A DNA stretch of 64,000 nucleotides from Acidobacteria bacterium RIFCSPLOWO2_12_FULL_68_19 (lineage in GTDB: Bacteria > Acidobacteriota > Vicinamibacteria > Vicinamibacterales > UBA2999): assembly GCA_001767525.1 (NCBI GenBank), contig MELF01000015.1, forward strand, positions 1 to 64,000, given 5' to 3'. The position numbers and the translations under genes are program-made. Numbering within the stretch: the first letter of the stretch is position 1; every line of letters begins with the position of its first letter. Positions 1 to 64,000 of this stretch are shown here, one piece after another. Below the pieces are notes generated by a model that was not told the origin of the DNA, did not search any database, and saw nothing but the letters and a program-made list of their open reading frames with translations.

Positions 1-1
1 G

Positions 2-88
2 GATATGTGGCGGCCGTTCCGCAATGCGCTCGAGCGACACGCGCCACACGCGCGCATCGTCTTCGACAAGTTCCACGTGCTGCGCCAG
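2..88 (+). pseudogene. ISL3-type transposase fragment
   Basis: The translation from the window edge reads DMWRPFRNALERHAPHARIV followed by FDKFHVLRQ, which resembles the central part of ISL3-family transposases (the stretch leading to the FDKFHV motif). Similarity stops after about 28 residues and the downstream bases fit no transposase frame, so this is a truncated remnant. The upstream part lies outside the window. The family call is from memory of the motif and was not searched. Confidence 0.5.
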
Positions 89-590
89 CCGCCGCGAAGC
101 ACGAAGCATTGGGCTCGTGCCTTCTGCGCGCGTGGCAGGTCGGCCGCGCTGGTGGCGGGAGGATCCGCGAGGGTTCTCCCATCCCGCCCAACCCTTCACT
201 GGGAGGTAGAAGCTCGGACGAGTCGAAAGCTAAGGTGACGAACCACGGGCTCCGCCGGCCGACCGGGCGACCCGACAACTCGGAGCGGAAGGGCACCATC
301 TTCCGCCGAGGACGAGGCTGGACGACTGGCGGCGCGAAACAGGCTCTCGAACGGAGCCGATAGCGGGTGACAGGGCCTCTGCATCCGTACAGTAGCGCTA
401 AGGGTGCCGGCAAACGCGAGACAGGCGACGAGCCACAGGCTTTCGACGTCGAGAAAAAGCGTTCGATCATCGGCTTGCTTCGGTTTCCGATCCGCGGAAA
501 CTGGTCGGTCCGCGAAACAGGCGGCACCAGAGCGCCAAGGGCATGACGGCCATGTTGTGGACGAAAGGAGCGGCCTGTGGGTCGCGTCCG
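89..590. other. Stretch with no recognised gene
   Basis: About 500 bases between the transposase scrap and a small hairpin. Several short open frames cross it on both strands but none looks like a protein with recognisable composition, start signal or family motif. It is probably decayed mobile-element DNA, which is an inference from its neighbour. Confidence 0.5.
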
Positions 591-613
591 TTGTCCCCAG
601 AACGAGGGGACAA
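591..613. repeat. Perfect 8-bp hairpin (TTGTCCCC/GGGGACAA)
   Basis: TTGTCCCC at 591-598 pairs perfectly with GGGGACAA at 606-613 across a 7-base loop. It lacks a T-tract, so it is not a standard terminator. It could be a REP-like element or an operator; no partner copy was seen in the window. Confidence 0.5.
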
Positions 614-693
614 TGCGTCGTCGGCGTGTTTTGATGAAACTGTAAACGGCGGCCGGCGCAGCGACGTTTTCGGACGACGCCCCTTAACCGAAC

Positions 694-930
694 GTGATCT
701 ACACCATCGACATCGGACCGAATCTGTTCCAGCTCTTGCAGCTGTATTTCGTCGTCAGGTACCTGGTGCCGGCCCTCGTCGGCGGCACCTTGCTCGTCGT
801 GGCGGTGTTCTTCCTTCGCTACCTGCTTCGCCAGCCGGACCTGGACTGGCGCGACCTCAATATGTGGAAGTTCGCCGCGGTCGGGGCTGCCCTCGGCTTC
901 GTGCTGGCGTGCGCGGTCCTGGCTCCGTAG
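694..930 (+). CDS. Small two-segment membrane protein, unknown function
   Basis: A 78-residue frame starting at GTG, with two hydrophobic stretches (roughly residues 18-45 and 56-77) separated by a polar loop containing RQPDLDWRDL. This is a plausible inner-membrane hairpin protein. No ribosome binding site is obvious and no family is recognised. It precedes the antitoxin/PIN pair by about 70 bases but need not be functionally linked. Confidence 0.35.
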   Translation: MIYTIDIGPNLFQLLQLYFVVRYLVPALVGGTLLVVAVFFLRYLLRQPDLDWRDLNMWKFAAVGAALGFVLACAVLAP

Positions 931-972
931 CGACTCGCCCTTATATCCGACTTGCGCTGGTGGTCAATTCAG

Positions 973-985
973 TCTAAACTTTAGA
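973..985. promoter_or_regulatory. Palindromic operator candidate before the antitoxin gene
   Basis: TCTAAA-C-TTTAGA is a perfect 13-base palindrome ending 18 bases upstream of the antitoxin ATG, inside an AT-rich patch of otherwise GC-rich DNA. Type II antitoxins commonly repress their own promoter through such a site. Assignment as an autoregulatory operator is inference. Confidence 0.45.
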
Positions 986-1003
986 TTGTATTGTGAGACT
1001 GAC

Positions 1004-1564
1004 ATGCGACAAGTCGAGCTCAAGCTGAAACAGGCGAGCGCCGTGCTCGGCGTCCCGCAGAAGGACCTTCAGAACTTCGTCCAGGCAGGCGTCCTCAAGC
1101 CACGCCGCCGCCTTGGTCTGTATTACTTCGACACGAACCTGCTGTTGCAGGCCAAAGTCGCTATCTACCTCAAAGGCGCGCTCGGCGCGTCGACCCGCTA
1201 CCTGTCGAAATTCGGCGAGGCTGTCGCGGGACTCCCGGGGTTCGAGACGCGTACGCCCGACGTCGTGTCCCTGAAGGCGAGTGCGTGGCAGACTGATCCA
1301 CCTGTCGAAATCCGAATTCCGCTCGGAGCGTTGGCTGAGGAGTTGCGCCAACGGCTGCCGCTGGCTGCCGCCGCACTGGATTTGCCCCGAGGGCGGAAGC
1401 GGCGCGGTTGGAAGCGCGACTTCCTGGCCGCCGTCCGAGAGGCCGCCGGAGATCTCGACGGCCTGTCCGAGAAACAAGTCGCCAACACAATTCGCGCGTA
1501 CCGCCGCGAACGGGGAAAGTCGGGCCTGACCGTTGTCGCCGAAGCCGCCAAAGCCTCGGCGTAG
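1004..1564 (+). CDS. Putative antitoxin with MerR/HTH-like N-terminus
   Basis: A protein of about 186 residues. The N-terminal third (QASAVLGVPQKDLQNFVQAG then a VLKPRRRLGLYYF stretch) looks like a winged helix-turn-helix module of the MerR or excisionase kind; the C-terminus is Arg/Lys rich. It overlaps the start of a PIN-domain gene, the usual antitoxin-first order of type II toxin-antitoxin pairs, so it probably binds both the toxin and its own promoter (palindrome at 973-985). ATG at 1004 is chosen over an in-frame TTG at 986. The antitoxin role rests on context, not on a recognised antitoxin family. Confidence 0.55.
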   Translation: MRQVELKLKQASAVLGVPQKDLQNFVQAGVLKPRRRLGLYYFDTNLLLQAKVAIYLKGALGASTRYLSKFGEAVAGLPGFETRTPDVVSLKASAWQTDPPVEIRIPLGALAEELRQRLPLAAAALDLPRGRKRRGWKRDFLAAVREAAGDLDGLSEKQVANTIRAYRRERGKSGLTVVAEAAKASA

Positions 1565-2000
1565 AGGCGTGGTCGATACCTCGGTCCTCGTGGCCGGCAT
1601 CGCAGGCTTCAAGGGCGACACGCCCACCACGAATCCGAGCGCGGAATTTCTGCGCACGTGGATCGAGCGGGACACCTTCACCTGGTTAATCAGCGCAGCC
1701 ATTCTGGACGAATACGTCGAAGTCCTGCGACGCTGTGGAGTCCGCCGGTCGGTCGTCGGGAAAGTCGTGAACCTGCTCCGAGAGACGGCCGAAATGATTA
1801 CCCCGAGCCGCTCCATCGACGCGCAACCTGATCCAGACGATGCGCCGTTCTGGGAGTGCGCCGAGGCTGGCGTCGCCGACTTCATCGTGACCTTGAACAG
1901 GACGGACTTCCCTCAGGGCAGGCTGACGGCGAAGGTCATTGAGCCGGATGAGGCGTTGCCGTCGTCGACCACACGGCGACGCAAAGTGGGACGTCGCTAA
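1533..2000 (+). CDS. PIN-domain toxin (VapC/COG1569-like ribonuclease)
   Basis: PIN-fold signature: VVDTSVLVAG (first acidic residue), an ILDEYVEVLRR segment (second acidic residue), and DFIVTLNRTDF near the C-terminus with the third acidic position. PIN toxins are metal-dependent endoribonucleases that cleave tRNA or rRNA when released from their antitoxin. It overlaps the upstream antitoxin gene by 32 bases if the TTG at 1533 is used; a GTG at 1569 would start almost on the first beta-strand. The stop lies next to the integrase stop on the other strand. The exact target is unknown. Confidence 0.6.
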   Translation: MSPKPPKPRRRGVVDTSVLVAGIAGFKGDTPTTNPSAEFLRTWIERDTFTWLISAAILDEYVEVLRRCGVRRSVVGKVVNLLRETAEMITPSRSIDAQPDPDDAPFWECAEAGVADFIVTLNRTDFPQGRLTAKVIEPDEALPSSTTRRRKVGRR

Positions 2001-3229
2001 TCCACGCTTCGCGAATTCAGGAATTCCTGGGAGGACGGACCGGCGTCAGGACGACCGATAGAAATTGGCGGTGAGGGAGGGATTTGAACCCCCGGTGCCC
2101 TTTCAGGCACAGACGCTTTCGAGGCGCCCGCCTTCAGCCACTCGGCCACCTCACCACACCAGGTTGCTTTGACTTCCGCCTCTAGTATCTCCTGCCGCTT
2201 CTTGATCCACGCCGCGTAGTGCTTGTGGACGATCTTCGGTGAATTCCCGAGGAGCGTCGCCACATTTTCGACCGAAGTCCCCTTTTGCAACAGCGCCGTC
2301 GCGAAGGAATGCCGGAACCTGTGCGAGTGCGCGTCCTCCACTCCTGAGATCTTGAACACCGACGCTAGGTACCGGGACCAGTTCGCCACCCTGGTCCGGA
2401 GCGTCCCCTTCCCGTTCCAGAAAAACCGGTCGCCGATCTCCGGCAACGCTTCCAGAGCCTCGACCACGAAGGGCGGAATCGGGACGAAAACCTCAACCCC
2501 GGTTTTTTGAGTATGAAGCTTTATCTTCCCTTGCCGGAGCGCGTCCCGCCGAAGCCCGATCGTGTCCGAGATACGGAGCCCGGAATACGTCATCGTGAGG
2601 ATGAACGCCCGGATCCGCCGCTTGTCCCCCCGGTATTTCTCCGTGGCCGACAGGATCCTTCTTAGCTCCTCCTCCGTGAACGGCTCGGTCGGTTTTTCTT
2701 TCACCCGCGGCGGCTTCACGGCCGAAGCCGCGTTCCGTTTCACCCATCCCGCCGATTCGCAGAACCGGAAAAACGCCTTGACCCGTTCCAGGTTCTTCGT
2801 CGCGTAGACCGGAGAATCCATCCAGGTGTTCCTGAACTCCCGGACCTGCTCGGTCCCCAATTGCTTGAGGAGCCGGTATCCGCTTGAGGAGCACCAGTCG
2901 AGGAATCTCCGCTGCAGGAGGTTCTCGTATTTCCGGAGCGTCTCGTTCCCCAGGTGCCGGGCTTTCCCGTCCGCCAGAAATTTTTCGACCGCTTCCCGGA
3001 TGGCGGGGATTTCCGCTTTCACCACCCCGATTTCCCCGGACGCCTCCCATCCCCGCACCATGTCCGCCGCCGCTTCCCAGGAGTTCAGATTCAAAGCGCG
3101 GCGGATGTATTCCCCCCGGAGCGAGCCCTGGACCCAGATCCCGCACGAGCAGTTCCGAACCGCGCGTGCGTTGCGTCCTTTCCCGAAGTGCTGGCACTCT
3201 TTCGAGTGCCGCCGGTAGATCGTGAGCAC
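1997..3229 (-). CDS. Tyrosine recombinase/integrase reading into tRNA-Ser
   Basis: Site-specific tyrosine recombinase. It has an N-terminal Cys-rich patch (KECQ, then NCSCG within residues 10-32), a SAM-like core-binding domain, and a catalytic domain with Arg in TYSGLRISD, the HRFRHSFATALL box, LLGNSP, and the nucleophile Tyr in VHKHYAAW. All catalytic positions appear intact. No stop follows the normal C-terminus. The frame runs straight through the adjacent tRNA-Ser(CGA), adding about 55 residues, of which those from GEVAEWL on are tRNA-encoded. The gene is the only cargo between two tRNA-Ser halves sharing a 19-bp repeat. Integration into tRNA anticodon arms is well known for this family; that this enzyme did so here is inference. 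Confidence 0.8.
   Translation of the reverse strand: MLTIYRRHSKECQHFGKGRNARAVRNCSCGIWVQGSLRGEYIRRALNLNSWEAAADMVRGWEASGEIGVVKAEIPAIREAVEKFLADGKARHLGNETLRKYENLLQRRFLDWCSSSGYRLLKQLGTEQVREFRNTWMDSPVYATKNLERVKAFFRFCESAGWVKRNAASAVKPPRVKEKPTEPFTEEELRRILSATEKYRGDKRRIRAFILTMTYSGLRISDTIGLRRDALRQGKIKLHTQKTGVEVFVPIPPFVVEALEALPEIGDRFFWNGKGTLRTRVANWSRYLASVFKISGVEDAHSHRFRHSFATALLQKGTSVENVATLLGNSPKIVHKHYAAWIKKRQEILEAEVKATWCGEVAEWLKAGASKASVPERAPGVQIPPSPPISIGRPDAGPSSQEFLNSRSVD
2066..2155 (-). tRNA. tRNA-Ser(CGA)
   Basis: On the minus strand the acceptor stem GGTGAGG (2149-2155) pairs perfectly with CCTCACC (2070-2076), followed by discriminator G and an encoded CCA (2066-2068). The anticodon loop is CTCGAAA, giving CGA. 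A long variable arm (GTGCC..GGCAC) identifies a class II tRNA, and the T arm closes with one wobble pair. It lies directly at the 3' end of the integrase gene, whose reading frame passes through it. Confidence 0.9.
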
Positions 3230-3381
3230 GAGCCCACGTTACACCCGACTTTGGGACAAAAGAGGTACGCGGCGAAAACCGAATCCGCTAAATTCTTTTC
3301 TCCCGCTACTTTAGCCCAGGACACGGGGGACGGATTCGAACCCACGTGCCCCTTACGGGACAAGACGCTTTCGAGGCGCCC
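2111..3381. mobile_element. Putative minimal integrase-only element in tRNA-Ser
   Basis: The 19-base sequence AGACGCTTTCGAGGCGCCC occurs at 2111-2129 and again at 3363-3381, in both cases as the anticodon arm of a tRNA-Ser. The 1,252-bp period contains essentially one gene, a tyrosine recombinase. The outer copy (3322-3408) is a broken tRNA with a mispaired 3' half, as expected of an att junction. This is the layout of an integrated element with attL and attR, reduced to its integrase. Alternatives are two adjacent tRNA-Ser genes of which one decayed, or a remnant left after loss of a larger island. Confidence 0.5.
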
Positions 3382-3408
3382 CCGTTACGACCACTTCGGT
3401 ACCTCTCC
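3322..3408 (-). pseudogene. Broken tRNA-Ser(CGA) copy
   Basis: The 5' half is tRNA-Ser-like (acceptor GGAGAGG at 3402-3408, D arm, anticodon loop with CGA) and a variable arm with a GTAA loop follows. The T stem has two mismatches (GTGGG against CCGTC) and the expected 3' acceptor CCTCTCC is replaced by CCCCGTG, which does not pair. It shares the anticodon-arm 19-mer with the intact tRNA-Ser 1.25 kb away, so it reads as a chimeric or decayed gene at an integration junction. Confidence 0.6.
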
Positions 3409-3620
3409 GGTTCTCGGGCGCGAGGCCAGCAGCACATTATACCGTCCGTCACACACGCCGGCCGGGTACGCCTTCGCGCACCCGTGCGGCCGTTCGTGAC
3501 ACAAACGCTGTGCCGTCGGCGGATGGCCGTGTGAGATCGTCCGCTCCGATCGCACGGGCGGGGCATTCAATTGTCGAACGCCGCGCTCTGGGAGTATAAG
3601 GTTGCTGTGAGCGAGGGGCT

Positions 3621-4064
3621 ATGAGAACCGCCGGCTGGATCGTGGCGCTCCTGGCGTGGACGGCAGCGGCGGCTGCGGGCCAGCAGCCGGGATCGACCAA
3701 GCTGCCTCTCGCCGTCACCGACAAGGACGCCGTCGAGGAGTGGAGCCGGACGCTCTGGGACGGTCCTCTCAATCCGAAGCTCCCGAGCGACACCGCCTTC
3801 CTCCTGTCGCTCACCGAACAGGAACTGCTCGGCCGGTTCCGGTTCAAGCAGCGATGCGCGCTCTGCCACGCCGCCCAGACGAACCTCTCCACCGCGACCT
3901 GGGGGCCGCTCCTGACCGAGCGAAACGTCAACGGGCGCGAGGCGTTCGTGCGCGAACGGATGCTCGAAGGATCGGCGCGCATGCCGGCGTTCAAGTACGC
4001 CCTCGACGCGGCGACCGTCGACGCCATCGTGGCGTACCTCAAGAGAGTGGAACGACTGCCGTAG
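3621..4064 (+). CDS. Periplasmic mono-haem cytochrome c
   Basis: 147 residues with an N-terminal signal peptide (about residues 1-20) and one CALCH haem-binding motif near residue 75; a methionine in RMLEGSARMPAFKYAL is a candidate distal ligand. It is a small class I-type electron carrier in the periplasm. It ends 17 bases before the next gene, which also carries a haem-like motif and a propeller, so the two are probably co-transcribed and may exchange electrons. A TATAAG box about 25 bases upstream is a possible -10. Confidence 0.8.
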   Translation: MRTAGWIVALLAWTAAAAAGQQPGSTKLPLAVTDKDAVEEWSRTLWDGPLNPKLPSDTAFLLSLTEQELLGRFRFKQRCALCHAAQTNLSTATWGPLLTERNVNGREAFVRERMLEGSARMPAFKYALDAATVDAIVAYLKRVERLP

Positions 4065-4081
4065 GCCCGGAGATTCCGACG

Positions 4082-6028
4082 ATGCGTTCAACAACGCCCA
4101 CGAGAGTCCTCCTGCTCGCCGGAGCCGCGGCGGCGACTGCCATCTGGCTGGCCGCCATGTCGGACGCCGTCGCTCAGACAGCCGGCGAAACGGTGCTCAC
4201 GGGCCGCGTCACCGCGGCGTCCGGCCAGCCAATGGAGGGGGTCATCGTCTCGGCCCGCCAGCTCGGGAAGACGTTCACCACCAGCGTCTATACCGACGCC
4301 GCGGGCGAGTACTACTTCCCTCCGATGGGGCGGGGAACGTACCGCATCTGGGCGCAGGCCGTCGGCTACGGGGCCGGCATCGTGGAGAGAATCGCCCTCG
4401 GCTCGACGGTCGACCGGCAGCCCTTCACGCTGGCGCCGCTCGAGAACTTCGAGATGCAGCTTCGGGGCGACGAGTGGGTGGCCTCGCTGCCCGAGGCGAC
4501 GCCCTACGACCGCAAGATGAAGGAAGTGTTCCGCCTGAACTGCTTTGGCGGCTGCCACTCGCCCTCGCACGCGCTCAAGGACCGCTACGACGAACGGAGC
4601 TGGAAGATTCTCATCGACAAGATGAGCCGGATCGCCACGCCCGGCACCTACACGCTCGACGAGGACCGGAACGTCGCGCCGTTGATGCACTACTACAAGG
4701 ACCAGCTCGCGGAGTATCTCGCGCGCGTCCGGGGTCCGTCATCACCGAAGCTGACGCTTCGGCCGAGACCGCGGCCGGAGGGAGAAGAAACGCTGGCGGT
4801 GTTCCGCGAGTACGACAGCTCGCCGCCCGGCTTCGGCATCCCGCTCTACAACGACGGCAGCCTCTGGGAGCTCGGGCCCGCCAACAAGACCGACCTGAAG
4901 AACATGGGACCGCTCCGCGCGACCGTCGATCTCGACGGCAACCCGTGGTTCACCGGGCGCGGCCGCGGGTACTGGACGGTCGCGAAGGTCGACTGGAAGA
5001 CCGGCAAGATCACCGGCTACACGGTGAGGAACGACGCCGGGGCGGTGGTCGACGGCGGCGAGATCATCACCGATCGCCAGGGCGTCGTCTGGACGCAGGC
5101 GGCCGGCAAGCTGGTGACGATCGACCGGACGGGGCGGATGGAGCTGATTGCCGTTCCCGAACCCGAGGAGGTCCGGCGCACGCAGGGGACGTCGGTGCCG
5201 CCCGGGAGCGCCGGGAAGGAGCGCATCTGGTGGGAAGACGGCCCGCGCCCGCCCGTCTGCGCGAACGGCGTGTGCCAGAACCCGCCCACGATCTTCTACA
5301 TGTACGAACCGTCGACCGGGCGGTGGGCGGTCTACGAGAATCCGCCGGCCCCGAAGGAAATGGACGCCTTTAGCGACGTCTACAACGTGACGAGCATGGG
5401 CGACGGCGACGGCAACGGCTGGTGGGCCCAGTTCGCCACCGATGTCATGGTCAAGGCCGACGGTTCTGCACCGGGCAAAGTGGTCACCATGAAGATCCCC
5501 CCGCGGCGGCGCTCGGCGTGGAACCTGTTCGCCGGAGACGACCGGACGATCTTCGAGATGATGGGGGGATCGGAGCCGCACACCCGCGGGGTGCCGTACC
5601 AACACTCGATTCGCATGGTGGGGGCGGGACCCGGCCCGACCGACTCGGTGTGGGGTGTGGGCTGGTTCAGCAGCGATTTGATTCGCGTCAACATCCGCAC
5701 GCACGAGCTGAAGGTGTACGACGCGCCGGCGCCCGACTGCGCGTCGTATCAGACGTGGACCGATCCGCACGGCGAGGTGTGGACGGTCTGTCAGAGCTCC
5801 GCGCACATCCGGCGCTTCAACCCCAGGACCGAGCGGTGGATGATCTACGACCTGCCGACGATCAACATCGAAGCGCATGCGATGGGGATGGCGCCCGGCT
5901 TGGTCGACGGGCGGGTCCGCCTGGTCGTCCCGTCGTGGACCAACAGCAAGACGATCCTGATGGAGGTGCGCACGCCGGCGGACATTGCCGCGCTGAAGGC
6001 CGCGGTGCAGAAGGCAGCGACCCGATGA
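4082..6028 (+). CDS. Secreted carboxypeptidase-regulatory / CXXXCH / beta-propeller protein (Vgb-like)
   Basis: 648 residues. Order: signal peptide (1-31), carboxypeptidase-regulatory-like beta-sandwich (about 37-115, with GRVTAASGQPMEGVIV), a haem-binding-like segment NCFGGCHS around residue 155 that is CXXXCH rather than CXXCH, and a C-terminal six- or seven-bladed propeller resembling virginiamycin B lyase (VDLDGNPWFTGRGRGYW, TWTDPHGEVWTVC). The ATG at 4082 follows the cytochrome gene by 17 bases. A paralogue with a normal CMVCH motif lies at 56660-58576. Substrate unknown; a periplasmic redox sensor or dehydrogenase-like role is inference. Confidence 0.7.
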   Translation: MRSTTPTRVLLLAGAAAATAIWLAAMSDAVAQTAGETVLTGRVTAASGQPMEGVIVSARQLGKTFTTSVYTDAAGEYYFPPMGRGTYRIWAQAVGYGAGIVERIALGSTVDRQPFTLAPLENFEMQLRGDEWVASLPEATPYDRKMKEVFRLNCFGGCHSPSHALKDRYDERSWKILIDKMSRIATPGTYTLDEDRNVAPLMHYYKDQLAEYLARVRGPSSPKLTLRPRPRPEGEETLAVFREYDSSPPGFGIPLYNDGSLWELGPANKTDLKNMGPLRATVDLDGNPWFTGRGRGYWTVAKVDWKTGKITGYTVRNDAGAVVDGGEIITDRQGVVWTQAAGKLVTIDRTGRMELIAVPEPEEVRRTQGTSVPPGSAGKERIWWEDGPRPPVCANGVCQNPPTIFYMYEPSTGRWAVYENPPAPKEMDAFSDVYNVTSMGDGDGNGWWAQFATDVMVKADGSAPGKVVTMKIPPRRRSAWNLFAGDDRTIFEMMGGSEPHTRGVPYQHSIRMVGAGPGPTDSVWGVGWFSSDLIRVNIRTHELKVYDAPAPDCASYQTWTDPHGEVWTVCQSSAHIRRFNPRTERWMIYDLPTINIEAHAMGMAPGLVDGRVRLVVPSWTNSKTILMEVRTPADIAALKAAVQKAATR

Positions 6029-6873
6029 CGCGCGCTGCCAGACGACCGGCAGGCGTCCGGTATGTGCTCGTGGCGGCCGCGGCCGCCCTGGGGATCGCGC
6101 CGTCCCTGACGCCGGCGCCCCAGGCGCAGTCGCCGGGAACCGTCGAGGAGCGTACCGTCACCTACCCATCCGGACGCGCGACGATCGAGGCGTACGTGGC
6201 GAGGCCGGCCGCCGCGGGCCGAAGCCCGGCGGTCATCGTCGTCCATGACAACCTTGGACTGAACGGCAGGTTCCGCGAGCTGACGACGCAACTGGCCCGC
6301 GCTGGCTTGGTGGCGATGGCGCCGCACTTCCCGTCGCGCGCCGGGACGCCGGCCTCGGAACCGAGAGACGGCCGGCCGCAACGCGACGCCGTCGCGGGCC
6401 TCCCGTGGTTCGAGACGATTGCCGACCTCCAGGGAGCGTTCGCGTACCTGCAGCAGGATCCGGGCGTCGACGCCGGGCGAATCTCGGCCGTCGGCGTCGG
6501 CTGGGGCGAATACCGGGTGTGGAAGCTCGCCGAAGCCGCGCCCGGACTGCACCGTGCCGTCGTCTTCTACGGCGTGACGCCCGCCGATGACGACCGGCTT
6601 CGGACGATTCGGACGCCGGTCCTCGGTCACTACGCCAAGCTCGATTACCTGGTTACGGCGCGGGTCCTCAAGACGAAGCAACTGCTCGGCGACCGGTTCA
6701 CCTATCACATCTACCCGACGGTGCCGGGCTTCCTGGGAGGCGGCACCGGTCAGATTCAGCCGGCGACCGGCGGCTCCGTGATCTCGCTGCCGGCCGGCTC
6801 GCACCAGGCATCGGCCCAGGCGGCGGCAACGCTGGCCTGGACGAGGACGCTGGAGTTCCTGAAGGGGTCGTAG
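6025..6873 (+). CDS. Secreted dienelactone-hydrolase-like protein, catalytic residues apparently lost
   Basis: 282 residues starting in an ATGA overlap with the upstream stop, so it is translationally coupled to the propeller gene. After a signal peptide the alpha/beta-hydrolase fold of the dienelactone hydrolase family is clear (SPAVIVVHDNLGLNGRFREL, LARAGLVAMAPHF, HRAVVFYGVTPA). The nucleophile elbow, normally G-[FY]-C-x-G-G, reads VGVGWGEYR with no Cys or Ser, and the usual histidine region reads PTVPGFLGG without His. It is probably catalytically inactive or uses another mechanism. The fold call is firm; the activity is not. Confidence 0.7.
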   Translation: MTRAARRPAGVRYVLVAAAAALGIAPSLTPAPQAQSPGTVEERTVTYPSGRATIEAYVARPAAAGRSPAVIVVHDNLGLNGRFRELTTQLARAGLVAMAPHFPSRAGTPASEPRDGRPQRDAVAGLPWFETIADLQGAFAYLQQDPGVDAGRISAVGVGWGEYRVWKLAEAAPGLHRAVVFYGVTPADDDRLRTIRTPVLGHYAKLDYLVTARVLKTKQLLGDRFTYHIYPTVPGFLGGGTGQIQPATGGSVISLPAGSHQASAQAAATLAWTRTLEFLKGS

Positions 6874-6904
6874 ACCGGCCTGTCCACGCCTCGAGGGCCC
6901 GCGA

Positions 6905-7372
6905 TCAGTCCGACGGACCCTGACGACGCCGATCGCGAAAGAACTGCTGGATGAGCTCGCGGCACTCCTCTTCCAGCACGCCGCCGGTGACCGCGAACCG
7001 GTGATTGAGCCCGGGCAGGTCGAGCCCGCGTATCGCAGACACGAGCGCGCCCGTCTTCGGCTCCGCCGCGCCGTACACCACTTCCCGGACGCGCGCGTGC
7101 ACGAGCGCGCCGACGCACATCAGGCACGGCTCGACCGTCACGTACACGGTCGCCTCCGTCAGCCGGTAGTTGCCGATCGCTCGCGCCGCCTCGCGCAGCA
7201 CGAGTATCTCGGCATGCGCGGTCGGATCGACGGCCCCAATCGGCTGGTTGAACGCGCGAGCGGCCACGCGGCCGTCGACGACCAGCACGGCGCCAATCGG
7301 TACCTCGCCGGCAAGAAGACCGCGGCGCGCCTCCTCGAGCGCGGCCTCCATGAACGACTCGTGCTCGCTCAC
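6905..7372 (-). CDS. tadA: tRNA-specific adenosine-34 deaminase
   Basis: Cytidine/adenosine deaminase fold with the zinc and catalytic motif TAHAEILVLREAAR and the second zinc motif EPCLMCVGALVHAR; also FNQPIGAVDPTAHAE as in TadA. It converts A34 to inosine in tRNA-Arg(ACG). The GTG at 7372 gives VSEHESFMEAALEEAR, the usual N-terminus; the longer frame adds an unlikely MPGGC. It follows the threonine dehydratase gene by 21 bases on the same strand, and converges with the hydrolase gene at 6873. Confidence 0.85.
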   Translation of the reverse strand: MSEHESFMEAALEEARRGLLAGEVPIGAVLVVDGRVAARAFNQPIGAVDPTAHAEILVLREAARAIGNYRLTEATVYVTVEPCLMCVGALVHARVREVVYGAAEPKTGALVSAIRGLDLPGLNHRFAVTGGVLEEECRELIQQFFRDRRRQGPSD

Positions 7373-7393
7373 GCAGCCACCAGGCACCAGGGG

Positions 7394-8905
7394 CTACCCG
7401 AGGAACAACTGATAGGCCGGATTGTCCGGCTCGGGCGTGTACGGATACGCGAGCCCGTCGAGGAACTCGCGGAACGCCGGCAGATCCGGCTCGTTGACCT
7501 CGAAGCCGGCGAGCACGCGCCCGAAGTCGGCGCCGTGGTTCCGGTAGTGGAACAGGCTGATGTTCCATCGCCCGCCCAGTTTGTCCAGGAACTCCGTCAG
7601 CGCGCCCGGGCGCTCGGGGAACTCGAACCGGCAGAGGCGCTCGTGGCGCACGTCCGGCCCGTGGCCGCCGACCATATGGCGCACGTGGAGCTTCGCCATC
7701 TCGTTCTCGGTGAGATCCACCGTCTCGTAGCCGCACGCGTTCAGGCGCGAGGCCAGCTCCATCCCGTCCTGGCGCGACTGGGTGGCGATGCCGACGAAGA
7801 TGTGCGCCCGCGCGCGCCCGCTCAGCCGGTAGTTGAACTCGGTGACCACGCGGCGGCCGATGGCCGCGCAGAACTCCCGGAAGGCGCCGGGACGCTCGGG
7901 GATCGTCACCGCCAGGAGCGCTTCGCGCGCCTCGCCGACCTCGGCGCGTTCGGCCACGAACCGCAGCCGATCGAAGTTGATGTTGGCGCCGCTCAGCACC
8001 GCCACGAGCGACTGGTCCCGGGCCCCTTCGCGCTCGACCCACCCCTTGAGCCCGGCTACCGCCAGCGCGCCGGCCGGTTCCATGACCGTGCGCGTGTCGT
8101 CGAAGATGTCCTTGATGGCGGCGCAGATCTCGTCGTTGGTGACCCGCACGATCTCGTCGACGGTCTGCTGCACGATCGGGAACGTGAGCTCGCCTACCTC
8201 GCGCACCGCCACGCCGTCGGCGAAGATGCCGACGTGGTCGAGCCGGACGCGGCGGCCGGCCGCAAGCGATCGGTACATGGCGTCGGCCTCGAACGGCTCC
8301 ACGCCAATCACCTTCACATCGGATCTGAGCACCTTGATGTAGCCGGCAATCCCGGCAATCAGACCGCCGCCGCCGACCGGCACGAACACCACGGACAGGC
8401 GGTCCTGGCTGTGGCGCAGGATCTCGGCGCCGATGGTCCCCTGCCCCGCGATGACCAGCGGATCGTCGAACGGATGGATGAAGGTCCGGCCGGTCTCGGC
8501 CACCAGCTCGTCGCAGTGCGCCTTGGCGTCCGCGTAGCTGTCTCCCGCCAGCACGACCTCGGCGCCCATGGCGCGCACCGCGTCCACCTTGATCTGCGGC
8601 GTCGTCTGCGGCATGACGATCGTCGCCTTCAGGCCGAGCGTCCGCGCCGAGAAGGCGACGCCCTGCGAGTGGTTGCCCGCGCTCGCCGTGATGATGCCGC
8701 GCGCCCGCTCCTCCTCGGGGAGATGGGCGATCTTGTTGTACGCGCCCCGGAGCTTGAAGCTGAAGACCGGCTGCAGGTCCTCGCGCTTCAGCAGCACTTC
8801 GTTGGACAGCCGCCGCGACAGGCGCGGCGCCGCGTCGAGCGGCGTTTCGCGCGCGACGTCGTACACGCGGCTCTTGAGGATGTTGTAGAGGAGCTGATTG
8901 AGCAT
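7394..8905 (-). CDS. ilvA: Threonine dehydratase, biosynthetic type with two regulatory domains
   Basis: 503 residues, close to the E. coli enzyme. PLP lysine in FSFKLRGAYNK (about residue 52), ASAGNHSQGVAFSA, and the phosphate-binding GGGGLIAG. Two ACT-like domains fill the C-terminal third (VTIPERPGAFREFCAAIG and FEFPERPGALTEFLDKLG), the arrangement that confers isoleucine feedback. It deaminates threonine to 2-oxobutyrate at the start of isoleucine synthesis. The ATG at 8905 matches the family N-terminus (LYNILKSRVYDVARETPL). It sits downstream of a branched-chain amino-acid type transporter, which may be meaningful or coincidental. Confidence 0.93.
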   Translation of the reverse strand: MLNQLLYNILKSRVYDVARETPLDAAPRLSRRLSNEVLLKREDLQPVFSFKLRGAYNKIAHLPEEERARGIITASAGNHSQGVAFSARTLGLKATIVMPQTTPQIKVDAVRAMGAEVVLAGDSYADAKAHCDELVAETGRTFIHPFDDPLVIAGQGTIGAEILRHSQDRLSVVFVPVGGGGLIAGIAGYIKVLRSDVKVIGVEPFEADAMYRSLAAGRRVRLDHVGIFADGVAVREVGELTFPIVQQTVDEIVRVTNDEICAAIKDIFDDTRTVMEPAGALAVAGLKGWVEREGARDQSLVAVLSGANINFDRLRFVAERAEVGEAREALLAVTIPERPGAFREFCAAIGRRVVTEFNYRLSGRARAHIFVGIATQSRQDGMELASRLNACGYETVDLTENEMAKLHVRHMVGGHGPDVRHERLCRFEFPERPGALTEFLDKLGGRWNISLFHYRNHGADFGRVLAGFEVNEPDLPAFREFLDGLAYPYTPEPDNPAYQLFLG

Positions 8906-8942
8906 CGTCCTGCCGGGTCCGCCTCGGCCGGCCTGCCAAGTA

Positions 8943-9644
8943 TTACACGGCCGCGCGGGCCGGACGGGGCGCCCGCGGCGCGAGGCCGACTGCACCACCT
9001 GCGATGCTCGTCATGGTCCGCACGGCCGCCGGCCAGCTCAGAGGCCGCGTGACGACACGGACGCGGCCGGCGCGAATGGCGCCGCAGATCGACGCGGCGT
9101 CGCGATCCGCCTCGACGAGCGAATAGGTCGTCCCGAGCTGCGCCAGGCGGTGGATGTCGCCGTTGCCGACCATCGGCTTGCCATGGGCGCGCGCAAAGCG
9201 CGCGGCGGGCGCGTTGAAGTTCAATGACGCGGTGTACATCGCGTTGTACTCGACCGCGTCGAACAGATCCGGGCGGCGCGTGAGGCGCCCAAACAGACTG
9301 GAGAACGAGGGATAGAACGGGTGCGGCGCGATGACGAGCCCTTCTTCGCGGCGCTTCAGACGGGCGAGTTCGTCGAACGACTCCACCTGCTCGGTCTCGC
9401 GCGAGAAGTTCAGGAGCAGCACGTGCCGTCCCTCGATGGTCCGCTCGATACCGGCAATGAGAACGACGCCGCGCCCGGCGGCGTAGGCGGCGAGCGGACC
9501 GACATCGATCTGCCGATCGTGCAGCGTGACGGCGAGCGCGCCGTAGCCGAGCGCCGCCGCGCGATCGATCAGATCGCGGCCGGTATACGGAATGCGGTCA
9601 ATCGGGTCGTCGGAGGTATGCGCGTGGAGTTCGACTTTCACCAT
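8943..9644 (-). CDS. PHP-domain phosphoesterase
   Basis: A PHP metal-binding domain covers the protein: VELHAHTSDD at the N-terminus (HxH), LIAGIE, IAPHPFYPS and GNGDIHRL supply the remaining metal ligands. Such stand-alone PHP proteins include histidinol-phosphate phosphatases and TrpH/RNase AM-like nucleases. Two methionines are possible starts; the second (MVKVELHAH, 9644) places the first metal motif at the usual position. It lies 17 bases downstream of livF and may belong to the same transcript. Substrate not predictable from sequence. Confidence 0.75.
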   Translation of the reverse strand: MVKVELHAHTSDDPIDRIPYTGRDLIDRAAALGYGALAVTLHDRQIDVGPLAAYAAGRGVVLIAGIERTIEGRHVLLLNFSRETEQVESFDELARLKRREEGLVIAPHPFYPSFSSLFGRLTRRPDLFDAVEYNAMYTASLNFNAPAARFARAHGKPMVGNGDIHRLAQLGTTYSLVEADRDAASICGAIRAGRVRVVTRPLSWPAAVRTMTSIAGGAVGLAPRAPRPARAAV

Positions 9645-9661
9645 GTCTGACGGGGACTCTC

Positions 9662-10423
9662 TCACAACTCGCGCCGGGGCGGCGCCGAGGCGCCGGCAGG
9701 AGGGACACCCAACAGCTGAGTCTTGACCTCCTCATTATTCCACAGCGTGACCGGGTCGGTGGAATGGACCACCGTTCCCTTGCTCATGACGTGCGCGTAG
9801 TCGGCCAGCTTGACGGCGAACGCGGCGTTCTGCTCCGCCAGGAGGATCGACGTTCCCTCCTCCCGCAGCCGGCGGATCACGCCGGCGACCTCCGCGACGA
9901 TCACCGGAGCCAGCCCCTCTGTCGGCTCGTCGAGCACGAGCAGCCGCGGCTCGGCCACGAGCGCTCGCGCGATCGCCAGCATCTGCTGCTCGCCGCCGCT
10001 CAACTCGTTGCCACGGTTCCCGCTCCGCTCGGCGAGCCGAGGGAAGATCGACAGGACGCGCGGAAGGTCCCACACGGCCCGCGACGAGCCTGCGCCGCCG
10101 GCCGGACGCTTCGGCGCGCGGGCGGCAATCGCCAGGTTCTCGCGCACGGTCAGCGACGGGAAGATGCGGCGCCCCTGCGGCACCAGGCTGATGCCGAGAT
10201 CGTGGATCCGGTGGGGCGGCAGCCGGGTGATGTCGGTGCCGTGAAACACGATCCGCCCGGCGCGCGCCGGCGTGAGGCCCACGAGAGACCGGCACAAGGT
10301 GGTCTTGCCGACGCCGTTGCGGCCGAGCACCGCGGTGACGGCCCCGTCGGCGGCCGTCAGACTCAGACCCTGGAGCACGTGGCTCTCGCCGTAATAGGTG
10401 TGGAGGTCGGTGACCGTCAGCAC
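9662..10423 (-). CDS. livF: Branched-chain amino-acid type ABC transporter ATPase
   Basis: 253 residues. Walker A GRNGVGKTT, signature NELSGGEQQMLAIARAL, Walker B LLVLDEPTEGLAP and the switch-region glutamine in LLAEQN, all typical of LivF. It is the last of five minus-strand transporter genes and starts 3 bases after the livG stop. With LivG it forms the cytoplasmic ATPase pair driving the LivH/LivM permease. Sequence alone cannot say whether the substrate is a branched-chain amino acid, an amide or another small solute. Confidence 0.9.
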   Translation of the reverse strand: MLTVTDLHTYYGESHVLQGLSLTAADGAVTAVLGRNGVGKTTLCRSLVGLTPARAGRIVFHGTDITRLPPHRIHDLGISLVPQGRRIFPSLTVRENLAIAARAPKRPAGGAGSSRAVWDLPRVLSIFPRLAERSGNRGNELSGGEQQMLAIARALVAEPRLLVLDEPTEGLAPVIVAEVAGVIRRLREEGTSILLAEQNAAFAVKLADYAHVMSKGTVVHSTDPVTLWNNEEVKTQLLGVPPAGASAPPRREL

Positions 10424-10426
10424 GCG

Positions 10427-11188
10427 TCAGTCTTCCGCTCCGGAGCCGAGATAGATGTCCTGGACAGCGCGGTTCGCGCTCACCTCGTCACGACGGCCCT
10501 GCACCAGCACGCGCCCCTGGTGGAGCACCGTGACGCGCTCGGCGAACGCGAACGCCACGTCCATGTCGTGCTCGATGAGAAGAACGGCAATCCCGGGATC
10601 GAGCGACTCGAGGAGCGCGTGCATCGCGCGGCTCTCGCCGGCCGACAGCCCCGCCATCGGCTCGTCGAGCAGCAGCAGGCGCGGCCGGCCGGCCATCGAA
10701 AGGGCCACCTCGAGCTTCCGCTGGTCGCCGTAGGACAGGTTGCGCGCCCGGTCCCCCGCCATCGCGGACAGGCCGAACTGCCCCATGAGCTCCGCCGCAC
10801 GACCGCGCAGGTCGGCGTAGGAGGACACGGCGCGGTGCATGGCGAGCTTCCGCGCATCGAGCGCCGCGCACGCCAGCAGCAGGTTCTCGAGGACGGTGAG
10901 GCCGGCGAAGAGCTTCGTAATCTGAAACGTCCGGGCAATGCCGAGCGCCGCGCGCCGGTAGGCGGGCACCCGCGTCACGTCGGTCCCGAACAGACGGATG
11001 CATCCGGCGGTCGGCATGAGCTCCCCGCTGATCAGATTGAAGAGCGTTGTCTTGCCGGCGCCGTTCGGGCCGATGAGCGCGTGGCGCTCGCCCGCTCCGA
11101 TGGTGAGCCCGACGCCGTCGACCGCCCGCAGGCCGCCGAACTGGCGGGAGACGTTCTCCAGGACGAGCGCAGGGGTGCCGTCGTTCAC
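10427..11188 (-). CDS. livG: Branched-chain amino-acid type ABC transporter ATPase
   Basis: 253 residues with Walker A GPNGAGKTT, the LivG-type ARTFQITKLFAGLTVLENLL segment, signature NLSYGDQRKLEVA, Walker B LLLLDEPMAGLS and LLIEHDMD. It is the partner of the LivF-type ATPase directly downstream. The spacer to the upstream substrate-binding protein gene (11189-11377) is filled by an inverted simple-word island rather than a promoter that can be recognised. Confidence 0.9.
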   Translation of the reverse strand: MNDGTPALVLENVSRQFGGLRAVDGVGLTIGAGERHALIGPNGAGKTTLFNLISGELMPTAGCIRLFGTDVTRVPAYRRAALGIARTFQITKLFAGLTVLENLLLACAALDARKLAMHRAVSSYADLRGRAAELMGQFGLSAMAGDRARNLSYGDQRKLEVALSMAGRPRLLLLDEPMAGLSAGESRAMHALLESLDPGIAVLLIEHDMDVAFAFAERVTVLHQGRVLVQGRRDEVSANRAVQDIYLGSGAED

Positions 11189-11377
11189 GGTTCTCGCTTC
11201 TCGGTTCTCGGTTCGTGTTCTGGTTCGGTTCCGAGTTCGCGGTTCCGGGTTCGCGGTCCACGGACGATGAGCCGGGGTCCACGAACGATGAACCGCCGAA
11301 CCGTGAAGGCAGAACCGAACATGAACATGAACACGAACTCAGAAGGATTCGAACCGAGAAGTGTGAACGACACGATC
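11189..11377. repeat. Inverted simple-word island between livK and livG
   Basis: The left arm (about 11189-11262) reiterates GGTTCTCGGTTC/GGTTCGTGTTC-like words; the right arm (about 11290-11372) reiterates the complementary GAACCGAA/CATGAACACGAAC words. The two arms could pair over most of their length. It occupies the whole intra-operon spacer, so on the transcript it would form a large imperfect hairpin between the binding-protein and ATPase genes. Confidence 0.6.
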
Positions 11378-12607
11378 TCAGGAGGCTGGCACGAAGCGGC
11401 GGGAGTAGAGCGGCTGCCGCAGGTACTCCGCCGGGTTCCACTTCCAGAACTGCGACACGCGCGGCAGCGTGGCGATGACGGTGTTCTGCAGCTCGCCGCC
11501 CACCCGCTCCACCCGGCGCACGTAGATGTTCTGGATCGGGTTGCCGTACTGGTCGAGCTCCACCGGCCCGCGCGGCAGGCCGGTAGGCCGCGCCGAACGG
11601 AGCGCCTCGAGCAGCTTCACCCGATCCTCGACGCGGCCCCCGAGCGCCTCGATGGCGGCGAGCACCCACTTGCCGCCGGTGTACATGCTCTCCGCGTAGT
11701 AGCTCGCCAGCTTGTTGTACCGCTTGCGATAGGCGGCGGTGAACCGGCGGTTCTCGGGCGTGTCGAGCGCGGCGCTGTACTGCAGCGCCGTGACGACGCC
11801 AATCGCCTCGTCGCCCATGAACGGCAGGACGTGCTCGTCGGTGGACGTGCCGGAGCCGATGAGCGGCACGCGGTCCTTCAACCCGTACTCCCGGTACTGC
11901 CGCATGAACTGCAGCGCCGTGCGGCCGAGGAAGAGCGAGTACACCGCGTCGACATCGCGCGAGATCTGCGCGAGGTAGGGCGCGAAGTCGTGCGCCGAGA
12001 CCGGCGTCCACATCTTCTGCACGATGCGCCCCCCCTCGGCCTCGAACGTGCGCTGGAAGCCGCCCACCGACTCCCAGCCGAACGCGTAGTCGAGCGCGAT
12101 GGTGGCGACGGTTCGATAGCCGAGCGTGCGGTACACGTACTCGCCGAACGCATGATTGGGCTGGCTGCTCGTCCAGCCGGTGCGGATGATCCACTTGCTG
12201 CGCCGGCGCTGCGTGAGGTCGTCGGACGACACCACGGGATACACCATCGGTATCTGCTGCGCCTCGACGTACGGCGCCAGCGCGTACCCGCTCGAGGCGA
12301 GCAGCGTCCCCGCCATCAGGTGCACCCGGTCCGCCTCCACCAGCTTGCGCGCCTTCGTCAGCGTCACCGCCGGAATCGCCTCGTCGTCCTCGACGATGAG
12401 CTGGATCTGCCGGCCGCCGGCGCGGTAGCCGGCCTCGTCGAGCAGGAGCAGGAAGCCGTTGAGGATGTCCCGGCCGTTCTGGGCGAACGCGCCCGAGAGC
12501 GGCACGATGAAGCCGATCCGGATCGGGCCGTCCGGCGCCTGCGCGCGCAGCAGCACGGCCGCCAGCAGGACGGTGACGAACAGAACGACGCAACGCAGGC
12601 GGGTCAT
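11378..12607 (-). CDS. ABC transporter periplasmic substrate-binding protein (LivK-like)
   Basis: 409 residues with a signal peptide (about 1-23) and a type I periplasmic binding fold: IRIGFIVPLSGAFAQNGRDI, the LIVEDDEAIPA strand, GTLLASSGYALAPYVE and VPLIGSGTSTDE. It captures the solute for the LivHMGF transporter encoded in the same minus-strand cluster. It is separated from livM by about 490 bases of tandem repeats and from livG by an inverted island, unlike the tightly packed livM-livH pair. The ligand is not predictable; the group includes amide- and urea-binding proteins besides amino-acid binders. Confidence 0.85.
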   Translation of the reverse strand: MTRLRCVVLFVTVLLAAVLLRAQAPDGPIRIGFIVPLSGAFAQNGRDILNGFLLLLDEAGYRAGGRQIQLIVEDDEAIPAVTLTKARKLVEADRVHLMAGTLLASSGYALAPYVEAQQIPMVYPVVSSDDLTQRRRSKWIIRTGWTSSQPNHAFGEYVYRTLGYRTVATIALDYAFGWESVGGFQRTFEAEGGRIVQKMWTPVSAHDFAPYLAQISRDVDAVYSLFLGRTALQFMRQYREYGLKDRVPLIGSGTSTDEHVLPFMGDEAIGVVTALQYSAALDTPENRRFTAAYRKRYNKLASYYAESMYTGGKWVLAAIEALGGRVEDRVKLLEALRSARPTGLPRGPVELDQYGNPIQNIYVRRVERVGGELQNTVIATLPRVSQFWKWNPAEYLRQPLYSRRFVPAS

Positions 12608-12611
12608 CGGC

Positions 12612-13095
12612 TAATCAGGTGCGATGGTGCGAGCGTGCGACGGTGCGAGGGTGCGTCCGACGGTGCGAGGGTGCCAGGTGCCGACGGCGGTGCGAGCGTG
12701 CGACGGTGCGAGGGTGCGTCCGACGGTGCGATGGTGCCAGGTGCCGACGACGGTGCGAGCGTGCGACGGTGCGAGGGTGCGTCCGACGGTGCGATGGTGC
12801 CAGGTCCGACGACGGTGCGAGCGTGCCAGGTGCCGACGACGGTGCGAGCGTGCCAGGTGCCGACGGCGGTGCGAGCGTGCACTCCTCGCACGTTCGAATC
12901 CACCGCGGCACCGTCGCACCTGCGCACGTTCGCCCCTTCGTTCCGTCGCACCGTCGCACCCCCGAACGTCCCCGGGCACCGTCGCACCCTCGCACCGTCG
13001 CCCCCCCGAACGTCCTCGGGCACCGTCGCATCCTCGCACCGTCGGACGCACTGTCGCACCGTCGCACCCTCGCACCGTCGCACCCCCGAGCATCC
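12612..13095. repeat. Composite tandem/inverted repeat tract
   Basis: Units beginning GGTGCGAGCGTG start at 12626, 12689, 12752 and 12814 (about 63-base period), then at 12841 and 12868 (27-base period). After about 12882 the complementary word dominates (GCACCGTCGCACCCTC and variants) up to 13095, giving an overall inverted layout. All six frames are open in places but encode only Arg/Cys/Val-rich repeats, so this is not a gene. It separates livM from livK inside the transporter operon. Confidence 0.85.
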
Positions 13096-13100
13096 TTCGT

Positions 13101-14033
13101 TCACCCGGCCTTCGGTCTTCCCAGATTCCAGATCCCCTGGGGCGCCGCGAGGATCGCCACGATATACACGATCCCCAGGATGAGCAGCCAGCGTGCGGTG
13201 TAGGCGCTCATCACGTTCTTCAGGAGCACGATCGCGCCCGCGCCGACGAGCGGGCCCACGAGCGTCGCCGGCCCGCCGAGCGTCACCATCAGGAAGAGCT
13301 CGGAGGAGGCGGTCAGGTCGAGATAGGTGGGGCTGACGAAGCCGTTGTAGTACGCCCACAGCACGCCGGAGACGCTGGCGAACGCTCCCGCAATCACGTA
13401 GCTGAGATAGCAGTGCAGCCAGGTGTTGAAGCCGAGGCTCTTCATGCGCGCCTCGTTCTCGCGGATGCCTCGGAGCGTCAGGCCGAACGGCGACCGCACC
13501 AATACGCGCATCAGCGCCGCGCACGCCAGGAACACGGCGAGCGTCACGTAGTAGAAGACGGCCGGCCCGGCCAGGGGCAGCCCGGCGTGCGCCTCGAGGC
13601 TCGGGATGCCGGAGATGCCATTGTCGCCGCCGGTCACCGGAATCCAGCGGTAGCTCACCCCCCACAGCACCATTCCGAGCGCCAGCGTGATCATCAGGAA
13701 ATACACGTCGCGAACGTGCGACACGATCAGGCCGAGCGCCGCGCTGAGCGCGATCCCGACGAGGAGCGCCGTCAGGACCGACGTCCAGAAGTCGGCGCGG
13801 TAGGTCGTCGACAGCACCGCGACGCCGTAGGCCGCGACGCCGAAGAACCCGGCGTGGCCGAGCGAGGGAAGCCCCGTGTATCCGAGCAAGATGTCGAGGC
13901 TCATGGCGAGGATCGCCAGCACCACGATCTGTGTGAGCAGCCCGATCCAGTAGGAGCTCAACACCAGGGGGCCGGTCGCCAGCACGAGCGCCAGCCCCAC
14001 GATCACCGGGAGATGCCACTTACGCTCGGCCAT
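13101..14033 (-). CDS. livM: Branched-chain amino-acid type ABC permease
   Basis: 310 residues with about eight to ten hydrophobic segments and the LivM signature region (SLDILLGYTGLPSLGHAGFF, then GRPFGLT-like SPFGLTLRGIRENEARM and SYVIAGAFASVSGVLWAYY). It forms the membrane channel with LivH, whose gene overlaps its start by 14 bases, implying coupled translation. The C-terminal codons run up to the edge of the repeat tract at 13095. Confidence 0.9.
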   Translation of the reverse strand: MAERKWHLPVIVGLALVLATGPLVLSSYWIGLLTQIVVLAILAMSLDILLGYTGLPSLGHAGFFGVAAYGVAVLSTTYRADFWTSVLTALLVGIALSAALGLIVSHVRDVYFLMITLALGMVLWGVSYRWIPVTGGDNGISGIPSLEAHAGLPLAGPAVFYYVTLAVFLACAALMRVLVRSPFGLTLRGIRENEARMKSLGFNTWLHCYLSYVIAGAFASVSGVLWAYYNGFVSPTYLDLTASSELFLMVTLGGPATLVGPLVGAGAIVLLKNVMSAYTARWLLILGIVYIVAILAAPQGIWNLGRPKAG

Positions 14034-14874
14034 ACAGCCCCGTCGGCTTCAGCGCCAGCACGAGAATCATCGGCGCAAACAGCGTGAAGTACGACAGTTC
14101 GGGGACGAGCGCCTTGCCGAAGTTGTCGACCATGCCGACGACGATGCTGCCGACGACCGCGCCCTTCAGGCTCCCCATGCCGCCGACAATCACGACGACG
14201 AAGGCGAGCGGCAGCAGATCGAAGTCGATGCCGGCGTACCCGCCGAGGATCGGCCCGCCCATGACGCCGCCGAACGCGGCGAGCCCGGCGCCGACCGCGA
14301 AGACGAGGCCGGAGAGCCGCGCGACGTTGATGCCCATGGCGGAGGCCATCTCCGGATCGTCGACCGCGGCGCGCAGGCGCGCGCCGATGAGCGTCCTGTC
14401 GTTCACCACCCAGAGCGCCGCGCCGACCAGCGCCGCCACGGCGATCACGAAGAGCCGGTAGGAGGGGAAGACCACCTCGCCTACTTCCATCGACCCGCGC
14501 AGCAACCCGGGATACGGGAGCGTGAACGGGTCGCCGCCCCAGATCATCAGCGTCAGATCGCGGAACAGCAGCGCGAACCCCATCGTCATCATCATCTGCG
14601 GCAGCGGGTCGGCGCCGAACCGCCGCAGGAAGACGCGCTGCACGAGGAACCCGACCGCCGCCACGACGACGAGCGCCACGACCGCGCCCAGCAGGAGGCT
14701 GCCGGTCCGCTGGATGACCGTGTAGGCGACGTACACGCCGAGCATGTAGAAGGAGCCGTGGGCGATGTTCACGATCTTCATCACCCCGAAGGCGAGCGTC
14801 AGGCCGCTGGCGATGAGGAACAGCAGCGCCGCGGAGAAGAGGCCGTTGAGCGACTGGGTGATGAGGTAGGTCAT
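14020..14874 (-). CDS. livH: Branched-chain amino-acid type ABC permease
   Basis: 284 residues, hydrophobic throughout, with LivH features: NGLFSAALLFLIASGLTLAF and VMKIVNIAHGSFYMLGVYVA, and a C-terminal VVGMVDNFGKALVPEL segment. It is the first transporter gene on the minus strand and overlaps livM by 14 bases. A twin hairpin with terminal inverted repeats (14878-14942) lies immediately before its ATG, leaving almost no room for an ordinary leader, so it may be expressed from further upstream. Confidence 0.9.
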   Translation of the reverse strand: MTYLITQSLNGLFSAALLFLIASGLTLAFGVMKIVNIAHGSFYMLGVYVAYTVIQRTGSLLLGAVVALVVVAAVGFLVQRVFLRRFGADPLPQMMMTMGFALLFRDLTLMIWGGDPFTLPYPGLLRGSMEVGEVVFPSYRLFVIAVAALVGAALWVVNDRTLIGARLRAAVDDPEMASAMGINVARLSGLVFAVGAGLAAFGGVMGGPILGGYAGIDFDLLPLAFVVVIVGGMGSLKGAVVGSIVVGMVDNFGKALVPELSYFTLFAPMILVLALKPTGLYGRA

Positions 14875-14877
14875 GGG

Positions 14878-14942
14878 ACACGTAGGCCGGGTCCTTTCGG
14901 ACCCGGCGGCGTGGCGGGTCCAGAAGGACCCGCCCTACGTGT
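14878..14942. repeat. REP-like twin hairpin with terminal inverted repeat
   Basis: Outer arms ACACGTAGG (14878-14886) and CCTACGTGT (14934-14942) are perfectly complementary. Inside are two perfect 9-bp hairpins: GCCGGGTCC-TTTC-GGACCCGGC (14886-14907) and GGCGGGTCC-AGAA-GGACCCGCC (14913-14934). The same two hairpin types recur inside the quinoprotein gene at 51550-51617. It fills the gap between the GlcG-like gene and livH. Confidence 0.85.
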
Positions 14943-14947
14943 TGACG

Positions 14948-15595
14948 CTACTGCCCGCGGCCGCCGCGGCCGCCGCCAGGACCCGCACCGGGCCCGGCGC
15001 CGCGACCCTCGCTCGGCGGAGGCGGCTGGATGCCGAGCACCTTGCCGAGCGCGGAGTACGCGCACGGCTCGTCCATGTTGCCGCCGCCGACGCCGACCGC
15101 GCCGATCAACTGGTTCTCGAGCACGATCGGAACCCCGCCGGGGACGAAGTAGTACGACAGTCCCGACTCACGGCCGAGGTCGGTGCGAATCAGCCGGCCC
15201 TCGACGGTCGGAAAGCGCTCCGCCACGGCGCGCGAGGGCGAGCGGGCGTATAGCGCCGTCCTGGCCTTCATCAGCCCGGTCTCGACGCCAATCGGCACCA
15301 CGCCGTCCATCACGTGCGCGTCGACGATGTCGCCGTTCGGCGCGAGCACGAAGATGGCGTAGTTGCCGGGGCCGCCCTGCTGATTGCGGGCGAACTCGAC
15401 GCAGGCGTCCACGATCTGACGCGCCACCGTGGAGTTGATCTGGTACTTGAACAGCGTGCGTGCCGCCACCTCGTTCGAAACCACCGCCACGGCGAGCGGC
15501 ATCGGCGTCGCGCCCTGCGCGGCGGCAGGAGACGGCGCCAGCAGCGCCGCCACCAGCAGCGCCAAGCCCATTCCGACGAACCGTGTTCTCATCAT
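14948..15595 (-). CDS. Secreted GlcG/HbpS-family protein
   Basis: About 215 residues with a signal peptide ending near AAAQG. The GlcG/HbpS fold is recognised from LMKARTALYARSPSRAVAER, GLSYYFVPGGVPIVLENQLIG and AVGVGGGNMDEPCAY. Members bind haem or small ligands and often sit beside dehydrogenases and transporters. The C-terminus ends in a low-complexity Gly/Arg/Pro tail (GAGPGAGPGGGRGGRGQ). The first of two adjacent ATG codons (15595) is used. The upstream alcohol dehydrogenase gene ends 5 bases before it. Confidence 0.7.
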   Translation of the reverse strand: MMRTRFVGMGLALLVAALLAPSPAAAQGATPMPLAVAVVSNEVAARTLFKYQINSTVARQIVDACVEFARNQQGGPGNYAIFVLAPNGDIVDAHVMDGVVPIGVETGLMKARTALYARSPSRAVAERFPTVEGRLIRTDLGRESGLSYYFVPGGVPIVLENQLIGAVGVGGGNMDEPCAYSALGKVLGIQPPPPSEGRGAGPGAGPGGGRGGRGQ

Positions 15596-15599
15596 GAAT

Positions 15600-16616
15600 T
15601 CATCCTCCGTGCTCCAGAACAACCTTCATTCGCTGCCCGCCGCCGTCCGATCCGAGCATGCCGATGGCGGCCTTCAGATCGACGAGCGGCATCACGTCGC
15701 TGATGAGCGGCTCGAGCCGCACCTGGCCGCGCTCGACCAGTCCGATCGCGCCCGGGTAGTCCTCGCTCTTGGCGACGCGCGCGTTGATGAGCGAGAGCTC
15801 CTTGTAATACAGATCGTAGAACGGCAGCGCGCCGTCCTTGGCCGTGATGATCCCGTACATCAGGATGCGGCCGCCCGATCGCACCATCGTCACGGCCGAG
15901 GCGAGCTGCTGCACGACGCCGGTCGTCTCGATCACCACGTCCGGTCCCCGTCCCTCGGTCGCCTCCCGCACCGTGCGCACCGCCTCCTCGCCGCCCGGAA
16001 CCGTCATGTCGGCGCCGAGCCGCTCGGCCAGGGCGCGCTTGTCCGCGCTCCGCGTCACGCCGATGACCGTGGCGCCCCGTGCCTTCGCCAGCTGGACGTG
16101 CAACTGCCCGGTCACGCCGAGACCGAGCACCACCACGGACTCGTCCGGGAAGATGTCGATCCGCCGCTGCGCGTGCAGGCAGGTGGTGAGCACCTGGATG
16201 ATCGGCGCGGCGCGGCCTTCGATGCCGTCCGGGAGCGGGAAGACGTGGGTCGCGGGCGCGGCGAGGTACTCGGCGAAGCCGCCGTTGGCGTCGCGGCCGA
16301 GGAGCTGCCCGTTCGGGCAGAGGTGCGTCTGCCCGATCCGGCAGTGGAAGCAGGCGCCGCAGTAGAGCTCCGGATCGACGATGACCCGATCGCCGGTCCG
16401 GACGGACGCGCCGCCGGCATCGACGACGTCGCCCGCCATCTCGTGCCCCATGATGCGCGGGTAGCGGACCGGGATCGAGCCGTTGAAGATCTTGTAATCG
16501 GTGCCGCAGATGCCGCTGTGCGTCACCCGCACCAGGACGTCGCCGGCGCCGCGGGCGGGCCGCGCCACCTCGTCGAGCACCAGCTCGCCCGGGGCGGTCA
16601 GGACCATGGCCTTCAT
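15600..16616 (-). CDS. Zinc-dependent medium-chain alcohol dehydrogenase
   Basis: 338 residues of the medium-chain dehydrogenase/reductase family. Catalytic zinc ligands lie in SGICGTDYK, MGHEMAG and the structural zinc cluster in YCGACFHCRIGQTHLC. The Rossmann motif is VVVLGLGVTGQLHVQLAK. It oxidises an alcohol or polyol with NAD(P). It lies between a hydroxyacid dehydrogenase and a GlcG-like gene, which suggests a small catabolic cluster supplied by the downstream transporter; that link is inference. The spacer upstream of it holds an inverted GTGGAAA-word island. Confidence 0.88.
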   Translation of the reverse strand: MKAMVLTAPGELVLDEVARPARGAGDVLVRVTHSGICGTDYKIFNGSIPVRYPRIMGHEMAGDVVDAGGASVRTGDRVIVDPELYCGACFHCRIGQTHLCPNGQLLGRDANGGFAEYLAAPATHVFPLPDGIEGRAAPIIQVLTTCLHAQRRIDIFPDESVVVLGLGVTGQLHVQLAKARGATVIGVTRSADKRALAERLGADMTVPGGEEAVRTVREATEGRGPDVVIETTGVVQQLASAVTMVRSGGRILMYGIITAKDGALPFYDLYYKELSLINARVAKSEDYPGAIGLVERGQVRLEPLISDVMPLVDLKAAIGMLGSDGGGQRMKVVLEHGG

Positions 16617-16630
16617 GGCGTCAGGGGGAG

Positions 16631-16810
16631 ACGTGGAAAAGTGGAGAAGTGGAAAGAAGTGGAAAAAGTAGAAGAAGTGGAAAAAGTGGAAGAAGTACCT
16701 TCACCGTGGGTCCGGCACACATGCCACGTCCTCTTCCATTCCCTTCCACTTTTCCACTTTTCCACTTTTCCACTTCTTTCCACTTCTTTCCACTTCTCTA
16801 CTTTCCACGT
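16631..16810. repeat. Inverted purine/pyrimidine word island
   Basis: The left arm (about 16631-16695) reiterates GTGGAAAAAGTGGAAGAA words, the right arm (about 16728-16810) reiterates TTCCACTTTTCCACTTC words, with an unrelated centre of about 35 bases. The right arm runs into the last codons of the hydroxyacid dehydrogenase gene. It would form a long imperfect hairpin downstream of that gene. Confidence 0.8.
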
Positions 16811-17781
16811 CCACTCTGAAGAACCTCCGGGTTGACCGGATTCCTCGGCGGCCGGCCGGTCAGCACCGCCACCACTTCCTGCGCCGCCTTCGTCTGCAGC
16901 TCGACGAGCGACTCCTCGGAATAGAAGCTCGTATGCGGCGTGACGATCACGTTGTCGCGGCCGAAGAGCGGCGATCCGGCCGGCGGCGGCTCCTGCACCA
17001 TGACGTCGAGCGCCGCGCCGGCGATCTCGCCGGCGTCGAGCGCCGCGGCGAGCGCCGCTTCGTCGACGATCGGCCCCCGCGCCGTGTTCACGAGGTACGC
17101 GGTCCGCTTCATCTGCCTGAACGCATCGGCGTTGAACAGGTTGCGCGTCTCCGGCACGAGCGGGCTGTGGATCGACACGTAGTCGGACGTCGTGACGAGC
17201 GTCGGGAAATCGACGCCATCGACGCCCGCGCGCGCGAAGACGTCCCGCGCGACGTAGGGGTCGAAGGCGATCACCTTCATGCCGAACGCCTTCGCCTTCG
17301 GCACCACGAGCTGCGGGATGCGGCCGAAGCCGACGAGCCCGAGCACGCTGCCGCGGAGCCGGTGGATCGGCACCACGTTCGGCATCTTCCAGGTGCCGGC
17401 GTGCACCTGCGCGTTGATGAACGGAATCTTCCTGACGACGGCGAGCAGGAGCGCCATCGTGTGATCCGACACCTCGTCGATGCAGTAGTCGGGAACCTTC
17501 GTGACGACGATCCCCTTCTTCGTGGCCTCGGGGATGTCGACGTTGTCGACGCCGATGCCGAACCGGGAGATGACGCGGCACTTCGTCAGTTGCCGCACCA
17601 TGTCGCCGGTGATCTTCGCGTAGGTCACGAGGATGGCGTCGGCGTCGCGGGCGAGGCGGAGGATCGCCTCGGAGGTCGGCTCGGAAGCGAGCTCGAGCCT
17701 TGCGCCGACCCGCGAGAGCACCTCGCGGGCCGGGTCGAGATTGGGGAAGACGGAATCCGCGACGGCGACCTGGTAGGACAT
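16798..17781 (-). CDS. D-2-hydroxyacid dehydrogenase (CtBP-like)
   Basis: 327 residues of the D-isomer specific 2-hydroxyacid dehydrogenase family. Catalytic residues are visible as Arg in VNTARGPIVDE, Glu in MVQEPPP and His in IVTPHTSFYS; the NAD motif is LGLVGFGRIPQLV. It reduces or oxidises a 2-oxoacid/2-hydroxyacid pair; the substrate is not clear, and the group is often labelled C-terminal-binding-protein-like. The last codons coincide with the edge of the inverted island at 16631-16810. Same strand as the dehydrogenase and peptidase genes on either side. Confidence 0.85.
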   Translation of the reverse strand: MSYQVAVADSVFPNLDPAREVLSRVGARLELASEPTSEAILRLARDADAILVTYAKITGDMVRQLTKCRVISRFGIGVDNVDIPEATKKGIVVTKVPDYCIDEVSDHTMALLLAVVRKIPFINAQVHAGTWKMPNVVPIHRLRGSVLGLVGFGRIPQLVVPKAKAFGMKVIAFDPYVARDVFARAGVDGVDFPTLVTTSDYVSIHSPLVPETRNLFNADAFRQMKRTAYLVNTARGPIVDEAALAAALDAGEIAGAALDVMVQEPPPAGSPLFGRDNVIVTPHTSFYSEESLVELQTKAAQEVVAVLTGRPPRNPVNPEVLQSGRGK

Positions 17782-17788
17782 CTGTGAT

Positions 17789-17905
17789 GTTGTCGGTGGT
17801 CAGTGGTCAGTGGTCAGTTGTCCGTGCGTTGCCAGCTTCCGGTCTTCGGGTTGAGCGCCCGAGGCCTCACTCCGACAACCGACAACTGACAACCGGCAAC
17901 TGCGA
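17789..17905. repeat. Inverted GGTCAGT/ACTGACC word island
   Basis: The left arm repeats GGTCAGT (three times within 17795-17815) and continues GTTGTCCG; the right arm (about 17870-17900) reads GACAACCGACAACTGACAAC, the complementary wording. It fills the spacer between the M24 peptidase stop and the hydroxyacid dehydrogenase start. Confidence 0.7.
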
Positions 17906-17906
17906 C

Positions 17907-19214
17907 TTACCGCGCCATCGCCTCTTCCATGTGTTCCATGCGCGTGAACACCACCGGACCGTTCGCGCTGACGAGGACGTTCTCCTCCAGGCGGCATGTC
18001 TGCTCGAGCAGCGGATGCCCGGCGAACGTCTCGATCGCGAAGTACATGTTCTCCTTGATCTCGGCGGGGTACTTCAGCGAGTAGGCGCGCGACATCCACA
18101 TCCCCTCGTAGAGCGTGATGCCGATGCTGTGGGCGAACTGCTGCAGCGTCACCGTCCCGTACGTGTCGTCGTCGTACTTGGGGAACCTGGCGGCAACGTC
18201 CGCCGTGGTGTTGCCCGGCTTGAGCTGCTCGAGGCCCGCGTACATCGAGTCGTACACCTCGCGGTAGAGGTCGATCTCCTGCGGCTTCATCTTCGTGCCG
18301 TACGGTCCGCCGCACTTGAAGCAGCGCACGAAATCGATGAAGTAGCCCGACGGCCCGACCGCGTTGATGTCGACGATGACGAGGTCGCCCTGGCGGATGA
18401 GCTTGTCGGTCGCCCACCGGCGGTACGGGCTGGTGTTGCCGCCCGAGGCGACGATGATGTCGTAGATGATCTCGCAACCGCGCTCCAGCATGAACTCGTG
18501 GACCTTCGCCTCGATCTCGCGCTCGCGCACGCCCGGCTTGAGCCACTCGTACTTGATCTTCCACATCGCCGCGTCGCCGATGCTCGAGGCCTGCTTGAGC
18601 AGCTCGATCTCGTCGCGCGTCTTCACGACGCGGGCGCGCGACACGGCCGGCCAGCCGTTGACGATCGTCAACCCCGCCTTGGTGAACGCTTCGAAAGCGG
18701 GCATGTCGAGGTTGTCAATCCCGATCTTCTCCTTCAGGACGCCGTGCTCCTTGAGCACCTCGATGACGCTCTCGGCCATGCGCCCGGCCATGTAGGGCAC
18801 CGCGCCCTCGGCCCATTGCCAGGTGATGGCCGGGCGGATGCGTCCTTCCATCCACGGCAGGTCGATCTTGGCGCACTGCAGGTCGGAGCCGGCCGTTTCA
18901 AACAGCGTCGGCGTGCCTTCAGTGGGAACGACGGCGTACCGGATGTTGATGTTGTACTTCCAGTTCCCCTGGTAGGATGCGGTCGCGTAGCGGATGTTCG
19001 CACCCGCGAACAGCACCAGCGCGCCGAGGCCTTCCTTCTTCATCTCGGCCTGCAGCTTGGCCAGGCGCTCCTTCCGCAGCCGGTCGAAATCGACGCGGTA
19101 CTGCCAGTCCGCGCCGGTCTGGCTGTACAAGCGCCCGGGGTCGTACTCGTGCGGCTTGCCGAGCCAGCTCAGATCCATCCCATTGCTCTTCGTCGGGTCA
19201 ACAACCATGCTCAT
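17907..19214 (-). CDS. M24-family Xaa-Pro aminopeptidase-like protein
   Basis: 435 residues with a creatinase-type N-domain and a pita-bread catalytic domain. The five metal ligands can be placed: two Asp in VIVDINAVGPSGYFIDFVR, His in HSIGITLYEG, Glu in AIETFAG and Glu in RLEENVLVSANG. Members hydrolyse X-Pro peptides or related amides such as creatine and dimethylsulfoniopropionate. A -10-like box, read TATAGT on this strand, lies about 50 bases upstream inside a 17-mer shared with the molybdenum hydroxylase operon. Confidence 0.85.
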   Translation of the reverse strand: MSMVVDPTKSNGMDLSWLGKPHEYDPGRLYSQTGADWQYRVDFDRLRKERLAKLQAEMKKEGLGALVLFAGANIRYATASYQGNWKYNINIRYAVVPTEGTPTLFETAGSDLQCAKIDLPWMEGRIRPAITWQWAEGAVPYMAGRMAESVIEVLKEHGVLKEKIGIDNLDMPAFEAFTKAGLTIVNGWPAVSRARVVKTRDEIELLKQASSIGDAAMWKIKYEWLKPGVREREIEAKVHEFMLERGCEIIYDIIVASGGNTSPYRRWATDKLIRQGDLVIVDINAVGPSGYFIDFVRCFKCGGPYGTKMKPQEIDLYREVYDSMYAGLEQLKPGNTTADVAARFPKYDDDTYGTVTLQQFAHSIGITLYEGMWMSRAYSLKYPAEIKENMYFAIETFAGHPLLEQTCRLEENVLVSANGPVVFTRMEHMEEAMAR

Positions 19215-19260
19215 TGAACTGCTACTCCCTCAAGGCGGGGACACTCCGCGCACAAAGACT

Positions 19261-19277
19261 TCCCACTATACATCGCG
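19261..19277 (-). promoter_or_regulatory. Promoter-like 17-mer upstream of the M24 gene
   Basis: TCCCACTATACATCGCG, read on the minus strand as CGCGATG-TATAGT-GGGA, with TATAGT as a good -10. The identical 17-mer lies at 38268-38284 upstream of the molybdenum hydroxylase operon at nearly the same distance from the start codon (about 50 bases). No consensus -35 is obvious. Confidence 0.5.
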
Positions 19278-19301
19278 GATTGATGATCCTGGAAGGCGGC
19301 G

Positions 19302-19357
19302 GGCTCCGGGCGTTGGGCTCTGGCGTGCCGGAAGCCAGGAGCCCAACGCCCGGAGCC
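19302..19357. repeat. Long hairpin downstream of the LVIVD gene
   Basis: The arm at 19302-19324 (GGCTCCGGGCGTTGGGCTC then TGGC) pairs with 19334-19357 with a single unpaired base, giving a 23-bp stem and a 9-base loop. It starts 6 bases after the LVIVD gene stop, the position of a terminator, but lacks a T-tract. Confidence 0.75.
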
Positions 19358-19362
19358 GGAAT

Positions 19363-20949
19363 CTACCGCGTCTCGGTCGGCGCCTGACCGGGCCGTGGAC
19401 CGGTGTACTCCAGGATGAACAGGCCGGCGCCGATGCGATCGGACGCGTAGGCGAGGCCGCGATGATCGATGTCGACGTCGTTCATCTGGATGACGACCGG
19501 CTGCCCTTTGGCGATCGGATGCGAATTCGCGTTCGTTCTCGGCAGGTAGTGGCCGATCTCCCGGATGCTGTAGGGATTCGACAGGTCGACCACGCGCACG
19601 CCGGCGTTGAAATAGGCGAGCCAGGCCATCTTGTCGGTGAACCGGTTGATCTTGCCGTTGACCGTCTCGGCCGATTGGTGCGGGCCGAACCGGCCGCCCC
19701 GCGTGCAGAAATCCCCCACCGGCACCTGCCACACCGACACCGTCGTCGGCCGCGCCTCGTTGGTGATGTCGACCATGTACGAAGCGGGCCGAATCGGATT
19801 CTCGCACGGCGCCGTGTCGGCGGCGCCGCCCGCCTCGTCCACGACGAACGCGTAGGTCCGCGGCAGCCCTTTCGGACCAATGTTCGGCACCTGGGTGTAC
19901 ACGATCGGCGACACGGTGTGCGGCCCGCGGAACGGCGGATTCATGTCGAGCGACCAGAGCAGCTTCTGCCGGGCCGGATCGGAGATGTCGAACCCCGCGA
20001 TCTGACCGCCCGCGTTCCGGTAGCCGATGTAGAGCCGCTTGTTGTCCTCATCGACCACCGGATGGTGGGTGTACTGCCCTTCGTATCCCGGCTCGCCGTC
20101 CTTGAGCCCCGGGAGCCACGACCGCCCCAGGAACTTCGGCTCGCGCGGGTTCCGCAGGTCGAAGATCTGGACGATCACGTTCCGGAACCCCGGCTCGCCC
20201 GAGGCGGCATAGAAATAGCCGGTGTCGGGCGACCACCATCCCTTGTGCGCGCGGATGATGAACTTGCCGCCGCAGCCGCGGCCGCACGAATCGGGCGGGG
20301 TGCCGGTGATCTCGGCAACGAGCGAGATCTTCGACGGGTCGCTCGTCCGATCGGTGATGTCGAAGATCTGGTACTTGAGGTCCTCGCCGGTCTCGCCTTC
20401 CGTCAACCGCTCGGAGTTGCGGATCAGGTAGTCGCGCCCCGAGCCGTCGAACCTGTAATCGTAGACGACCGATACGCCCCGGGAGTTCCGGTTCGACTCG
20501 TTCGGGATGTGCCAGACGAGCCGCGGGTTGGCCGGATCGTCGACGTTGAGGATGGAGGTGCCGTTCCACTCCTCGCGCTTCGTGATGGGGTTCATCTTGG
20601 GCGTGTCGTCCCAGTAGCTCTCGTGGTGGCCGACGTAGACCCAGCTCCCGTTCGCCGGATCGGCGAGCGTCGTCACGACGAGCGATTCGCGCCCCTGGAG
20701 GTCGCTGTAGCCGACCAGGCGCACGTTGTCGGCGCTCTCGGCGCGGGGATCCGCGGCCGCCTCCCCGCCGCCGGCAGCCGGCGCGGCGCGGCACCCGGCC
20801 GCCAGCCACGTGCCGATGAGCACCGCGCACCCGAGCACTGAGGCTCGACTCACCCCCCCAGGCCACGGAGACACAGAGACACAGAGACCGTTTTTCGATC
20901 TCCGTGCCTCCGTGTCTCTGTGGCTCGTGGCACTGAACATCTGCTGCAT
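19363..20949 (-). CDS. LVIVD-repeat secreted lipoprotein
   Basis: 528 residues. The body contains LVIVD-type propeller repeats (AGFDISDPARQKLLW, VVDLSNPYSIREIGHYLPRT, IFDLRNPREPKFLGR), found in surface or periplasmic proteins of unknown role. A lipobox-like LAAGC near residue 53 suggests a lipoprotein. The first 31 codons cross the inverted island at 20862-20925 and encode a repeat-derived peptide (SHRDTEARRSKNGLCVSVSP). The ATG at 20949 has a good ribosome binding site (AGGGGAGA); a GTG at 20853 would skip the repeat and start just before the signal peptide. Either start is possible. Confidence 0.7.
   Translation of the reverse strand: MQQMFSATSHRDTEARRSKNGLCVSVSPWPGGVSRASVLGCAVLIGTWLAAGCRAAPAAGGGEAAADPRAESADNVRLVGYSDLQGRESLVVTTLADPANGSWVYVGHHESYWDDTPKMNPITKREEWNGTSILNVDDPANPRLVWHIPNESNRNSRGVSVVYDYRFDGSGRDYLIRNSERLTEGETGEDLKYQIFDITDRTSDPSKISLVAEITGTPPDSCGRGCGGKFIIRAHKGWWSPDTGYFYAASGEPGFRNVIVQIFDLRNPREPKFLGRSWLPGLKDGEPGYEGQYTHHPVVDEDNKRLYIGYRNAGGQIAGFDISDPARQKLLWSLDMNPPFRGPHTVSPIVYTQVPNIGPKGLPRTYAFVVDEAGGAADTAPCENPIRPASYMVDITNEARPTTVSVWQVPVGDFCTRGGRFGPHQSAETVNGKINRFTDKMAWLAYFNAGVRVVDLSNPYSIREIGHYLPRTNANSHPIAKGQPVVIQMNDVDIDHRGLAYASDRIGAGLFILEYTGPRPGQAPTETR
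20862..20925. repeat. Inverted GAGACACAGAG word island
   Basis: The left arm reads GCCACGGAGACACAGAGACA and continues with the same word; the right arm (20900-20925) reads CTCCGTGCCTCCGTGTCTCT and continues TGTGGC. The arms pair with several G/A differences. It lies within the 5' codons of the LVIVD frame. Confidence 0.75.
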
Positions 20950-21045
20950 GGTTCTCCCCTCATCACGTCAATACCTGACGACGGCCTCGAGCTGCGGCGC
21001 GCGATGCCCGAAGCCAAGAGCCCACGGTCCAGGAGCCCGACAGCG

Positions 21046-22959
21046 TCAGAACGTCAGTCGGAACCCGATCTGCGCCGTGAGCGGATCGTCGGCGACGATC
21101 GGCACCATGAAGTTGCTGGACGTCCGGTTGCCGGTCGGCGCACCGTAGTTCACGTGGTTCGTGAGGTTGTAGACCTCGAGGAACACCCCCGCCTGGTAGC
21201 GCTGCACGCGCCAGATGTACTGGGCGCGCGCGTCGAGGATCACCTTGTTCGGACCGTCGATGCCGTTACGCACCGCCATTCCCTGCGAGTCGATCTTCGA
21301 GGCGATCGGCCGCGTCAGGTCGTGAACGCCGCGCACGGGGCGGTCGTTGTTGATGCCGTCGCCGTTGACGTCGGACCCAATCGTCTCGTTGATCGGATAG
21401 CCGGAGTAGGCGCGGAACACCATGCCGGCGCCGAGCCCCCGCCAGATATCCACGTTCGCGCTCGACGCGAACGCGTGCTCGTTGTCGCGCAGGCAGGCGC
21501 CGTAGTCGCGCCTCGGGTTCCTGTCGTCGACGAACGCCACGGTCGCGGACCTCGTTCTGGGCGTACGTGTTGCGGTTGCCGGCCAGGTAGTCGGGATGGC
21601 TGTTCTGCGGGCCGAGCGTCAGCGGATCGAGCTGGCCGAACCCGATGAACGCCCAGTCGTTGTCGAACACGACGCGCGGCCCCTGCCGCAGGCTTTCCTG
21701 GACACGGCCGACCCGCACTTCATTGGTGGCGCGGTTGTTCAGCACCGACGTCAGCGTGAAGTTCAGGACGATGTCGCCGGCGTCGTTCTCGTGGCGCGAG
21801 GCATCGACCGTCGCCAGGTCCGCCTCGAGCTCGTCGTTCTCGGTGAGAATCGCCTCGCGCAGCCAGCTGAACTTGATCCGGTGGTTCGTCGACGCCTGAT
21901 AGTCGAATCGCAGGTACGTGTTCGGCCCGGTGAACTTCGTATACGACGAGTACGACGTGGCCAGCGGCGCCGCGTCGGCCGGGAAGTTGAGATTGGCCGC
22001 CTGCTTCTGGTGCGTGTACTCGACGTTGCCGAAGTAGAAGAGCCGGTTCTCGACGATCGGCCCGCCGACATGGCCGCCGAAAACGTGGCTGCTCGAATCG
22101 GGGTTCTCCTCGCCCGCCTTCTTCAGGAAGTAGTCGGTCTTCTGCAGCGCGTTCCCCTGGTAGTACTCGAAGACGCGGCCGTAGACGTTGTTGGTGCCGC
22201 TGCGGGACACCGTGTTCACCACCACGCCGGTCGAGCCGCCGTACTCGGCGCCGTACTGGTGCGTCTGCACCTGGTACTCGGCCATCGAGTCGAGCGAGAT
22301 GCGCGCCTGCGTGCCCTGCGAGCCGCCGAGGCGCGAGTCGTTGTTGAACTGCCCGTCCACGAGGAACAGGTTCGAGGTGGTCGCCTGCCCGTTGGCGCTG
22401 TACTGCCCGCCCTCGAAGGCGCCAGGCTGCAGCGCCGGCACCAGTCCTGGAATCGTCTGCATCAGGCTGAACTGGCTGCGGTTGAACGCCGGCAGGCTGT
22501 CGATGTCCTGGCTGGTGATGTTCACGCCGATGCGGCTCGCGGTCGCCTCGACGAGCGGCGCCTCGGCGGTCACCGTGACGTTTTCCTGCACGCCCGCCAG
22601 CTGCATGGTGAGGTTCAGCGTGACCTCCTGCCCGACGGCGAGCACGAGACCCTGCTGCGTCGTCGTCTGGAACCCCTGCAGCTCCGCTCTCACGGTGTAG
22701 GTGCCCGGCAGCAGCGTCGGGATCGTGAAACGGCCGTCCACTTCGCTGACGGTGGTCCTCTCTTGCCTGTCGCCTGGTTGACGACCGTCACGGTGACCCC
22801 TGGCAGCACCGCTTTCTGCTGGTCGAACACCGTGCCGCTGATATCCGCTGTGCCCCCCTGGGCGAACGCGGGTGCCGCCGACAGCCCGATGCCGAGTGCG
22901 ACGGCCAGGACTGAAGGAAGGATGCGTGCGAGGATACGCGCCAAACCGCTGTGCGTCAT
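21046..22959 (-). pseudogene. Broken Oar-like TonB-dependent receptor
   Basis: The start (MTHSGLARILARILPSVLAV, signal peptide, then GGTADISGTVFDQQKAVLPG) is in one frame; after about 22760 the coding continues in another (ERTTVSEVDGRF, the carboxypeptidase-regulatory domain, plug and early barrel). Near 21541 it jumps again to the last 150 residues ending IGFRLTF. Total coding is about 630 residues against about 960-1,100 for the intact receptors in this window. There is thus at least one frameshift and a deletion of some 300-400 residues in the barrel. The intact version would be an outer-membrane importer. Assembly error cannot be excluded. Confidence 0.8.
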
Positions 22960-23115
22960 GCAATGCCCTCCGTAAGCAGGCCCGCAGCCTGCGCACGGCG
23001 ACGTTACGTGGCGCGTGTCAGGCTGCCAAGGAACGCGGGCGTTCACCCTAGACAACCAGCGCCGGCCCGGTTGGAGCCGGATGCTGGACCCGCGTGGAGA
23101 CTGGCCGACATTCGC

Positions 23116-23952
23116 TCAGCGCTTGCGATCGACTTCCAGGTCGAGCAGCTTCTTGAACTGCTCGGGATTCTGATTGTTGGTGCAGAAGTTCTCGAACAAC
23201 TGGTCCGCCTCCTGACTGAGCGAGTACTTCCGCCACCCGGAGGTCCAGGGTCTGGTCAGCACCTTCGGGTCCTCGGCCGTGAACTGGTACTCGAGGTAGT
23301 TCCTGGAAGGACGTCTGATTCGTTCGACGATCCGCAGTTGGTCGCTGTGATACCAGCCGTTGTTCATGACCCAGGTCCGCTCGTCGATGGCGATGCTGTC
23401 GATGACGAGCGTATCGCCCTCCCACCAGGCGCTGCTGTTGCCGTAGAAGAGGGGATCTGGATACTCGGGATGCGGACGCTTGTCGGTGTAGACGAGGCGC
23501 CAGTCGTTGCTGACCTCGATGAGCTGCACGAACATGCCGGGGATCGTGATGATCTGGAACGGGTGCGGATTCGAGACGAATACGCCCGGCACTCCCAGCG
23601 GCAGACAGTTGACCCCTGGGCTCAGCAACTGAATCTCGGTCCGCGTCATGCCCTCCAGCTTCGCCTTGACCTCGGGCCGGACGGGCACGGGCTCCTCCTC
23701 GAGGGGCTCCCGGCGAGTCCGGCTCCACGCGCTCGGGCGGCCAATCACGCCGGAGAACCACACCCCGGACAGATCCGGCCGGCCGTCGGCCATCCGCGGC
23801 GCGGGTCCACCGGGAGGGAGCGGATCGGGTTCCGTGGTGCCGATCGCCTCGACAAGCGCTCCCCGCCCCTGGGCAGCCGCCGTGCCGGACAGGACGGCGG
23901 CCGCGGCAAGCAGCGCACACACGTACATCGGATAGCCGACTCGCGATGTCAT
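23116..23952 (-). CDS. Secreted protein of unknown function, paralogue of 33485-34348
   Basis: About 278 residues with a signal peptide ending near TAAAQG. Distinct motifs are PDPLPPGGPAPRMADGRPDL, GNSSAWWEGDTLVIDS, NNGWYHSDQLRIVERIRRPS and a C-terminal NFCTNNQNPEQF. The family is common in Acidobacteriota but has no assigned function that I know of. Clearly homologous over its whole length to the protein at 33485-34348, and more distantly to 55079-55897. The second ATG (23952) is chosen for its GTGAGGT ribosome binding site, conserved with the paralogue. It lies directly upstream of the broken TonB receptor. Confidence 0.75.
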   Translation of the reverse strand: MTSRVGYPMYVCALLAAAAVLSGTAAAQGRGALVEAIGTTEPDPLPPGGPAPRMADGRPDLSGVWFSGVIGRPSAWSRTRREPLEEEPVPVRPEVKAKLEGMTRTEIQLLSPGVNCLPLGVPGVFVSNPHPFQIITIPGMFVQLIEVSNDWRLVYTDKRPHPEYPDPLFYGNSSAWWEGDTLVIDSIAIDERTWVMNNGWYHSDQLRIVERIRRPSRNYLEYQFTAEDPKVLTRPWTSGWRKYSLSQEADQLFENFCTNNQNPEQFKKLLDLEVDRKR

Positions 23953-24007
23953 GCGAACCTCACTGAGCATGGGTTGAGGGGGGACACGGCACGTCGTGGA
24001 ATCACGA

Positions 24008-24517
24008 TCACAGTCCCCACGGTATCAGACGTCCGACCCAGATCACCGCAATCCACAGGGAGAGCGACGTTGCCGCGATGACCTTGGCGGCAAAGGGCGC
24101 CTCGTCTCCCGGCCCCAGGTCGTCCACGGCGCTCGACATGCCCGTCAGATAGAAGGCCAGCAGGTTGAGCCCGGCGAGGGCGATGAACAGCAGCTTCAAC
24201 TGAAGCCAGAGGTTCGCGATGAGGACGCTGTACGGATGCACGCCTTCGAGGTTGGCGCCAAGCCCCGTCACGAACGACAGGCCGCTCACGACACAGAGCA
24301 CGAAGCCGACGACGGCCCAGGGAAGAAACCGTCTCAAGGGGGCGACCGGCACCGCCTTCGCCATTCCGAGCAGGCGCAGATCGAACATCCCGACTATCCC
24401 AACCAGGAGGGCGAGCCCGGCGAAATGCAGGATCTCGCAGAGCGACCATCCCCAATCCGTGCCCATGAGCACTTCCATGGACGGCCATCTGAGCCAATAC
24501 GCGATAAGAGGTCCCAT
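24008..24517 (-). CDS. Four-helix membrane protein (DUF6644-like)
   Basis: 169 residues with four or five hydrophobic segments; opening WSLCEILHFAGLALLVGIVG and DLRLLGMAKAVPVAPL are characteristic of a family of small bacterial membrane proteins I associate with DUF6644, from memory. The His in the first segment could bind haem or quinone. It follows a related membrane gene by 9 bases on the same strand and precedes the secreted unknown protein, so these form one short operon. Function unknown. Confidence 0.65.
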   Translation of the reverse strand: MGPLIAYWLRWPSMEVLMGTDWGWSLCEILHFAGLALLVGIVGMFDLRLLGMAKAVPVAPLRRFLPWAVVGFVLCVVSGLSFVTGLGANLEGVHPYSVLIANLWLQLKLLFIALAGLNLLAFYLTGMSSAVDDLGPGDEAPFAAKVIAATSLSLWIAVIWVGRLIPWGL

Positions 24518-24526
24518 CGGAATTCC

Positions 24527-25138
24527 TCACATGCTCCGCCGCAGTGACACACCCCAGCCGGGGCCACGGGCAATGGCGCGCCAGCCCACTCCTCCCACGA
24601 GCAACAGCAGCAGCAGCAGCAGGAACGCGTTCAACGTCGACCGCCGCACATCGCCGTTATAGGCCATCAAGCGTCCTGACACGATCGCCACGACCCACAG
24701 GACGAGCGACGTGCCAGCCAGGATCTTCGCCTTCGTCGTTGGGGGCGTGTCGCCACGTCCTGAACGCCCGCGGAAGACTTCGCCGTAGATCATCTGGAGG
24801 GTCACCACCGCGAGCGCAATCGACCCGAGCTTCACGTAGAAGATCGGATCGGTGAGAAACGTCACGGCGCTCGTGGGCAGCAGGACCAGGCCCGACAGGG
24901 CGTTGAACCAGAAGCCCACCCACATCTGGCGAAAGAAGCCCTCCATCGATCCCAGGGGCACGCTCCGGCCGTATCCGAGGATACGGAGGTCGACGGCGAC
25001 GTTCGGGCCGACGAGCATGGCGAGACCGATGGCGTGCAGCGCGAGCAGGAAGGTGTACGGGAAGGTCGAGCCGAGCGCGTCCGACTCGCGTACCCACGTC
25101 GCCAAGCCGCTGTCCTGAAGCCAGTGCAGGAATTCCAT
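24527..25138 (-). CDS. Membrane protein related to its downstream neighbour
   Basis: 203 residues with five or six hydrophobic segments. The segment FPYTFLLALHAIGLAMLVGP followed by NVAVDLRILGYGRSVPLG parallels the downstream protein (LHFAGLALLVGI, then DLRLLGMAK), so the two probably arose by duplication and may form a heterodimer. The C-terminus has a run of leucines and a positively charged tail. It follows the DUF6152-like gene on the same strand by 24 bases. Function unknown. Confidence 0.65.
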   Translation of the reverse strand: MEFLHWLQDSGLATWVRESDALGSTFPYTFLLALHAIGLAMLVGPNVAVDLRILGYGRSVPLGSMEGFFRQMWVGFWFNALSGLVLLPTSAVTFLTDPIFYVKLGSIALAVVTLQMIYGEVFRGRSGRGDTPPTTKAKILAGTSLVLWVVAIVSGRLMAYNGDVRRSTLNAFLLLLLLLLVGGVGWRAIARGPGWGVSLRRSM

Positions 25139-25162
25139 GACGTGAGTCCCGGACCGACCTCG

Positions 25163-25588
25163 TTAGTTGTTGGTGCCGAAGAGCCCTTCCACGTCCTGCC
25201 CGAGCCTGTAGATCTTGCCGTCCGGGAACTTGATGAACGAGGCGGCGTACCGGTTCTTCTCGCCGTTCTTGGCGGCGCATCCCCTGACGGTCACCGCCTT
25301 CCCGAAGTTGTCGATCATGTTCTTGCGCTCCATGCCGCCCCGCCGCAGATTGGAGATCGACGAGAGCTGGAACGTCACGCTCTCGGCCGCCCCGGCGGCG
25401 CTCTTCACGTCGACATAGATGTACGCATGCGGGTTCTGCCAGTCGACGCTGGTGAGCACACCAGTGATCTCGGAGCACTTCTTGGCGTCGAACTCGGCGG
25501 CGAAGGAATGATGCGCCAGGGCCGGGACAGCCGCGGCGAAAGCGCACAGCACGGCCAGGAACCAAGAGGGCTTGTGAGAACAGGTCAT
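25163..25588 (-). CDS. Secreted DUF6152-like protein
   Basis: 141 residues: a signal peptide, then HHSFAAEFDAKKCSEITGVL immediately after cleavage and VDWQNPHAYIYVDV, the hallmarks of the small periplasmic family I know as DUF6152. Function unknown. The ATG at 25588 has GGAGG 8 bases upstream. About 100 bases upstream lies a four-fold TGTC repeat site (25689-25728) also found near the TonB receptor at 30071, so expression is probably under the adjacent response regulator. First gene of a four-gene minus-strand run. Confidence 0.75.
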   Translation of the reverse strand: MTCSHKPSWFLAVLCAFAAAVPALAHHSFAAEFDAKKCSEITGVLTSVDWQNPHAYIYVDVKSAAGAAESVTFQLSSISNLRRGGMERKNMIDNFGKAVTVRGCAAKNGEKNRYAASFIKFPDGKIYRLGQDVEGLFGTNN

Positions 25589-25688
25589 GTGGAGAGCCTC
25601 CAAGATTCGATATCAGAACCCGCGCGCGCCGGATCCCGATGCGTCTGATTGCCGGGGGCCCATTCTAGAAGCTGGAACGGCCGGGCCT

Positions 25689-25728
25689 ATGTCAAACATT
25701 GTCTCTCAAATGTCTCGGACTTGTCTCC
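25689..25728. promoter_or_regulatory. Four TGTC repeats at 10-11 bp spacing, response-regulator site candidate
   Basis: TGTC begins at 25690, 25700, 25711 and 25722 on the plus strand (spacing 10, 11, 11), so one half-site per DNA turn, as bound by OmpR-family regulators. The block is almost identical to the reverse complement of 29954-29989. A TAGAAT -10-like box for the DUF6152-like gene lies about 21 bases downstream of it. Confidence 0.6.
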
Positions 25729-25754
25729 ACTCGCCGGGGCGGCAGATTCCGCGC

Positions 25755-26462
25755 TCAGACGAGCAACTGGTAGCCGCTGCCGTGGACCGTCACGATGTAC
25801 CTCGGGTCGTGCGGGCGCGGTTCGAGATGAGAGCGGAGCTTCGCGATGTAATTGTCGACCGTTCGTGTCACGGCCTGGTCGCCGTAGCCCCATACGTCAC
25901 GTAACAACTGTTCCCGGCTGACGACCTCGCCGCGATGCGCGACCAGGTACCGGAGCAGCTCGAACTCGCGGGTCGAAAGCCTGATGCGGCGATCTCGGCG
26001 AGTGACCAACCGTCGTCGGATCTGGACCTTGACGTCGCCAAAGGCAATCTCCTCGCTGCTCTCCGCGCCGGGCGTTGTGCGCCGGAGATGGGCGCGCACG
26101 CGAGCCAGGAACTCGGCGACGCCGAATGGCTTTGTGATGTAATCGTCGGCCCCGACGTCGAGCCCGAACACCCGGTCGGACTCCTGTGCGCGCGCCGTCA
26201 GCATCAGGATAGGGAGTCGCATCCCCTGAGCGCGCAGCTGCCCGCACAGCTCAATGCCGCTCATGCCCGGCAACATCAAATCGAGAATCACCAGGGCGCA
26301 CGTATGCCGCTCCAGCCACGTCAGCGCATCCTCGGCGCTCTGCACGTTGGTGACGTCGTAGCCTTCGAACTTGAGGTTGTCCGACAGGAGCATCCGCATG
26401 TCGGGCTCGTCCTCGACGACGAGCACGTGCGGTACGCCGGCAGCCGACGGCGGGGCACCCAT
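25755..26462 (-). CDS. OmpR/PhoB-family response regulator
   Basis: 235 residues. Receiver domain with acidic pair VVEDEPD, phospho-acceptor Asp in ILDLMLPGMSG (about residue 59), Thr in MLTARAQ and Lys in DYITKPFG; then a winged-helix DNA-binding domain (STREFELLRYLVAHRGEVVS, VWGYGDQAVTRTVDNYIAKL). It starts 2 bases after the histidine kinase stop, so the two are coupled. OmpR-type regulators bind direct repeats about 10-11 bp apart, which matches the TGTC sites at 25689-25728 (just past its own 3' end) and 29954-29989. Confidence 0.92.
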   Translation of the reverse strand: MGAPPSAAGVPHVLVVEDEPDMRMLLSDNLKFEGYDVTNVQSAEDALTWLERHTCALVILDLMLPGMSGIELCGQLRAQGMRLPILMLTARAQESDRVFGLDVGADDYITKPFGVAEFLARVRAHLRRTTPGAESSEEIAFGDVKVQIRRRLVTRRDRRIRLSTREFELLRYLVAHRGEVVSREQLLRDVWGYGDQAVTRTVDNYIAKLRSHLEPRPHDPRYIVTVHGSGYQLLV

Positions 26463-26464
26463 GT

Positions 26465-28249
26465 TCAGACGGGCCTGACGGGCTGTCGCGATGCACCGGC
26501 CGTACGGAACCTGGCCCAGCGCAGGACGCGTCGTCCCGGGGTCTGCAGCGGCAGTCGAATGCGGAAGAGCGTCCCCCGTCCGGGCGCGCTCTCGACCGTC
26601 ACCCGGCCCCGATGAGCCTGCACGACCTGCTTCACGACGGCCAGACCGAGGCCGAATCCCCGCTGACCTCTGGCGCCGGATCCGCGATAGAACCTCTCGA
26701 AGATTCGCGCACGCTCGGCCGGCGCAATCCCGAGGCCGTGGTCCTCGACTTCGATGGCGGCCTCGCCGGCCGAACGCCGAATTCGAACCGTCACCTCACG
26801 CGCCACATCGGAGTACTTCACGGCGTTGTCGAGCAGGTTGACGAGCGCCTGCTCCAGCGCCACCGGATCAGCCGTGACGGTGCACGCGCTGCCGTCGTCC
26901 TCGATCTGGATCGCGAAACCGTCCGCGGCGGGCTTCCGGGCGAAGGCCTCCACGGTTTCGCGCACGAGCCTTGGCAGATCGATCGGCTCGAACTGGTAGG
27001 TGCACGCTCCACTGCCGACGCGCGAGAACTCGAGAATACGCTCGACAAGCGTCGACAGCCGCTTGGTTTCGGTCCGAACGATTTCCAGGTACAGGGCGGA
27101 CTTTTCTGGCGACTTCACGCGGTCGAGTGCGAGCGTCTCGGTCACTGCGGTCAACAGTGACAACGGTGTCCGGAGCTGGTGCGACACGTGGGACACGAAG
27201 TCGGCCTGCATACGGGTCAGCTCCGACGCGCGTTGTTGCCCGCGTACGGCGACCGCCAGGGCGACGAGGATGAGCAGAACGGACAACCCGAGGAGCCATA
27301 CCCCCTGCGTCCGCATGGCGGCGGGCGCCGAGGCGGCCGAGCTGACCTGCACCGTCCAGTCGCGCGGCGGCGCCGCGCCGGCGAGCGAGGATCGGGCCGG
27401 GTAGAATCGTCCCGGCAGGAACACGCGCCCGGCGATGGCCGCATCGGTCCGCGGCGACCCGAATATCAGCCGCTGGTGTTCATCGAAGATGTGGAGGGCG
27501 AGTCGCTCGCCACGGTTGCTCTGATTCAGCCAGTCGGCCCGATTCCCGCCGTACAGCTTCTCGAGCAGACGCGGGCCGGCCTTCTCCACGCACACGGCGT
27601 AGCCCAAGAGGAAGAAGTACCGGTTGCGCTCGGGTTCGAGCCAGTAGTGGTGCGCGAGGACGTCGTAGGTGCAGTCGCCGAGCTGATACTGCAGCGCCGT
27701 GTAGTTCCTCCGCGACGCGCCCGCCGCGCGCATGCCCTGGAATATCCGCGCGCCCAGCTCCGGGTCGCGCCAGAATGCCTCCCAGGCGTCGTGCGTACCC
27801 GACGCCGTGGACGTTGCCTCAGCCGGCGGCGACGCGTCGACGTCCTCGCCGCTCGTGAAGCCGGCGTGATCGCCGCCGAAGAAGAGGACTTCTCCGGGGA
27901 CCCGCCGCTCGGTTTCCTCGCTCCACAGGAAGAACCGGTCGATCTGCGGATACTTGTGGATCGCCTCCTGGTACATCCGCAAGACCCGGGGGACCCCTCC
28001 GCGCAGCAATTCGGCCCTGGCGAGAGCCTGCAGCGTGTCGTAGGCCGGTTCGTCGATCGCCGCGCGAATCTCCAATGCAATCTTCCGCGCGGTCTCTTCC
28101 AGGATGTTCTCGCGGATCACCGCGGCCTGCTGTTCGAGCGCCGCGAACGCGCTGCGCTGAAGGGAGATCACCAGAATCGTCGCGCTGAGGAGCGCCAGCG
28201 TGACGATGAGAACGGGATCGAAGCGCAGCCAGCGCTGAATGGGCCGCAT
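26465..28249 (-). CDS. Membrane sensor histidine kinase
   Basis: About 594 residues. A short N-terminal transmembrane helix (VLIVTLALLSATILVISL), a large extracytoplasmic sensor region of about 280 residues without a recognised fold, a second helix (VWLLGLSVLLILVALAVAV), then HisKA with the phospho-His in FVSHVSHQLRTPLS (near residue 356) and an HATPase_c domain (LVNLLDNAVKYSD, VEDHGLGIAP, GFGLGLAVVKQVV). ATG at 28249 is chosen; a TTG at 28261 overlaps the aldolase stop as TTGA. Co-transcribed with the upstream aldolase gene and the regulator. Confidence 0.88.
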   Translation of the reverse strand: MRPIQRWLRFDPVLIVTLALLSATILVISLQRSAFAALEQQAAVIRENILEETARKIALEIRAAIDEPAYDTLQALARAELLRGGVPRVLRMYQEAIHKYPQIDRFFLWSEETERRVPGEVLFFGGDHAGFTSGEDVDASPPAEATSTASGTHDAWEAFWRDPELGARIFQGMRAAGASRRNYTALQYQLGDCTYDVLAHHYWLEPERNRYFFLLGYAVCVEKAGPRLLEKLYGGNRADWLNQSNRGERLALHIFDEHQRLIFGSPRTDAAIAGRVFLPGRFYPARSSLAGAAPPRDWTVQVSSAASAPAAMRTQGVWLLGLSVLLILVALAVAVRGQQRASELTRMQADFVSHVSHQLRTPLSLLTAVTETLALDRVKSPEKSALYLEIVRTETKRLSTLVERILEFSRVGSGACTYQFEPIDLPRLVRETVEAFARKPAADGFAIQIEDDGSACTVTADPVALEQALVNLLDNAVKYSDVAREVTVRIRRSAGEAAIEVEDHGLGIAPAERARIFERFYRGSGARGQRGFGLGLAVVKQVVQAHRGRVTVESAPGRGTLFRIRLPLQTPGRRVLRWARFRTAGASRQPVRPV

Positions 28250-28257
28250 CGCCTCCT

Positions 28258-29769
28258 TCAATCGAGCGGGACAATCTGGCTCCAGTAGACCCAGGCACGC
28301 CCTTCCGCCGGCCCCGTGGGCCCGGGCTGCTGCCCCTGGGTTGGCTGTCCTGGTCCGGTCTCCTGCGCGGACTCCGCCGGCCGCTCGTTCAGATACGCCA
28401 CCCGGCCACGGAGCGCGATCGCCTGCCGCTGAATGATCGCATTCTGGCGCAACTGGTAGGCGCGGTCGACCAGGCTGTAAATCGACCCGGCGGTGAGCAC
28501 GAATCCATGACGTGGCAGGAGCACTCCGGCCGCCTTGCCCAGTGCATCGGTGACACGCCGGCCAAGCGCCGGGTTCGCCAGAATCGGGTTCCGCGGATCC
28601 ACGGCGACCTCGGGTAAGCCGTTGCCGATGAATGCACCACCGTTGACGACCGGCCGAAGTCTTGCCGATCCATGCGTCAGGGCCACGATCTCCGGCGTTC
28701 GCGCGTAGAGCACCGCTCCCACGTCCGGCCGAGCCCGGTAGACTTCGTCATGAATCGAGAGTCCGTCGCCGTCGGGCTGTGCGGTCGTCACATCGCGCAG
28801 GACGAGGTCGGCGGGCGTGACCGCGCCGGGCGCAACCCGCGGCGCAATGAAATAGCTGTTCGGATTGCGCCGATTCCGAACGCTGACGTGGCCGAGCGTA
28901 TCGAGAATGCGCAGCTCCTCGGAGGCGAGGATGCGATTGGCGAGCACGAGATCGTGTGCGGTTGCCCGGTCGGGATCGGAGGGCCGCGGCGGCGGCGGCT
29001 CCGACGAGATGGGTACTCGTCCGCCGGTCGCTTTCACGACGGCCTTCTTGTGGTACTCCCAGGTCCGAGCCGGGGCCTCTGTCGCAGCGCGTGTCTGCGG
29101 CGTCCATGTATCGCCCATGGCAATCGCGGCCTGCTGAAGCTGGGCAGCATCGCGGAGCGCATCCACTCGACTGACAGCCTCGGGCAGCGACGCGGCGGTC
29201 AACGCGATACCGTGCCCCCACAGCAGGACAGCCTCGCTGCGGCCAAGTTCTTCCGCCATCGCCCTTCCAAGCGCGGGTGTGCTGACCACGCCAGCGCGCC
29301 CGCGGTTGAACGGGCGGATATCCCACACGGGGACCGGGCTGTCACCGTTCCAGAGCGGCACGGAGCTCATCCCAAACGCCACGAATTCCGCCGTGTGCGC
29401 GTGGACGATGGCCATCACGTCGGGGCGGGCCTTGTACGTCTCGCCGTGCAGGTAGGTCTCACGGGCGTTGTCGGTGCGCGCGCCATGAACTTCTTTGCTG
29501 TCGAGGTCGTACTCAATCATGTCCGGCACCGTGGCGCCGCCGGGCGAGATGAACTTCGGCATGTACCAGTGATTGGGGTTCGCCCTGCTGCGCGTGCTCG
29601 TGTGCCCCTGAATGTCCAGGATGTCGAGCTGACGCGCCAGAATGCGATTGGCCACGACCAGGTCTTCGAGGAGCGCCTGCTCCGGGTGCGGTGCGGCGGT
29701 GCCCTGTCCCGTGACCGCCGTTCCAAGCCCCAGAAGCACCGCCGCGATGAGGGCCTTTACGCGCATCAT
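28258..29769 (-). CDS. Secreted tandem class II aldolase/adducin-domain protein
   Basis: 503 residues with a signal peptide and two class II aldolase/adducin domains. Domain 1 (about 30-230) keeps the metal-site pattern: Glu in HGETYKARPD, His-x-His in AIVHAHTAEF and His in LLWGHGIAL. Domain 2 (about 270-470) aligns to it (HDEVYRARPD) but reads VLYARTPE where the HxH should be, so its metal site is probably lost, though PRHGFVL is kept. Secreted, tandem members are unusual; most are cytoplasmic aldolases. It heads the operon with the two-component system and is divergent from a TonB receptor, suggesting a shared substrate, possibly a sugar acid or aromatic compound (inference). Confidence 0.78.
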   Translation of the reverse strand: MMRVKALIAAVLLGLGTAVTGQGTAAPHPEQALLEDLVVANRILARQLDILDIQGHTSTRSRANPNHWYMPKFISPGGATVPDMIEYDLDSKEVHGARTDNARETYLHGETYKARPDVMAIVHAHTAEFVAFGMSSVPLWNGDSPVPVWDIRPFNRGRAGVVSTPALGRAMAEELGRSEAVLLWGHGIALTAASLPEAVSRVDALRDAAQLQQAAIAMGDTWTPQTRAATEAPARTWEYHKKAVVKATGGRVPISSEPPPPRPSDPDRATAHDLVLANRILASEELRILDTLGHVSVRNRRNPNSYFIAPRVAPGAVTPADLVLRDVTTAQPDGDGLSIHDEVYRARPDVGAVLYARTPEIVALTHGSARLRPVVNGGAFIGNGLPEVAVDPRNPILANPALGRRVTDALGKAAGVLLPRHGFVLTAGSIYSLVDRAYQLRQNAIIQRQAIALRGRVAYLNERPAESAQETGPGQPTQGQQPGPTGPAEGRAWVYWSQIVPLD

Positions 29770-29953
29770 GAGTAACTGCCTTCCCCGTCCTCTGACCGGA
29801 CGAACGGATTCGCGTGTCCACCCGCGACCCCGAACCGGTTATCTTCCTGACCGAACAAGCGCGCTCAGCACCGCCCGGTGCCTCCGGTTCATGCGGGTCT
29901 CCAGCGTGAGTGACCGCGATCATAGCGTAGCCGCCAGAAATCGCTGCCATGCG

Positions 29954-29989
29954 GACAAATCCGAGACATTTGCAGACATCTTTTGACAT
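29954..29989. promoter_or_regulatory. Second four-fold TGTC site between aldolase and TonB receptor genes
   Basis: GACA occurs at 29954, 29965, 29975 and 29985 (spacing 11, 10, 10); read on the minus strand it is ATGTC repeated as in 25689-25728, with the run CAAATGTCTCGGA identical in both. It lies in the 300-base divergent region between the aldolase gene (start 29769) and the receptor gene (start 30071), 82 bases upstream of the receptor. Otherwise this divergent region shows no gene. Confidence 0.6.
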
Positions 29990-30070
29990 GGCGGAGGCGT
30001 ATTTCGATAGCTACCATCCGCGCATCCAGGTCTCGGGTGCCGCCAGACAGATACACCGGAGGCGAAGAGC

Positions 30071-33000
30071 ATGACGACAGGCAGGGCCAGAGCCGTATCG
30101 GTGCTCGGATTGATCCTCTTCACGGCAGGAGCGGGAGCAGCGGCCCAGCTGTCGACCGCCGAACTGAACGGCCGCGTGACCGACAGCAGCGGTGCCGTGC
30201 TGCCCGGCGCGACCGTGACGGCCACACAGACGGCGACCGGCGTCGGGCGCTCGGTCGTCACTGACGCGGCCGGCTCGTACGTGGTCTCGAACCTGCCGAT
30301 CGGCCCCTACCGGCTGGAGATCTCGCTCTCGGGCTTCCGTCCCTACGTGCAGACCGGGCTCGTGCTGCAGGTGGGCGCCACGCCGACCATCAACGTCGCG
30401 CTGCAGATTGGTTCGGTCGAAGAATCGGTGACCGTCGAAGCGGCGGCGCCGATCGTCGACGTCCGCAGCGCCGGCATCAGCACCGTCGTCGAGAACGAGC
30501 GGATTGTCGAGCTGCCGCTGCAGGGGCGCCAGGTCACCGACCTGCTGGTGCTGGCCGGCGCCGCGGTGCAGACAGCGACCGTGAGTTCCCGCGGCATGCC
30601 GGGCGGCGTGAACGTTTCGGTCGCCGGCGGACTCTCGACCGGCGTCTCGTACACGCTCGACGGCGCGCAGCACAACAACCCGCAGCAGAACGTCAACCTT
30701 CCGCTTCCATTTCCCGACGCGCTGCAGGAGTTCCGCGTGGCGACGAGCGGTCTGTCCGCCCAGAATGGCTTCCACTCGGGGGCGTCGGTCAATGCCATCA
30801 CGAAATCGGGGACCAACCGTCTGACCGGCAACGCGTTCGAGTTCCTCCGGCACCATCGCTTCAACGCTACGAGCCCCTTCGCGCTCGTCGGCCCGGACGG
30901 CCGGCGCGTCGACGACGGCCTGAAGCGCAATCAGTTCGGCGGCACGCTGGGCGGCCCCATCCTCAGGGATCGCCTCTTCTTCTTCGCGGCCTACCAGGGC
31001 ACCGCGACGCGGCAGCGTCCGTCCGACAACATCGCCTTCGTGCCGACCGCGGCGATGCTCGCCGGCGACTTCACGGCGGTGACGTCGCCCGCGTGCAACG
31101 GCGGCCGCCGGATTACGCTCCGTGCGCCGTTTGTCGACAACCGGATCGATCCGGCGCTCTTCAGTCCGGCCGGATTGAACTTCGCGAGGCGCCTCCCCCT
31201 GTCCACCGATCCGTGCGGCCAGATCGCCTACGGCGTGAAATCTGATCGCGACGAATCGCAGGCGATCGGCAAGGTCGACTACCAGGCGGGGGCCAGCCAC
31301 TCCATCTTCGGCCGCTACTTCCTGACCCGCGTCACCGCGCCCCCGGGCTACGCCGGCGGGTCGGACGATATCCTGAAGACCAACGTCGCCGGCACCGACG
31401 ATGTCGTGCATTCGGTGACCGCCGGCGAGACCACGGTGTTCAGCTCGTCGGTCGTCAACGCCGTGCGGGTGGCCGTGAACAAGGCCAGGGTCGACAATTA
31501 CCAGACCCCGTTCTTCTCGCCGAGAGACATTGGCGCGAACATCTACAGCTATCTGCCCGGCTACATGACCGTGACCGTGACCCCGGGGTTCCAGCTGTAC
31601 CAGGGAGTCAATACCAACGCGCTCTTCTTCAACGACACCTACCAGGTGGCCGACGATCTCGCGATCGTGCGCGGCAGCCATCAGATCGGCATCGGCGCGA
31701 ACCTGCAGTACTGGAAAGGCGACTACACGTCGACGTCGCGCGCGAATGGCAACTGGATTTTCGACGGCCGGGCGACGGGCCTCGGGCTGGCCGACGTCCT
31801 CGTCGGCCGCGTCACCAGCGTCGAGCATGGCGGCCTTGGCAAGCTGCCGGTCAACAGCTGGTTCCCCGCGGCGTACGCGCAGGATTCGTGGCGCGCCTCG
31901 AGCCGGGTGACGGTGAATGCCGGGCTTCGATGGGAGCCCTTCTTCGGCCAGAACGTGGAAAACGGGGTCATTTCCGTGTTCAACATGGAGAACTTCCAGA
32001 GAGGCATCAAGAGCAGGGTGTTCCTCAAGGCGCCGGCCGGCCTGCTGTATGCGGGCGACGAAGGGTTCCCGGACAACGCCAAGACCGGGCTGGACAAGCA
32101 GTGGTGGAATCTCTCGCCGCGCCTCGGCGTGGCCTGGGACGTGCGCGGCGACGGCCGGCTGGCGGTGCGTTCCTCGTACGCCATGGCGTACGACCTGATG
32201 TCGGGCGAGTACCACAACATCAACGCCAATGCGCCGCCGTTCGGGAACCGTTCGCTGATCGTCGATCCACCGGGCCTCTTCGACAATCCGTACGCGCACC
32301 TCGGCGGCGACCCCCACCCGATCGTGACCGGGCCGAACACCGACTATCCGCTGTTCGGCACCTTCGGGACGATGGATCCCGGGATCAACTCACCCCGCAT
32401 CCAGTCGTGGAACGTCACGGTCGAGCAGCAGCTCGGCTCGGCCTGGGGTATCGCCGTCAGCTATCTCGGAAGCCACTCGGATCGCCTGTGGGCGCAGGTC
32501 GCGCTCAATCCGGGCGTGTACATGGGGCTCGGACCGTGCACCATCCACCGCGTCTCGTACACCGTGTGCTCGACCAACGCGAACCTGAATCAGCGCCGCG
32601 TCCTGAATCAGCAGAACCCGATTGAGGGAGGACTCATCGGCGCGCTGGATCTCAACAGCGACGTCGGTTTTCAGGACTATCACGGCCTGAAGCTGTCGGC
32701 GCAGCGCCGCGCCGCCGGCGGCCTCGACCTCAACGGGAGCTATACGCTGTCGCGGTGCAGGGGGACGCCGACGGCGACCACGTTCAGCCAGCAGAGCGCC
32801 GGATACCTGAAGCCCGACGATCCATCGTTCGACGCGGGCTACTGCGACCAGGACCGGATGCACCTGGCCACGCTCACGATGGGGTACGAGACGCCGGAGG
32901 CCGGCGGCGGGGCACTCGCGGCGATTGCCTCGCGCTGGCGCATCACCGGCATCCTCAACGCGCGTTCCGGAGATCGGATCAACATCATCACCGGACAGGA

Positions 33001-33385
33001 CAACGCGTTCACCGGGCTCGTGAACCAGCGGCCGAACAAGATCGGCGACGACTTCTACAAGCGGACCCTCACCGCCTACTTCAATCGGGAGGCGTTCGCG
33101 CAGCCGGCGCCCGGCACGCTCGGCGATCTGCGTCGCAATGCCGTGGTGGGACCGAATTTCTGGAGCATCAATCTGGCGGTGTCACGGCTGATTCCGCTCG
33201 CCGGCACGCAGCGGCTCGAGCTGCGCCTGGAGTCGTTCAACGTCCTGAACCACTTCAACTGGGGGAATCCGACCACCACTCCGACCAGTGGCCTGGCGAA
33301 CCTCAACTCCGGGACGTTCGGCCGCATCACCACCCAGGCGGGAGAGCCGCGTATCATGCAGCTCGGCATCAAGTACGACTTCTGA
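30071..33385 (+). CDS. Oar-like TonB-dependent outer-membrane receptor
   Basis: 1,104 residues. Signal peptide, N-terminal carboxypeptidase-regulatory-like domain (LNGRVTDSSGAVLPGATVTA, about 28-110), plug domain (IVELPLQGRQVTDLLVLAGA) and a long beta-barrel ending in IKYDF with a terminal aromatic. These proteins import or export large solutes at the outer membrane with TonB energy; a protease- or glycan-related role is often proposed for the acidobacterial group. Ribosome site GGAGG is 9 bases before the ATG. The TGTC repeat site at 29954-29989 lies upstream, and a secreted protein of unknown function follows at 33485 as in the broken locus at 21046-23952. Confidence 0.88.
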   Translation: MTTGRARAVSVLGLILFTAGAGAAAQLSTAELNGRVTDSSGAVLPGATVTATQTATGVGRSVVTDAAGSYVVSNLPIGPYRLEISLSGFRPYVQTGLVLQVGATPTINVALQIGSVEESVTVEAAAPIVDVRSAGISTVVENERIVELPLQGRQVTDLLVLAGAAVQTATVSSRGMPGGVNVSVAGGLSTGVSYTLDGAQHNNPQQNVNLPLPFPDALQEFRVATSGLSAQNGFHSGASVNAITKSGTNRLTGNAFEFLRHHRFNATSPFALVGPDGRRVDDGLKRNQFGGTLGGPILRDRLFFFAAYQGTATRQRPSDNIAFVPTAAMLAGDFTAVTSPACNGGRRITLRAPFVDNRIDPALFSPAGLNFARRLPLSTDPCGQIAYGVKSDRDESQAIGKVDYQAGASHSIFGRYFLTRVTAPPGYAGGSDDILKTNVAGTDDVVHSVTAGETTVFSSSVVNAVRVAVNKARVDNYQTPFFSPRDIGANIYSYLPGYMTVTVTPGFQLYQGVNTNALFFNDTYQVADDLAIVRGSHQIGIGANLQYWKGDYTSTSRANGNWIFDGRATGLGLADVLVGRVTSVEHGGLGKLPVNSWFPAAYAQDSWRASSRVTVNAGLRWEPFFGQNVENGVISVFNMENFQRGIKSRVFLKAPAGLLYAGDEGFPDNAKTGLDKQWWNLSPRLGVAWDVRGDGRLAVRSSYAMAYDLMSGEYHNINANAPPFGNRSLIVDPPGLFDNPYAHLGGDPHPIVTGPNTDYPLFGTFGTMDPGINSPRIQSWNVTVEQQLGSAWGIAVSYLGSHSDRLWAQVALNPGVYMGLGPCTIHRVSYTVCSTNANLNQRRVLNQQNPIEGGLIGALDLNSDVGFQDYHGLKLSAQRRAAGGLDLNGSYTLSRCRGTPTATTFSQQSAGYLKPDDPSFDAGYCDQDRMHLATLTMGYETPEAGGGALAAIASRWRITGILNARSGDRINIITGQDNAFTGLVNQRPNKIGDDFYKRTLTAYFNREAFAQPAPGTLGDLRRNAVVGPNFWSINLAVSRLIPLAGTQRLELRLESFNVLNHFNWGNPTTTPTSGLANLNSGTFGRITTQAGEPRIMQLGIKYDF

Positions 33386-33401
33386 CCTTGACTTCGAACC
33401 A

Positions 33402-33463
33402 GGACCGCTATGCGGGCGCACGCCACGAGTACGAAATTCGGGTTCCGGGCCGCATAGCGGTCC
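33402..33463. repeat. 14-bp perfect hairpin between receptor and secreted-protein genes
   Basis: GGACCGCTATGCGG at 33402-33415 pairs perfectly with CCGCATAGCGGTCC at 33450-33463, leaving a 34-base loop. It starts 16 bases after the receptor stop and ends 21 bases before the next ATG on the same strand. It may attenuate transcription or protect the receptor transcript end. Confidence 0.75.
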
Positions 33464-33484
33464 AATAGCCAGGTGAGGTCTCCC

Positions 33485-34348
33485 ATGACACTCCGAGTCG
33501 GCTCTCTCACGCTCGTCTGGATGGTTCTTCTCGCGGGTCTGCTGTGCGCCGCCCCGGCGGCTGCCCAGGGCAGGGGAACGGCCGGCGCGCAGGAGCGGCG
33601 ACCGCTCATCGACGCCATCGGCGTCACGAACCCGGACCCGCTGCCTCCGGGTGGACCGACGCCACGGATGGCGGACGGCCGGCCCGATCTGGCGGGGGTC
33701 TGGTACTCGGGAGTCATTGGCCGCCCGAGCGCGTGGAGCCGAACGCCGCGACCGCAGCCGAAAGAGGATCCGGTGCCCTTCCGGCCCGAGGCCAGGGCGA
33801 GGATCGACCGCATGACGCCGACGGAGCGTCAACTGCTCAGTCCGGCGATCAACTGCATGCCGAGGGGGGTGCCGGGGCTGTTCGTCTCCAACCCGTATCC
33901 GTTCCAGCTCATGACCTTCCCGGGTGTGTTCATCCAGCTCGTCGAGGACCAGCGGGACTGGCGTCTGGTGCACACCGACCGGCGGCCCCATCCGACGGAT
34001 CCCGACCCGCTCTTCAACGGCAACAGCAGCGCCTGGTGGGACGGCGACACGCTCACCATCGACAGCATCGGCTTCGACGAGCGGACCTGGATCATGAACA
34101 CCGGGTGGTACCACAGCGACCAGCTCCGGCTGATCGAACGGATCCGCCGGCCGTCGATGAACTATCTCGAGTACCAGTTCACGGTCGAGGACCCGAAAGT
34201 GCTGACCGCGTCGTGGACCTCCGCGTGGCGGCAGTACACGCTGAGTCAAATCGACGACGAACTGCAGGAGAACTACTGCACGAACAACCAGAACCCCGGA
34301 CAGTTGCGGAAGCTGTACGAGTTGGAAACGCAGACAGGGAATCGCTGA
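33485..34348 (+). CDS. Secreted protein of unknown function, paralogue of 23116-23952
   Basis: 287 residues with signal peptide ending near AAAQG. It shares with the paralogue the series PDPLPPGGP-PRMADGRPDL, VWYSGVIGRPSAWSR, GNSSAWWDGDTLTIDS, GWYHSDQLRLIERIRRPS and YCTNNQNPGQL. The ATG follows GGTGAGGT, matching the paralogue's start context. It is co-directional with the TonB receptor 99 bases upstream and separated from it by a hairpin. Such pairing with a receptor at both loci suggests the protein handles the receptor's substrate at the cell surface or in the periplasm (inference). Confidence 0.75.
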   Translation: MTLRVGSLTLVWMVLLAGLLCAAPAAAQGRGTAGAQERRPLIDAIGVTNPDPLPPGGPTPRMADGRPDLAGVWYSGVIGRPSAWSRTPRPQPKEDPVPFRPEARARIDRMTPTERQLLSPAINCMPRGVPGLFVSNPYPFQLMTFPGVFIQLVEDQRDWRLVHTDRRPHPTDPDPLFNGNSSAWWDGDTLTIDSIGFDERTWIMNTGWYHSDQLRLIERIRRPSMNYLEYQFTVEDPKVLTASWTSAWRQYTLSQIDDELQENYCTNNQNPGQLRKLYELETQTGNR

Positions 34349-34385
34349 GTCGCGCCTGCGCGGCGTTCGAGGCGTCTGGCGACCG

Positions 34386-35408
34386 CTACGCGCCGGCGCC
34401 GAGCCGCTTGCCTTCCTGGGCGCGCTTGGCCTTGAGGGCGGCGTACACCTTTTCCGCCGTGGCCGGCAGCGACGTCACGCGGACGCCGACTGCGTCGTGG
34501 ATGGCGTTGAGAATCGCCGCCGCCGTCGGCACACACGTCGGCTCGCCGACTCCCTTGGCGCCGAAGGGCCCGGTCGGGTCGTAGCTGTCGACGATGTCGA
34601 CCTCCACCTTCGGCATGTCGAGCGAGGTCGGCATGATGTAGTTGGTCAGGTTGGGATTGATCTGCCGCCCCGTGGCATCGAACAGGATCTCTTCTTCCAG
34701 GGCGAACCCGACGCCCATCGAGATGCCCCCCTCGACCTGCCCTTCGACCAGCATCGGGTTGATCGGCGTCCCGCAGTCGTGCGAGGCGGCAATCCGCAGC
34801 ACCTCTACCTCACCCGTCTCGTCGTCCACCTCCACCTCCGCGATCTGCGTGGCGTAGACGTAGGTCGCAAACGGCTTCCCCTGTCCGGTCTCGGCGTCGA
34901 GCGCGGCGGTCGCCGGGTTGAAGCTCGCGCTGCCGATCGGCGGATCCCCGTTCACCCCGCGCGCCCGCTCGGCCACGTCGCCGATATGGAGGCTGCGCTG
35001 CGGAAAGCCCTTGATCCGGATCTTGTGATCGCCCACCTCGAGGTGCTCGGGCTTGACGCCAAGGAGCGGCGCCGCCACCTCGAACAGGATCTTCTTGGCC
35101 TTTTCGGCGGCGAGCCGCGCGGCGTTGCCGGTGACGTACGTGGTCCGGCTCGCAATCGCGCCGGTGTCCATCGGCGTCGTATCGGTGTCGGCCGAGACGA
35201 CGTGCACGTCGTCGGTGGCGATGCCGAGCTCCTCGGCGACGATCTGCGCCAGGATCGTCAGCGAGCCCTGCCCCGTCTCGACCGTCCCGGTGAGCAGCGT
35301 GGCCGTGCCGTCCTCGTTGACCTTCACCACGGCGGCGCTCGGGTTGGCCGACACGGTGAAACCGATCGGGTACCACATGCACGCGATGCCGCGCCCCCGC
35401 CGCTTCAC
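34386..35408 (-). CDS. Molybdenum hydroxylase large subunit, C-terminal half
   Basis: 340 residues corresponding to the second molybdopterin-binding half of xanthine dehydrogenase/CO dehydrogenase-type large subunits: RGRGIACMWYPIGF, TGTVETGQGSLTILAQIVAE (with the MPT-binding Gln), and the catalytic Glu in FGAKGVGEPTCVPTAAA. It begins at a GTG whose last two bases overlap the stop of the N-terminal half (GTGA), in the -1 frame. The two halves join without loss of conserved sequence. This is either a genuinely split subunit with coupled translation or one gene with a frameshift. Confidence 0.8.
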   Translation of the reverse strand: MKRRGRGIACMWYPIGFTVSANPSAAVVKVNEDGTATLLTGTVETGQGSLTILAQIVAEELGIATDDVHVVSADTDTTPMDTGAIASRTTYVTGNAARLAAEKAKKILFEVAAPLLGVKPEHLEVGDHKIRIKGFPQRSLHIGDVAERARGVNGDPPIGSASFNPATAALDAETGQGKPFATYVYATQIAEVEVDDETGEVEVLRIAASHDCGTPINPMLVEGQVEGGISMGVGFALEEEILFDATGRQINPNLTNYIMPTSLDMPKVEVDIVDSYDPTGPFGAKGVGEPTCVPTAAAILNAIHDAVGVRVTSLPATAEKVYAALKAKRAQEGKRLGAGA

Positions 35409-36814
35409 GACGCCGCTCCGTCGCCGCTCCAGCCGAACCGCTGGGCCGCCTGCAGCAGCGTGTCGCGGACGACCACGCTCTGGAGCTGCTGGCCGGTGGG
35501 GCTGAGCGAGCCCTCCCGCAGCGCGTTGCGCAGCCGGATCTCCAGCGGATCGATGTCGAGCGCCTTGGCGATGTCGTCCATGTGCGACTCGTAGGCGAAG
35601 CACACCTGCGGGGCGCCGAAGCCCCGCATCGCGCCGGTCATCGTCTTGTTCGTATAGACGACGAACGCCTCGGCATGGATGTTCTCGATGTCGTAGGGTC
35701 CCGGCGACAGGATGCACGCCTTGGCGAGCGTCGTCTCGCTCCACGAACAGTAGGCGCCGCCCTCCAGCACGAGACGGATCGTGCGCGCGAGGATTCTTCC
35801 TTCCTTCGTCACGCCCGTCTTGTAGTCCATGACGATCGGGTGCCGGGTGGTCGACGAGATGAACTCCTCCGGGCGCGTGTAGGTGCACTTCACCGGCCGA
35901 CCGGTCTTCTTGGCCAGCAGCGCCACCACCGGCTCGGTCGTGATCTCGTTCTTTCCGCCGAAATTGCCGCCGACCACGGTCGCGATGATGCGGATCCGGC
36001 TCATCGGCACCGCGAGCGTCCGGGCGAGGTCGGCGCGCCCCAGCGTGATGCGTCCCAGCGTCGTATAGATGGTCACGCGGCCGTTGGCGTCCCACATCGC
36101 AATCGAGCAGTGGGGCTCGAGCGGCACGTGCTCGACCATCTGCGTGCGGTAGCTCGCCTCGAAGATCCGGTGGGACGCCGCGAACCCCTTCTCGACGTCG
36201 CCCTTCTTGATCACCTTGTGCCCGTAGATGTTCGGGCTCGGGGCGTGCACGCCGGGCGTCTCCAGCCCGAGCGACACCAGCGGGTCGAGCACGGGCGTCA
36301 GCGGCTCGTACTCCACGGTGATCTTCTCGAGCGCCTCGGCGGCGATCTGTTCGGTTACCGCGGCGACGGCGGCCACGCCGTCGCCGGCGTGGAACACCCG
36401 CTCGCCGGCCAGCACCGGCTGGTCCTTGAGCGACGGCCCGAAGGAGTTGCAGGGAACGTCGCGCCCGGTGACCACGGCGATCACGCCCGGCATCTTCTCC
36501 GCTTCGCTCGTATCGACGCGGAGAACGCGCGCCGAGGCGATTCCGGCCCGCTTGATCTTGGCGTACAGCATCCCCGGGAAGTACATGTCGTCGATGTACT
36601 TGGTCTGGCCGAGGCCGTGGAGGCGGGCGTCGGGCCGCGTCGCTCGCTGGCGGACGGCCGGCGTCTGCTGGCGCGCTTCGGGAACGAGCGTTTCGAGCGG
36701 CGTCGGCACGAGCGGCGCCGCCGCGGGCGCGCGCAGCATCTCGCCCAGCGCATCCCCCGGCGTCTTCCGCTCGACAACGGCAGACTTCTTGTCCTCGGTG
36801 TCGTGTCTGTCCAC
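35405..36814 (-). CDS. Molybdenum hydroxylase large subunit, N-terminal half
   Basis: 469 residues: an aldehyde-oxidase/xanthine-dehydrogenase a/b-hammerhead domain (LGQTKYIDDMYFPGMLYAKI) and the first molybdopterin-binding domain (VVGGNFGGKNEITTEPVVA, MTGAMRGFGAPQVCFAYESH). It starts at GTG with GGGAGGAC upstream and ends at TGA overlapping the start of the C-terminal half. A normal large subunit is about 770-800 residues, equal to the two halves combined. Substrate unknown: N-heterocycles, aldehydes or CO-like substrates are all possible; the CO-dehydrogenase active-site Cys loop was not seen. Confidence 0.82.
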   Translation of the reverse strand: MDRHDTEDKKSAVVERKTPGDALGEMLRAPAAAPLVPTPLETLVPEARQQTPAVRQRATRPDARLHGLGQTKYIDDMYFPGMLYAKIKRAGIASARVLRVDTSEAEKMPGVIAVVTGRDVPCNSFGPSLKDQPVLAGERVFHAGDGVAAVAAVTEQIAAEALEKITVEYEPLTPVLDPLVSLGLETPGVHAPSPNIYGHKVIKKGDVEKGFAASHRIFEASYRTQMVEHVPLEPHCSIAMWDANGRVTIYTTLGRITLGRADLARTLAVPMSRIRIIATVVGGNFGGKNEITTEPVVALLAKKTGRPVKCTYTRPEEFISSTTRHPIVMDYKTGVTKEGRILARTIRLVLEGGAYCSWSETTLAKACILSPGPYDIENIHAEAFVVYTNKTMTGAMRGFGAPQVCFAYESHMDDIAKALDIDPLEIRLRNALREGSLSPTGQQLQSVVVRDTLLQAAQRFGWSGDGAAS

Positions 36815-36828
36815 GTTCCGTCCTCCCG

Positions 36829-37317
36829 CTAGACTGCGGACTTGGCGGGCTCACCGCGCCCGTCGCGCGCTACCGCCTGAATGGCCTCGATCATCTTGGA
36901 ATAGCCGGTGCACCGGCACAGGTTGCCGGCCAGCGCGTCCCGAATCTCCTGCTCCGACGGGTCGGGGTTCTCGTCGAGGAGCGCCTTGGCCGACATGATG
37001 ACGCCGGGGCCGCAGAAGCCGCACTGCAGCGACCCTTTGTCCTCGAAGAGCTGCTGCAGCGGGTGCAGGCGCGACATCGTCGCGAGCCCCTCGATGGTCA
37101 CGACGTCCCGGCCGTCGGCCTGGACCGCCAGCATCAGACACGAGTTGACCGACTTGCCGTCGACAATCACCGTGCAGGCTCCGCAGTCGCCGACGTCGCA
37201 TCCGAGCTTGGAGCCGGTGAGGCCGAATTCCTCGCGCAGCAGCCGGAGCAGCGTCGTCTCGGGCGGCACGCTCGCCGTACGGACGTCACCGTTGAGCGTA
37301 AGGGTTACAGTGGCCAT
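36829..37317 (-). CDS. Molybdenum hydroxylase 2Fe-2S subunit
   Basis: About 162 residues with the two iron-sulfur cluster motifs of the small subunit: GCDVGDCGACTVIVDGK for the plant-ferredoxin-type cluster and QCGFCGPG plus NLCRCTGY for the second. It passes electrons from the molybdenum centre to the FAD subunit. Starts 1 base after the FAD-subunit stop and is followed by the large subunit after 14 bases, so the four genes form one minus-strand operon. ATG at 37317 gives the standard N-terminus (MATVTLTLNG). Confidence 0.92.
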   Translation of the reverse strand: MATVTLTLNGDVRTASVPPETTLLRLLREEFGLTGSKLGCDVGDCGACTVIVDGKSVNSCLMLAVQADGRDVVTIEGLATMSRLHPLQQLFEDKGSLQCGFCGPGVIMSAKALLDENPDPSEQEIRDALAGNLCRCTGYSKMIEAIQAVARDGRGEPAKSAV

Positions 37318-37318
37318 G

Positions 37319-38218
37319 TCACTTCTTCTCCAATCGCTTCGCCTGCGCCAGACGGAACGCACCTTCCAGGACTCGCCTGGTGAGCACGGCGATCAGATCG
37401 CGCCGGTACTCGGCGGATGCGCGGAAGTCGTTGATCGGCTTTGCGTCGCCGACCGCCAGGCGTCCCGCCTCGGCCATCGCGTCCGGATCGATCGCGCGCC
37501 CGTCGAGGTAGGCCTCCGCCGTCGTCGCGTGAATGACCTTCGGCGCCACCGCGCCGAGCGCGATCCGCGGCGCCACGAAGGCCGGCGTGCCCCAGTCCAC
37601 CCAGAAGCTGGCGGCCACGTTGACGAGCGCCAGCGCCTGTCCCTTGCGCAGGCCGAACTTCAGGAAGGCGGCGGGCTTGCCCAGGTTCTCCCGGGGAATG
37701 CGGATGTCCACGAGCAGCTCGTCGGGCTTGAGCGCCGTCTTGCGGGGACCGACGAAGAAGTCGGCCAGCGGCATCGAGCGGGTGCCCGCGGGTCCGAGCA
37801 GCGTGACGTGGGCATCGAGGGCGACGAGCGTCGGGCCGCTGTCGACCGACGGCACGGCCGTGACCAGATTGCCGCCGAGCGTCCCGAGATTCCGGGTCTG
37901 CACCGCGCCGATGGTGTGCGCCGCATCGACGAGCGCCGGGAACAGATCGCGGACGATCGGGGAGCGCATGATTTCGGTGTGCGTCACCAGCGCCCCGATG
38001 CTGAGGCCCTCGTCGGTGACCGAGATGTTCCGCAGCTCCTGCGCCCGGGAGATGTCGATGAGGACATCCGGCGCGTGGGAGGACGAGGCGAACTTCAGGT
38101 CGGCCATCAGATCCGTGCCACCGGCCAGCACCTTGACTTTCGCCTTCGCCGCCCGTTCGGCCAGCAGCGCGACGGCATGCCGGGCGTCCCTGGCCGAGAC
38201 GACTTCGAACGCTTTCAT
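37319..38218 (-). CDS. Molybdenum hydroxylase FAD-binding subunit
   Basis: About 299 residues of the CoxM/CutM type: VKVLAGGTDLMADLKF and the TIGAVQTRNLGTLGGNLVTA motif bind FAD, and a C-terminal domain follows. First gene of the operon; the ATG at 38218 follows a non-translated leader of about 50 bases containing a TATAGT -10-like box (38268-38284). Divergent from the isopropylmalate-synthase-like gene at 38413. Confidence 0.9.
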   Translation of the reverse strand: MKAFEVVSARDARHAVALLAERAAKAKVKVLAGGTDLMADLKFASSSHAPDVLIDISRAQELRNISVTDEGLSIGALVTHTEIMRSPIVRDLFPALVDAAHTIGAVQTRNLGTLGGNLVTAVPSVDSGPTLVALDAHVTLLGPAGTRSMPLADFFVGPRKTALKPDELLVDIRIPRENLGKPAAFLKFGLRKGQALALVNVAASFWVDWGTPAFVAPRIALGAVAPKVIHATTAEAYLDGRAIDPDAMAEAGRLAVGDAKPINDFRASAEYRRDLIAVLTRRVLEGAFRLAQAKRLEKK

Positions 38219-38267
38219 GTGGATAATGACTCCCGCTCGACACACGTCGAGCCCCGTGAGAAATTTC

Positions 38268-38284
38268 TCCCACTATACATCGCG
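38268..38284 (-). promoter_or_regulatory. Promoter-like 17-mer upstream of the molybdenum hydroxylase operon
   Basis: Identical to 19261-19277 (TCCCACTATACATCGCG); read on the minus strand it contains TATAGT as a -10. It lies 50 bases upstream of the FAD-subunit ATG. Flanking bases differ between the two loci, so the match is not part of a longer duplication. Confidence 0.5.
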
Positions 38285-38412
38285 CTCAACGAGTCGGTCC
38301 AGGCAGTGGAGCGTCGCGAGAATCGCGCGGCGGGTCTCTGGCTTGCTGCGGCGCGCGGCCGGGAGGTAACATCGGCTTTTGGGCTCAGCCCGGTCATTAG
38401 CTCGGAGGCTAC

Positions 38413-39642
38413 ATGCAGGAACCCTGGAAAACAGACAAGTGGTTCGTCAGCCCGTGGAACTATCTGCCCGAGGTGACGAGACAGAGCGGCTTCCCCGCCA
38501 ACATCAAGATTCACGACGTCACCCTGCGGGACGGCGAGCAGCAGACCGCTGTCGTCTTCCGCCGCGAGGAGAAGGTGGCCATCGCCCGCAAGCTCGACGC
38601 GCTCGGCGTGCACCGCATCGAGGCGGGCATGCCGGCCGTGTCGCCGCAGGACCGGGCGGCGATTGCCGATATCGCGGCGCTCGGCCTGAAGGCGGAGATC
38701 CTCGGCTTCTCGCGCTGCATCCCGGCGGAAGTCAAGGTCGTGAAGGACTGCGGCTGCTCGGGCATCGTGATCGAGATCCCGGTCAGCGATCACATGGTCA
38801 AGAACGCGTACGGCTGGCCGTTCGAGCGCGCCCTGAAGGCGTCGATCGAAACGACGCGGGCGGCCAAGGAGGCGGGCCTCTACACCGTCTTCTTCACCAT
38901 CGACGCGACGCGCACCGAGCTCCCCCGCTTCCTCGATATCGTGGAGCAGGTGGCGACCGAAGGGCACATGGACGCGCTGACCATGGCCGACACCGTCGGC
39001 GGCACCCACCCGGGCGCGGTCGCGTACGCAGTGAAGAAGGTGATCGAGCGTCTGAAGAAGCCGGTGGAGATTCACGGCCATCAGGACTTCGGCCTCGGCG
39101 TCGCCAACACGATTGCAGCGCTGGCCGCCGGGTCGACCGTCGCCCACACGACCATTACCGGCCTCGGCGAGCGCGCCGGCAACGTGCCGATGGAGGACGT
39201 CGTGCTGGCGCTGAAGTGCCTCTACGGCGTCGACCTCGGGATCAGGACCGAGAAGTTCTGCGAGGTCTCGAAGTTCGTCATGGACCTCGCCCGGGTCACG
39301 CAGCCGCCGAACCGGCCGATCGTCGGCGACAAGCTGTACGAGGTGGAGTCGGGCATCATCGCCGGCTGGATCCGTCTGGCGCGCAAGGAGCATCCGCTCG
39401 AGTACGTGCCGTTTTCGGCGGACCTGGTCGGCCAGAAGCCGGTGAACATCGTGCTCGGCAAGAACAGCGGTCCCCCGTCGATGGACGAGTGGTGCGAGAA
39501 GCTCGGCGTCCAGGCGAGCGACGAGGAGAAGATGCAGATGCTCCAGGCCGTCAAGGCCAAGTCGTTCGAGAAGAAGGACCTGCTGACGACCGAGGAGTTC
39601 AAGACGATCGTCGCGAACATCCTGCAGAAAGCGGCGGTCTGA
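38413..39642 (+). CDS. Isopropylmalate/homocitrate synthase-family enzyme
   Basis: 409 residues of the DRE-TIM (HMGL-like) family. Visible are the DVTLRDGEQQT metal and catalytic motif (D-T-x-R-D-G-E-Q type), the HGHQDFGLGVANTIAALAAG metal-binding His-x-His region and GLGERAGNVPMED. It condenses acetyl-CoA with a 2-oxoacid, but the C-terminal LeuA allosteric domain is absent, so it is closer to homocitrate or re-citrate type synthases than to classical LeuA; substrate undetermined. Ribosome site GGAGGC precedes the ATG. A strong terminator follows at 39679-39706. Confidence 0.82.
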   Translation: MQEPWKTDKWFVSPWNYLPEVTRQSGFPANIKIHDVTLRDGEQQTAVVFRREEKVAIARKLDALGVHRIEAGMPAVSPQDRAAIADIAALGLKAEILGFSRCIPAEVKVVKDCGCSGIVIEIPVSDHMVKNAYGWPFERALKASIETTRAAKEAGLYTVFFTIDATRTELPRFLDIVEQVATEGHMDALTMADTVGGTHPGAVAYAVKKVIERLKKPVEIHGHQDFGLGVANTIAALAAGSTVAHTTITGLGERAGNVPMEDVVLALKCLYGVDLGIRTEKFCEVSKFVMDLARVTQPPNRPIVGDKLYEVESGIIAGWIRLARKEHPLEYVPFSADLVGQKPVNIVLGKNSGPPSMDEWCEKLGVQASDEEKMQMLQAVKAKSFEKKDLLTTEEFKTIVANILQKAAV

Positions 39643-39650
39643 GCCAGCCG

Positions 39651-39880
39651 GTAGGTGGTAGCCGGTAGGTGGTAGTCCGAGGCGGACCTCACGGTCCGCC
39701 TCTTTCTACGTACGCGCCTCAGGGACGGTCGGCACGTGCCGGGCCCTACGGCGGATGCTGAGTACGAGACCGGTAAGCCGGTCTTGCGGAAAACATGCGG
39801 CCCCGCGCCGCCGGCGAAACCCGCCCTCCTACCGGCTACCGGCTACCACCTACCGGCTACCACCTACCGGCTACCACCTA
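39651..39880. repeat. Inverted GGTAGGTGGTAGCC word island with embedded terminator
   Basis: The left arm (39651-39675) reads CCGGTAGGTGGTAGCCGGTA and repeats; the right arm (about 39829-39880) repeats the complementary CTACCGGCTACCACCTAC four times. In between are the terminator at 39679-39706 and about 120 bases without a recognisable feature. The right arm touches the stop of the DUF1330 gene. Confidence 0.75.
39679..39706 (+). terminator. Rho-independent terminator
   Basis: GAGGCGGACC (39679-39688) and GGTCCGCCTC (39693-39702) form a perfect 10-bp stem with loop TCAC, followed by TTTCT. It lies 37 bases after the stop of the isopropylmalate-synthase-like gene. One of the few spacers here with a T-tract. 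Confidence 0.8.
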
Positions 39881-40180
39881 TTTCGTCGCGTCGCCGCTGT
39901 CCACCATCACGAGCTCCACGACGCCGCCGCCGTTGCGGCGGAAGGCGGCCGCCTCCTGATACTCGGGCGACTCGAAACAGGCGACGCCCTGCTCGAGCGT
40001 CGGGAACTCGATGACGACGAAGCGGTGGAAGGTGTCGGGGCCTTCGAGGATGTGGTAGCGGCCGCCGCGGGCGAGCACCTTCCCGCCGTACCGCTTCATG
40101 ATGTCTGGAATCCGGTCCGTGTACCTCTTGTACTGGACCGGGTCGGTGATTCTCGAACGTGCCACCCAGTACGCGGACAT
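39878..40180 (-). CDS. DUF1330 dimeric alpha/beta barrel protein
   Basis: 100 residues matching the DUF1330 pattern: YWVARSRITDPVQYKRYTDR, YGGKVLARGGRYHILEG, VIEFPTLEQGVACFESPEYQ. It is a small ferredoxin-like fold related to Dabb and EthD proteins, function unknown. It starts 3 bases after the stop of the upstream VWFA-related gene, so the two are probably co-transcribed. Confidence 0.85.
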   Translation of the reverse strand: MSAYWVARSRITDPVQYKRYTDRIPDIMKRYGGKVLARGGRYHILEGPDTFHRFVVIEFPTLEQGVACFESPEYQEAAAFRRNGGGVVELVMVDSGDATK

Positions 40181-40183
40181 GAG

Positions 40184-42331
40184 CTACTTGACCTCGAAGA
40201 GCACCTCGCGGCGCGCGGCGTGGTTCCCCATCGTCGCGACCGCCTCGACCCGCAGCAGGTACATCCCCGGCTTCAGGTCGCGCAGCGGGTAGTCGGTGGT
40301 GAACCCGTGCCCCTGGCCGCGGCGCTCGACCGCGCGGCTGTCGCGCGCTTGCACGATGACGCGCCCGTCCCGGGCGTCCTGGATCGTGCTCGTGTAGTTG
40401 ATGCTGTGTGTCTGATCGCTGGAGTTGTCATAGACCTCCGCGAACCAGGTCACCGTCTCCGCCGGCGCAAACGTCCGCGTCGCCACCGGCGGCGCCGGCA
40501 GCAGCCCGTTCCAGTCGGTCTCGGTGCTGCCGGTCGGCACTCCGGCCGCCGCCGATGAAGTGAGGAAGAGGCCGCTCATGGAAAACGGCGTCTTCGCGTA
40601 GTCGGGCACCTCGATGTCGTACGGGAGCGTGCCGACCGCTCCGCCGGTCGCCTCCTGGGCGCCAATCCGGATCTGGTAGCGTCCGGGCGGCAGCAGCACC
40701 TGCGAAATCAACCGGACGCCGCTCCGGTCGACGCGCGCGCGCGTGTCCGGCAGCAGGTTCAAGTTGAACGTCTGGCGGTCGCCGCCCTGGACGCGGGCGC
40801 GTTCGTCCGCCGCCACGATCGACACCTCGAGCGCTTCGACGAACCGGCCGTTGCGTTCCTGATACTTCAGGCCCGCCCCGTCGATTTCCACCGACACGAG
40901 CAACTGCCCCTTGTTGTCGGCGCTCCGCAGCGGTCCGGCGAAGGCGCGAATCGGGAGCTCGCCAATCGGCACGGGCTTGCTCAGCGCGGCCCGCAGCGCG
41001 GGCGAGGTCCCCGCTTTGACGTCCGCCTCGCTCGCGCGCGCGGTCGCCCGTGTGTCGGGCGGCAGGTACCCCTTGCGGGCGCGCACGTCCAGACCCGGCC
41101 GCTTCAGCTTCACCTCGATGTTCAGGAAGCGGTTGCGCGACCATTTCGACGAATCGCTGTAGTAGCCGAGCAGGTAATAGCGGCTGTTGTCGAGCACAAT
41201 CCGGCCGAGGCCGCCGGCCAGATCGCCGGAATTCACGATGGCGAGCCCGCCGGTCTCTTCCGACAGCGAGATCAGGCTCTCCTGCGCCAGCAGCAGCTCG
41301 CGCAGCGCCCCGCGGAAGTTGCCGTACTCGAGCTGCGGATAGTCCGAGCGTCCGCTGATCTCGATCATCTCGGGAAACTGGCTCATGCCACGCGGGTCGA
41401 TGCCGTAGACGTTGACGTTGGCCCGCTGCGCCGCGGCAATCGCCTCGCGCGCCTCGGTGATGATCAGGTCGCTGTTGCGGCTGATCCAGAACGGCTGGTA
41501 GATGTCGTAGTCGAACCCCTCGCTGAAGAGCAGCAGCGCCTTGCGGCGGCCCTGGACGTCGGCCAGCCAGCGCGACACGTTCTCGACCGCGTCGAACGCG
41601 CGGCGCGCGTTGAAGGCACGCTGCTCGTCGTTGGGATCGCGCACCGACTGCGCCCGCTGCAGCCCTTCGACCGACCGATTCCCCTGCCCAGTCTCGTCGG
41701 CGTTCGCCGAATCGAATCCCGACTCCCGGAGGTGAATCGCGAGCCGCTCCTGGCCCGCCGACGGGAGCTTCAGCCCCTGCAGCCGGTCGATGGCGGCCTT
41801 CAGGAACTGCCGGTTGCCGGTCAGCTCCTGGCCCCACTCCTGCCGGCCGCTCGTGAACACCACCGCGGCAAGGTCGTTGACGCCGAGGTACTCGTCGATG
41901 AAGCGCTTGGCGATCTCGCGGACGTTGTTGGTGCGCGTGACGTAGGTATGCAGATCGTCGAGCAGGAGGATGTAGATGCGCCCGTCGAAGTTGCGCGTCG
42001 TGGCGCGCACGTCGGGTTCGATGGGCGCCGCCGCCCTGGCCGGCACGAACGGCCGCTCGATCGGAACGTTGACCAGCGCGAACACCGTCGGCGACTGCAG
42101 CCGGCCGTCCTCGTAGACCTCGAAATCCGCCTGCGTCAGGTCGCCGGCGAACGCGCCCGTCTTCCGGTCGGTGACGATCGCGTGCACCTCGACGAAGTTC
42201 GTCTCGGCCCTGAAGGTGACCGACGGCTGCTGGTTGGCCGGGGCGGGCTGGCTCGGCTGCGCCTGCTGCGCGGTCCCGAGCACGGCAGCCGACAGCACCA
42301 CCGACGAGATCAGGAACAGATAGCGGCGCAT
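40184..42331 (-). CDS. Secreted VWFA-related protein of acidobacterial type
   Basis: 715 residues. Signal peptide, then TFRAETNFVEVHAIVTDRKT and TQADFEVYEDGRLQ, a hallmark opening of the acidobacterial VWFA-related family (TIGR03436 from memory), followed by a von Willebrand A-like domain with FDGRIYILLLDDLHTYVTRT in place of a perfect DxSxS motif and AIAAAQRANVNVYGIDPRGM, and about 300 residues of beta-rich C-terminal region. Role unknown, probably protein interaction at the cell surface. A marker supporting assignment of the window to Acidobacteriota. Confidence 0.82.
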   Translation of the reverse strand: MRRYLFLISSVVLSAAVLGTAQQAQPSQPAPANQQPSVTFRAETNFVEVHAIVTDRKTGAFAGDLTQADFEVYEDGRLQSPTVFALVNVPIERPFVPARAAAPIEPDVRATTRNFDGRIYILLLDDLHTYVTRTNNVREIAKRFIDEYLGVNDLAAVVFTSGRQEWGQELTGNRQFLKAAIDRLQGLKLPSAGQERLAIHLRESGFDSANADETGQGNRSVEGLQRAQSVRDPNDEQRAFNARRAFDAVENVSRWLADVQGRRKALLLFSEGFDYDIYQPFWISRNSDLIITEAREAIAAAQRANVNVYGIDPRGMSQFPEMIEISGRSDYPQLEYGNFRGALRELLLAQESLISLSEETGGLAIVNSGDLAGGLGRIVLDNSRYYLLGYYSDSSKWSRNRFLNIEVKLKRPGLDVRARKGYLPPDTRATARASEADVKAGTSPALRAALSKPVPIGELPIRAFAGPLRSADNKGQLLVSVEIDGAGLKYQERNGRFVEALEVSIVAADERARVQGGDRQTFNLNLLPDTRARVDRSGVRLISQVLLPPGRYQIRIGAQEATGGAVGTLPYDIEVPDYAKTPFSMSGLFLTSSAAAGVPTGSTETDWNGLLPAPPVATRTFAPAETVTWFAEVYDNSSDQTHSINYTSTIQDARDGRVIVQARDSRAVERRGQGHGFTTDYPLRDLKPGMYLLRVEAVATMGNHAARREVLFEVK

Positions 42332-42418
42332 GGGGTTCCTCTCACAAACAGCGGTATTCCGAAGCGCGTGGGCCTAGTGTAGCCTAGCTCCTCAGCCATT
42401 CTACGCAGAGGGTTATCC

Positions 42419-43729
42419 ATGATCGCATACACACGCAGAACGTTTCTCCTTGGTCTGGCGGCTGCCGGCCTCATCGGCCTCCTGATCGGCGGAACCGCCG
42501 CACCGGTCCAGGGCCAGGCGCCGTCCAGCTCCGGTTTCGCCGCCGTCCCGGGCGAACGGGGCGGGCTCGACATCACGGGACCGTACGAGGTCGTCGCGAA
42601 CTGGCCGAAGCCGCTCTCCACGCTGCCTGGACATCAGGGCTGGACGTGGGGCTCGGTGCAGGGCGTCTTCGCCGAGAGTCCGAACCGCGTCTACATGGTG
42701 CAGCGCGGCGAACTGCCGGACATCCGGCGCCCGGCGGCGCGTCCCGTTCCGGAGATCGGTCCGAGCCTGTCGTTCCCGGTCGGGCAGGCGCCGTTCCGCA
42801 ACGCGTCGCAGGGGCCCGCCTCGAGCCCGCCGGGCGCCGGCGGTCCGGGCGCCGATCCCGACGATCCCAAGCAGGCCTGGCAGGGCCGCATGGGCATCGA
42901 CGCGCGCTGGGAGCACACCATCGTCGTCTTCAACGAGGCCGGCGACGTCGTCGAGTCGTGGACGCAGTGGGACAAGATGATGCGGCGGCCGCACGCCGTC
43001 TACGTGAGCCCGTACGACGCGCAGAAGCACGTCTGGGTCGTGGACGACCACGGTCATGCGATCTACAAGTTCACCAACGACGGCAAGCAGATCGTGCAGA
43101 CGATCGGGACGCCTGGCCAGAAGGGCGCAGACGCCACCCACTTCAACCGGCCGACGTTCATGACGTGGCTCCCCGACGGCAGCTTCTACGTGGCCGACGG
43201 CTACAACGGCAACCGCGTCGCCAAGTTCGACCGCGAGGGCAAGTTCCTCTGGACCTCGGGCGAGCCGGGGCAGCCGGGCGGAGGCGAGACGCGGCCCGGG
43301 TACTTCAACACGGTGCACGGGATCGCCGCCGATCCGGTGACGCGGCGCGTCTACGTGAGCGATCGCTCCAACCGGCGCATCCAGGTCCTCGACGGCGACA
43401 CCGGCACGCCGATCGATCAGTGGCCGGTCGGGAGGCAGACGAACCTGCAGTTCCTCATCATCCCGCCCGACCGGTCCGGCATCTGGGGCTTCACCGACAC
43501 CACGGCCCGGATTGCCAAGTGGGACTTGAACGGACGGCTGCTCTATTCATGGGGCGTGCTCGGCGACTTCCCCGGCGCGTTCTTCAACATGCACGGGGCG
43601 ACGACCGATCAACAGGGCAATCTGTACGTCGCCGAGGTGGGCAGCGGACGGGTGCAGAAGTTCCGTCCGCGCCAGGGCGCGAATCCGGCCTACCTCGTGG
43701 GGCCGCCGGTCTACGCGGCCTGGAGATAA
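42419..43729 (+). CDS. Secreted NHL-repeat six-bladed propeller protein
   Basis: 436 residues; signal peptide, then NHL-like blades (HVWVVDDHGHAIYKFTNDGK, GSFYVADGYNGNRVAKFDRE, RVYVSDRSNRRIQVLDGDTG, NLYVAEVGSGRVQKFRPRQG). This pattern resembles the lyase domain of peptide-amidating enzymes but no catalytic assignment is made. Close paralogue of 45530-46822; both end in a similar VQKFRP or VQKYRP motif and both are followed by CACCGAG-word hairpins. Convergent with a metallo-beta-lactamase-fold gene. Confidence 0.8.
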   Translation: MIAYTRRTFLLGLAAAGLIGLLIGGTAAPVQGQAPSSSGFAAVPGERGGLDITGPYEVVANWPKPLSTLPGHQGWTWGSVQGVFAESPNRVYMVQRGELPDIRRPAARPVPEIGPSLSFPVGQAPFRNASQGPASSPPGAGGPGADPDDPKQAWQGRMGIDARWEHTIVVFNEAGDVVESWTQWDKMMRRPHAVYVSPYDAQKHVWVVDDHGHAIYKFTNDGKQIVQTIGTPGQKGADATHFNRPTFMTWLPDGSFYVADGYNGNRVAKFDREGKFLWTSGEPGQPGGGETRPGYFNTVHGIAADPVTRRVYVSDRSNRRIQVLDGDTGTPIDQWPVGRQTNLQFLIIPPDRSGIWGFTDTTARIAKWDLNGRLLYSWGVLGDFPGAFFNMHGATTDQQGNLYVAEVGSGRVQKFRPRQGANPAYLVGPPVYAAWR

Positions 43730-43749
43730 CGACCTCTTCGCCTGCGTGC

Positions 43750-43806
43750 CACCGAGACTCCGAGGCACCGAGGATATGAATGCCTCGGTGTCTCGGCGCC
43801 TCGGTG
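43750..43806. terminator. Bidirectional terminator-like hairpin of CACCGAG words
   Basis: The arm at 43750-43773 (CACCGAGACTCCGAGGCACC then GAGG) pairs with 43783-43806 with three differences, loop of 9 bases, then TTTCG. It lies between two convergent genes (stops at 43729 and 43819). A similar word-built hairpin follows the paralogous gene at 46822. Confidence 0.55.
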
Positions 43807-43818
43807 TTTCGTGATCGT

Positions 43819-45396
43819 CTAGTTGGTTCCCGCCTTGGCGGCCGCCGCCAGCTTCAGGAACGCCTCGTGCGGCGCGGGATTGCCGTGCAGCGTCACGTGC
43901 TGCGCCACGTACAGCCCGAGCCGCTGGATGTTGGCCGCCAGCGCCGCCACCCCCTGCATCGCCTGCGACGGGACCTGCGCACCGGGCGCCGGCGGCGTGT
44001 ACATGTCCGCGTTGACCAAGATCTTCTCCTTCGGCAGATACGCGAGCAGCATCGGCCCGATGTGGGTGGACCCCAGCATCGGATAGAGCTCGAGCGTCCG
44101 CGTGCCGTCGCTCAGCACGTATTTCTGGTTGACGCGCTCGATCGGCGCCGGGCGGCGGCTCGCCGTGAAGTTCGGGTAGAACATCGACAGCCGGTCCGGC
44201 ACGAGCGTGCGCGGCGCCGGCGAGAACATCACCCGCTCGTAGAAATCGGCGTTGTCCCGGTGGGTCACCAGCGTCGACCCCTGGGCGATATAGGTTCGCA
44301 GCCCGCTCGAATGGTCGAAATGGTGATGCGTGTTGATGATGTAGCGAACCAGCTTGTTCGGGATGACCTTGGCGGTCGCCTCGAGCACCGCGATCGACCG
44401 TTCCTCGCCGAGCGGGGCCTCGATCATCGCGACGTGATCGGCAAACTCCACCGCCACGCTGTTGTGGGAGCCGCCGCCGATGAACCAGACGCCGTCGGCG
44501 ACCTTCTGCGCCTCTGCCCGGACGGGCGGCGCCGCCGGCGCCTGACGGATGTTGTCGGGCACCGGCGTCGCCGGCACCGCCACGTTGGTCTGCACGCTGG
44601 AGACCCGGATCTCCATCATGTTGTGTGCCGGATTCAGCACCGGATCCCCCTGGTGCACGTGAATCGTGGTCGGAAACTGCACGCCGCCGAAGTCCTTGTA
44701 GTTGAGATGCCGGATCTCGTACAGCGTGTCGCCGTAGACCGCGGTTGGAATCCAGGTCGTGGTGAGCTCGACGAGGTTCTTGTCGTTGATCGTGCCGACG
44801 ACCTTGTACTTGCCGAGAGCCGTGAACGTCACGAGCGTCGCCCGGCGGCCGTTCTCGGTCAGCCCGGCGTTGGTCGGCCCGACAATCGACGTCGACAGCA
44901 CGCGGACGTCGTTGGCCGCCATGGCCGCCTTCAGGAAGCCGTGCGGCGTGAGGATGATCTCGAGCTGCCGCACGTCGCTGTGTGACGCCAACTCCAGATA
45001 CGGCCGCCCCGGCGGCACCGGCTTCTCGCCCTGCATGTTCCAGGCGACGCCGCCGCTCACGATCTGGACGACGCGCTGGTCGCCGTCGAACGGGGCGCCG
45101 CCGCCGCGCACCGGATAGCTGCCGCGCCGGCGGGTGAACTCCTCGCGCGAGGTGTTCGCGTCGTAGTCGATGGTGCGCGTATACGACGTCACCTCGAAGC
45201 GCGGCCAGTCCTCCGAGAGGTTGTAGCTCTGACCGACCAACGCGTTCCAGCCGGTCGCCGTGTACTGAATCGTCTTGACGTTATTGAGCCCCATCGCGGC
45301 GGCCGAGGCCTGCAGCACGGCCCGCGCGTCCTGCGCCGAACCGGAGGCTGCCGCCAGCGCCAGCAGCGCGGCAAGCGCCAATATCCTTCGCGCCAT
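43819..45396 (-). CDS. Secreted metallo-beta-lactamase-fold hydrolase
   Basis: About 525 residues: signal peptide, about 290 residues of N-terminal beta-rich domain with no recognised family, then a metallo-beta-lactamase domain with GGGSHNSVAVEFADHVAMIE, the metal motif NTHHHFDHSSGL, GSTHIGPMLLAYLPKEKIL and LHGNPAPH. Paralogue of 53316-55031, which has the same two-part structure. ATG at 45396 (MARRILALAALL) is preferred to the upstream start because it begins the signal peptide. Substrate unknown; lactone or ester hydrolysis is possible. Confidence 0.82.
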   Translation of the reverse strand: MARRILALAALLALAAASGSAQDARAVLQASAAAMGLNNVKTIQYTATGWNALVGQSYNLSEDWPRFEVTSYTRTIDYDANTSREEFTRRRGSYPVRGGGAPFDGDQRVVQIVSGGVAWNMQGEKPVPPGRPYLELASHSDVRQLEIILTPHGFLKAAMAANDVRVLSTSIVGPTNAGLTENGRRATLVTFTALGKYKVVGTINDKNLVELTTTWIPTAVYGDTLYEIRHLNYKDFGGVQFPTTIHVHQGDPVLNPAHNMMEIRVSSVQTNVAVPATPVPDNIRQAPAAPPVRAEAQKVADGVWFIGGGSHNSVAVEFADHVAMIEAPLGEERSIAVLEATAKVIPNKLVRYIINTHHHFDHSSGLRTYIAQGSTLVTHRDNADFYERVMFSPAPRTLVPDRLSMFYPNFTASRRPAPIERVNQKYVLSDGTRTLELYPMLGSTHIGPMLLAYLPKEKILVNADMYTPPAPGAQVPSQAMQGVAALAANIQRLGLYVAQHVTLHGNPAPHEAFLKLAAAAKAGTN

Positions 45397-45529
45397 ACAT
45401 CCCTCCCAATCACAGCTATAGAAGGCCCGATGCACAATGCCCGACGCCCCAATGCCCACCGCCGAAAGCCCACCATGCTAGCATCACTCGTTCGTGCACG
45501 TGTGGCTTTCATTTCTGCTCGGAGGAGAT

Positions 45530-46822
45530 ATGCGAAAGATCTCGGTAGTCGCGGCGGCGCTGGCGGGGATGGCCGTGGCGACGCTCTTTGATTTCGGCCC
45601 ATGGGTGTCGGCGCAGCAGCGGGCCTCGGCGGGGCAGCCGCGCTTTGCGGCCGTTCCGTCCGAGAAGGGCGGACAGGACATCTTCGGACCCTACGAGGTG
45701 GTGGCGGACTGGCCGAAGGACCTGACGACGATTCCCGGCCACGAGGGGTGGACCTTCGGCGCGGGACAGAGCGTCTTTGCCGAGAGCCCGAACCGCGTGT
45801 TCGCGCTCCAGCGCGGCGAGCTGCCCAACATCCCGCGGCCCGGCGCCGTCAGGCCCGGTCCCAGCCTCGTGTTCCCGATCGGTCGGCTCCCCTGGCGCGA
45901 CGCCACGATTGCGAGCCCCCCCGGCAACGGCGGCACGGGACAGCTCGCCGAGACCGCCATGGAAGCGTGGGCGAAGGCTGGCAACAAGATGGGGGTGGAC
46001 GCGCGCTGGGAGCACTGCATCATGATCTTCGACGCCGCGGGCACCCTCATCGACGCCTGGACGCAGTGGGACAAGATGCTGCAGCGGCCGCACTTCGTCG
46101 CCATCAGCCCCTACGATCCGCAGAAGCACGTGTGGATCCTCGACGACCACAAGCACGCCATCTTCAAGATGACGAACGACGGCAAGCAGATCGTCCAGAC
46201 GATCGGCACCTACGGCGAGCCTGGCGCCGACGACAAGCACTTCAACCGGCCGACGTTCATGGACTGGTTCCCCGACGGCAGCTTCGTCGTCGCCGACGGC
46301 TACAACGGCACGCGCGTCGTGAAGTTCGACCGTGACGGCAAGTACGTCACCTCCTGGGGCCAGCGCGGCGAGAACGGCAAGGACACGCGCCCCGGATACT
46401 TCAACAACGTGCATGGCGTCACCATCGATCCGAAGACGCGCCGCATCTTCGTGAACGACCGCGGCAACAAGCGCGTGCAGGTGTTCGACGAGAACGGCAA
46501 ATTCCTCGACCAGTGGAGCATGGGGCGCGATCCGTCCGACGTCCACCTGTTCCACATCTTCAGCGACGGGTATCTCTGGGCCGCCGACCGCGGCACCAAC
46601 CGGATGTTGAAGTACGACCTCGACGGCAACTTCATGTACAGCTGGGGCACGTGGGGCGACTTCCCCGGCGGCATGTGGGGCGTGCACGGCTTCGCCGCCG
46701 ACCAGGAAGGGAACGTCTACGTGGCCGAGGTCGACAACGGCGGCGTGCAGAAGTACCGGCCGAGGAAGGGCGCGAATCCGGCGATGATGCTCGGCACGCC
46801 GCTGCGCGTGGCGTGGAAGTGA
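45530..46822 (+). CDS. Secreted NHL-repeat propeller protein, paralogue of 42419-43729
   Basis: 430 residues; start ATG at 45530 preceded by GGAGGAGA. Blades HVWILDDHKHAIFKMTNDGK, GSFVVADGYNGTRVVKFDRD, RIFVNDRGNKRVQVFDENGK and NVYVAEVDNGGVQKYRPRKG align one to one with the paralogue. Divergent from the metallo-beta-lactamase-fold gene. The two NHL genes flanking one hydrolase gene suggest a duplicated functional unit (inference). Confidence 0.82.
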   Translation: MRKISVVAAALAGMAVATLFDFGPWVSAQQRASAGQPRFAAVPSEKGGQDIFGPYEVVADWPKDLTTIPGHEGWTFGAGQSVFAESPNRVFALQRGELPNIPRPGAVRPGPSLVFPIGRLPWRDATIASPPGNGGTGQLAETAMEAWAKAGNKMGVDARWEHCIMIFDAAGTLIDAWTQWDKMLQRPHFVAISPYDPQKHVWILDDHKHAIFKMTNDGKQIVQTIGTYGEPGADDKHFNRPTFMDWFPDGSFVVADGYNGTRVVKFDRDGKYVTSWGQRGENGKDTRPGYFNNVHGVTIDPKTRRIFVNDRGNKRVQVFDENGKFLDQWSMGRDPSDVHLFHIFSDGYLWAADRGTNRMLKYDLDGNFMYSWGTWGDFPGGMWGVHGFAADQEGNVYVAEVDNGGVQKYRPRKGANPAMMLGTPLRVAWK

Positions 46823-46852
46823 GATACTCCGCCTGATGACGACACACCGAGA

Positions 46853-46892
46853 CACCGAGGCGCCGAGAGACCTCCTCTCGGTGCCTCGGCGG
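46853..46892. repeat. Hairpin of CACCGAGG words after the NHL gene
   Basis: CACCGAGGCGCCGAGAG (46853-46869) faces CTCTCGGTGCCTCGGCGG (46875-46892) with two differences and a 5-base loop. It begins 31 bases after the NHL gene stop. The same word occurs in 43750-43806 downstream of the paralogous gene. Confidence 0.65.
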
Positions 46893-46926
46893 TCCGTATT
46901 GATCTAGTCGGTATCGGGGAGCCCGT

Positions 46927-47000
46927 AGGCGGCAGCCGATAGCAGCCGGTAGCCAGTGGCTCCGTGATGGCCACCGGCGACCGGCTACCAGCGACCAGCC
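46927..47000. repeat. Inverted AGCCGGTAGCC word island
   Basis: The left part (46927-46962) repeats GGCAGCCGATAGCAGCCGGT and AGCCAGTGGC; the right part (46968-47000) reads GCCACCGGCGACCGGCTACC then AGCGACCAGCC. The arms are partly complementary. It ends next to the stop of the TonB receptor on the minus strand. Confidence 0.55.
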
Positions 47001-47005
47001 GGGTT

Positions 47006-49888
47006 TCAGAACGTCACGCGGAAGCCGAGCTGCATCGTCCGGAACTGGCCCGCGGCGGGCTGGTTGTAGTCCCTGCGCCCCTCCTCGGTCACGAGCGTGT
47101 AGTTGTTGGCGTTGAACAGGTTGAACGCCTCCGCGATGAGGTCGACCGCCGCCCGGCCGCCCAGCCGAACGCGCTGCTGCAAGCGAATATCGACCCGGTT
47201 CTCATCGGGCTGCATGAAGCTGTTCCGCGGCACGACGGTGCCGTTCGGCCGCAGCCGCATGCTGAAGTCCGCGCCGGTGTTCCGCAGATCGCCGCCGTAG
47301 ATGGCCTCGTCGCGCATGCCGGACCCGTGATACACGAAGCCGCTCACCTGGAAGCCACCGACGACGTCCCAGATGCCGTTGAACACGAAGCGGTGGCGCT
47401 GATCGGCCTCCGAGAGCGCCCACTCCCCGCCCATGTCCGGCGCCGTCGCGAACGGCACGGGCACGAATCGATTCGTCGCCGGGTCGCCCGTGAACGGCTT
47501 CGAATCGGCGTCCCAGAAACCCGCCAGGGTGTAGGTGGCCGACGCCTGCCAGCGGTTGGCCATGCGCTTGGTGAAGCTCGTCTGCAGCCCGTGATAGGAC
47601 GATCTGCCGGTCCGCACGAGCAGCGAGATGTTGCCCCAATCGGGGAACGACCTCCGGGCGATGTCGTCGAACGAATAGTTCGCGCCCGTCGCCGGATTGT
47701 AGGACAGATTGACGTTGTCGATGATGTCCTTCTCGTTCCGCCCCTGGCTGTACACGTAGTCGGCCTCGAAGGCCATCTGCGTGCCGACCTGGCGGGCGAG
47801 GCCGATCGAGGTCTGCCACGTACGGCCGAGATCCCGCGAATAATCGACCGAGGACACGAGCTCGTTGAGCGAGTTCCGCAGGCAGCCGGCCACCCGGTTG
47901 ACATGACAGAACTGCCGCTGCGCCTCCTCGAAGGTCGGCACCGGCCGGCCGCCGAACGGGTCGGCCGCAAAGTTGGACCGGCCGTCGTTGGCGATCTGAA
48001 TCACCGCCACGCGGCTGTTGCCCACGGTCCACAGCGTGTCCGACGTGATCGGCTCGTAGTAGTAGAGACCAGACCCGCCGCGCACCACCGTGCGATCGTC
48101 GATCTGGTACGCGAAGCCGGCGCGCGGCTGGTAGTTGTCCGTGTCGTTCGGGCGGTCGGCCTCGAGGAACGGCGGGACCGCGGTGTCGTTGGCGCTTGCA
48201 TTGTCGCTCAGGTCCCAGCGGAGACCGAGGTTCAGCGTCAGCCGGCTCGTCACGTGCCAATCGTCCTGCACCCACCAGCCGAACTTCGGCTGCGTGTAAT
48301 CGAGCGCGAAGTTGCCGATGCCGATCCGGTACGACCGCACGAACGACGAGATCGCCGCTAGGTTCCAGGTATCGACGTTGAACGGGTCGGGGAACAGCGC
48401 CTCGAGGTTGGCCGGAAGCCCGTTCCTCGCGTCGATCTCACCGCCCGACAGCCGCCGATTGAAGCTGTCTTCCCGGCGATGGAGGTACTCCGCGCCCGTC
48501 CGCATGTCGTGACGGCCCCGCGCCTCGTACGAGAGCGTCAGGTCCTCGCGCACGCTGGTGACGTCCTGCGCCCGCCGCCGCGGGAAATTGGTGTTCGGTG
48601 TGATGTCGAAACCGCGGAACCGGACGCGCGGCGATCCCTGCGTCACACCGTTGCTCGCCTGCCAGTGATTGGACCAGCGCGTGAGCGCACCCTGATCGAA
48701 GCCGAATTCCGAGTAGCCGACCTTGACCTCGTTGACGATCGTGTTGCTGATCACCTGCGTCAGCGAGCCCATCACCTCACGGCTCGCCTCGTCGGAGAAC
48801 CCGGTTGCGGCGGGATGGTTCACGCCGCCCACGCCGAACGGGTCGTACCGCCGCCCCTCGTGCCACTTGCCCATCACGCGATTGTTCGGCGAGAGCTGGT
48901 AGTCGAGCCGGCCGCCGCCCATCTTGATCGTTTCCTTGCCGCTCAACGTGACGTTGAAGGTCGGAAACGGCGTTCGCCAGATGCTGGTCTTCGGCGCGCG
49001 CTCGTACTCGAAATTGCCGAAGTAGTGCAGCCGATTCAGGATGATCGGTCCGCCGACCGCACCGCTGAGCTGCTGGTTGTTCATCGGCAGCACGCGGTTG
49101 ACGACCGGATCCTCGGCGTTGAACTTGTCGTCGCGGAAGTTGGCGCGGAACAGACCCGAGAACTGGTTCGTGCCCGACCGGGTGATGGCCTTCACCTGCA
49201 CCCCGGACGATCGCCCCATGGTCGCGTCGAACCGGTTCGAGATGAACTGGAACTCCGCGATCGAGTCCTGGCTGTAGCGCGGCTGCACGCCGGTGCCGAG
49301 ATCCTGCGTGATCTGCTGGCCGTCGATGTTGAGCTGGTACTCGCGCACCTCACCATCGTTCCTGTCGGGCAGCGGGTTCGAATTGACGGTTCCCGGGGTC
49401 GTCCGGCTGCCCGGCGCGAGCATCGCCAGTGCCAGCCAGTTGCGCCCCTGCACGGGCAGCTCCTGCACCTGCTGCGGATCGATGTTGCCGCCCAGTTCGG
49501 ACGTATTCACCTCGAGCAGCGGCGCCTCCGCCGTCACCGTCACCGTCTCCTGGATGCTCGACGGCTTCATCTCGAAATTGATGTTGATCGTCTGCCCGAC
49601 CAGCAGCTGCACCCCCGTGCGCTGCACCGTCGTGAAGCCCTGCAGCTCGGCGGAGATCCGATAGTTGCCGACGCGCGCGGGTATGCGGTACACCCCCGTC
49701 CCATCGGTCACACCCTCGAAGCTGTTGCCAGTCGCGTCGTTGACGGCCACGATCGTGACCCCGGGCAGCACGGCGCCCGTGGCATCGGTCACCGTGCCCG
49801 TCATCACCGCGTCCTGCGCGTGCACGGCGACGGGCAGCAACACGAGTGCCGCCATCAAGAATACCGAACGAAACCGACGAAACATCAA
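47006..49888 (-). CDS. Oar-like TonB-dependent outer-membrane receptor
   Basis: 960 residues. Signal peptide ending VAVHAQ, carboxypeptidase-regulatory domain (VMTGTVTDATGAVLPGVTIV), plug (GGNIDPQQVQELPVQGRNWL), and a barrel ending MQLGFRVTF with terminal Phe. The same family as 30071-33385 but only distantly similar. A perfect 11-bp hairpin lies in its leader at 49992-50019. Ribosome site AAGGAGG precedes the ATG. A quinoprotein gene lies upstream on the same strand, about 225 bases away; whether they share a substrate is unknown. Confidence 0.88.
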   Translation of the reverse strand: MMFRRFRSVFLMAALVLLPVAVHAQDAVMTGTVTDATGAVLPGVTIVAVNDATGNSFEGVTDGTGVYRIPARVGNYRISAELQGFTTVQRTGVQLLVGQTININFEMKPSSIQETVTVTAEAPLLEVNTSELGGNIDPQQVQELPVQGRNWLALAMLAPGSRTTPGTVNSNPLPDRNDGEVREYQLNIDGQQITQDLGTGVQPRYSQDSIAEFQFISNRFDATMGRSSGVQVKAITRSGTNQFSGLFRANFRDDKFNAEDPVVNRVLPMNNQQLSGAVGGPIILNRLHYFGNFEYERAPKTSIWRTPFPTFNVTLSGKETIKMGGGRLDYQLSPNNRVMGKWHEGRRYDPFGVGGVNHPAATGFSDEASREVMGSLTQVISNTIVNEVKVGYSEFGFDQGALTRWSNHWQASNGVTQGSPRVRFRGFDITPNTNFPRRRAQDVTSVREDLTLSYEARGRHDMRTGAEYLHRREDSFNRRLSGGEIDARNGLPANLEALFPDPFNVDTWNLAAISSFVRSYRIGIGNFALDYTQPKFGWWVQDDWHVTSRLTLNLGLRWDLSDNASANDTAVPPFLEADRPNDTDNYQPRAGFAYQIDDRTVVRGGSGLYYYEPITSDTLWTVGNSRVAVIQIANDGRSNFAADPFGGRPVPTFEEAQRQFCHVNRVAGCLRNSLNELVSSVDYSRDLGRTWQTSIGLARQVGTQMAFEADYVYSQGRNEKDIIDNVNLSYNPATGANYSFDDIARRSFPDWGNISLLVRTGRSSYHGLQTSFTKRMANRWQASATYTLAGFWDADSKPFTGDPATNRFVPVPFATAPDMGGEWALSEADQRHRFVFNGIWDVVGGFQVSGFVYHGSGMRDEAIYGGDLRNTGADFSMRLRPNGTVVPRNSFMQPDENRVDIRLQQRVRLGGRAAVDLIAEAFNLFNANNYTLVTEEGRRDYNQPAAGQFRTMQLGFRVTF

Positions 49889-49991
49889 AGGCCTCCTTTA
49901 TGTAACAGCCGGACGAGGGACCCTACGCACATACGCCCTGCGGAAGAACCATCGGCGGTGTCGAGTCTCGACGAAAACCCGGGGAACAGGC

Positions 49992-50019
49992 GTTGGCTAC
50001 CCTGGCGAGGGTAGCCAAC
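49992..50019. repeat. Perfect 11-bp hairpin upstream of the receptor gene
   Basis: GTTGGCTACCC (49992-50002) and GGGTAGCCAAC (50009-50019) with loop TGGCGA. It lies 104 bases upstream of the receptor start and 94 bases past the quinoprotein stop, both on the minus strand. It may terminate the quinoprotein transcript or act as a leader structure; no T-tract follows. Confidence 0.7.
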
Positions 50020-50112
50020 ACCCAAGAGCGAGAACTGTGCCGTCACCATTGCGCCAGAAACCCTTATAAAACGGGGCAACCGGCGCCGCGGATCCAGAAA
50101 TCCGGATCCAAG

Positions 50113-51969
50113 TTACGGCAACCCGAATGCCAGCAATATGTTACCGGGAGTTCCGTTGCCGAGTCCCACGTAGCCGGACGGCACGAACAGCATCCCGCCG
50201 GCCACCGTCGGCCCTGGTGCCCCCATGCCGCCGCCGCGCGCGGGTACCTGGTTCACGGTCGCGAAATCCTGGAGCATGCTGAAGGTCCAGACCACGCGGC
50301 CCGTATCCGATGCGTAGGCACGCAGCGTCCCGTCCTGATTGCCGGCGAACACGACCCCGGGAATCGCCGTCAGCGCCGCGGTGAACCCACGCCGCGGGCC
50401 GGGCAGCGCGGGCGGAACGAACCACTTCCGGCGACCGGTCGCCGGATCGATCGCGCCGAGCGATCCGTTGTCGAGCCCGAAATAGGCCGTCGTGTCGTCG
50501 GCGGCTCCCCCGAACAGAATCTCGGACTCCCCAACCTTCTCGACGAGCGCCGTCTTCCAGAGGAGCGCGCCCGCGCGGTCGGGATCGTGCGCGAACACCT
50601 GCCCGCTCTTCTGCCCAGCCAGCAGGACGCGCCGGCCGCCGGGGAGCGCCAGCAGGATCGGCGATGCGCCGAAGTCGAAGTCGGGGCCGAGATCCTTCGG
50701 GCAGTTCTCGGTCCGGTCCTGCGCGCACGCCACGAGCCAGGCATCGTTCTCGTAGTCCTGCACCGACCAGAGGATCCGCCCGGAGTCCATGTGAATGGCC
50801 ATCACCGCGTCGGTGTTCCGGTGCGCCGGCTCGGTGTAGGCATCGCCGGTGGCTACGTAGATGGCGCGCCGGCTCGGATCGATCGTCGGCGCGTGCCAGA
50901 TGGCGGCGCCGGCGCCCGTCCAGAGCTGCGTCCCCTTCGAATTGCGCCGCGACGGCGTCGGTGGATCGGGGATCGCGTACGTCTTCCAGACCTGCGTGCC
51001 CGTCGCGGCATCGAGCGCGACGATGCTGCCGCGAAAGGTGCAGCACGGATAGTTGAGGCTGCCGCCGGCGGCCTCCTCGCGCGACGACACGGGCACGTAC
51101 AGCCGCCCGTCGTAGAGCGCCGGCGAGCCGGTGATCGTGGCCAGCGGATGCGGATCCGCGTTGACCTTCCACAGCAGCCCGCCGGTGTCCGCGTTGACGG
51201 CGTACACGTTGCCGCGGATGTCGCCGAAGAACGCCGCGGATCGTGGGCCGGGACCTTCTGGACCCGGCGGCAGCATGCCGATGCTGATCGCGTTGCGGAC
51301 GCCGGTCTCGGCGAGGAACGACCAGTGCACGCAGCCGGTCGCCGCGTCGAGCGCGTAGACGTATCCGGTATCGACGCCGACGAACACGCGTCCGCCGGCG
51401 ACCGTCGGCTGGCCGTACACAGAGGAGGCGCCTGGAAATCCAAAGGCCCACTTCAGCGTCAGCCGCGGCACGTCGGCGGCCGCGACGCCGGGCTCGCGCT
51501 GGAACCGTGCGTTCGTGAGGTCCGGGCTCCACCCGTTCCACGCGTCCCCGGCGGGTCCGAAAGGACCCGCTCCACGTGATGTCTGTGAAGGGTAGGCCGG
51601 GTCCTTTTGGACCCGGCACTGATTCGGCATGTTTCGCGCATCGCCGGCGCCGAGCGGGGCGAGCCTGCGGCCGCTGATGTACTCCGCCATCGCTCGCTTC
51701 ACCTCGTCCGGAACGTCCTCGGCGTGCACGCGCATGGCCCCCGTCGTGACCGCCTGAAGGATCGCCTCCGGCGTCATCTGCCGCAGGGTGGCCATCTCGG
51801 GCGCTCCCTCGACGTCCGGGGCGCGATCGGCGGCAGCGGTGGTGCGGTGGCACCTCGCGCAGCGCTGATCGATCAGCCGGATGACGCGCGACGCGGTCTG
51901 CGCCGACGCGATCTCGGGCGCGATGAATCCGACCAGCAAGACGACGTTGAGAAACGCAAGTCTCTTCAT
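50113..51969 (-). CDS. Cytochrome/PQQ-propeller dehydrogenase-like quinoprotein
   Basis: 618 residues. Signal peptide, N-terminal cytochrome c with RCARCHRT (CXXCH, about residue 40), then a PQQ-type eight-bladed propeller with repeats such as VAGGRVFVGVDTGYVYALDA, and a vicinal CC in NYPCCTFRGS as in polyvinyl-alcohol-dehydrogenase-like enzymes. A periplasmic alcohol oxidation role is likely but the substrate is unknown. Two places contain residues not expected from the family, RVQKDPAYPSQTSRGA and PPGPEGPGPRS; they are encoded by REP-like hairpins (51550-51617 and 51247-51268). Confidence 0.8.
   Translation of the reverse strand: MKRLAFLNVVLLVGFIAPEIASAQTASRVIRLIDQRCARCHRTTAAADRAPDVEGAPEMATLRQMTPEAILQAVTTGAMRVHAEDVPDEVKRAMAEYISGRRLAPLGAGDARNMPNQCRVQKDPAYPSQTSRGAGPFGPAGDAWNGWSPDLTNARFQREPGVAAADVPRLTLKWAFGFPGASSVYGQPTVAGGRVFVGVDTGYVYALDAATGCVHWSFLAETGVRNAISIGMLPPGPEGPGPRSAAFFGDIRGNVYAVNADTGGLLWKVNADPHPLATITGSPALYDGRLYVPVSSREEAAGGSLNYPCCTFRGSIVALDAATGTQVWKTYAIPDPPTPSRRNSKGTQLWTGAGAAIWHAPTIDPSRRAIYVATGDAYTEPAHRNTDAVMAIHMDSGRILWSVQDYENDAWLVACAQDRTENCPKDLGPDFDFGASPILLALPGGRRVLLAGQKSGQVFAHDPDRAGALLWKTALVEKVGESEILFGGAADDTTAYFGLDNGSLGAIDPATGRRKWFVPPALPGPRRGFTAALTAIPGVVFAGNQDGTLRAYASDTGRVVWTFSMLQDFATVNQVPARGGGMGAPGPTVAGGMLFVPSGYVGLGNGTPGNILLAFGLP
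51550..51617. repeat. REP-like twin hairpin inside the quinoprotein gene
   Basis: GGCGGGTCC-GAAA-GGACCCGCT (51550-51571) and GCCGGGTCC-TTTT-GGACCCGGC (51596-51617) are the two hairpin types of the intergenic element at 14878-14942, in the opposite order. A third, single copy with one mismatch lies at 51247-51268. All are in frame within the coding region. Confidence 0.8.
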
Positions 51970-52303
51970 TCGGAATTGGTGATGTGCGGTTGGCGATTGC
52001 CGATCCGGCCCACGATCATAAGTCAGGAATCATGAATCACCAATCACGCTGCGATCGCTCGACGACGTGACGGGCGACCGAGGCGGCATGAGGCGCCGAC
52101 ACCGCGCCGCCGGCCGGGACAACGGCCAGTATCAGGCCCGCGATCCGCCGGCGTGGCATGGCGACCTCGCTGTTGGGTCGCGCCTTCGATCGTTCCCCCC
52201 GGGCCGGTGCAGGCGGCGCCCGTTCTGGCCGGCGCGGTCCTTGTCGCTACCCGGACCGCGTGCTATTCTCCGGCCCGCCCAACCCCTTCCGGGAGGTCAC
52301 ATC

Positions 52304-53305
52304 ATGCGTCAGGCAGCGGCACTACTCGCGATCGTTGTGGGTTTCATTGGGTCCTCCTTCACCGACGGATCGCTCGAGGCGCGCCAGGGAGGCGGCAGGG
52401 GCGCCGCCGGCGTGGACCGCGGGTCCGTCACCACGGGCGAGGCGACCGACATCCGGCTCGTCAACGGGGTCCCGCCGAAGTGTCCGAATCCGGCGATGGT
52501 GCAGCCCGACGTGTTTCCCATCCGGGTCGGCACCTATGCGTCCGACGACGGCAAGAAATGGGTGGTGCCGGGCCCGGTGAACGAGGGCGCCGTCGCGCCC
52601 GATGTCTACGACATCTGCATCGGCACCGGCGACAACCCGAACCACCTGTCGCAGCTCCAGACGGTCGTCATCGACAAGGACGGCGTCGAGATCACCGGCT
52701 ACATCCACGCCGACAACTATTTCGAGCTGTACGTCAACGGCCAGTACGTGGCGCGCGATTCGATCCCGATGACGCCGTTCAACTCGAGCGTCGTCCGCTT
52801 CCGCGCGAAGTATCCGATGACCTACGCCATCAAGGGCATCGACTGGGAGACGCACAACGGCGTGGGGATGGAGTACGCGAGTTACGCTGTCGGCGACGCC
52901 GGGATCATTGCCTACTTCAGCGACGGCAACGGGACCCACGCCGACTGGAAGGCGGACGTCTTCTACATCGCGCCGCTCGACGACCCCGCCTGCGTGCGCG
53001 TGACACCCGCCGGACGCGACTCGGCTTTCTGTCAACAGGCCAGGCGCCCGGTCTGCGCGGAGAAGGACCCGAAGACGTGCAAGGCGCTGCACTTCGAGAT
53101 CCCGTCGGACTGGACGTCGCCGAAGTTCAACGACTCGCGCTGGCCGAACGCCGTGATCTGGAGGCCCGTGGAGGTCACCGATCAGCCGTCCTACGTCAAC
53201 TACACGAAGCTGTTCGGTGACGCGGAGTTCCTCTGGACCCGCAATCTGCGGCTCGACAACCTCGTCCTCTTCAGGTATACCGCCACCGGTCCGCGAAAGA
53301 AGTAA
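52304..53305 (+). CDS. Secreted protein of unknown function
   Basis: 333 residues; ATG at 52304 after GGGAGGT. Signal peptide, then a beta-rich protein with VEITGYIHADNYFELYVNGQ and YVARDS reminiscent of a galactose-binding-like fold, an even number of Cys in pairs (DPACV, SAFCQQ, PVCAEKDPKTCKA), and a C-terminal strand RNLRLDNLVLFRYTA. No family recognised. It is followed 10 bases later by a metallo-beta-lactamase-fold gene with GGAGG, so the two are probably co-transcribed. Confidence 0.6.
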   Translation: MRQAAALLAIVVGFIGSSFTDGSLEARQGGGRGAAGVDRGSVTTGEATDIRLVNGVPPKCPNPAMVQPDVFPIRVGTYASDDGKKWVVPGPVNEGAVAPDVYDICIGTGDNPNHLSQLQTVVIDKDGVEITGYIHADNYFELYVNGQYVARDSIPMTPFNSSVVRFRAKYPMTYAIKGIDWETHNGVGMEYASYAVGDAGIIAYFSDGNGTHADWKADVFYIAPLDDPACVRVTPAGRDSAFCQQARRPVCAEKDPKTCKALHFEIPSDWTSPKFNDSRWPNAVIWRPVEVTDQPSYVNYTKLFGDAEFLWTRNLRLDNLVLFRYTATGPRKK

Positions 53306-53315
53306 GGAGGACCTC

Positions 53316-55031
53316 ATGATGAGGAAGCTGCTCGTCTTCATGTCGCTGGTGGCGCTGCTCGTCGGTGCGGCGTCGATCCAGACCGACACCCAGGGACAGA
53401 CCGACGTCCGCGGGCTGCTCCAGGCCGTGTCGAAGAACATCGGCGCGGACACCCTCACCACCCTCGAATACACGGTCAGTGGCATGATTGCGGCCCCCGG
53501 ACAGGGCTATGTTCCGGTTCCCGTCCTCATGGGCATTCCCGAGAGCTGGCCGCGGTTCTCCGTGACCAACTACACGATGACGATCGACTACACCACGATG
53601 TCGTCGCGTGAGACCTATACACGGACCTCGCCGGAGCCGCCGCGGCGCTACCCCGGCCTCGAGGGTCCAGGCGCCGAGCACGGGAACCTGTCGGACGTCG
53701 GATTCCGGCGGGGCGGCGGCTTCATCCAGAATCCCGCGCCGGCGCAGCTCGACCTGCGCAACAACGGGAACATCGCCTGGGACGTCGTCAACAACAAGCC
53801 GGTGCGCCAGTGGCAGTACCTCTTCGGGGTCGACGCCGCGGAATACCGTCAGCTCGAGATCGTGCTCACGCCGCACGGCTTCGTGAAGGCGGCGTTGGCG
53901 CCGGGCGCCAACCCGACGCTCGTCCCGGGCGGCGGCCCGCGCCGGGTGGTGCTGAACAACGTGCTCGGCAAGTACAAGGTGGTCGGCACCCTCGAGGACG
54001 GCTACGTCCGCATGACGGAGACATGGATTGCCAATCCGGTCGTCGGCGACCTGCGAATCAACCACGAATACGTCGAGTGGAAGGATTTCGGCGGCTTCAA
54101 GTTCTGGACCGAAGACCACTCGCACATGGTCGACACGAACCAGAACGACAACCGCCAGTTCCGCGTCTCGAGCGCCCGGGCGAACGTGAAAGTGGCGCCC
54201 GAGACGTTCGCGGCGCCGCCGGACGTGGCCCAGGCGACCCGCCCGGCGGTGCGCGTCGACTCGACCCAGCTCGCGCCCGGCGTCTGGCTGCTCGGCGGCG
54301 GCAGCCACAACAGCGTGCTCGTGGAGTTCCGCGACTTCCTCGCCGTCGTCGAGGCGCCGCAGAACGACGCACGCTCGCAGGCGGTGGTCGCCGAGGTCCG
54401 CCGGCTCGTCCCGAACAAGCCGATCCGCTACGTCGTCAACACACACTACCACTGGGATCACTCCGGCGGACTGCGGGGACTCGTTGCCGCTGGCGCAAAC
54501 CAGATCGTGACGTCCGAGGACAACGCCGAGTACTACGGCCGCATCATGTTCGGCCTGCAGCGGCGCCTGATGCCCGACTCGCTGTCGCAGCGGGAGGAGC
54601 TGCTCGGCACGCTCGTCCGGCCGCAGTACGTGCGCGTCGCCAATCAGCCGGCGATGATCACCGACCGGCGATTTGGCACCACGGATCCGGCCAAGTTCAT
54701 GGAGTTCTACCAGGTCGGTCAGGGCTCGCCGCCCTACTCGAGCCACAACGAGCAGTTCCTGGTCGTCTATCTCCCGGCGGAGCGGATTCTCATCAACGCC
54801 GACCTCTACACGCCGCCCGCGGCAGGGGCGCCGCTTCCGTCGCCGCCGCCGGAAGGGGTGGTGGCGGTCGGGCAGATCATCCGCCAGTACAACCTCAACG
54901 TCGCCCAGCACGTGCCGATCCACGGGCAACCGGGGAGCCACGAGCAGTTCATGAAGGTGCTAGGCGGCGCGGCACCGCCGGACGCGCACGGACCGCTCGT
55001 GGCGTCGCCAACGACGACGAGCAGCCGCTGA
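53316..55031 (+). CDS. Secreted metallo-beta-lactamase-fold hydrolase, paralogue of 43819-45396
   Basis: 571 residues with signal peptide, an N-terminal beta-rich domain (about 30-330) homologous to that of the paralogue (LGKYKVVGT, EIVLTPHGFVKAAL), and a metallo-beta-lactamase domain with GGGSHNSVLVEFRDFLAVVE, NTHYHWDHSGGL (HxHxDH) and VPIHGQPGSHEQF. An extra Gly/Pro-rich loop (RYPGLEGPGAEHGN) is absent from the paralogue. The C-terminal glycine/proline-rich tail differs too. Substrate unknown. Confidence 0.82.
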   Translation: MMRKLLVFMSLVALLVGAASIQTDTQGQTDVRGLLQAVSKNIGADTLTTLEYTVSGMIAAPGQGYVPVPVLMGIPESWPRFSVTNYTMTIDYTTMSSRETYTRTSPEPPRRYPGLEGPGAEHGNLSDVGFRRGGGFIQNPAPAQLDLRNNGNIAWDVVNNKPVRQWQYLFGVDAAEYRQLEIVLTPHGFVKAALAPGANPTLVPGGGPRRVVLNNVLGKYKVVGTLEDGYVRMTETWIANPVVGDLRINHEYVEWKDFGGFKFWTEDHSHMVDTNQNDNRQFRVSSARANVKVAPETFAAPPDVAQATRPAVRVDSTQLAPGVWLLGGGSHNSVLVEFRDFLAVVEAPQNDARSQAVVAEVRRLVPNKPIRYVVNTHYHWDHSGGLRGLVAAGANQIVTSEDNAEYYGRIMFGLQRRLMPDSLSQREELLGTLVRPQYVRVANQPAMITDRRFGTTDPAKFMEFYQVGQGSPPYSSHNEQFLVVYLPAERILINADLYTPPAAGAPLPSPPPEGVVAVGQIIRQYNLNVAQHVPIHGQPGSHEQFMKVLGGAAPPDAHGPLVASPTTTSSR

Positions 55032-55078
55032 ATCAACGGTGCCTGGCGTGCCGTGAACGGCACGCCGGGCGCTCCGGA

Positions 55079-55897
55079 CTACCTGACTCCACTGGCGAAC
55101 CCGAACTGATTGTTCTCCTGGCAGACGTACTCCATCAGGTCGTCGGTCGGCGGCCGCAGCGTCGACTCGTATCGGACCGTGAACGGGCGCGCGTAGGCGC
55201 CCGGATCGTCGATGAGCACCTCGGCCACGAGGTGACCCATGTCGACCCGCGTCCACCGCTCCACCGAGTGGAGCTGATCGGTGTGCGGCGTTCCCTGCCC
55301 GTCGAACCACGCCTTGTCGTTGAAGCCGACCGTATCGATCACGAGCGTGTCCTGCTCGTACCGGCCGACCGAGTGCCCGAACCAGGTCGGGTCGAGCTCG
55401 GGCGGATGTGGACGGCCGTCCATGAACACCTGCCGGAACGTCCGCATGAGCTCGTGCATGATGTAGAGGTGGGTCGGCTTCTTGTGCGTGTAGTTCTGGA
55501 TGAACCGGAAAGGATAGGGCGTGTACCGCATCACGCCCATCGGCAGGCACCACGCGTTCGGATCGTCGGCCTGCCGGCGTGAGGCCATCAGCGCCTGTGC
55601 CGCGGGCAGCAGCGGCAGCACCTCACCCGGCCCGAGTCCCGAGGCGGCGCCAAACGGTCTGTTCATGACCCAGACACCGTCGCCCAGATCGATCGTGCCG
55701 TCCGGAAGCCGCGGCGTCGGCCCTGCCGGCGGCGGCGGCAGCTTGAACTCCTGGCCCAGCGCATTGACCGGCCCGAGAGGGGTGGTCGGCCGTCCGCCGC
55801 CCTGTACCTGTGCCTGGGCCGGCGGCGCAAGGAGCGAAAGCACGACAACGGCGCCCGCGGCTACGAATAGAACTCTGCTCACATTCGCCTCCCGCAC
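55079..55897 (-). CDS. Secreted protein, distant member of the 23116/33485 family
   Basis: 272 residues with signal peptide ending PAQAQ. Shared pattern with the two closer paralogues: GPTPRLPDGTIDLGDGVWVM, MDGRPHPPELDPTWFGHSVG, DTLVIDTVGFNDKAWFDGQG, HSVERWTRVD. Function unknown. Convergent with the metallo-beta-lactamase-fold gene at 53316-55031 and upstream of a stretch of gene remnants. Confidence 0.7.
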   Translation of the reverse strand: MREANVSRVLFVAAGAVVVLSLLAPPAQAQVQGGGRPTTPLGPVNALGQEFKLPPPPAGPTPRLPDGTIDLGDGVWVMNRPFGAASGLGPGEVLPLLPAAQALMASRRQADDPNAWCLPMGVMRYTPYPFRFIQNYTHKKPTHLYIMHELMRTFRQVFMDGRPHPPELDPTWFGHSVGRYEQDTLVIDTVGFNDKAWFDGQGTPHTDQLHSVERWTRVDMGHLVAEVLIDDPGAYARPFTVRYESTLRPPTDDLMEYVCQENNQFGFASGVR

Positions 55898-56143
55898 AAT
55901 GCTGTGGCTGCCGCGCGGAGGGAGAGCCTATCGGGCGCACGCACAGCTGTCAACCCGCCGCGTATCTCTTGCTATACTCCCGGCGCACCAGGCATCCCAG
56001 GCGATACGAGCGCGAACGGTGGAGGTGAACCTGACATTCACCCGCGTGCCACCCATCGGCGGCAGCCGGCTGCAGCCGCGGGTCGAGATTGCCACCGCGT
56101 TCGTCGAGTTCGGCGCGCGGTGGGACTCCTGAGGAGGTCTTCC

Positions 56144-56659
56144 ATGCGACTGCTGAAGGTTCCGTGGATGGTGTTACCCCTCGTCGGCGTGCTCTCGCGT
56201 GCGTCCGCGGCGCAGCACGTGGTGGCGATCGAAGGACAGCCGGTCGTCATCGGCGACGTCTCGGTGACTCCGGTGGCCATCCCCGGACACACGCCGGGGG
56301 CGCTCGGCTACATCTTCCCCGTCAAGGACGGCGGCCGGACGTATACGGCTGGACTGTTCGGCGGCAGCGTTCTGATTCCGACCAAGATTCCAGACGAGGC
56401 GCTGCAACAGTACGTCGCATCAGTCGAGCATTTCGGCGAGGTCGCCCGCGCGAGAGGTGTCGACGTGGAGCTTCAGAATCACCCGATCTACGACGGCGCC
56501 GAGAAGGGACGGGCGGCGGTGCGCCGCGGCAACGAGTACGGCGCGAAGCTGATGCAGCAGCACCCGGCGAAGTTCGGGTTGATCGGGGGCATTCCAATGC
56601 CCGATCTCGACGGATCCCTGGCGGAGATCGGCCGACGCCCGGGTCGACCGATCCGAACG
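56144..56659 (+). pseudogene. Chimeric remnant: metallo-beta-lactamase and amidohydrolase pieces
   Basis: The frame from ATG at 56144 (GAGGAGG ribosome site) encodes a signal-peptide-like start, then a metallo-beta-lactamase C-terminal piece without its HxHxDH motif (IEGQPVVIGDVSVTPVAIPG, HTPGALGYIFPV, VELQNHPIYDG) and then an amidohydrolase piece (NEYGAKLMQQHPAKFGLIGG, IPMPDLDGSLAEI). The frame then runs antisense into the next gene. The preceding 120 bases (about 56020-56132) hold another fragment, NLTFTRVPPIGGSRLQPRVE, whose family I do not recognise. This looks like several decayed genes joined by deletions. Confidence 0.6.
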
Positions 56660-58576
56660 TTACCGCGTATTCCGTGCCGACTGCACCGGCCTGGCGACGC
56701 GGAACGGATACCCCGGCGGATCGTTCAGGTAGTACGCCCCGAGCGTGGTGATCCGGTCCATGTCCGGGTACATCACGCTGATCGCCGGCGCGTTGACGCT
56801 CCCGCGCGGCGAATACCAGATGGCGCCGTCCCTCGTGATCTGGATCTTGGGCGTGTCGGCGTCGAACTGCGGCTTCGGGTAGAAGGTGAACGTCCCGTCA
56901 CGCGGGTTGAACCTGCCGATGGCGGCCGTGCGGTCCGGCGCCGGCGAGTCGGCGAACCAGATATTGTCCTCGGCATCGGCGGCCACGTCGTACGGCTGCG
57001 CATCGTGCCACGGAATCGGGTACTCGGTGAACCGGCCCGTCGTCTGGTCCAGCTTCGCCAGCCTGCCTGACCGCTTGCCGGCGGCCCAGATGCCGGTCCA
57101 GATGTTGTTCCTCGAGTCGACGTTCAGACGGCGGATGTGTCCCGGATAGGTCGGCGGCGTGAACTCGGTCCACTGATTGGTCGTGGTATCGAACTTCGCG
57201 ATCTTGCCGCCGCTCCAGAGCGCCACCCAGATGTTGTCGTTGCGATCGGCCACGACACCGTACGGAATCGCGTGCGGCGTCGGAATGCGGAACACCGACA
57301 CCTTGTTGGCCGCACGGTCCCACTTGCTCAGCGCGCCGCCCATGATCCATCCGACATAGATGTTGCCCTTGGAGTCCATCGCCAGCGACTGCAGCCACTT
57401 GATGGAGTTGTGGACCGCGTTGTCGGGATCCATCGGGATGCGCTGCTCGAACTGCTCCGTCTTCGGATTGAATCCGAGCAGCCGCTTCATCGTCGACGGC
57501 TGCACGCCGGAATGCTCGGGCAGCCAGATCGTGCCATCGCGATCGACGAGCACTTCGTGGATGCCGTTCTTCGGATCCGGCAGCAGGAACGCCTTCTGCT
57601 CGCCGGTGCGCGGATCGAGCTTCACGAGGCGATGCGGATACCCGCGGTCCGTCAGCCAGACGTTGCCGTCGCGATCGAAACGCACGTCCTGCCCTACGCG
57701 CCGCCCGCGGTAGCCGATGTTGACGTATTCCGGCGCCTTGCTCCCCTGGCCGGCCGGGTCGGGAGGCAGGTAGTACTCGATGTACATCGCCTTGCCGAGC
57801 ACGGTCTCGTCGATCGGCGCCTCCCGGTCCGCCTTCACGGCACGCCGCCGGCTCCCGGACCCGAAGTTCTCGACCATGTAGGCCAGCAGGTTCGCGCGGT
57901 CCTGCCGCGAGAATGGAAAGACCGACGTGCGGGGCGACAGGAGTCCCTCCGCATAGGTCGCGCCGTCGCGTTCGGCCAGCGCTCTGCCGGCCATGTGATC
58001 GATGCGGGCGTTCCACACCGCCTCGCTCGCCGGCCTCGACGGCAGGAAGTTCTCTCCGTGGCAGACCATGCAGACCTGCTCCGCCACCGCCTTCCCCGGC
58101 CCGGGCGGATAGATCTGGTCGTAGGGTTCGACGCTGACGGAGCCGCCCGGACCCGCCGACTCGCCTTCGAGCGAGACGTCCGCGAGCGCCGCGTTGCCTT
58201 GCGCTCCCGCGGCGCGCAGCGACAACTGGAGCCGCGGGTTGTCTCCGGCCTTCAGTGCCACCTTCCGGACATCGGACCCCATCCCCTTGACCGAGGCGCT
58301 CACCTCGTAGTTGCCGGGGGCGAGCGCCACGGCTCGAAACTGTCCCGCATTGGTGAACACCATGTAGGTGATCAGCGTATCCACGTTGCGGAGGTAGACC
58401 TGGGCGGCCTTGAACGGGACGCCGGCCTCGACCGTGCCCGATACCCTCGCCATCCCCGACAGTGCTCCGCCCCTGGCGGCGGGCTGCTGGGCGGCAGCCG
58501 TGCCGGCCGTGGTAAGGGCCACGTAGAGGACAGCAAGGGTTCCCACAAGGATGCCGAACATCCTCCACACGCTCAT
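56660..58576 (-). CDS. Secreted cytochrome c/beta-propeller protein (Vgb-like)
   Basis: 638 residues. Signal peptide, beta-sandwich (about 40-125), a cytochrome-like domain with CMVCHGENFLPSRP (about 170) and a propeller resembling virginiamycin B lyase (RFDRDGNVWLTDRGYPHRLV, VVADRNDNIWVALWSGGKIA, DAEDNIWFADSP). Paralogue of 4082-6028, but with a standard CXXCH. Divergent from the selenoprotein gene at 58694; the 117 bases between carry both promoters. Substrate unknown. Confidence 0.75.
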   Translation of the reverse strand: MSVWRMFGILVGTLAVLYVALTTAGTAAAQQPAARGGALSGMARVSGTVEAGVPFKAAQVYLRNVDTLITYMVFTNAGQFRAVALAPGNYEVSASVKGMGSDVRKVALKAGDNPRLQLSLRAAGAQGNAALADVSLEGESAGPGGSVSVEPYDQIYPPGPGKAVAEQVCMVCHGENFLPSRPASEAVWNARIDHMAGRALAERDGATYAEGLLSPRTSVFPFSRQDRANLLAYMVENFGSGSRRRAVKADREAPIDETVLGKAMYIEYYLPPDPAGQGSKAPEYVNIGYRGRRVGQDVRFDRDGNVWLTDRGYPHRLVKLDPRTGEQKAFLLPDPKNGIHEVLVDRDGTIWLPEHSGVQPSTMKRLLGFNPKTEQFEQRIPMDPDNAVHNSIKWLQSLAMDSKGNIYVGWIMGGALSKWDRAANKVSVFRIPTPHAIPYGVVADRNDNIWVALWSGGKIAKFDTTTNQWTEFTPPTYPGHIRRLNVDSRNNIWTGIWAAGKRSGRLAKLDQTTGRFTEYPIPWHDAQPYDVAADAEDNIWFADSPAPDRTAAIGRFNPRDGTFTFYPKPQFDADTPKIQITRDGAIWYSPRGSVNAPAISVMYPDMDRITTLGAYYLNDPPGYPFRVARPVQSARNTR

Positions 58577-58693
58577 AGCCACCCCCTTCACCGGCGCCGA
58601 CCCCAATCGCCGCTCCCCTGCCGAATCGGAGTGGATTGTAGCGCCGGCGACGAAGGATTCACAGGACCGGGACAGAAGGCGTATGCTGTGCCC

Positions 58694-59842
58694 ATGAAAT
58701 GTCTTCTGTCGGGCGCGGTGGCGCTCTCGCTCGCGGCCGCGTTCACCGTGCCGGTGGCCGGACAGGGTGCGCCCCAGGGGCGGCAGCGCATCGACGTCTC
58801 GAAGCTCGGGCCCCAGGTGGGCGAGCGGGTTCCCGACTTCAGCCTGCCGGACCAGGCGGGGCGCGTCCGCAACCTGCAGTCGATCATGGGGCCGCGCGGC
58901 GCGATGATCGTCTTCTATCGCTCGGCGGACTGGTGACCGTTCTGCCGCACGCAGCTCGTGGAGCTGCAAGGACGCGTCGAGGAGCTTCGCAGCAACGGCC
59001 TCGGGCTCGTGGGAGTGAGCTACGACTCGCAGCAGATCCTGGCCGACTTCACCAAGCGTCACAGCATCGCCTTTCCGCTGCTGTCCGACGCCGGCTCGGC
59101 GACGATCCGCCGCTACGGCATCCTCAACACGGTAGTAGAGGAAGCGCTCGGGCCGAACGGGAAGGATCCGGCCGTCCGCGCCGACCTCGCGAGGTATGCG
59201 ACGGTCAACGAGCCCAGCGAGCGTCAGCGCGGCATTCCTTTCCCGGGGACGTTCATCGTCGACCGGCAGGGGCGGGTGACCTCACGCTTCTTCGAGGACT
59301 ACTACTGGGAGCGGAATACCGTCTCGAACCTGCTGCTGCGGCTCGGCGCCGGCACCCCGCCGGTGCAGGCGACGCAGGTCGCGACCGATCACCTGGAGCT
59401 TCGAACCTACCCGAGCGACGCCTCGGTATCGCTCGGGACGCGCTTCACGATCGCGCTCGACATCACCCCCAAGCGCGGCATGCACGTCTACGCGCCAGGG
59501 GCGTCGAACTACCGGGTGATCTCGCTCACGGTGAACCCGCAGTCCCACGTGCGGACCTCGCCGCTGCGGTACCCGGCGTCGGAGGTCTACCACTTCGTGC
59601 CGCTGAACGAGCGCGTCCCGGTATTCCAGAAGCCGTTCACGCTGCTCGTGGACGTGGCGGCCGAAGCGACCGCGGAGGCGCGCAAGGCGCTCGCCGGCAG
59701 GACCGAACTGGTGATCTCGGGCACGCTGGAGTACCAGGCGTGCGACGACAAGATCTGCTACAACCCCGTGTCGCTGCCGCTGACGTGGAAGGTGGCCATG
59801 CACGGGCTGGTGCCGGGGGCGCCCCAGCCGCCTCAGCAATAA
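58694..59842 (+). CDS. Selenocysteine-containing redoxin with DsbD-alpha-like C-terminal domain
   Basis: 382 residues read through an in-frame UGA at 58934-58936 as selenocysteine 81. N-terminal signal peptide, then an AhpC/TSA-like redoxin domain: VGERVPDFSLPDQAGRVRNL and YRSADW-U-PFCRTQLVELQ, where homologues have Cys at the UGA, giving a UxxC redox pair with Cys84. The frame continues uninterrupted with LVGVSYDSQQILADFTKRHS and PFPGTFIVDRQGRVTSRFFE. The C-terminal part (about 230-375) resembles the DsbD N-terminal disulfide domain with Cys350 and Cys355 (YQACDDKICY). A 7-bp stem (58951-58967) sits at the place of a bacterial SECIS. tRNA-Sec and selABD lie directly downstream. Confidence 0.85.
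58951..58967 (+). promoter_or_regulatory. Bacterial SECIS hairpin candidate
   Basis: GCAGCTC-GTG-GAGCTGC: perfect 7-bp stem with a GUG loop whose apex lies 22-24 bases after the UGA at 58934-58936. Bacterial SECIS elements are short stem-loops in the coding sequence just downstream of the Sec UGA, with a G in the apical loop, recognised by SelB. Confidence 0.7.
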
Positions 59843-59851
59843 CGCGAAGGC

Positions 59852-59946
59852 TGGCGGAGAAGGGAGGGAGTCGAACCCTCCAGGGTCCTTACGGACCCCA
59901 GACTGGTTTTGAAGACCAGCGGCGCCACCGGGCACCTTCCTTCTCC
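59852..59946 (-). tRNA. selC: tRNA-Sec(UCA)
   Basis: Minus-strand tRNA with an 8-bp acceptor stem GGAGAAGG/CCTTCTCC (59939-59946 and 59856-59863), T stem GAGGG/CCCTC, a long variable arm with stem GGGTCC/GGACCC and loop GTAA, anticodon loop CTTCAAA giving UCA, discriminator G and encoded CCA (59852-59854). The 8+5 acceptor/T arrangement and UCA anticodon are specific to selenocysteine tRNA. It is convergent to the selenoprotein gene and opposite in strand to selA. Confidence 0.97.
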
Positions 59947-59987
59947 GCGGGCTTCCGCCCATCGTACTCTCACGGGCGCCTCTCACG

Positions 59988-61391
59988 ATGACGCTGCGCG
60001 ACCTTCCCGCCGTGAGCCGCCTGCTCGCCCACCCGCGTACCGAGCGGCTGCTCGTCCGCTTCAATCGCGAGTACGTCGTCGACGGGTTCCGCGACATCCT
60101 CGACGAGCTTCGGCGCGCCATCGCCCAGGAGCGTGTCATCGACGCTGCGGCCCTCGAAGAAGATGCCATCCTCGACCGGCTCGAGGTGCGGCTGCGCGGG
60201 GCGGACGCGACCGGCCTCCAGCGCGTCGTGAACGCCACGGGCACGGTGCTGCACACCAACCTCGGACGCGCGCTGCTGGCACAACCCGCCGTCGCCGCTC
60301 TCGTCCAGGCGGCCACGCAGCCGGTCAATCTCGAATACGACCTCGCGCAGGGCGAGCGCGGACGCCGCGAACAGGCGATCGAGGACCTCCTGATGGACCT
60401 CACGGGCGCCGAGGCCGCCACGGTCGTCAACAACAACGCCGCCGCCGTGCTGCTCGTGCTGAATACCCTCGCAAGCGGCAAGGAAGTGATCGTGTCACGG
60501 GGCGAGTTGATCGAGATCGGCGGGGCGTTCCGGATTCCCGAGATCATGGCCAGGAGCGGCGCGATCCTGAAGGAAGTGGGCACGACCAACCGGACGCACC
60601 CCGCCGACTACGAGAATGCGATCACCGAACGGACCGCGCTGCTGCTGAAGGTGCACACGAGCAACTACCGGATCGTTGGCTTCGTGGCGGAGGTCGGGCT
60701 GCCCGACCTCGTCGCCATCGGTCGAGCCCACGGCCTTCCCGTCGTCGAGGACCTCGGGAGCGGCGCGCTCGTCGACTTGAGCCGCCACCAGCTGCCGAAA
60801 GAACCGGTCGTCGCCGAACGCGTGGCGCTCGGGCCAGACCTGGTCACCTTCAGCGGCGACAAGGTGCTCGGCGGACCGCAGGCCGGCCTCATCGTCGGGA
60901 AGGCCGACCGGGTGCGGGCGATCGCCGCCAACCCGCTGCATCGGGCCGTGCGGTGCGACAAGCTCACCATCGCCGCGCTCGAGGCGACGCTCCGCCTCTA
61001 CCGCGAGTCGGCATGCATCGTCCAGGACATCCCCGTGCTCAACGCGATCACCAGACCGCTCGCCGAGATCCAGGAAACGGCCGAACGGGCGCTTCCGGCC
61101 CTGCGCTCGGCGCTTGGACCCGGCTTTCGCGTCTCGGTGCAGGACTCCACCTCTCAGATCGGGAGCGGCGCGCTGCCCACGGAGGAAGTTCCCACGAAGG
61201 TGATCGCCATCGAGCATGATTTCCTCGGCGCCCACCGGATCGCGGGACGCTTCCGCCAGGCCCGTCCTCCGATCATCGGCCGCGTCAGCGACGACTGGTT
61301 CCTCCTGGACGTCCGCCTGATCATTGACCCGCTCGATCTGGTGCCGAACTGGGCCGACGAGCTCGACGGACCCGCCGGACCGCGGTCGTAA
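59988..61391 (+). CDS. selA: L-seryl-tRNA(Sec) selenium transferase
   Basis: 467 residues, full length for SelA. PLP-dependent enzyme that converts Ser-tRNA(Sec) to Sec-tRNA(Sec) using selenophosphate. Visible are [51 protein letters not shown], the aspartate of [12 protein letters not shown] and the PLP lysine in [14 protein letters not shown] (about residue 292). Followed after 5 bases by selB. The upstream 40 bases separate it from the 5' end of tRNA-Sec on the opposite strand. Confidence 0.95.
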
Positions 61392-61396
61392 CGTCG

Positions 61397-63403
61397 ATGC
61401 CGTTCATCATCGGCACCGCCGGCCACATCGACCACGGCAAGACCAGCCTGGTCAAGGCGCTGACCGGTGAAGACACCGATCGGCTGAAGGAGGAGAAGGA
61501 GCGGGGTATTTCCATCGAGCTCGGCTTCGCTCACCTCGACCTGCCGGACCTCACGCGCGCCGGCGTCATCGACGTGCCCGGCCACGAGCGTTTCATCCGC
61601 ACGATGGTGGCGGGATCGCACGGCGTCGATCTGGTCCTCTTCACCGTGGCAGCCGACGACGGCGTGATGCCGCAGACGATCGAGCACCTCGAAATCCTGC
61701 ACCTGCTCGGCGTCAAGCGCGGGATTTTCGTGCTCACCAAAGTCGATCTCGCCACGCCCGCCCGCGCCTCTGACGTGGCGAGCGAGATCGCCCGCCTCGC
61801 CGCCGGCACCTCGCTCGACGGCTCGCCGGTCGTGCCATTCTCCTTCGTCACGGGCGAGGGGCGCGGCCGCCTGCTCGCCGCAATCGCCGAGGGCCTCACC
61901 CACATCGATCGGCGTCGGCCCGCCGGATACTTCCGCGTTCCGGTGGACCGCGCATTCGTGCTGCGCGGCCATGGCCTGGTCGTGACCGGCACGGCGCTCC
62001 AGGGCGAGGTCCGGGCCGGAGACCGTTTGCGGTGCCTGCCGGGCAACGAGCTCTTCCGCGTTCGTTCCGTTCAGGTGCATGGCGAGCCGGTGGACCGCGC
62101 GACATGGGGCCAACGGATCGCCATCAACCTGGCCGGGCACGAGCGGCCGACAATCGAGAGAGGCCACGTCCTCTGCGATGAGCGGCTGACGATGATGTCG
62201 GATCGGTTCGACGCGCTGGTCGAGGTGCGGCCCACCGCGCCCGTCCCTGTGCGAAATCACCAGCGCGTCCGGGTGCACATGGGAACCGCCGAGCGGCTCG
62301 GCAAGCTGGTGATCCTGGCGACGAGCCACGGGAACGCGGAGATTCCAGGGCCAGCCGAGTATGGCTCCATACCTCCGCGCCTCCGTGGCCCGGATCAGAT
62401 CGCGCCCGGGCAGTCGGCGTTTTGCCAGGTGGCGATCGGAGAACCTCTTCTCGCCTTGCGCGGCGACCGGTTCATCGTGCGTGACGAGACGGCACAGCGG
62501 ACACTCGGCGGCGGCATCGTCCTCAATCCGTGGCCCGATACACACCGGCGCGGCGACCCGGGGCTCGACGCCAGGCTCCGGGCGTTGTGCACCGACGACT
62601 ACGGTGCGCTCGCGGAGCAGTTCCTGGATGAGCGGCCCGAGTTCGCGACAGAAGCCGCGCCGCTCTGGCACTTCCTGAACCTGCGCCTGGAGGACGCGCT
62701 CGAGCACGCCGCTCGCCGGACGGCGATTCGCGTCGTGTCGCCGGAGGAACAGCTCTTCACGACGGAGCGGAAGTGGGCTTTACTGAAGGCCGCGCTCGTG
62801 GACGGACTGCGAGACTTCCACCGCGCGCACCCGCTCGAGGCGGGCGGGGACATGGAAGCGCTGCGGGAGAAGCTGCGGGCGCCCGTGTCACCCCGGGCGT
62901 TCCGCGCCTTCGTGGCGCAGCTCGAGGCGGAACGCGTCGTGATGCGCCAGGGCAACCTGCTGCGCCTGCCCGAGCACCGCGTCGCGCTCCGATCCGACGA
63001 CCAGGCGGCGGTGGATCGGATTCACGACCTGCTCGCCCGCTCCCCGCTGGCGCCGCCTGACCTGCGGCAGATTGCCGCCGACACCGGGCTCGACCGCGCA
63101 CGGCTCGCGCAGCTGATGCGCGTCCTCGAGCGCGATCGGCTCGTCGTGCGCGCCGGCGGCGACCTCTATTTCCTGCGGGAGAGCATCGACAGCGTCGTGC
63201 GGGGCGTGCGCGAGCAGTTTTCCGAGACCGACGAGATCACGCCTGCGATGTTCCGGGATCGCTTCAACACGACGAGAAAGTACGCTATTCCACTGCTGGA
63301 GTACCTGGACCGCGAAGGGGTGACGGTCCGGATTGGCGACACGAGACGGCTCAGACAATGGTCAAAATCACCGGCCGCAAGCGAACGAAGCTCCTCGGGC
63401 TGA
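61397..63403 (+). CDS. selB: Selenocysteine-specific elongation factor
   Basis: 668 residues. GTPase domain with P-loop [28 protein letters not shown] (the G2 region of SelB, with the SelB-type GISIELGFA), [12 protein letters not shown] and LTKVDLA; EF-Tu-like domains II-III; then C-terminal winged helices (residues about 380-650) that bind the SECIS ([25 protein letters not shown]). It delivers Sec-tRNA(Sec) to UGA codons flagged by a SECIS. It overlaps the start of selD by 46 bases. Confidence 0.95.
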
Positions 63404-64000
63404 CGCAGCAGGTGGCGGCGGCGGGTTGAGCGGCCAAGCTCGGCCCGGCCGACCTGCTGCACGTGCTGCACAGCCTCCCGCCGTTCCACCATCCGAACCT
63501 CATCGTCGGCACGGAAACGTTCGACGACGCGGGCGTCTTCCGCCTCCGGGACGACCTGGCGATCGTCAACACCGTCGATTTCTTCACGCCGATCGTCGAC
63601 GACCCGTACACCTTCGGGCAGATTGCCGCGGCCAATGCATTGAGCGACGTCTACGCGATGGGCGGCGAACCGGCCACCGCGCTCAACATCGTCGGGTTTC
63701 CCCGGGGAACGCTGGATCTGGAGGTCCTGACCGACATCATCCGGGGCGGATCGGAGCGGGTCCGAGCTGCCGGGGCGGTCGTCATCGGCGGCCACAGCAT
63801 CATCGACGAGGAGCTCAAGTACGGGATGGCGGTCACCGGCGTCATCCACCCCGATCGGGTCGTTCGCAACGTCGGCGTCCAGATCGGCGACGCGCTCGTG
63901 CTCACCAAGCCGCTCGGCACCGGCATCATCACGACCGGACTCAAGCGGCGCAAGGCGTCGGCGGCGAGCCTCCGCGCCGCGGTCCGCTCGATGGTACGGC
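63358..64000 (+). CDS. selD: Selenophosphate synthetase, Sec-containing, partial
   Basis: SelD makes selenophosphate from selenide and ATP. From ATG at 63358 the frame reads [21 protein letters not shown], then an in-frame UGA at 63427-63429 (residue 24), then AAKLGPADLLHVLHSLP. That UGA is the position of the catalytic Cys or Sec of SelD. Downstream are VNTVDFFTPIVDDPYTFGQI, ANALSDVYAMGGEPATALNI and GGHSIIDEELKYGMAVTGVI, typical of SelD. A short hairpin follows the UGA at 63440-63452. The gene leaves the window at its end. A start before the UGA and overlap with selB are consistent with co-translation. Confidence 0.92.
63440..63452 (+). promoter_or_regulatory. Candidate SECIS hairpin in selD
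   Basis: TCGGC-CCG-GCCGA forms a 5-bp stem with its apex 16-18 bases after the selD UGA (63427-63429). This is the right distance for a bacterial SECIS but the stem is short and the region is GC-rich, so a chance hairpin is possible. Confidence 0.4.

Follow-up and report, generated by a model that had tools for sequence, protein, structure and literature searches.

Thiol-disulfide oxidoreductases of the ResA/TlpA/CcmG type are natural clients of DsbD-alpha and CcdA; in Escherichia coli, electrons pass from DsbD-alpha to a CxxC acceptor, and DsbD-alpha hands electrons to several partners. Selenoproteins with related parts have also been described. The main text of a recent review (PMC13188914, 2026) lists 119 prokaryotic selenoprotein families, among them UxxC peroxiredoxin (Prx)-like and Redoxin selenoproteins as well as TsoB, which resembles a rhodanese/DsbD fusion. 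No fusion of a redoxin to DsbD_N was found in the parts of PMC13188914 covered here, whose main text has “DsbD” once, at TsoB, and, judged by titles and counts, none of the other papers retrieved for selenoproteins and DsbD seems relevant. UxxC redoxin selenoproteins are known, and the DsbD-alpha fusion was found in no catalogue searched, the search covering main texts.

The gene described here lies in a 64,000-nucleotide stretch of DNA (the window) from a soil/groundwater acidobacterium. With the UxxC Prx-like oxidoreductase/Redoxin selenoproteins (PF00578/PF08534; PMC13188914, its Table 1), the encoded protein shares the AhpC/TSA-Redoxin domain, the UxxC motif with selenocysteine (Sec) in first position and a SECIS-like element just downstream, whereas that table names no DsbD_N fusion and the present protein is putatively exported and has two domains and a second Cys pair. 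With ResA/TlpA/CcmG it shares probable export and an aligned W-C-x-x-C site and Pro, but it carries Sec for the first Cys, a fused putative donor domain and, ahead of the Pro, an AhpC/TSA-like insert about 35 residues long. The GOS study, in the part covered here, reported Prx-like selenoproteins fused to Cys-bearing domains, of which one has three Cys with a CxxC among them (PMC2398784); its “Prx-like 3/Unknown_3” and “Prx-like 2” fusions likewise join a UxxC Prx-like domain to a Cys-bearing domain, but Unknown_3 has three conserved Cys including CxxC and the present domain two in a CX4C spacing, a distinction drawn from the published description only. TsoB (NF045694; PMC13188914) is also a selenoprotein with a DsbD-like part, but, compared by name and motif only, it has a rhodanese partner and a UxxxxU motif with two Sec. 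The best NCBIfam match by E-value is the SelL-related redox protein model NF040769 (6.3e-14), which the protein falls outside, scoring 52 bits where the cut-off is 120. As no NCBIfam model reaches its own cut-off on this protein, annotation pipelines probably truncate the genes of this family at the UGA.

Gene Organization and Selenocysteine Machinery

The 382-residue frame runs from an ATG at 58694 to a TAA at 59840-59842 (Table 1). Its sole internal stop is the TGA at 58934-58936, which is codon 81 and has 80 codons 5' of it. Pfam assigns residues 42-196 to AhpC-TSA (E = 2.4e-27) and residues 247-358 to DsbD_N (E = 5e-9), and the full-length structure model has a pLDDT of 91.5 overall. The putative signal peptide consists of a short basic N-terminus, a hydrophobic core and then small residues, with low structure-model confidence in this region, and the protein is probably exported to the periplasm.

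Table 1. Coordinates in the window of the selenoprotein gene, its parts and the adjacent selenocysteine machinery.
Feature	Position	Strand	Basis
Selenoprotein CDS, AhpC/TSA redoxin plus DsbD-alpha-like domain, UGA read as Sec	58694..59842	+	Translation with TGA as U, Pfam, homologous loci
Putative signal peptide, about residues 1-24, MKCLLSGAVALSLAAAFTVPVAGQ	58694..58765	+	Read from sequence
Redoxin domain, residues 41-220, thioredoxin-like fold	58814..59353	+	Pfam, model, fold matches
UGA codon, Sec81, first residue of UxxC	58934..58936	+	Always Cys or Sec in homologues; ResA alignment
C84 codon, last residue of UxxC	58943-58945	+	ResA alignment
SECIS-like hairpin, 7-bp stem, GUG loop	58951..58967	+	MFE, conservation, paired changes
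Pro184 codon	59243..59245	+	Invariant in family alignment; on ResA Pro and AhpE catalytic Arg
DsbD-alpha-like domain, residues 225-372	59366..59809	+	Pfam DsbD_N, model, fold search
CDDKIC, putative redox pair	59741..59758	+	Cys350 59741-59743, Cys355 59756-59758; invariant
tRNA-Sec, anticodon UCA	59852..59946	-	ARAGORN; Rfam RF01852, 77.2 bits against gathering score 47
selA, L-seryl-tRNA(Sec) selenium transferase	59988..61391	+	TIGR00474, 585.6 bits against cut-off 267.9
selB, Sec-specific elongation factor	61397..63403	+	TIGR00475, 357.9 bits against cut-off 242
selD, 5' part, continuing past window end	63358..64000	+	TIGR00476, 390.5 bits against cut-off 125; one internal TGA

The genes for tRNA-Sec, SelA, SelB and SelD are all contiguous with the selenoprotein gene. 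The selD gene is itself a selenoprotein gene, with a UGA at 63427-63429 that places Sec in the motif GUAAK near the N terminus, and it continues in locus L093. On another contig of the same genome (C48, locus L200, about 40300-41950, minus strand), the gene of a molybdopterin enzyme that resembles formate dehydrogenase alpha also contains a UGA in frame, at QQSRI-U-HGPTVASL. Together with the redoxin and selD, this gives the host genome at least three likely selenoprotein genes. By clustering of open reading frames, selA, selB and selD stand beside a member of this family only in the window and in loci L001 and L002, and no recurrent partner gene was found beside members across the family. Upstream of the selenoprotein gene, a divergent neighbor (about 56663-58578, minus strand) encodes a Vgb_lyase-type beta-propeller and a carboxypeptidase-regulatory-like domain, with a CMVCH haem-type motif.

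Selenocysteine at UGA81

The facts of the window alone are no proof of recoding. At 67% G+C, another frame on the same strand stays open for 430 codons, which makes the open frame on either side of the UGA weak evidence by itself, and of the window's 1440 TGA triplets, 18 (1.25%) are followed by a SECIS-like perfect 7-bp hairpin. Long chance frames of this kind would also allow UGA81 to be an ordinary stop or the gene to have decayed, leaving an 80-residue stub and an unexpressed 3' part. The homologues make that reading highly improbable, because the UGA recurs in about 100 distinct copies with the sequence conserved on both sides, Cys takes the place of Sec mostly in genomes without selA, and the hairpin is kept. 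A base-calling error or a pseudogene at this codon was likewise ruled out, the UGA being common to so many distinct copies.

In a scan of 84,980 genomes, the codon aligned with codon 81 was UGA at 27 loci and UGC or UGU at 53, so that all 80 loci have Cys or Sec there; homologues with any other residue at this position, which would speak against Sec, were looked for in this set and none was found. A deeper set covering the site held 116 distinct copies, 100 with UGA and 16 with UGC/UGU. A tree of 113 members (97 Sec, 16 Cys), built after masking the site, requires at least six interchanges between Sec and Cys, at least five of them forced by well supported branches; the tree came from a quick search and has some long branches. 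Such repeated swaps within one architecture provide matched pairs for examining the benefit of Sec in an oxidising envelope. Of the 65 genomes that carry a Sec copy, 59 had a selA gene above its cut-off, vs one of eight Cys-only genomes (Fisher p = 7.8e-6, an optimistic value because the genomes are related). The Cys-only genomes belong to several genera, and most of the six Sec-bearing genomes without selA above the cut-off are incomplete assemblies. On these comparative grounds, the reading of UGA81 as Sec is beyond chance. Where two TGA triplets were listed, the second proved to be either the stop that ends the gene or a triplet past the CX4C region, and a second Sec was rejected; no Sec was seen within the DsbD-alpha Cys pair among the copies examined.

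The hairpin (GCAGCTC / GTG / GAGCTGC) has a perfect stem that starts 14 bases 3' of the UGA. The published bSECIS model describes a stem of 4-16 bp, a loop of 3-9 nt whose first two positions include a G, a distance of 16-37 nt from the UGA and an MFE of at most -7.5 kcal/mol, and the hairpin falls within every one of these ranges, with 7 bp, a 3-nt GUG loop that has G first, 21 nt between UGA and loop and -11.6 kcal/mol. Six or seven of the seven pairs are retained in 99 of 100 Sec genes vs 3 of 16 Cys genes, and the stem codons are near-fixed in the Sec genes (GAG in 98, CTG in 94, CTC or CTG in 100) but free in the Cys genes. One paired change in the stem, CAG..CTG to CAA..TTG, turns a G-C into an A-U pair and is synonymous on both sides, and a second turns G-C into C-G; this covariation amounts to only two or three independent tree events per pair, a number that does not allow a sign test. 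A G-G top pair occurs in 19 genes, leaving a 6-bp stem and a 5-nt loop. One Cys (TGC) homologue (L005, 6214-6280; the same gene as L111 and L127) has a perfect SECIS-like hairpin, and the intact structure suggests a recent replacement of Sec by Cys.

The initial annotation had read the UGA at 58934 as Sec, pointing to a 7-bp stem-loop with a GUG apex 14 bases past it and to Sec machinery next door. The codon-81 data, the swaps on the tree and the selA association bear out the first point, the stem-loop is present, fits the bSECIS model and is conserved in the Sec genes, and models confirm tRNA-Sec, selA, selB and the start of selD. The combined data support decoding of UGA81 by the products of the adjacent genes (SelA, SelB, tRNA-Sec and SelD), probably under the control of this hairpin.

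Active Site of the Redoxin Domain

The protein had initially been annotated as a UxxC redoxin whose Sec occupies the peroxidatic position. The first half of this description agrees with the Pfam AhpC-TSA match and with the alignment of W-U-P-F-C to the ResA-type W-C-x-x-C; the second half has to be revised. In alignments with the peroxiredoxins 2cx3, 5xbs and AhpE (5c04), U81 falls on or beside the Ser/Thr of TxxC and the peroxidatic Cys on C84. Where peroxiredoxins have PxxxT(S)xxC, the protein reads S77-A-D-W-U81-P-F-C84, with Ser77 for the Pro, Sec81 for the Thr/Ser and only the Cys kept. The catalytic Arg is also missing, since IANRGTF of AhpE aligns with IPFPGTF, a low-scoring stretch, and P184 takes the Arg column. 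The arrangement is accordingly not the TxxU of a Sec-peroxiredoxin.

In the alignment with ResA, U81 and C84 match both Cys of CxxC and P184 matches the Pro of PLPTTFLI (a stretch that is low-scoring alone), and P184 is invariant in the aligned family members. In this profile alignment, made with 3c71, 4nmu and 2h1b, the UxxC stands after a Trp and the thioredoxin-type Pro is present. The predicted fold is thioredoxin-like and of the AhpC/TSA type, as indicated by Pfam and by the fold neighbors of the model, AhpE and Bcp (VIA Z about 18), with ResA also retrieved by Foldseek; the curated ResA model NF002854 gives 42.6 bits against a cut-off of 170, below membership. Both sets of alignments and the fold matches together indicate a site of the thiol-disulfide oxidoreductase type in a protein of AhpC/TSA fold, and in this site, by alignment, Sec81 is the attacking N-terminal residue of UxxC. 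Such a site would favor disulfides over peroxides as substrate.

Selenols react fast with peroxides, and the protein could instead be mainly a periplasmic peroxidase in which Sec81 or Cys84 attacks peroxides and the DsbD-alpha-like domain recycles the site. AhpC-TSA is the top Pfam match, AhpE and Bcp are the best fold matches, and Cys84 occupies the peroxidatic column, but the broken PxxxT(S)xxC motif and the Pro in place of the catalytic Arg make this rather unlikely, as does the UxxC order, since the known Sec-peroxiredoxins of the review's main text have the order TxxU, in which Sec itself is the peroxidatic residue (PMC13188914).

DsbD-Alpha-Like Domain and Its Possible Partners

The C-terminal domain had been called DsbD-alpha-like with its own Cys pair, an assignment that the Pfam DsbD_N match, the fold search and the invariant Cys350 and Cys355 uphold. 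Modelled alone, the domain has a pLDDT of 93.8, and the eleven top rows of its fold search were all nDsbD or ScsB N-terminal domains (Z 10.3-12.3), followed by an unrelated fold at 8.7. The top matches include the complexes 1z5y (nDsbD-CcmG), 1jzd (DsbC-DsbD-alpha) and 1vrs (nDsbD-cDsbD), and a search of solved structures with the sequence of the domain alone gave no relevant match. As judged from the predicted model, this is a DsbD-alpha/ScsB-like domain with the Ig-like nDsbD fold. It shares this fold, a redox Cys pair and Pfam DsbD_N with the DsbD-alpha and ScsB N-terminal domains, but it lies C-terminal to a redoxin where theirs lie N-terminal to a membrane domain, its Cys spacing is CX4C, and the identity is 13-18%. 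Cys350 and Cys355, putatively the redox-active pair, are invariant in 29 aligned members, and CX4C is present in 104 of 106 members longer than 330 aa.

The fused domain is the single DsbD_N match in the host genome. The selenoprotein is not a full DsbD or ScsB, as it has 382 aa and no DsbD_TM match, and the DsbD_TM proteins of the genome, a free-standing 257-aa CcdA-like protein and a second one, sit on other contigs. The second (L095, 2401-5724, minus strand, contig C44) is a long frame with a cupredoxin-like region and possibly represents more than one gene. No cDsbD-like partner was found, the single Thioredoxin_7 match looking YyaL/DUF255-type, and the step from CcdA to the alpha domain is proposed from the presence of the genes.

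Relatives encode free-standing DsbD_N proteins without a redoxin (L194, 980-1651, minus strand, 223 aa; L195, 309-998, minus strand), which are close to the fused alpha domain and have signal-peptide-like starts, and the domain thus acts apart from the redoxin too. With DsbD-alpha serving several partners in general, these proteins would agree with a docking or substrate role, the Sec-redoxin holding the CX4C pair in either the reduced or the oxidised state and the domain then serving other envelope proteins. We consider this improbable, given that the UxxC and CX4C pairs are invariant together and that in E. coli the CxxC acceptor receives its electrons from the alpha domain.

Proposed Mechanism

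The account that we favor, and hold to be reasonably probable, is an exported UxxC thiol-disulfide oxidoreductase with Sec at UGA81, whose electron donor is fused in cis and recharged via a CcdA-type protein. Sec81 of W-U-P-F-C would attack a disulfide, or possibly a peroxide, as its oxidised substrate, and Cys84 would resolve the intermediate to a Sec81-Cys84 selenenylsulfide. The DsbD-alpha-like domain may then reduce this bond in cis through Cys350/Cys355, a step modelled on E. coli DsbD-alpha, which acts in trans on CcmG, DsbC and DsbG; in its complex with CcmG, that domain is bound to the first Cys of CxxC, which we take to be the counterpart of Sec81. Electrons from the cytoplasm would recharge the alpha domain by way of the CcdA-type membrane protein, whose gene lies elsewhere in the genome, and the net role would be that of a periplasmic thiol/selenol reductase carrying its own electron donor.

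The Sec coding, the conserved UxxC, the conserved CX4C and the predicted folds are the parts of this scheme that the sequence and model data support. A relay between the disulfide-exchange domain and the selenol had been suggested from the window; both of its redox sites are conserved, in keeping with the idea, and its operation is what we infer. As a natural fusion of DsbD-alpha with an acceptor, the protein makes the electron route testable within a single polypeptide.

Family Distribution

Within the sampled order the family is widespread: 98 of 149 genomes have a match at E <= 1e-30, in some cases only to the alpha domain. We regard as evenly balanced the wider proposal that Vicinamibacterales-type Acidobacteriota hold a large selenoprotein family, so far undescribed and with as many as four copies in one genome, that would form a self-contained periplasmic selenol relay, in which an alpha-domain donor serves UxxC in cis and is fed by CcdA without a complete DsbD. 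The nearest named relatives are from Acidobacteria MAGs, some titled Vicinamibacterales, the order to which the window probably belongs, and other matches are titled Gammaproteobacteria, Gemmatimonadetes or Planctomycetota, for which transfer and mis-binning are both possible. A distant Sec homologue titled Pseudomonadales (L051, from 6133 onward) has a C-terminal part without the CX4C pair. A diverged second clade (L183-L193) occurs in one family (f8) of the order, where all copies on the tree have UGA, and it brings the number of copies to as many as four per genome.
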